Source: Candidatus Hydrogenedentota bacterium (GTDB lineage Bacteria; UBA8481; J006). From it: a stretch of 23,269 nucleotides of DNA. The notes below the pieces were generated by a model. That model was given only the letters and a program-made list of their open reading frames with translations. It did not search any database and was not told where the DNA came from. The first letter of the stretch is position 1; each line of letters opens with the position of its first letter. A program made the translations under genes and the position numbers. Shown here one piece after another: positions 1 through 23,269 of the stretch. Where the stretch lies: NCBI GenBank assembly GCA_003697085.1, contig RFFU01000019.1:1-23269 (forward strand), read 5' to 3'.

Positions 1-128
1 GACCGTGAAGTCTTTCTCAGTTCAAACGAAAGCCCGTAGCGCTCTTCCTTCGGGAAATCCCGTGTCGCCTTGTGAATCTTGAGGGACAGTTCATACGACA
101 TTTGCCACACAACCAGATCCTTAAAACT
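1..128 (-). pseudogene. four-helix-bundle (S23/IVS-type) protein, 5' part, runs off the window edge, no clear start
   Basis: Reading the minus strand from 128 to 1 gives SFKDLVVWQMSYELSLKIHK followed by ATRDFPKEERYGLSFELRKTSR. This is the N-terminal signature of the small four-helix-bundle family (S23 / 23S rRNA intervening-sequence protein), whose members usually begin M-x-x-F-K-D-L-x-V-W-Q and continue F-P-x-E-E-R-Y-G-L. The family's function is poorly known. No ATG, GTG or TTG lies in frame just before the Ser-Phe-Lys start. The upstream codons are CTC, CTC, CCC and CGG, read from a pyrimidine-rich repeat tail, so the true start seems to have been replaced. It is therefore either a 5'-truncated relic or a gene with an unusual start. 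It is divergent from def. The rest lies outside the window. Confidence 0.6.
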
Positions 129-260
129 CCGGGGGAGGAGAAAGGCAAAAGGAAAAAGGCAAAAAGCAAAAGGGAGAAGGGAAAAGGGAGAAGGGAATTG
201 AGGCGCGGGTGTTCCAACCTGGGAACGGAGGCATCCCAGCCTGCGCTCCCAGGAGCCTGT
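126..260 (-). repeat. interspersed repeat copy A with polypurine/polypyrimidine tail
   Basis: On the minus strand this copy reads a GC-rich core (gggagcgcaggctgggatgc, then cgttcccaggtt and cccgcgcctcaattc) followed by about 65 bases of pyrimidine-rich sequence with repeated TTTTGCC and CCCTTCTCCC words. Core and tail match copy B at 2831-3006 in the same order, so this is one repeat family in opposite orientation. The tail ends exactly where the four-helix-bundle reading frame begins. Confidence 0.6.
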
Positions 261-321
261 TTGGCTAAATTTGACCTTGCCCAAAATTTGCCATGCCCCC
301 CCGCATCGCGCTTCTTTGGGA

Positions 322-350
322 CTGGTTTTCGATTCTATGAACGATATAAT
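322..350 (+). promoter_or_regulatory. candidate sigma-70-type promoter for the def operon
   Basis: An exact TATAAT lies at 345-350. The -35 position, 17 bases upstream (322-327, CTGGTT), is weak. Transcription would start near 357, about 50 bases before the def start. No better promoter is visible between repeat A and def. Confidence 0.45.
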
Positions 351-394
351 TCAGCATATCCCGCCGCGTGTGCAAGTCGAAGGGGCAAGGAAAT

Positions 395-402
395 AGGAGG
401 TG
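395..402 (+). promoter_or_regulatory. strong Shine-Dalgarno that fixes the def start
   Basis: AGGAGGTG at 395-402 is a perfect anti-16S complement. Seven bases separate its AGGAGG core from the in-frame ATT at 408. No ATG, GTG or TTG in the def frame lies at a usable distance: the next in-frame GTG is at 474, inside conserved sequence, and the nearest upstream one, a TTG near 286, has no Shine-Dalgarno. Confidence 0.7.
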
Positions 403-407
403 GAGAG

Positions 408-947
408 ATTCGGAGGAAGATTTGCTATTTAGGGGAGACGGTACTTCGTCGTAAGGCGAAGGAAGTACGGAAGGTGGATCGAAAGATCCGATCCTTGGTT
501 CAGGATCTCTTCGAGACGATGCGGGCGGCGCGGGGGATCGGTCTGGCCGCGCCGCAGGTCGGAGTTTTGAAACGGCTCTTCGTCGTGGAGATTCCCTACC
601 AGGATGCCCCTCCGGACCGGCTTGCGATCATCAATCCTCGGATCGTTTCACGATCACGGGAGCGGGAGGCGATGGAGGAAGGGTGTCTTTCGATTCCGGG
701 GGTGACGGCGGAGGTGGTCCGGCCGCGGTCCATCGTCGCGCGGGGACTCGATCCTGAAGGGGCTCCGATCGAGGTGCAGGCGGAAGGGCTTTTCGCGCGG
801 TGCATTCAGCACGAGTTGGACCATCTCGACGGGATTCTCTTCATTGACCGTGCCGGCGTGGAGGAGCGCGAAGCGCGGGAAAAGATGCGGAAGTTTCTCG
901 AAGAGCGCCGCGCGGAAAAGGCGGCGGCCTCCGCGGCGGCGGAGTAG
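408..947 (+). CDS. def: peptide deformylase (apparent ATT start)
   Basis: Removes the formyl group from the N-terminal formyl-Met of new proteins in the cytoplasm. All three family motifs are present: GIGLAAPQVG (residues 43-52), EGCLS (91-95, Cys93 metal ligand) and QHELDHLDG (134-142, ligands His135 and His139, catalytic Glu136). The length of 179 residues fits the family. The frame is open back to 72, but that upstream part reads repeat sequence and has no family similarity. The start was set at ATT 408 because a perfect Shine-Dalgarno lies 7 bases upstream and the N-terminus xIRRKICYLGETVLR then aligns with other deformylases. An 88-base gap separates it from fmt, its usual partner. Identity is certain; the ATT start is an inference. 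Confidence 0.95.
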   Translation: MRRKICYLGETVLRRKAKEVRKVDRKIRSLVQDLFETMRAARGIGLAAPQVGVLKRLFVVEIPYQDAPPDRLAIINPRIVSRSREREAMEEGCLSIPGVTAEVVRPRSIVARGLDPEGAPIEVQAEGLFARCIQHELDHLDGILFIDRAGVEEREAREKMRKFLEERRAEKAAASAAAE

Positions 948-1035
948 GAGGGATCGCGTTTCAAGTGGCGCCGCGGTCACCGCGGAGAGTCGAACCCGGG
1001 TTTCGCCGCGGCGTTTAACGAACGGAAGCGGACCA

Positions 1036-2001
1036 ATGTCGATTCGTATTGTTTTCGCGGGAACGCCGGAGTTCGGAGCGGTGATTTTGGAAGGGCTTCT
1101 CGCGGATGCGGAGCCGAACGGTTCACTTCGAGAGGGAGGCGCCGCGGAAACGCTGGAGATATGCGGGGTGGTGAGTCAACCGCCGCGGCGAAGCGGCCGC
1201 GGGTTGAAAACGGTTCCGTCTCCCGTGGCGCGGACGGCCCGCGAGCGCGAGCTGGACTTGATCACTCCGGAGTGTTGGTCGAAGGAGGCCGCGAGTTTTC
1301 TAAGGGAGCGGGAGCCGGACTATCTGGTAACGGCGGCGTACGGGGTCATTCTTCCTCGGGAGGCTCTTTCCCTTCCCCGGCGATGCGCCTTGAATGTTCA
1401 CGCCTCGCTTCTTCCTCGTTGGCGCGGCGCGGCGCCGGTGGCGCGCGCGATCGAGGCGGGGGATCGGGAGACGGGGATCACCTTCTTTCGCATCGTGGAG
1501 GGACTGGATGCCGGCCCGGTGATCGAACGGCATAGGGTTTTGATCGGCGAGCGGGAGACGGCCGGAGAGTTGACGGAGAGGTTGGCGCGTCTCGCGGCCG
1601 CGCGATTGCCGGGGTGCCTTCGTCGTCATTTTCGTGGAGAGGCGAGGGAAGAGCCGCAAGAGGAGAGGGCGGCGGTATGGGCGCGGAAGGTCGAAAAGGG
1701 GGAAGGGGAGCGGAACTGGGAGGAAGCGGCGGAGACGATCGATCGTTTGGTGAGGGCGTTCGATCCGTGGCCGGGCGTGCGGATGAACGGTTTGAGATTA
1801 TATCGTGTGCGGCCGGTCGCGGAATCCGGCGAAGCCGGGACGATTCTTTCAGTGCGGCCGGCGGTCGTGGCTTGCGGGCGGGGTGCGTTGCTTCTGGAGG
1901 CGGTCGGCCGCCCGGGCCGGCGGGCGATGGACGGCGAGGCGTTCCTGCGCGGCCTGCGCCTTCGGCCGGGCGATTCCTTGAAGGAGAGAAGGTTCTCTTG
2001 A
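1036..2001 (+). CDS. fmt: methionyl-tRNA formyltransferase
   Basis: Transfers a formyl group from 10-formyl-tetrahydrofolate to Met-tRNA(fMet), making the initiator tRNA whose product Def later deformylates. The N-terminus MSIRIVFAGTPEFGA is typical. The catalytic motif NVHASLLPRWRGAAP supplies Asn120 and His122, and EGLDAGPVI supplies Asp158. A smaller C-terminal tRNA-binding domain follows from about residue 215. The length of 321 residues is normal. The open frame extends upstream into def, but ATG 1036 matches the family N-terminus; its Shine-Dalgarno (GGAAGCGG) is weak. The stop codon overlaps the next gene's TTG start in the string TTGA, which suggests translational coupling. Confidence 0.95.
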   Translation: MSIRIVFAGTPEFGAVILEGLLADAEPNGSLREGGAAETLEICGVVSQPPRRSGRGLKTVPSPVARTARERELDLITPECWSKEAASFLREREPDYLVTAAYGVILPREALSLPRRCALNVHASLLPRWRGAAPVARAIEAGDRETGITFFRIVEGLDAGPVIERHRVLIGERETAGELTERLARLAAARLPGCLRRHFRGEAREEPQEERAAVWARKVEKGEGERNWEEAAETIDRLVRAFDPWPGVRMNGLRLYRVRPVAESGEAGTILSVRPAVVACGRGALLLEAVGRPGRRAMDGEAFLRGLRLRPGDSLKERRFS

Positions 2002-2804
2002 TCGACATTCATAGTCATATTCTTCCGGGAATTGATGACGGAGCGGCGGACATCGAGGTCGCGCTCAACATGCTCCGCGTCGCCGCCGCCGACGGAATCC
2101 GCGAGATTGTCGCGACTCCGCATTACCTTCCCGGAGTGTATGATACGAGTCCAGAATCGGTGCGGCGGAAGACCGAGGAGATCCGGAAACTCGCGGAGGA
2201 ACGGGAAATTCCCATCCGGATTCACTGCGCGCAGGAAGTGCATGCCGGTGCGGGGTTGTTGAGGAAGATCGACGAGAACGAAATCCTTACGCTCGATCCC
2301 GCTCGAAGATATTTGCTTCTTGAAATGCCGGCGGCGGAAGTACCTCGCTGGATGGAACAATTGCTCTTTGAGCTGGAGGTGGGAGAGATCGTTGCGATTC
2401 TGGCGCATCCGGAAAGGAACCACGGGGTGATCGAGGAGCCGGAGCGGTTGCGGTCTCTGGTCGAGAAGGGATGCCTCGTGCAGATCACGGCCGCCAGTCT
2501 GACAGGGTGGTACGGCCCGAGGGTCCGTGAGACGGCGCTGACGATTCTGCACGCGAATCTCGTTCACGCCGTTGCTTCGGATGCCCACAACGATACCTCG
2601 CGCGCGCCGCTGTTGAGCGCCGCGCGGGCGTTGGTTGAGGAATTGATGCCGGCGGGAACAGCGGCGCGTCTCTTCGACGTGGTGCCAGCGGCGTTGGTAG
2701 CCGGGAAACCGGTCGCGTGTTCGCCCCCGCGTCCTTTTCCGCCGAAGAGGAAACGATCTTTCTGGAGTTTTCTTTCGGGACGCAATCGCGCGGACCGCGA
2801 TTGA
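1998..2804 (+). CDS. PHP-domain phosphoesterase, CpsB/YwqE-like (tyrosine-protein phosphatase family)
   Basis: The N-terminus xIDIHSHILPGIDDGA is the hallmark of the CpsB/CapC/YwqE branch of the PHP superfamily. These are metal-dependent phosphatases that in Firmicutes dephosphorylate the tyrosine kinase controlling capsule or exopolysaccharide synthesis. Likely metal ligands are His5, His7, His42 (ATPHY), His137 (LAHPER), Asp195 and His197 (SDAHN). The length of 268 residues is normal, with a basic tail (PPKRKRSFWSF). The start is TTG 1998, overlapping the fmt stop in TTGA, with AGAAGG five bases upstream. No tyrosine kinase or polysaccharide gene is in the window, so the substrate is unknown. 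The first two-thirds of the open frame upstream of 1998 is a shadow of fmt. Confidence 0.85.
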   Translation: MIDIHSHILPGIDDGAADIEVALNMLRVAAADGIREIVATPHYLPGVYDTSPESVRRKTEEIRKLAEEREIPIRIHCAQEVHAGAGLLRKIDENEILTLDPARRYLLLEMPAAEVPRWMEQLLFELEVGEIVAILAHPERNHGVIEEPERLRSLVEKGCLVQITAASLTGWYGPRVRETALTILHANLVHAVASDAHNDTSRAPLLSAARALVEELMPAGTAARLFDVVPAALVAGKPVACSPPRPFPPKRKRSFWSFLSGRNRADRD

Positions 2805-2830
2805 GAGACCATTCCCTTTCTGTTCCGCAT

Positions 2831-3006
2831 GGGAGTGCGGACACTCTTGTCTGCGCGGCACCGATCGTGCCCGTTTCGCGCGTGATTCCGGCGGGCAAGA
2901 CACCTGCCTGCCGGCAGGCAGGGATGCCTGCGTTCCCAGGTTCAAAAACCCGCGCCTCAATTCTCTTCTTTCTTCTCCCTTCTCCCTTTTCTTTTCTTTC
3001 TTTCAG
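2831..3006 (+). repeat. interspersed repeat copy B with perfect 20-bp palindrome and pyrimidine tail
   Basis: Order of parts: a block containing gggagtgcggacactcttgt (2831-2850), a variable stretch, a perfect palindrome CCTGCCTGCCGGCAGGCAGG (2903-2922), then gatgcctgcgttcccaggtt, cccgcgcctcaattc and a pyrimidine-only tail to about 3006. Copy A shares the right half and tail; copy C at 18021-18215 shares the left block, the right block and a similar tail. No protein gene is visible between 2805 and 3116, apart from the small upstream frame noted at 3061. Confidence 0.65.
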
Positions 3007-3060
3007 AAAGTCTTCTCACGAACTCTCCGGCGTTATAAACTTGAGAAAAGGAGCATTCCG

Positions 3061-3171
3061 GTGGGAACCTCTCGGGGTCGAGGGCGGGCGTTGATATCAG
3101 GGAAAGGTCAGGGAAAATGTGCGGGATATTCGGTTACATCGGGCCGCGGTTCGACACGGCCGAGATTCTGA
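3061..3171 (+). CDS. possible short upstream ORF overlapping the glmS start
   Basis: AAGGAG at 3048-3053 sits seven bases before GTG 3061. The frame runs 36 codons (Gly/Arg/Ser-rich, no family resemblance) and ends at TGA 3169-3171, 52 bases inside glmS in another frame. The ribosome-binding site is better than the one in front of glmS itself. It could be a leader ORF tuning glmS translation, or chance. No protein evidence supports it. Confidence 0.25.
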   Translation: MGTSRGRGRALISGKGQGKCAGYSVTSGRGSTRPRF

Positions 3172-4952
3172 TCGAGGGCCTGAAGCGGCTGGAGTATCGC
3201 GGTTATGATTCAGCCGGTTTGGCGCTTTACGACGACGAGCGTCTTTGGGTCCGGAAGACGACCGGGAAGATCCGCGATCTGGAGAAGAAATTGGAGGCGG
3301 AAGCGGTTCCGAGGAGCCGGCTGGGAATCGCGCACACTCGTTGGGCGACGCATGGGGCTCCCAACGATCAAAACGCTCATCCCCATCTCGATGAATCCGG
3401 TTCGATCGCGGTGGTCCACAACGGCATTATCGAGAACCACGCGGCGCTGCGCGCGTTGCTGGAGAAGGAAGGGCACGAATTCGAAAGCGAGACGGACACC
3501 GAGGTTCTGGTTCATCTGATCGAGAAGTTCCGTCGCGCGAACGATCTGCCGGCGGCTTTGCGGAAGGCCCTGGGGATGCTTCACGGAACCTACGGAATCA
3601 TCGTGATCGATCGCGGGGATCCCGACGTTCTGGTCGCCGCGCGGCACGGGTCACCGCTGGTTTTAGGCATCGGGGAGAACGAATACTTCGTCTCCTCGGA
3701 TGTCGCACCGCTCGTTCCTCACACGCGGAACGTCATCTACTTTGATGACAACGAGATGGTGGTGGTGCGGAGAGACGGTTATCGAACGATGACATTGGAT
3801 GCACGGCCGGTGAACAAGGCGATCGCCGAGGTGGATTGGGAGATCGAGGAGATCGAGAAGGGCGGGTTTCCGCATTTCATGTTGAAGGAGATTCACGAGC
3901 AGCCGGAGACGATCGCGAACGCGATGCGGGGAAGGATGCTGATCGCGGAGGGAACCTCGCGGCTCCAAGGCCTCAATCTCAACCTCGACAGTCTGCGGAA
4001 GATCGACCGCGTGATCCTGACGGCGTGCGGGACTTCGTGGCACGCCGCGCTCGTGGGGGAATACTTGATCGAGGACCTGGCGCGGATACCGGTGGAGGTC
4101 GAGTATGCGAGCGAGTTTCGGTATCGGAACCCGATCCTGGATGAATCGACGGTCGTTTTCTTGATCAGCCAGTCGGGCGAGACGGCGGATACGCTGGCGG
4201 CGTTGCGTGAGGCGAAGGCGAAGGGAGCCTTGCCGCTGGGGATCGTGAACGTCGTCGGTTCGACGATTGCGCGCGAGTCGGCCGGAGGCGTGTACATTCA
4301 TGCCGGTCCGGAGATCGGCGTCGCCTCGACGAAGGCCTTCACCGCTCAGGTGACGGTGTTGGCGTTGATCGCCCTTCTGATGGGACGTCAGCGCGATCTG
4401 AGCGTGGCGGAGGGTAAGAAGATTCTGCGGGGGCTTTTGGAATTACCGGGGAAGGTGAAGCGGGTGTTGGCGAAGAACGACGTTATCGAAACAATCGCGG
4501 CGCAGTATGCCTCGGTCGGTAATTTTCTCTATCTGGGGCGCGGCATCAATTTTCCTGTGGCGCTCGAGGGTGCTTTGAAGATGAAGGAGATCAGTTACAT
4601 TCATGCCGAGGGGTATCCGGCGGCCGAGATGAAACATGGTCCGATTGCGCTGATCGACGAGGATATGCCGGTGGTCGTGATCGCGCTGCGCGATTCCGCC
4701 TATGAGAAGGTGCTTTCGAACATCCAAGAAGTACGTGCCCGTCACGGGCGCGTGATTGCGATCGCGACGGAAGGAGACACGGAGATTTCGAATCACGCTG
4801 ACCACGTCATCGAATTGCCGTCCATTCATCCGCTTTTGTCCCCGATCCTTGCGGTCGTGCCGCTGCAGTTATTGGCGTACCACGTGGCGGTCAAGCGGGG
4901 ATGTGACGTGGATCAACCGCGGAATCTGGCAAAGTCGGTCACGGTCGAATGA
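3117..4952 (+). CDS. glmS: glutamine--fructose-6-phosphate aminotransferase (isomerizing)
   Basis: Makes glucosamine-6-phosphate from fructose-6-phosphate and glutamine, the first step to UDP-GlcNAc for peptidoglycan and LPS. The N-terminal glutaminase domain starts MCGIFGYIG with nucleophile Cys2, followed by RWATHG and HNGIIEN. Two SIS sugar-isomerase domains follow, with CGTSWHAAL and SQSGET (351-356), then STKAFT and EMKHGP with catalytic His507. The C-terminus is [13 protein letters not shown]. The length of 611 residues is full. The ATG at 3117 is fixed by the required Cys2; the Shine-Dalgarno (CAGGGA) is moderate. No glmS ribozyme is recognisable upstream. The stop overlaps the rho start in ATGA. 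Confidence 0.98.
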   Translation: MCGIFGYIGPRFDTAEILIEGLKRLEYRGYDSAGLALYDDERLWVRKTTGKIRDLEKKLEAEAVPRSRLGIAHTRWATHGAPNDQNAHPHLDESGSIAVVHNGIIENHAALRALLEKEGHEFESETDTEVLVHLIEKFRRANDLPAALRKALGMLHGTYGIIVIDRGDPDVLVAARHGSPLVLGIGENEYFVSSDVAPLVPHTRNVIYFDDNEMVVVRRDGYRTMTLDARPVNKAIAEVDWEIEEIEKGGFPHFMLKEIHEQPETIANAMRGRMLIAEGTSRLQGLNLNLDSLRKIDRVILTACGTSWHAALVGEYLIEDLARIPVEVEYASEFRYRNPILDESTVVFLISQSGETADTLAALREAKAKGALPLGIVNVVGSTIARESAGGVYIHAGPEIGVASTKAFTAQVTVLALIALLMGRQRDLSVAEGKKILRGLLELPGKVKRVLAKNDVIETIAAQYASVGNFLYLGRGINFPVALEGALKMKEISYIHAEGYPAAEMKHGPIALIDEDMPVVVIALRDSAYEKVLSNIQEVRARHGRVIAIATEGDTEISNHADHVIELPSIHPLLSPILAVVPLQLLAYHVAVKRGCDVDQPRNLAKSVTVE

Positions 4953-6010
4953 CGCGGACGTCGCGAGAGAGACGAAGGAGAGGTTCCGGTCGTTCCCGCG
5001 GAAACGGAGGCCGGGGCGGGCGGCGCCGGGGGCGGAACGATCGCCGGCGGCGTTTCGGAAGAGAAGGTGCCCGGAGAAGCGAGGATGGTGCCCGACGGCG
5101 CAAGCCCCTGAAACAAGACAGGCGTTTCTGGGACACCGTTCGAGAGACGGAACGGCGGTACGACTCCCTCACCGCGATCGATCCCATCGACCGCTTTCGC
5201 CTCGAGACGGAGCCGGAGGAGATGACGACGCGGATCGTGGACCTTCTGGCTCCCATCGGGCGCGGACAGCGGGCGATGATCGTGGCCCCGCCCAAGGCGG
5301 GAAAGACGATCCTTCTCCAGAAGATCGCGCATGCCTTGAATCGCAATCATCCCGATGTTGTGGTGATGTGTCTTTTGGTGGATGAGCGTCCGGAGGAGGT
5401 GACGGATTTTCGCAGGAGCGTTCCCGCGGAGGTGTTCGCCTCCTGCTCCGACCAGATGATCGAGGAGCATGTCGCGACGGCCGAGGAGACGTTTCTCAAG
5501 GCCCGGCGGCTCGTGCTGGGAGGGCAGGATGTCGTGCTTTTGATGGATTCTCTCACGCGCTTGGCGCGGGCCTTCAATATGTACACGGAATCCTCGGGAA
5601 AGACCCTCACCGGCGGCCTCGATTCCGCCGCGATGACCCGGCCGCGGAAGTTTTTCGGAGCGGCCCGGAATGTCGATCGCGGTGGGAGCCTCACCGTCAT
5701 CGCCACGGCTCTGATCGAAACCGGGAGTCGAATGGACGACATCATTTTTCAGGAGTTCAAGGGAACCGGGAATACGGAGATCGTTCTTTCGCGGAAACTG
5801 GCGGAGCAACGTTTCTTTCCCGCGATCGACGTGAACCAAACGGGAACGCGTCGCGAGGAGCGACTTTTGGATCCCGATGAACTTCGAAAGATTCGTATGC
5901 TGCGCCGGGCTCTGGCGACACTCTCTCCCCTCGAGGCGATCAGTCTTCTCATCGAGAAATTGAAATCCGTTCCGACCAACGCGGAATTTCTTCAGTCCAT
6001 TGGAGTGTGA
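4949..6010 (+). CDS. rho: transcription termination factor Rho, lacking the N-terminal RNA-binding domain
   Basis: A hexameric RNA-dependent ATPase that terminates transcription. The ATPase core is complete: [17 protein letters not shown] (Walker A, residues 104-120), [30 protein letters not shown] (Walker B), [19 protein letters not shown], and [20 protein letters not shown] covering the R- and Q-loop regions. The protein is only 353 residues against about 420 in E. coli. The cold-shock/OB-fold primary RNA-binding domain (normally about residues 48-126, with a GFGFLR motif) is absent. In its place residues 1-52 are an Arg/Gly-rich tail with 23 arginines. The glmS stop lies directly upstream, so no N-terminal exon has been missed, and the other two frames show no such domain either. 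ATG 4949 overlaps glmS in ATGA. Confidence 0.93.
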
Positions 6011-7586
6011 CGCCTCGACCAAGGAAGAACCGGTCCCCAAGGAGAAACCGTTTCTTCTGCGCGGACAGGTGATCGACGGAACCGGACGGAAAGCCTTTCC
6101 GGGAGAGGTCTGGGTGGAAGAGGGACGGATCGTTCGGGTCCGAAGCGGATTTTCGCGAAGTGCCCCGAGAAGATACAGCCGTATCGGAACGGACTGTGCT
6201 TTCATCGCCCCGGGCTTCATTGATACGCACGGTCATTCGGACCACTTCCTCCTGATCGATCCGAGAGCGGAGTCGAAGGTCCTTCAGGGGGTGACGACGG
6301 AGGTGATCGGAAACTGCGGTTCCTCCGCCGCTCCTCTTCCCCCGCGTTTACACAAGTTCTGGATGAGGAATTTGGTTCGCTTCGGTTTGGCTCCGGAGTG
6401 GGAGAGTTTGAGCGAGTATATCGAATTGTTGGCTCGCGCACATCCAGCCGTGAACGTCGTCACGCTCGTCGGTCACGCCACGTTGGCAGCGGGCTTGGGG
6501 AAGCAGGAAAACGTGAGCGGTAGAGGAGGAGAGGCGAAAAGGGTCCGGTGCCTGATGGAACGGTTCAGAAAATGTCTGGACGAAGGCGCCGCCGGGATTT
6601 CCTTCGGGTTGGCTTATCCGGAAGGATTGACCGCGGGGTGGGACGAGGTTCTTGCTCTGGCGCGGACCGCCGCGGAAGCGGATCGGATCGCAGCGTTCCA
6701 TGTGCGCGACGAGGGTGCGGGGATTGTTGCGGCCGTGAATGAGATGCTGGAAATCGGAGCGCGGTCGGGTGTTCGGATTCAGTATTCTCATATCAAAACG
6801 CTGGGGAAGCGGGCGGAGCGGCAGGGAGCGCGAATCGAGAGGATGCTTTCTCGAGCACGGGAGGAGGGGGTACGGCTTTCCGCCGATCTGTATCCCTACA
6901 CCTTTGCGGCGATGACCTTTCCGGAGGGGCTTTCGCAGGCGTCGGGAATCCCACCCGCGCAACTCCGCGTACCGACGACTCGGACGCGAGATGCCCTGCG
7001 ACGGTACCTTTTCGAAGAGGGCGGATTGCGGATCCGGATCTTCGACGCTCCGCGGAAGGAGTGGTGCGGACAAAGGTTGTGCGATTTTCGAGATCCGATC
7101 GAGAAGTTGTGGGGATTGATCAGAATGGGCCGCGCCGTCACCGCCGCCTTTCCCGGAATTTCCCGAGCGAATCTCGACCGGTTTCTTCGACTGGATTGCG
7201 TCGCGATCGGCACGGATGCCGCCAACAGGTCCCGGGAAGGAGCGCTTCATTACGGAGCCGTTCATCCGCGGGCCTTTGGAACCTTTCCCCGTTTTCTGAA
7301 CCGTTGGGTCCGCCGAAAGAAAGCGTTGACATGGGAAAACGCGATTCATCGGATCACGAGTCGGCCCGCGGAATGGTTCGGACTTCGTGACCGAGGCCTT
7401 CTGAAGGAGGGGTACTTCGCGGATATCGTACTCTTTCGGCCGGACAAGATCGAGGATCGAGCAACCTTTTCAGACCCTTTTCGCGCTCCTGTGGGAATCG
7501 AGGGTGTGTGGGTCAACGGAGTACGGGTGGTCGAGCGAGGCGGGCGGCTTACGGGAAGACGCCCGGGAGTAGTCATCCGCTTCTGA
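6000..7586 (+). CDS. N-acyl-D-amino-acid deacylase (D-aminoacylase family amidohydrolase)
   Basis: A metal-dependent hydrolase releasing D-amino acids from their N-acyl forms. Family residues are present: HGHSD (His77, His79, Asp81), NCGSS (Cys106, metal-bridging in the family), FHVRDE (His234), QYSHIK (His264) and GTDAA (Asp406). The length of 528 residues is usual. The start is uncertain. TTG 6000 overlaps rho by 11 bases and has no Shine-Dalgarno, but no ATG, GTG or TTG falls between it and the conserved first strand (LLRGQVIDGTG). It is followed by the peptide-transporter gene set, suggesting that imported acylated D-amino acids or peptides are its substrate. That link is inferred from position, and the exact substrate class (neutral, Asp or Glu) cannot be told. 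Confidence 0.85.
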   Translation: MECDASTKEEPVPKEKPFLLRGQVIDGTGRKAFPGEVWVEEGRIVRVRSGFSRSAPRRYSRIGTDCAFIAPGFIDTHGHSDHFLLIDPRAESKVLQGVTTEVIGNCGSSAAPLPPRLHKFWMRNLVRFGLAPEWESLSEYIELLARAHPAVNVVTLVGHATLAAGLGKQENVSGRGGEAKRVRCLMERFRKCLDEGAAGISFGLAYPEGLTAGWDEVLALARTAAEADRIAAFHVRDEGAGIVAAVNEMLEIGARSGVRIQYSHIKTLGKRAERQGARIERMLSRAREEGVRLSADLYPYTFAAMTFPEGLSQASGIPPAQLRVPTTRTRDALRRYLFEEGGLRIRIFDAPRKEWCGQRLCDFRDPIEKLWGLIRMGRAVTAAFPGISRANLDRFLRLDCVAIGTDAANRSREGALHYGAVHPRAFGTFPRFLNRWVRRKKALTWENAIHRITSRPAEWFGLRDRGLLKEGYFADIVLFRPDKIEDRATFSDPFRAPVGIEGVWVNGVRVVERGGRLTGRRPGVVIRF

Positions 7587-7591
7587 CCGAT

Positions 7592-7620
7592 GGAGGCCGC
7601 CGGCGGACGCCGGCGCCTCC
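7592..7620 (+). terminator. GC-rich hairpin after the deacylase gene
   Basis: GGAGGCCGCCGG (7592-7603) pairs with CCGGCGCCTCC (7610-7620) with a single-base bulge. It lies six bases after the deacylase stop. There is no T-run, so it is either a Rho-dependent or processing structure, or a weak terminator. Confidence 0.4.
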
Positions 7621-7646
7621 GGAGGCGCTCTCCGGAGGAGTCCTTC

Positions 7647-7674
7647 GTGACAAGGGAAAACCGTTGAGCATAAT
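7647..7674 (+). promoter_or_regulatory. candidate promoter for the peptide transporter operon
   Basis: GTGACA (7647-7652), a 16-base spacer and CATAAT (7669-7674) resemble a sigma-70-type promoter. The expected start of transcription is about 7681, which is the ATG of the next gene. No Shine-Dalgarno precedes that ATG, so the mRNA may be leaderless. Confidence 0.4.
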
Positions 7675-7680
7675 AACCGT

Positions 7681-9300
7681 ATGGAAATCAAGAAAGAATC
7701 GTGCGAAAGAGAAGCGAATCCCCCCCCGAGGGAGAGAGAGCCGTTCGCGCCGAAGAACATCTTTTTCGCGGATGGGAGGTTCGGCGGAACCAGATCGGAG
7801 ATACGCTGGCTCGTCTGCGCCTTCTTGATCCTCGTTTCAACGGTGTCCTGTGGTTCGGGTCTCGGGGTCCCGAAGGGCTCGGGACGCGAGGAAATCTCCA
7901 TCGCCGTCTCTTCGAATCCGCGTTCCCTGGATCCGGCCTTTGCAACGGGCGTGACGGAAGGGGAGATCACCGCGAAGATTTTCAACGGATTGGTTCGTTT
8001 TCAAGGGGCGGGAGTCGTCGCGGACCTTGCGGAGACGTGGAGCGTAACCCCGGACGGGAGAACGTGGCGCTTTCGCCTGCGCCGCGGCGTTCGCTTTCAC
8101 GACGGCCGAGGATTTTCGGCACGGGACGTCGCGTATTCCTTCGAGAGAATTCTCGATCCCGCACTTCATTCTCCGCGCCGGTGGGTTCTCGAGAAGATCA
8201 AATCGATCGAGACGCCGGATTCCGGAACGGTGATCCTGCACCTTTCCTCCGCGTCCGCCTCGTTTCTTTCTCTTCTGGCGATGCCCGCCGCTTACATCGT
8301 CCCCGCCGGCACGGGTGGGAAGTCCTCCGGGTTCGGCCGTCATCCGATCGGGACGGGGCCGTACCGTTTTCGGGAGTGGGAAGATGACCGGCATGTTCTT
8401 CTCGAAAGAAATCCAGATTATTTCGGCGGCGCGGCGCGGGCGAAGCATGTGCGCTTTCTGGTGATTCCGGAGCCGTTGACCGCCCTGGCTCTCTTTCGCC
8501 GCGGCGCGCTCGATCTCACACCCGTGCCCTCGCCGCAATGGCCGCGCCTGCTTTCCAATCCTCCTCCGGGAAGGCTCCTTACCGCCGACCAACTCGTAAC
8601 CTATTATGTCGCGATCAATACCGAGCGGTTTCCGGACAGCCGGGTCCGGCGCGCCATGAATCTTGCCGTCGATCGAAATCTCATCATCGAGAAGATCCTG
8701 GCGGGGTTGGGGACGAGCGCTTCGGGACCGGTACCGCCAGCGCTTCTTCCCCGCCCACTCGATCCCATCCCGTACGATCCGGTCCGTGCCGAGGAGCTCC
8801 TGGACGAGGCGGAATTCGATCGCGCGCGACGGATCGTTCTCTTGCGAAGTTCCAACCGAGCCGCGCTCGAACCCGCCACGGTCATCGCCGGTTATCTCCG
8901 CGATATCGGATTGAACGTCAAAGTCGAACCGATGGAGTTCGCGTCGTTGCGCGCGCGCGTCAACAACGCCGACTTCGATCTCTGCCTCTTCAATTGGTAT
9001 GCCGATTATCCCGATGCCGAGAACTTCCTCGTGCCGCTCTTTCACTCGCGCAATGTCGGGTCGGCCGGGAACCGGGCCCGCTTCCGCGACGCGCGGACGG
9101 ACCGGTTGCTGGACAGAATCGAGCGGCTGCCGGCGGGACGGAAACGAGACGAGGCGGTTCTGGCCGCGGTGGCGCGGATTAGACAAGAAGCCCCATGGAT
9201 CTTCCTCTGGTATCCGCGCCAGGCTCTCGCGGTGAGTTCAAAACTCGATCGGTACACCGCGCCTGTGATCTTCAACGGAGACAAAGGCCTTGAGTACTGA
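7681..9300 (+). CDS. peptide ABC transporter substrate-binding lipoprotein (SBP_bac_5 family)
   Basis: A binding protein of the oligopeptide/dipeptide/nickel type. After an unusually long polar N-region (about 41 residues) a hydrophobic segment IRWLVCAFLILVSTVSC ends at Cys57, a lipobox-like site (TVSC, imperfect at -3), so it is probably an anchored lipoprotein. The family pattern follows: ISIAVSSNPRSLDPAFATG, then WSVTPDGRTWRFRLRRGVRF, HPIGTGPYRF and AMNLAVDRNLIIEKIL. The length of 539 residues is normal. ATG 7681 is the only standard start before the signal segment; the lack of a Shine-Dalgarno fits a leaderless message. The permease genes follow in the same direction. The ligand is inferred as peptide or acyl-amino acid from the family and the neighbouring deacylase. 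Confidence 0.9.
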   Translation: MEIKKESCEREANPPPREREPFAPKNIFFADGRFGGTRSEIRWLVCAFLILVSTVSCGSGLGVPKGSGREEISIAVSSNPRSLDPAFATGVTEGEITAKIFNGLVRFQGAGVVADLAETWSVTPDGRTWRFRLRRGVRFHDGRGFSARDVAYSFERILDPALHSPRRWVLEKIKSIETPDSGTVILHLSSASASFLSLLAMPAAYIVPAGTGGKSSGFGRHPIGTGPYRFREWEDDRHVLLERNPDYFGGAARAKHVRFLVIPEPLTALALFRRGALDLTPVPSPQWPRLLSNPPPGRLLTADQLVTYYVAINTERFPDSRVRRAMNLAVDRNLIIEKILAGLGTSASGPVPPALLPRPLDPIPYDPVRAEELLDEAEFDRARRIVLLRSSNRAALEPATVIAGYLRDIGLNVKVEPMEFASLRARVNNADFDLCLFNWYADYPDAENFLVPLFHSRNVGSAGNRARFRDARTDRLLDRIERLPAGRKRDEAVLAAVARIRQEAPWIFLWYPRQALAVSSKLDRYTAPVIFNGDKGLEY

Positions 9301-9397
9301 AGCCGACGAACTGCGTCGCGCAGGCGAAAACCCACTTCCCCATCCCGAAAATTCCATTCATCGAAAATCACCACCCAGGGAAAATTCCGGAGGCGTA

Positions 9398-10336
9398 TTG
9401 ACAGGAATGCTCTTTCGTCTCGGAGCGCGGGCAGCCAGTCTCTTCTTCGTGCTTCTGAGCGTGACCTTTCTCGTCAACGGCCTCCTCTATCTCGTGCCGG
9501 GCGACCCCGTCGATTCCCTGGTGGGTCAAAGCGTCTCCGAAGAGATGCGCCGGGAACTCCGCGAGGAGATGGGATTGGACAAGCCGTTCCTGAAACAGTA
9601 TCTCCATTTTCTCGAGCGCCTCGTTCACGGTGACCTCGGCCGCTCCCTCATCACGCGCCGTCCCGTAGCCGAAAGTCTTCTTGAACGTTTTCCGCGAACG
9701 ATGCTTCTGGCGTTCGCCGCCGTGCTCTTCGCCGTCGCCGTCGGCGTTTTGGCGGGGATGGTGACCGCATTGGTGCCCGGAACCCTCGTCGATCGAGGCG
9801 TGATGGTTCTGGCCGTGCTCGGCGTCAGTCTTCCCGTCTTTGTCGTTGCTCTGGGACTGAGATACTGTTTCGCCGAACGATGGCCCCTCTTTCCTCCGGC
9901 GGGGTATGGAGGCGCGGCGTTTCTCATCCTTCCGGCACTCACCCTCGGCTCCCGCTCCGCCGCCTATCTTGCCCGCGTCACGCGAACAACCCTGCTCGAG
10001 ATTCTGAACGAGAATTTCATCCGGACGGCGCGGGCCAAGGGCCGCTCGCGTTGGGGAGCCTTGGTCGTCCACGCGTTGCCCAACGCCGCCGCGCCGCTGA
10101 TCTCCGTCATCCTCCTCGATCTGGCGATGTACCTCAACGGCTCCGTCATTACCGAGAGCATCTTTGCTTGGCCGGGGCTGGGACGATACGCGCTGACCGC
10201 CATCTTTCAACGGGACCTGCCGGCGATTCAGGGCGTTGTTCTCGTCACCGCCGCGACCTACATCCTTGTGATGAACCTTGCCGATCTCCTACGCTTCTGG
10301 CTCGATCCGCGGATTCGCCGAGAGGGAAGCCGATGA
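9398..10336 (+). CDS. dppB: peptide ABC transporter permease, DppB type
   Basis: The first membrane subunit of a Dpp/Opp-type importer. The N-terminus MLFRLGARAASLFFVLLSVT runs into the family motif LVPGDPVDSLVG. About six membrane segments follow, with the cytoplasmic EAA loop (NENFIRTARAKGRSRWGALVVHALPNA) that contacts the ATPase. From TTG 9398 the protein is 312 residues, a usual length; GGAGG lies four bases upstream. ATG 9407 is an alternative. The frame is open back to a TTG at 9290 that overlaps the binding-protein gene, but the extra residues there are polar and not family-like. The stop overlaps the next gene in ATGA. Confidence 0.9.
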   Translation: MTGMLFRLGARAASLFFVLLSVTFLVNGLLYLVPGDPVDSLVGQSVSEEMRRELREEMGLDKPFLKQYLHFLERLVHGDLGRSLITRRPVAESLLERFPRTMLLAFAAVLFAVAVGVLAGMVTALVPGTLVDRGVMVLAVLGVSLPVFVVALGLRYCFAERWPLFPPAGYGGAAFLILPALTLGSRSAAYLARVTRTTLLEILNENFIRTARAKGRSRWGALVVHALPNAAAPLISVILLDLAMYLNGSVITESIFAWPGLGRYALTAIFQRDLPAIQGVVLVTAATYILVMNLADLLRFWLDPRIRREGSR

Positions 10337-11178
10337 CGAAGACGGATCGGTTCGGTCTCTTCCTCGCCGGCTTCCTCGTCCTTTTTGTGATATTTTTCTG
10401 CGCCGGCGCGCCGATTTTTACTCGCTACCCGGCCGACGGCGCTACCGCCACAACGACCTCGGGAATGCTCGAAGCCCGCCACCTTCCTCCGTCCCTCGAA
10501 CATCCCTTCGGAACGGACGAATTGGGGCGGGACGTCTTCGCGCGGTCGCTCTACGGGGGAAGGATATCCCTTGCCATCGGAGTCCTTTCCCGGCTTCTGG
10601 CCGTCGCCATCGGCGGACTCCTCGGACTTTTCGCCGGTTTCTTCAAGGGGAAGTTCGATATCGTCTTGTCGCGCGTAATCGAGGTTGTGTTGGCTTTTCC
10701 GTCGCTGATCCTGGCCATCGCCATCGGCGTTGCGCTCGGCCCGGGGCTCAAAACCGTCGTCATCGCCATCGTGGCCGTGTCCTGGGTGGATGTGGCCGTC
10801 TTGACCCGCGCGATTGCAGCCCAGGTTTCGGAGCAGGACTTCGTTCTGGGAGCGCGGGCGCTGGGAGAATCGACCACTGGAATCCTCTTCCGGCACGTCC
10901 TCCCGAACTGTCTTCCCGTCCTTCTCGTCGCCTTTTCCTTCGGGATCGCCTCGGCCGTGATGGTCGAGGCCAGTCTTTCTTTTCTCGGATTAGGCATCTC
11001 TTCCGGCGGGGACTTACCGTCCTGGGGCTGGATGATCTATACGGCGCAGTATCATCTCGCCGCGGCTCCGTGGGCCGTCTTCGGACCCGGACTTCTGCTC
11101 TCGGTGACCGTGCTCGGATGGAATCTTCTGGGAGACGTGCTCAGGGACATTCTCGACGTTCGGCGGGTGGGTTCATGA
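10333..11178 (+). CDS. dppC: peptide ABC transporter permease, DppC type
   Basis: The second membrane subunit. The order of features is typical: one N-terminal membrane segment (FGLFLAGFLVLFVIFFCAGA), a periplasmic stretch with HPFGTDELGRDVFARSLYG, five further segments, and the EAA loop GARALGESTTGILFRHVLPN. It ends with GWNLLGDVLRDILDVR, a family signature. The length of 281 residues is normal. ATG 10333 overlaps the dppB stop in ATGA, and its own stop overlaps the next gene in ATGA. No DppD/DppF ATPase gene follows, so the ATPase must be encoded elsewhere or shared with another transporter. Confidence 0.92.
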   Translation: MTKTDRFGLFLAGFLVLFVIFFCAGAPIFTRYPADGATATTTSGMLEARHLPPSLEHPFGTDELGRDVFARSLYGGRISLAIGVLSRLLAVAIGGLLGLFAGFFKGKFDIVLSRVIEVVLAFPSLILAIAIGVALGPGLKTVVIAIVAVSWVDVAVLTRAIAAQVSEQDFVLGARALGESTTGILFRHVLPNCLPVLLVAFSFGIASAVMVEASLSFLGLGISSGGDLPSWGWMIYTAQYHLAAAPWAVFGPGLLLSVTVLGWNLLGDVLRDILDVRRVGS

Positions 11179-12103
11179 CGAGAGCGGGAAAGGAAGGAAG
11201 GCTTCTTGCGGTCGGGTTCGCCCTGGCCTTGGCCGCGATTGCGGTGGAGTGTGCGATGGTTCGAGCCGAGACCGCGGGTGCGGAAACGACACGGAACGAC
11301 CCGGCCTCCGTTTCGGCCAACGCGACCTCGGAGACCTCGACGACGCCGAAAGCGGAGGCAAACACGCCGAGGAGAAGGAGTCCGGCGGACACGACGGCGG
11401 AAAAGGGATCCGTGAAGCCGGAGTCGGGGAGAAAATTGGACACGGCGACGGTCCGAGAATGGTTGGAGGAATTGAAAACGCGCTACGAGGCGTCAGGAAG
11501 GAAGAGTTTTCTTGTCGAGCGACTGCTGGCGACGGCGAGGAGGGCGTGGGAAGAAGGGCGCTTTCACGATGCGGCCTCGCTTCTGGAGGAAGTGGAGAAG
11601 ACGGTGGGGAGGGTCCCCCGACGCCCGCTCAAAACGACACCACCCGCCGCACCGACGATTTCCGAATTCATCGACGCGATGGCGCGGTATGCCGCGTTGC
11701 GGTCGCGCTTCCCGAACGATGCGCGTCTTGCGACGGCGGAGGAATTGTTGAAGGCATCGGAAAATTCGCTTTCACGCGGGAATGTCACGCAGGCTCGGCA
11801 TCTCGCTCGCCGGGCTTCCGAAATTCTTACGGGTCTGGGAAAGAAGATCGAGAAGGAGGAGGAACGGGATTCCGGAAACCGGCGGAGGATACGCATCGAC
11901 ATCAATACCGCTTCCGCAGGAGAACTGAAGCGAATCCCGGGAATGAGTGACGAGCGGGTGGAGAACCTGCTATGGTTTCGCAAATGGATCGGACCATTTC
12001 TGACGGTCGAGGAGTTGCGGTTCGTGCCGGGATTTTCCTCGGAGTTTGTCGATGTGATCCGCGATCGAATTCGAGTGGGATCGCCCAAGGAGGAGAAAGA
12101 GGA

Positions 12104-12107
<4 letters not shown>
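11175..12107 (+). CDS. secreted helix-hairpin-helix (ComEA-like) protein
   Basis: 310 residues. Residues 1-31 look like a signal peptide (basic MTRAGKEGR, hydrophobic core [15 protein letters not shown], possible cleavage after VRA). A Thr/Ala/Ser/Pro-rich low-complexity linker spans about 32-85. A charged helical region (85-235) contains two alike helix pairs around [20 protein letters not shown] and [22 protein letters not shown]-terminal tandem helix-hairpin-helix domain (about 240-300) begins with [20 protein letters not shown], the ComEA signature for sequence-independent DNA binding. The middle helical region is larger than in classical ComEA. ATG 11175 overlaps dppC in ATGA and the stop overlaps hisF in ATGA. 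A DNA-binding role is inferred; a scaffold role is possible. Confidence 0.8.
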
Positions 12108-12889
<782 letters not shown>

Positions 12890-12915
12890 GGAGGAGAGCG
12901 GGGATTCGCCCGCGG

Positions 12916-12990
12916 TGTCATTCCGAGGCGGGCGGCGCCCGACACCATACTTGTCATTCCGAGGAGGGCGACGCACGACGACGAATCCCC
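12916..12990 (+). repeat. two 36-bp-period copies of a TGTCATTCCGAGG repeat
   Basis: TGTCATTCCGAGG begins at 12916 and again at 12952. Both continue with a related GGGCGxCGCxCGAC stretch, and the second ends in gacgaatcccct. The words TGTCATTCCGAGG and GAATCCC are typical of a short interspersed repeat I know from many bacterial genomes. It carries no gene. The remainder of 12890-13181 shows nothing else I can assign. Confidence 0.6.
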
Positions 12991-13181
12991 TACGAGCACA
13001 TGATCAGCGCTGCGCAGGTTGGAGAACCCGCGCTCTCTTTCTACGCCTTGCTGGGCGAAAACCGCTCTCCAGGCCGTTTCTTTTGCTCCTGCGCGAAGCG
13101 GGTTCCACTGGTGAAGTCACATCCCCTCTTCGTCTCGTGCTCTTCTGTGGAAAAAATTTTGAAAAAAATCGGCTCGGGGGG

Positions 13182-13211
13182 TTGATTTTTGGAGGGCATT
13201 TGTTTTATAGA
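13182..13211 (+). promoter_or_regulatory. promoter of the candidate structured RNA
   Basis: TTGATT (13182-13187), an 18-base spacer and TATAGA (13206-13211) form a sigma-70-type promoter in an AT-richer patch of otherwise GC-rich DNA. Transcription would start near 13219. Confidence 0.55.
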
Positions 13212-13218
13212 ATAGATG

Positions 13219-13487
13219 TAGGTTTTCTGGCTGGGATCGGCCGGGAAAACGAAACCGCCCGCGCCGATCGGACGAAGTTTCAACGAAGAGGCCTTGGGTA
13301 AAGGGTTTTGAGGTTGGAACGGCAACGGAGTCGGCTCGGTGTCACGGCCAAGGGGTGGTGGACCTAATCCACCAAAAACGTTCGATGGACCGCGCCGGGC
13401 AGAGGGCTCCCGCAGAAGCACACGGCACGAAATCTTCTGTTTCGGTCGTGCCGGCCCGCCATCCGCGGCCTGTGGATGGCGGGTTTT
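13219..13487 (+). ncRNA. candidate structured non-coding RNA, about 270 nt, unassigned
   Basis: The segment has its own promoter and ends at a strong intrinsic terminator. It contains many perfect complementary segments: GTTTTC (13222-13227) with GAAAAC (13245-13250); GATCGGC (13235-13241) with GCCGATC (13263-13269); CCTTGG (13292-13297) with CCAAGG (13348-13353); GTTG/CAAC (13313-13316/13323-13326); TGGTGGA (13356-13362) with TCCACCA (13368-13374); CAGAAG (13413-13418) with CTTCTG (13434-13439); GGCACGA (13424-13430) with TCGTGCC (13446-13452). The last two interleave as an H-type pseudoknot, and the first two can do the same. Reading frames through it look non-coding. It does not match what I recall of tmRNA, RNase P RNA, SRP RNA, 6S RNA, T-box or common riboswitches. 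It is either a free-standing small RNA or a terminating leader of the MBL gene 180 bases downstream. Confidence 0.55.
13455..13487 (+). terminator. intrinsic terminator ending the candidate RNA
   Basis: CCCGCCATCC (13455-13464) and GGATGGCGGG (13474-13483) form a perfect 10-bp stem with a 9-base loop, followed at once by TTTT and then GCGTT. Confidence 0.75.
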
Positions 13488-13597
13488 GCGTTAACGAGGT
13501 GGAAAAAGAGAACCTTCCGTCCCGCGAGGATCACGAAATGAAATTCCAGACCGCAAAGACGCGAATCGCGTTGTTCTGTCACAGGAACGCGGAGAGA

Positions 13598-13642
13598 TTG
13601 ATCGGCCACCACGCGTTGCCCGCATACCATTTCGGCCGATCT
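13598..13642 (+). promoter_or_regulatory. 8-bp inverted repeat upstream of the MBL gene
   Basis: GATCGGCC and GGCCGATC flank about 26 bases just upstream of the MBL gene's Shine-Dalgarno. It could be an operator or an mRNA hairpin. GATCGGCC also occurs at 13235-13242 inside the candidate RNA. Apart from this, 13491-13667 shows no gene. Confidence 0.3.
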
Positions 13643-13667
13643 CAACGTCAACGATCGAGGAGGTCGT

Positions 13668-14708
13668 GTGAAGAGTAATAGGGAAGACCTCCGCGAAGGT
13701 CGATTCCCTCGGACGGAACAAATTACGTTCAAACGGCATGCCGACGAGAGCGATCACGGGTGCGCTTTTCTCCGCTTGTTTTCGCGGGTCCTTCTTGCGC
13801 TCCTTTTTCCGGCCTTATTCGGATCGACATCGGCGCCCGCGGCTTTCGGTGCGGAACATACGATCCCGTCCCCCGACGCCGACGTTGTCGAATCGAGACC
13901 GGAATCAGAAAGTGGTGTTCCTCTTCTCAACGTCTGGTTTCTCGACGTCAAAGAAGGAGCTGCGACCGTCGTCAAATTACCGGATGGAAAATGTCTCCTC
14001 GTGGACGGTGGACCGCCGGAGAAGGACGTCGTAGTGCCGTTCCTCGAAGAGACCGCCTGTACCACGCTTGCGGCGGTCGTTCTGACACATCCACACGACG
14101 ACCACGTGGGGGGCTTGACGCGCGTGATAAAAGAAATCAGCGTGGAACGTGTCTATGATCCCGCCGTTATGCACCCTACGAAAAGCTACGAGCGATTTTT
14201 GGAGGCGATCGAGGCGGACACGCGAATCGCGTATGGGAGTCCGGAACCGGAGGAAGTCTGGAGTTGGGACACCACGGTGGAAATTCAGGTTCTCAACAGT
14301 GGTTTTCCTCCCGGCTCAAAAGAACTCAATGATGCCTCGATCGTTCTCCGGATCCGCTTCGATTCAGCGACGGTCATGCTGACGGGGGATGCCGAGGAGA
14401 AGGCGGAGAGGGCGGTGATTCGGAGATTTTCGGGGCGCCTTCACTCCGATCTCTTGCAGGTCGCGCACCACGGTTCGCGCTCTTCGACCAGAAAGCAATT
14501 CTTGAACGAGGTCTCGCCGCGATTCGCGGTGATTTCCTGCGGCCGTGGCAACCCTTATGGTCATCCTCACGCGGAAGTGTTGAGGCGCTTGCGGGAGGCC
14601 GGCGTGAAAGTCTTCCGAACCGACGAGGACGGCACGATTCACGCCTGGACGAACGGCCGCGACTGGTTTTTCGAGAAGGAGAGATTGCGTTCCGTTTCGG
14701 TTCGTTAA
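13668..14708 (+). CDS. secreted metallo-beta-lactamase-fold protein, ComEC C-terminal-like
   Basis: 346 residues. After a polar N-region a hydrophobic stretch (FLRLFSRVLLALLFPALFG) with AFGA suggests export. The mature part is a single MBL domain of the type found at the end of ComEC/Rec2: LNVWFLDVKEGAATVVKLPD, LTHPHDDHVGG (His141, His143, Asp145, His146), LTGDAEE (Asp241), VAHHGSRSS (His267, His268) and GNPYGHPH. In ComEC this domain is linked to degradation of the non-transported DNA strand; the stand-alone form has no permease part. The start is GTG 13668, with AGGAGG four bases upstream. It lies between the candidate RNA and flgL. Nuclease activity is an inference from the family. Confidence 0.85.
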   Translation: MKSNREDLREGRFPRTEQITFKRHADESDHGCAFLRLFSRVLLALLFPALFGSTSAPAAFGAEHTIPSPDADVVESRPESESGVPLLNVWFLDVKEGAATVVKLPDGKCLLVDGGPPEKDVVVPFLEETACTTLAAVVLTHPHDDHVGGLTRVIKEISVERVYDPAVMHPTKSYERFLEAIEADTRIAYGSPEPEEVWSWDTTVEIQVLNSGFPPGSKELNDASIVLRIRFDSATVMLTGDAEEKAERAVIRRFSGRLHSDLLQVAHHGSRSSTRKQFLNEVSPRFAVISCGRGNPYGHPHAEVLRRLREAGVKVFRTDEDGTIHAWTNGRDWFFEKERLRSVSVR

Positions 14709-14730
14709 GAAAATTATCGTTTCTCTCCAA

Positions 14731-14758
14731 TAGAGAAGGAGACGATTCCTGCCGATAA
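14731..14758 (+). promoter_or_regulatory. sigma-28 (FliA)-type flagellar promoter of flgL
   Basis: GCCGATAA at 14751-14758 is an exact match to the sigma-28 -10 element. TAGA at 14731-14734 stands near the -35 position (consensus TAAA). The expected transcription start is around 14765, giving about 20 bases of leader before flgL. An 8-bp inverted repeat, AATTATCG (14712-14719) with CGATAATT (14753-14760), overlaps the -10 element. Confidence 0.7.
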
Positions 14759-14783
14759 TTAGGAAGAGAGGATTATTGGAACG

Positions 14784-16349
14784 ATGCGGATAACGGAAGG
14801 TCTCTTCAAGATGAACAGTCTCGAGACTCTCTCGAGCGCTCAGGAAGAGTTGATAACCAATCAGAACCGTTTGACTTCGGGAAAGGAAGTGTACAAACCC
14901 TCCGACGATCCCTTGCGTTTCGTCAGGGCGGAGCGAATGAGGGCGTTGTTGCGAGGGCGGAAACAAGATCTGCGGAATATCGACGATGCGAAGCGTTTTC
15001 TCGAAACGAACGAGGCGGCGGTCAGGGACGTCACGGGAATGCTTCAAAGAGTGAGGACGCTTCTGCTGGAAGCGGGCAACGAGACGCTGACGACCGGGGA
15101 CACGAGCCTTCTTGCGGACGAACTCGCACAGCAACTCGAGGCTCTCGTTCAGTTCGCCAACGCCTCTTCCGTCACGGGAAAGGTTTTCGGAGGCGCGGAG
15201 ACCGACACGAATCCGTTCGAGGTGGTTCGCGATGCGAACGGGAATATCACGGATGTGATCTATCGGGGCGACAGGACGGCCGTGGAACGCGAGGTTTCGG
15301 AAGGAAGCAAGGTCGTCGTCAATTACGTCGGCTCGAAGGTCTTCCAGATCGATCCCGATGCGGTGAGTTCCGCTTTTTCGGTTCGGTATGCGGGGGAAAC
15401 GCTGGCGAACGAGGGGTTTCCGGCCGGCGAGACGACCGGATTTTTCGAGGTGCAGGGGCACCGAATCTATTTCGACAGCACTCAGGATTCCTTCTTGGAT
15501 TTGGCGGATCGCATCAATCGGCTCGCTCCGGAGGTAAAGGCGTCCGTGACGGGAACGTTGACAGGACAGGCGACCGTTGCCGATCCGAATGCGGCGCTGG
15601 GGGCGACCGCAGGAACAGTGACGATCAACGGAACCGATATTACGATTTCTGCCGGAGCCTCACTCAACGACGTCGTCAACGCCTTCAACTCCGTTTCCGA
15701 CACGACGGGCGTAACAGCCTCCGTGCAAAGCGTTCCCGGCGGGTTCGCCCTGAAACTGAACGGCGGGGTCGAAATCGACGACACGGCGCCGGGAGCGAGT
15801 AACGCCTTGCGGCTCTTGGGAGTGACGAACAGCGGCTCTCCACCGGCAAACCTCCTTTCCCGCAATCCGCTTCAATACAATCTCAGAATCGAAACCCGCG
15901 AACCGGATCAAATCTATATCCGCGATCTTGCTTCCGGTGAGTTTCTCCGGCGGATGGGAATGACGGATGGGACCAGCAATATGCCGGCGAACATTCCGGC
16001 TGCGCGGGAAGCGGATACGTCCGTTTTCGATTCCTTGATCCAGGCGGTCTCCGATCTTCGCGCCGGGCGCTTTCGGGAAGCGAGAACGGATCGGCTCGGA
16101 GAGGTCGATCGGGCACTGGAACATTTCAACGATTTGATTGGTGAAATCGGCGGATCGGTCCAGCGCCTCGAAAAGGAATCGGCGCGAACCGAGGGAATGA
16201 TTGATCAGGCGAAGAAAGTGATCAGTGTGAACGAGGATCTCGATATCGCCGAGGCGGTCTCCGACCTCCAACGCCTCCAGATGAAACTCCAGACCGCCCT
16301 CGGTGCCGCCCAGAACGTCCCGCTGCCGAATCTCTCTCAACTTCTTTAG
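14784..16349 (+). CDS. flgL: flagellar hook-associated protein 3 FlgL
   Basis: A junction protein between the flagellar hook and the filament, exported through the flagellar apparatus. The N-terminus MRITEGLFKMNSLETLSSAQ followed by LTSGKEVYKPSDDPLR is the flagellin/FlgL coiled-coil start, and the C-terminus (AVSDLQRLQMKLQTALGAAQ, ending NLSQLL) is the matching coil. The central variable region (about 150-400) contains a flagellin_IN-like stretch around GTVTINGTDITISAGASLND. The length of 521 residues is longer than the roughly 300 of enteric FlgL because of this insertion. ATG 14784 follows GAGAGGA by about 11 bases. flgK, usually directly upstream, is absent; the preceding gene is the MBL protein. 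Confidence 0.92.
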   Translation: MRITEGLFKMNSLETLSSAQEELITNQNRLTSGKEVYKPSDDPLRFVRAERMRALLRGRKQDLRNIDDAKRFLETNEAAVRDVTGMLQRVRTLLLEAGNETLTTGDTSLLADELAQQLEALVQFANASSVTGKVFGGAETDTNPFEVVRDANGNITDVIYRGDRTAVEREVSEGSKVVVNYVGSKVFQIDPDAVSSAFSVRYAGETLANEGFPAGETTGFFEVQGHRIYFDSTQDSFLDLADRINRLAPEVKASVTGTLTGQATVADPNAALGATAGTVTINGTDITISAGASLNDVVNAFNSVSDTTGVTASVQSVPGGFALKLNGGVEIDDTAPGASNALRLLGVTNSGSPPANLLSRNPLQYNLRIETREPDQIYIRDLASGEFLRRMGMTDGTSNMPANIPAAREADTSVFDSLIQAVSDLRAGRFREARTDRLGEVDRALEHFNDLIGEIGGSVQRLEKESARTEGMIDQAKKVISVNEDLDIAEAVSDLQRLQMKLQTALGAAQNVPLPNLSQLL

Positions 16350-16382
16350 GTCGAATCGACTGATTTTTGGGTCGAAATCGAC
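16350..16382 (+). repeat. pair of GTCGA-TCGAC palindromes after flgL
   Basis: GTCGAATCGAC (16350-16360) and GTCGAAATCGAC (16371-16382) are each palindromic and lie about two helical turns apart, centre to centre. In RNA they can pair with each other across a TGATTTTTGG loop. This may be a weak terminator or an operator. No T-run follows the stem. Confidence 0.35.
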
Positions 16383-16609
16383 TGAGTCTCCTCGTTTGGT
16401 GGGCAGGGAAGATCATCGGCGCGGATTTCGGGAAACAGACCCTGATGAGAGAACATGTCTGTCGTCCGGCGGGCGTTTTGGCCGAACAAAAAAGGTCTGG
16501 AGGATCCGGGGTTGACCGCATCGCTCCTCTATGGGTTCTCCGTCAAGCTGAATTCCGGCATCGTCTGGCAAAAGGCGCCCATTTTTCGTTGTACCGATTG
16601 GAAAGAGTA
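16383..16609 (+). other. intergenic stretch with no assignable feature
   Basis: I see no convincing gene or repeat here. The best open frame (from ATG 16455) would run into tRNA-Lys, lacks a good ribosome-binding site and resembles no family. Confidence 0.5.
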
Positions 16610-16638
16610 TTGCAGAGTAGAGCAAGGTTCCGTAGGAT
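16610..16638 (+). promoter_or_regulatory. candidate promoter of tRNA-Lys
   Basis: TTGCAG (16610-16615), a 17-base spacer and TAGGAT (16633-16638) lie 16 bases before the mature tRNA 5' end. Confidence 0.5.
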
Positions 16639-16654
16639 GCGTCTCGTTTTTCTT

Positions 16655-16728
16655 GGGGCGTTAGCTCAATTTGGTAGAGCGTCGGGCTTTTAACCCGCGG
16701 GTTCTGGGTTCGAGTCCCAGGCGCCCCA
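16655..16728 (+). tRNA. tRNA-Lys(UUU)
   Basis: A cloverleaf can be drawn: acceptor GGGGCGT/GCGCCCC (with one G-U), D-arm AGCTC...GAGC, anticodon loop CTTTTAA with anticodon TTT, T-arm CTGGG-TTCGAGT-CCCAG and discriminator A. The outermost anticodon-stem pair is mismatched. The CCA end is not encoded (AAA follows the discriminator). Confidence 0.95.
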
Positions 16729-16785
16729 AAATGAAAGCAAGTCTGGAAATATTTCCCGCAAGAGTTTTCTGCAAAGGAGCGGACC

Positions 16786-17157
16786 TTGAAGACTGTATAT
16801 GTGACATATTGTTCGGCACGAAAAAAGAACGATCAGGCCCCCCTGCCCGCCAGGGAACGTTATGTTTCACCTCGGATTCAGAGAATCGAACAAAAAGCGA
16901 AAGCATCGGGAGCAGATTTTCGTATTCTATCCGGTAAATTCGGGCTCTTGGCGCCGGATGAGAAAATTCCCTATTACGATAAAAAATTGTCGGAAGAAGA
17001 TCTTTCGAGGATGATCGAGGAGAGCGAAAAACGGTTGTGTGATTACCAACACATTACTTTCTGGGTTCATCCGGGAGACGACGTGGAATTGTATCAGAGA
17101 GTGATCGAGGAAGCGGCTCGGCGGAATCGTGCCGCTTTCGAAGTGCTCTATATCTGA
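16786..17157 (+). CDS. small DUF6884-like protein of unknown function
   Basis: 123 residues. The start is TTG 16786, with AAGGAG six bases upstream; no other start fits so well. The pattern xTYCSARKK, LPARERYVSPRIQRI, ADFRILSGKFGLLAPDEKIP and PYYDKKL resembles DUF6884-type proteins (CSxxK, PARxLYxS, ILSAxxGLxxP, YD). Their function is not established as far as I know. No signal peptide or membrane segment is visible, so it is probably cytoplasmic. It lies 57 bases downstream of tRNA-Lys, on the same strand. Its base composition is more AT-rich (many AAA and TAT codons) than neighbouring genes, so it may have been acquired by transfer near the tRNA. Family assignment is from memory of the motif pattern. 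Confidence 0.65.
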   Translation: MKTVYVTYCSARKKNDQAPLPARERYVSPRIQRIEQKAKASGADFRILSGKFGLLAPDEKIPYYDKKLSEEDLSRMIEESEKRLCDYQHITFWVHPGDDVELYQRVIEEAARRNRAAFEVLYI

Positions 17158-17199
17158 TCTGACAAGCCGGAGTTCTGCAGGTTCCCGAAAAAAGGGATA

Positions 17200-17413
17200 C
17201 ACCACAGAGACACAGAGATTACAGAGAATGAAATGAAAAAAGGAAGAGACCCGAAAAGCCCGCAGATTCGACGCATTCTGGTTTTTCTTTTCCTTTCCTC
17301 CGCGCGCGGTAAGCGTTTTTTTCAGGTTTTACGCTTTCAGAAAAGGACGTTCGCCGGTCTCTTCTTCCTTTCTTTCTCCGTGACTTCTCCGTGTCCTCCG
17401 TGTTCTCCGTGGT
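17200..17413. repeat. inverted pair of CACCACAGAGACACAGAG-type repeats
   Basis: The left arm (17200-17226) reads caccacagagacacagag and continues attacagag. The right arm (17376-17413) is its imperfect reverse complement, built of ctccgtgacttctccgtgt, cctccgtg and ttctccgtggt. This period-9 'ccacggagacacagag' type of repeat reappears at 18208-18366. The 150 bases between the arms hold no recognisable gene. Confidence 0.6.
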
Positions 17414-17625
17414 TTCCTCGTATGCGACTTGCAGAAGTCCGGTGACAAGAATTCTGAAGCCGTTCCGAAAAGGAACTGCCCACAGGGGTTACGGAAGATC
17501 GCGAAGAGAAGGATCAACGCGGAGGACACGAGATTCGTGGAAGGGAGAGAAGGTGGGGGCGCTTCGGGCGCTGTGAGGCAGCCCACGGACGCGGCGTTCG
17601 AATCCCGGTTTTTTTTTTTGGAGGC
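17414..17625. other. non-coding stretch with tRNA T-loop-like words and a T11 run
   Basis: No gene is visible. GTTCGAATCCC near 17595 looks like a tRNA T-loop but has no pairing T-stem. It is followed by eleven T residues at 17609-17619. The reading frames here are probably spurious. Confidence 0.4.
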
Positions 17626-17644
17626 TCGGAGAGGGGGGGATTCG
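17626..17644. repeat. exact 19-bp copy of the tRNA-Ser 3' end
   Basis: TCGGAGAGGGGGGGATTCG at 17626-17644 is identical to 17808-17826, which spans the discriminator, acceptor 3' strand and part of the T-arm of tRNA-Ser. It is a direct repeat 182 bases from the intact copy, resembling an attachment-site duplication or a partial tRNA relic. Confidence 0.65.
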
Positions 17645-17696
17645 CCCTTCGCTCGTCGGCATCCTGCCTCCTCCCTACGGGCCTGGCCGCTCGCCT

Positions 17697-17735
17697 CGCG
17701 CGGCTTCCCTGCCGCGCGTTCCGCTTGTGCGGAAC
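17697..17735. repeat. cluster of GC-rich palindromes between the two tRNA-Ser 3' ends
   Basis: CGCGCGGC (17697-17704) pairs perfectly with GCCGCGCG (17711-17718), and GTTCCGC (17718-17724) pairs with GCGGAAC (17729-17735). Two adjacent hairpins of this kind resemble a REP-like element. Confidence 0.5.
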
Positions 17736-17767
17736 CGGCTCACGCCCGTTCGAATCCCAACATTTCA

Positions 17768-17808
17768 AACGGAAAGCCGCCGTCCCTTCGGGACGCCGCC
17801 TTTCCGTT
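17768..17808 (-). terminator. long hairpin with CUUCGG loop after tRNA-Ser
   Basis: Arms 17768-17786 and 17790-17808 pair at 17 of 19 positions, with a C(TTCG)G loop on the plus strand. Read on the minus strand it begins directly at the tRNA 3' end and is followed by TTTG. This fits a terminator or 3'-processing signal for tRNA-Ser. Confidence 0.55.
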
Positions 17809-17898
17809 CGGAGAGGGGGGGATTCGAACCCCCGGAGCCGGTGTTACCGACTCAGTGGTTTAGCAAACCACCGCCTTAAGCCACTCGGCCACCTCTCC
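17809..17898 (-). tRNA. tRNA-Ser(GCU)
   Basis: On the minus strand: acceptor GGAGAGG/CCTCTCC, TGGCCGAGTGGCTTAAGGC D-region, anticodon loop TTGCTAA (anticodon GCT), the long variable arm typical of serine tRNAs (GTCGGTAACACCGGC), T-arm GGGGG-TTCGAAT-CCCCC and discriminator G. CCA is not encoded. It reads AGC/AGU codons. Confidence 0.95.
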
Positions 17899-17918
17899 TT
17901 CCTCGTTCTCCGAAGCAT

Positions 17919-17947
17919 AAAATGAATCGAAGCCACGATAAAGTCAA
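17919..17947 (-). promoter_or_regulatory. possible promoter of tRNA-Ser
   Basis: On the minus strand TTGACT (17947-17942) and CATTTT (17924-17919) are 17 bases apart, about 21 bases upstream of the tRNA. The -10 match is poor. Confidence 0.3.
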
Positions 17948-18020
17948 AACGTATCTCATCCGGGGAATGCACAGGTACATGGTGAGCCACTTGGAGAGGC
18001 GAGGAAAAGGGGAAAAGAAC

Positions 18021-18215
18021 AGGAGCGCGCGGACTCTCTTGTCGACAGACCGGTGGTGGGCGACCCGCCGATCACCCCTACAATTGCAATGACGATGTCG
18101 GGGGCCGCTCGCTTGCATGCAGGACGCCCGCGCTCCCAAATCACGCCGTCACCCCTTCTTTCCGTTTTCCTTTTGCCTTTCCCTTTTTCCTTTTACCTTT
18201 CTCTTTTCCGTGTCC
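18021..18215 (+). repeat. interspersed repeat copy C with pyrimidine tail
   Basis: aggagcgcgcggactctctt then gtc (18021-18043) corresponds to the left block of copy B. gcaggacgcccgcgctccca (18119-18138) corresponds to its right block. A pyrimidine-rich tail with TTTTCC and TTTTGCC words (about 18150-18205) corresponds to the tails of A and B. The middle is diverged. Confidence 0.5.
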
Positions 18216-18366
18216 ACCGTGGTTCCCTCTCCCCCCTCCTCATCTTTTTCCTTTCTCTCCGTGTCTCTGTGCCTCTGTGGCAAATCCTTTTTCCGGCTCT
18301 TCCGTGGTTCCTTTCCCTTCCGTGCGTTCCGCGTGTTCCGTGGTTCCCTTCCCCCCTTTTTCCGTG
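18208..18366. repeat. run of CCGTGGTTCC / CTCCGTGTCTCTGTG repeats reaching the dapA stop
   Basis: CCGTGGTTCC-type words recur at about 18217, 18302 and 18339, with CCGTGGT again at 18362 and ctccgtgtctctgtgcctct between them. This is the reverse complement of the same family as 17200-17413. It ends within two bases of the dapA stop codon, so it forms the operon's 3' untranslated region. No terminator is evident. Confidence 0.55.
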
Positions 18367-18367
18367 G

Positions 18368-19249
18368 TCAGAGGGTCGCCAGCACCCGCTCCAGTTCCTC
18401 CCGCGTCTTCGGCGACGCCTCGAGCAACGGCAGCCGAACGCGAGGCGATATTCCGCGGAGTCGGGCGACTCCAGCCTTTACCGGAATCGGATTCGTCTCA
18501 AGAAAACACGCCCGAGCCAGCGGCAACAAACGAAAATGAATCTCCCGCGCCTTCTCCACCTCTCCCCTTTCCCATAACCGAATCAATTCCGCGTTCAGTT
18601 TTGGAACGAGATTGGCCGTCACGGAGATCACTCCCCGCCCCCCCACGGCCAACGTCGGCAGGACGGTGAAGTCGTCTCCGGAAAGGACGACGAAATCGGG
18701 CGGCGTCGAGCGGATAACTTCCGATATCTGGGCAAGATTCGCCGTGGCTTCTTTGATTCCGACGATCCGAGGATGTTGCGCCGCCGCGGCCACCGCCGCC
18801 GGCAGCATATTCACCGAGGTTCTTCCCGGGACATTGTAGAGAACCAGCGGAATATCGACCGCATCCGCAATCTCTTGAAAATGCCTCACCAATCCGTCCT
18901 GTGTCGGTTTGTTGTAATAGGGCGTGATCGAAAGGACGAAATCCGCTCCGACATCGGCCGCGTGCCGCGTCAATTCGATCGACTCGCGCGTCGAATTGGA
19001 ACCGGCGCCGGCGATGACCGGAACGCGACCGTCCACGGCTTTCACGACGAGTTCGATCACGCGCTTGTGCTCCTCGTGACTCAGCGTCGCCGATTCCCCC
19101 GTCGTTCCACAGGGAACGATTCCGTCGGTTCCTTGTTCGATGTGCCATTCCACCAAATCGCGCAACGCCCCCTCGTCCACATCAAACCGTTCGTCGAACG
19201 GAGTCACCAACGCCACGAACGAACCCCTCAACCGACTCACGTCACTCAT
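18368..19249 (-). CDS. dapA: 4-hydroxy-tetrahydrodipicolinate synthase
   Basis: Condenses pyruvate with aspartate semialdehyde, the first committed step to diaminopimelate and lysine. Family residues are present: GTTGES (Thr49, Thr50), PYYNKP, YNVPGRT (Tyr138, Arg143) and IKEATAN with Schiff-base Lys166. The length of 293 residues is normal. ATG 19249 overlaps the lysA end by 8 bases; AGGAGGTGG lies 9 bases upstream, inside lysA. It is the last gene of the argG-argH-lysA-dapA operon. dapB, which often follows in bacteria with this order, is absent, replaced by repeats. Confidence 0.97.
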   Translation of the reverse strand: MSDVSRLRGSFVALVTPFDERFDVDEGALRDLVEWHIEQGTDGIVPCGTTGESATLSHEEHKRVIELVVKAVDGRVPVIAGAGSNSTRESIELTRHAADVGADFVLSITPYYNKPTQDGLVRHFQEIADAVDIPLVLYNVPGRTSVNMLPAAVAAAAQHPRIVGIKEATANLAQISEVIRSTPPDFVVLSGDDFTVLPTLAVGGRGVISVTANLVPKLNAELIRLWERGEVEKAREIHFRLLPLARACFLETNPIPVKAGVARLRGISPRVRLPLLEASPKTREELERVLATL

Positions 19250-20519
19250 CCTCCGCCACCTCCTCGCAACGATACAAATCCTCGAACGTCTCCCTCCGGC
19301 GCGCCAGAGAGGCTTGCCCGCCGTCCACGACGACCTCGGCCGGACGCAGTCTCATATTGTAATTCGAACTCATCGCCATTCCGTAGGCCCCCGCCGAGCC
19401 GACCGCCAAGAGATCACCGGCGACGGGAAGCGGCATCACGCGGCCTTTCGCCAGGAAATCGCCCGTTTCGCAGACCGGCCCGACGATCTCGCATGTCGTC
19501 TCCGGCCTCCCTTCCTTCCCCTCGACGTGCCAGATCGGGTGATAGGCGCCGTAGAGCGCGGGGCGCAAGAGATCATTCATGGCGGCATCGACGATCACAT
19601 AGCGGTGAATCGGAGTCTGTTTCACATAATGGACCCGGGTCAAGAGCACTCCGGCCTCGCCCACGATGCTTCTCCCCGGCTCTAGAATCACCCGGCATTC
19701 CGAGGCCTTCAAAAAGGGTTTCACGGCCGCGGCGAGTTCGGCCGGAGCCGGCGGCGTCTCGTCCTGATACCGAATCCCGAGGCCGCCTCCGATATCGAGA
19801 AAACGAATCTCGATTCCCAACCCCCGAAGTTCCCGGATCACTCGTCCGATCTTCTCTACAGCCTTAACGAAGGGGCCCGTGGAGGTGATCTGAGAACCGA
19901 TATGACAGTGAATCCCGATCGGATCGAGGTTCGGGTGGGCGCTTGCGGCGCGATAGGCCTCAATCGCGGCTCGAATATCGAGCCCGAATTTCGACTCCTT
20001 CTTTCCGGTCGCGACATAAGCATGGGTCCGCGGATCGACGTCAGGGTTGACGCGGACGGCGACGGGCGCCTTCGTTCCGTACTCCTTCGCCACACTCCCC
20101 AACAATTCCAGTTCCGGAATTGATTCAACATTGAATAGTCTAATCCCCGCCCTCAAGGCCGCGGCCATCTCCGTGCGCGATTTCCCGACGCCCGCAAAAA
20201 CGATCCGCTCCGCCGAAATCCCCGCCCGCAATGCCCTGTCGAGTTCGCCGCCGGAGACGATGTCCGCCCCACACCCCATCGCCGCCGCACGCCGCAAAAG
20301 ACACAGATTCGGGTTCGCCTTCACCGCGTACGCGACGAGCACGCCGAACTCCGCAAACGCCTCTTGATAAGACGCAATCCTTCTCCTCACATCCCCCCAC
20401 GAATAGACATACAAGGGCGTTCCATACTTCTCCGCCAGAGACGCCAACGCCACGCCTTCCATCTCCAGTTTCCCGCCGCGGAACCGGAGGCAACGAGGCA
20501 AAGCCGCTTCCGGCGTCAT
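19242..20519 (-). CDS. lysA: diaminopimelate decarboxylase
   Basis: A PLP enzyme that decarboxylates meso-diaminopimelate to lysine, the last step of the pathway. Motifs: AYAVKANPN with PLP-binding Lys67, HCHIGSQI (204-211), DIGGGLGIRY, EPGRSIVGEAG, CETGDFLA with active-site Cys350 from the partner subunit, and GAYGMAMSSNYN. The length of 425 residues is normal. ATG 20519 overlaps the argH stop in ATGA. It is co-transcribed with argH upstream and dapA downstream, which joins the arginine and lysine branches in one operon. Confidence 0.97.
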   Translation of the reverse strand: MTPEAALPRCLRFRGGKLEMEGVALASLAEKYGTPLYVYSWGDVRRRIASYQEAFAEFGVLVAYAVKANPNLCLLRRAAAMGCGADIVSGGELDRALRAGISAERIVFAGVGKSRTEMAAALRAGIRLFNVESIPELELLGSVAKEYGTKAPVAVRVNPDVDPRTHAYVATGKKESKFGLDIRAAIEAYRAASAHPNLDPIGIHCHIGSQITSTGPFVKAVEKIGRVIRELRGLGIEIRFLDIGGGLGIRYQDETPPAPAELAAAVKPFLKASECRVILEPGRSIVGEAGVLLTRVHYVKQTPIHRYVIVDAAMNDLLRPALYGAYHPIWHVEGKEGRPETTCEIVGPVCETGDFLAKGRVMPLPVAGDLLAVGSAGAYGMAMSSNYNMRLRPAEVVVDGGQASLARRRETFEDLYRCEEVAEDE

Positions 20520-21907
20520 CGCCGTTCCCTCCGCTTTTCCTTCTTCATCATCCGCTTCCGAGCAACTCCCGGAAGACCGCGCCTCCGAACCGCTTCTTCG
20601 AACGAAATCGAGAACTTCGCGCCGGATAGGGACGGATGCGCTTCACGCAAGGCCTCCTCGGTCACCCGCTCCAGCCGATCGGTCGAAGCCACAAGTCGCG
20701 CAACAATTGCATGCGCCTCACGAAAAGGAACCCCGGCCTCCGCGACGAGATACTCCGCAATATCCGTCGCCAACGTCTCCCGCCCCAGAACGGCCGCCGC
20801 TCTCTCACGATCCACGTAAATCCCATCGACGCATTCCGCCATCGCCTCCAGACTCTTCCCCACCGTCTCCACCGCATCGAACACCGACTCCTTGTCCTCC
20901 TGGAGGTCGCGGTTATACGTCATCGGAAGGCCTTTGAGAACGGTTAAAAGAGCCATCAGACTTCCAAAGACCCGACCACACTTCCCCCGCGCCAACTCAC
21001 ATACATCCGGATTCTTCTTCTGCGGCATAATCGAAGAACCAGTAGTGACGGAGTCGTCAAGTCGCACGAATCCGAACTCCCGGGAGGAATAAATCACCAG
21101 GTCCTCCGCCAAACGCGACAAGTGCGTTTGACAGAGAGCGAGAGCGGCGAGTAACTCCACGGCGAAATCCCGGTCGGAGACGGCATCCATCGGATTCGGA
21201 GCCGGGACGCGAAACCCCAGTTCGCGAGCGACGGCGCGGCGATCGAGCGGGAAGGAGGTTCCGGCAAGCGCCGCCGCTCCCAACGGACAGTATTCCATAG
21301 CGCGCTCCTTCGAAGCACGGAAGCGTCCGCGATCGCGATCAAACATCGCGAGATAGGCCTCGCAATACGTGCGCCACGTCACCGGCTGGGCCTGCTGGAG
21401 ATGGGTGTATCCGGGAAGTACAACTGATCCGAATCTCCGCGCGGAACGCCGAATCGCGCTCTGTAACAGCGCGCACCTCTTCGAAAGTCCCTCGGCCGCG
21501 TCCGCGCAATAGAGGCGGAACGCCGTCGCCACCTGGTCGTTTCGACTCCGCCCCGTGTGCACGCGCTTTCCCGCCGCTCCCAACCGCTTCGTCAGGATCG
21601 CCTCGATGTTCATATGAACATCCTCGAGCGCCGAGTTCCACCGCACCTTTCCCTCCCCGACCTCGTTTTCCAATCGTTCAAGTTCTTTGACGAGACGACG
21701 CGCATCCGAAGCCGGAATGATGCCTTGCCGTCCCAACATACGCGCATGCGCGATCGAGAGTTTAATATCGTACGGCGCCAATCGATGATCGAAGGATATC
21801 GATTCCGTAAAATCTTCAATTATACTTGAGGTAGGACGCGCATAGCCGCCGCCCCACGGCTTCCGGTTCACGCCCCCCCGCCTTCTTCTCCCCCGTTTAT
21901 CCGCCAT
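20516..21907 (-). CDS. argH: argininosuccinate lyase
   Basis: Splits argininosuccinate to arginine and fumarate. Fumarase/aspartase superfamily motifs: [12 protein letters not shown] (117-), [12 protein letters not shown] (His169 region) and the signature loop [13 protein letters not shown] with the catalytic serine at about 291-292. From ATG 21907 it has 463 residues, a normal length. The frame is open to another ATG at 21943, but that adds twelve residues overlapping argG by 47 bases with no gain in similarity. ATG 21907 overlaps argG by 11 bases. The C-terminus ends in a very basic tail ([14 protein letters not shown]), which is unusual. Confidence 0.96.
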
Positions 21908-23099
21908 GATCGATCCGAGCGCGCGTGCGGAGGCGGAGGGCATTGAGTCGAATGAAGCCCGTTGCGTCCGCTTGATTGTAAGCGCCTCCCGCCTCGAACG
22001 TCGAGAGGTCCCCCCGGTAGAGCGACCGCGGTGATTTCCTCCCAGTAACGACGCAGGAGCCTTTGTAAAGCCTTAGACGCACCGTTCCCGTCACGACCTT
22101 CTGAACCTCATCGCAAGCCGCCTGAATCATCTCCCGCTCCGGAGCAAACCAGTACCCGTAATAACACATCTCCGCATAGCGCGGGATCAGACTGTCCCGC
22201 AAATGCAACACCTCCCGATCCAACGTGATCGTCTCCAAAGCCCGATGCGCCGTCTGAAGGATCGTCCCTCCCGGCGTCTCGTATACCCCCCGCGATTTCA
22301 TCCCCACATACCGGTTCTCGACGATATCCGCGCGACCGATTCCGTGCCGCCCGCCACGCCGGTTCAATTCGCCCAAGAGTTCCGCCGGAGAACAGCGGGT
22401 TCCATCCACCGCCACGGGATCGCCTCTCTCGAAATCGATCGTGATCTCCTCCGGCTCGTCCGGAGCCTCCCGAGGATCCGTCGTGATCTGGAAGATATCC
22501 GACGGCGGCTCCGCCCACGGGTCCTCCAAGATTCCTCCTTCATACGAGATGTGAAGGAGGTTTCGATCGCTGGAATAGGTCTTTCCCGCAATCCGCGGCA
22601 CTTCGATCCCGTGCTCCTCCGCGTAGGCCACCAGATCCGATCTCCCCGCAAAGGACCACTCGCGCCACGGAGCAACGATCTCGATCTCCGGCTCCAACGC
22701 CAAGTATGTCAACTCGAAACGGACCTGATCGTTCCCCTTGCCCGTGGCGCCATGCGAAACAGCCACCGCACCCTCCTCTCGCGCGATCTCGATCTGCTTC
22801 TTCGCGATACACGGGCGCGCTAAACTCGTCCCCAACAGATACGTTCCCTCATATACCGCATTCATCCGAAAAGCCGGAAAGACGAAATCGCGGACGAAAT
22901 CCTCGCGGAGATCCGATACAATCGTCTTGATGGCTCCGGTCCTTGCCGCCTTCTCTCGAATCCCGTCCACTTCCGCGCCTTGACCGACATCGGCCGCGTA
23001 GGCGATCACATCGTAACCCCTTTCTTCGATCAGCCACTTCAAAATCACCGACGTGTCGAGGCCACCCGAATAGGCCAGAACGACTTTTTTCTTCTCCAT
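21897..23099 (-). CDS. argG: argininosuccinate synthase
   Basis: Joins citrulline and aspartate with ATP to form argininosuccinate, the substrate of the next gene's product. The N-terminal ATP pyrophosphatase loop is AYSGGLDTS (residues 9-17), followed by [42 protein letters not shown] and YGYWFAPER, all family hallmarks. The length of 400 residues is full. ATG 23099 has AAGGAG and AGGA just upstream on the minus strand. It heads the operon in this window. The DNA in front of it is a long purine-rich leader rather than a recognisable promoter. Confidence 0.98.
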
Positions 23100-23104
23100 T
23101 CCTA

Positions 23105-23209
23105 ATCGACTCCTTGTGTTCGTTTCCTCAACTCTTCCCCGCCCGTGCTCCCCCCTCTCTCGTTCTCCCCTTCTCCTCCTCCCTCTTCTTTCCCCCCCTT
23201 CGCCCGCCT
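23105..23209 (-). promoter_or_regulatory. purine-rich leader upstream of argG
   Basis: On the minus strand nearly all of these 105 bases are G or A (runs such as gggaggaggagaagggg). No hairpin or clear -35/-10 pair is visible. It may be an untranslated leader, another low-complexity tract like the repeat tails, or a read-through junction from the upstream frame. Confidence 0.35.
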
Positions 23210-23269
23210 CCTACTCCCTTTTTGTTGAGGGGACGCCGATGATGCGGTTATTCACGATCACCGCTTTCC
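23210..23269 (-). CDS. possible 3' end of an unidentified upstream gene (partial)
   Basis: The minus-strand frame entering at the right edge reads [18 protein letters not shown] and stops at 23212-23210. The hydrophobic/polar pattern looks protein-like and it ends before the purine-rich leader, but 18 residues are too few to identify a family. In many bacteria argF or argD stands here; this fragment does not match what I recall of their C-termini. Confidence 0.3.

Follow-up and report, generated by a model that had tools for sequence, protein, structure and literature searches.

The window analyzed here is a 23,269-nt stretch of DNA from an uncultured bacterium. On its plus strand, an intergenic interval of ~270 bases (positions 13219-13490) separates the hisF operon from the next gene downstream and was assessed as a candidate structured non-coding RNA with inferred ends. 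BLASTN detected a single copy of it in its own genome. The downstream gene, on the same strand at 13668-14708, encodes a secreted metallo-β-lactamase-fold protein (Lactamase_B), is preceded by AGGAGG at 13658-13663 and could be regulated by the RNA. Coding potential was scored with a codon model trained on the genes of the window. Recognized genes scored +0.13 to +0.48 (a comEA-like ORF excluded), and no coding signal was found in the ORFs overlapping the RNA interval, all of which were negative. The negative ORFs include two frames, of 107 and 46 amino acids, that extend out of the RNA in the direction of the next gene. The proposal in the first-pass annotation that about 270 nt are without convincing coding was thus borne out.

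Several further features were observed around the interval. A 46-codon ORF at 13538-13678, with GAGG upstream, overlaps the start of the metallo-β-lactamase gene in a placement resembling translational coupling; it is probably no gene because its codon score is negative. A perfect 8-bp hairpin, GATCGGCC/GGCCGATC, is located before the same gene at 13600-13641, and its left arm repeats the GATCGGCC of the RNA (13235-13242). On the 5' side of the RNA, the motif TGTCATTCCGAGG(A/C)GG occurs twice, at 12916-12931 and 12952-12967. With at most one mismatch it was found 93 times in the genome, compared with 0 occurrences of a reversed-pattern control, and is therefore an abundant dispersed repeat. 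Elsewhere in the window, a tRNA gene with a DUF6884 gene close behind (16655-17157) could mark the edge of a mobile element.

Signals for transcription were present at both ends of the interval. A σ70-like promoter, TTGATT-18-TATAGA, is predicted at 13182-13211 on the plus strand (TTGATT at 13182-13187, an 18-nt spacer and TATAGA at 13206-13211). A weight-matrix scan of both window strands with E. coli-like weights ranked it within the top 8 sites. Its match to the consensus is a modest 8 of 12 positions, and it was absent from a stricter promoter scan; it remains plausible, as had been proposed. At the other end, a putative intrinsic terminator at 13455-13487 consists of a perfect 10-bp stem (13455-13464/13474-13483), a 9-nt loop and TTTT. 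The stem had been reported correctly and makes a good terminator: it was the strongest hairpin plus T-run when both strands of the window were scanned. A stricter scan missed it because of the 9-nt loop and the run of only four T. The tmRNA of the same genome likewise has a strong hairpin followed by four T, and its tmRNA, 6S RNA and RNase P RNA genes all carry TATAAT upstream. σ70-type promoters and intrinsic terminators are therefore in use in this genome, although the −10 box of the candidate is weaker than those of these three genes. Judged by such sequence signals, the interval has what defines a stand-alone small RNA, namely a putative promoter and terminator of its own and no coding.

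The same signals would also suit a terminating 5' leader, either an attenuator or riboswitch-like, of the metallo-β-lactamase-fold gene. In such an arrangement most transcripts would stop at 13487, and some condition would allow read-through into 13668-14708. The gene is the next one downstream on the same strand, and no promoter-like site was found in 13491-13700 (best weight-matrix score 5.0, versus 10.6 at 13182), so that it may depend on read-through. Such read-through could, however, come from upstream hisF, and the gap of ~180 nt between terminator and start codon is long for attenuation. A 9-bp alternative pairing between GGGTGGTGG (13353-13361) and CCGCCATCC (13456-13464) could disrupt the terminator, but it would have to open a stable hairpin, and pairings of this quality were reached by ~10% of shuffles. 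Similarly, RNA 13232-13243 pairs at 11 of 12 positions with 13633-13644, just before the gene, but this complementarity was equaled in 6 of 40 shuffles. The antiterminator and leader-pairing ideas are thus at chance level, and nothing specific supports a leader for this gene. We regard this main rival reading as rather unlikely.

The interval was compared with known RNA families by cmscan with permissive filters. No Rfam match was obtained at the gathering score or at E ≤ 5, in agreement with the first-pass annotation, in which the RNA could not be matched to a known bacterial class. The tmRNA family (RF00023), which resembles the candidate in size class and, if both proposed folds are counted, in having more than one pseudoknot, gave no match in the interval; the tmRNA gene of the genome lies at another locus (C37:11475-11835, 160 bits). 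The copies of 6S RNA (RF00013; C16:36035-36216), RNase P RNA (RF00010; C67:44277-44665) and large-type SRP RNA (RF01854; C120:12806-13073) are also located elsewhere. Type III toxin-antitoxin RNAs (ToxI) share the order of pseudoknot RNA, terminator and gene, but the candidate is free of tandem repeats and its neighbor encodes Lactamase_B, not a ToxN-type nuclease; a type III antitoxin RNA was therefore rejected. That the RNA belongs to a known family but has diverged too far for the Rfam models would be conceivable in a deep lineage with few genomes. Against it stand the permissive search with nothing at E ≤ 5 and the four RNAs of comparable size that are universal or widespread, all of which were found elsewhere in the genome with good scores. 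We consider such a divergent member very improbable.

Folding of 13219-13490 was more stable than expected by chance. The fold energy had a z score of −3.9 against 200 shuffles, one of which was as good, and of −2.9 against 60 shuffles. The intergenic flanks gave z scores of +0.8 (12890-13181) and +0.5 (13491-13667) and thus fold no better than chance, which limits the structure excess to the interval. In a scan of non-overlapping 120-nt blocks, the first block of the interval reached only z −1.9 (rank 12 of 193). The excess stems from the central hairpins, for which 13273-13412 by itself gave z −2.4, and from the terminator; the two pseudoknot segments contribute little to it in the nested fold. 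A long central hairpin at 13277-13320 on the plus strand, with the outer stem GTTTCAAC/GTTGGAAC and a second 8-bp stem inside, was present in the MFE, centroid and MEA folds. The second central domain, at 13334-13400 on the same strand, contains the hairpin GGTGGACCTAATCCACC and is stable when 13270-13400 is folded without its flanks. In the full-length fold the inner hairpin GGTGGACCTAATCCACC of this domain is retained, and the outer stem is paired otherwise.

Two pseudoknot-like folds had been proposed within the interval. Every sequence element listed for them and for the remainder of the unit was found where it had been placed, and both sets of stems interleave in the H-type manner. Their energies were approximated by a crude Dirks-Pierce-type estimate, in which stacking energies were combined with an initiation penalty. 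At the 3' end (13413-13453, plus strand), stem 1 is CAGAAG/CTTCTG (13413-13418/13434-13439). Stem 2 was described as GGCACGA/TCGTGCC (13424-13430/13446-13452) and extends to the 8-bp CGGCACGA/TCGTGCCG (13423-13430/13446-13453). The H-type topology given for this element holds, but its loops are 4, 3 and 6 nt instead of 5, 3 and 6 nt once the 8-bp stem is counted. With an estimated −17.2 kcal/mol compared with −13.6 kcal/mol for the best nested fold, the 3' pseudoknot is credibly favored. At the 5' end (13222-13269, plus strand), GTTTTC (13222-13227) pairs with GAAAAC (13245-13250) and GATCGGC (13235-13241) with GCCGATC (13263-13269), leaving loops of 7, 3 and 12 nt. Here the pseudoknot was estimated at about −10.3 kcal/mol compared with −18.2 kcal/mol for the nested fold. 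The 5' pseudoknot is unsupported because the nested alternative is ~8 kcal/mol better, and a nested hairpin at 13235-13269 would more likely form in its place.

The chance expectation for such elements was determined with a rule for tight pseudoknots: both stems perfectly Watson-Crick paired and no shorter than 6 bp, with a minimum of 7 bp for one of them, and loops of at most 8, 6 and 15 nt. The rule was fitted to the finding, its criteria having been set after the pseudoknots were seen. In 1000 dinucleotide shuffles of 13219-13490, 1.1% contained at least one tight pseudoknot, compared with two in the native interval. Both fold stability and tight pseudoknots exceed shuffle expectation, in support of the structured interval originally annotated. 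Across the entire window, the plus strand contained four tight pseudoknots, at 3338, 10035, 13222 and 13413. As background, 1.23 Mb of unrelated bacterial DNA was searched, consisting of contigs with metallo-β-lactamase homologues from other lineages. It contained 101 tight pseudoknots, corresponding to 0.022 per 272 nt (~0.014 at a GC content near 0.6), and 3 places with two of them within 230 nt. From these rates, two in a 272-nt unit predefined by promoter and terminator are a ~1e-4 event. The probability of two somewhere in the 23-kb window, counting both strands, is ~0.1, and the pseudoknot excess thus shrinks to a modest one when the search covers the entire window.

This background bears on a further rival, in which there is no dedicated RNA at all. 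The interval would be a GC-rich intergenic stretch with pseudoknot pairs arising by chance; the terminator would end transcription from the upstream hisF operon, and the promoter would serve the metallo-β-lactamase gene or nothing. The roughly 1-in-10 frequency with which natural background yields two tight pseudoknots per 23-kb window on both strands, the energetically unfavorable 5' pseudoknot, the promoter with only 8 of 12 matches and the lack of conservation shown anywhere all agree with it. A chance stretch accounts poorly for a fold z score of −3.9 across the precise unit with flanks near zero. In addition, a terminator separated from hisF by ~570 nt that include a promoter-like site would be an odd end for the hisF operon. 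We judge a chance stretch to be unlikely.

Homologues of the candidate were sought in several sequence collections. BLASTN identified none in 60 genomes, and a single-sequence covariance model run over 386 genomes matched only the window itself. With laxer filters on two genomes of the same phylum, this model gave one chance match beyond the window (E 1.9). Plasmid and phage records contained no match to the candidate, and one exact hairpin pattern of the RNA was not found in viral contigs. The comparison set included one genome of the phylum besides that of the window. Its metallo-β-lactamase homologue (47% identity) begins at base 1 of a contig, so that the upstream region could not be read. 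The hisF of this relative lies elsewhere, beside RNase P RNA, with other sequence after it. In G001, a genome of the same order (L103 1501-1913, L009), the RNase P RNA gene ends ~25 bases before hisF; unlike this hisF-adjacent copy, the RNase P RNA of the window's genome is on another contig. A further 80 metallo-β-lactamase homologues have at most 40% identity and are all labeled as other lineages, which makes them useless for RNA alignment. In these searches the candidate was thus found in a single sequenced genome, and its folds and role are accordingly putative.

Considering these results together, we tentatively prefer, at somewhat less than even confidence, an orphan stand-alone, intrinsically terminated small RNA of ~270 nt that would act in trans. 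Transcription would proceed rightwards from the promoter at 13182-13211 and end at the hairpin at 13455-13487. At the center of the RNA would be two stable hairpin domains, followed by a compact 3' pseudoknot. The latter adjoins the terminator stem at a distance of 1 nt and could stack on it, protecting the 3' end. From its anatomy we would guess that the RNA acts by base-pairing or by binding a protein. The novel small RNA first suggested for this locus thus retains its signals, its non-coding character and its excess structure but loses the 5' pseudoknot. The computed properties (sequence elements, excess folding stability, no coding and no known RNA family) make the candidate a plausible lead that was correctly read, not a demonstrated RNA class.

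In its intergenic site, σ70-like promoter, intrinsic terminator and structured, non-coding sequence, the candidate resembles orphan intergenic small RNAs of bacteria, but it has no known relative and is a prediction from sequence. Computationally discovered candidate structured RNAs are also intergenic and structured, some with pseudoknots (PMC2864571, PMC8632094). They rest on aligned examples, whereas the candidate is one sequence. A bolder extension, which we consider quite unlikely, is that it represents a new class of ~270-nt structured RNAs, of which it would be the first known example. The 3' pseudoknot would then be functional and stack on the terminator, and the class would be restricted to an uncultured phylum that has been sparsely sampled. 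As one sequence without relatives, the candidate settles no open question. If real, it would contribute an unclassified structured RNA in a lineage that is hardly represented by genomes and offers little insight into RNA regulation, and its value would be as a search seed once sister genomes or transcriptomes appear.
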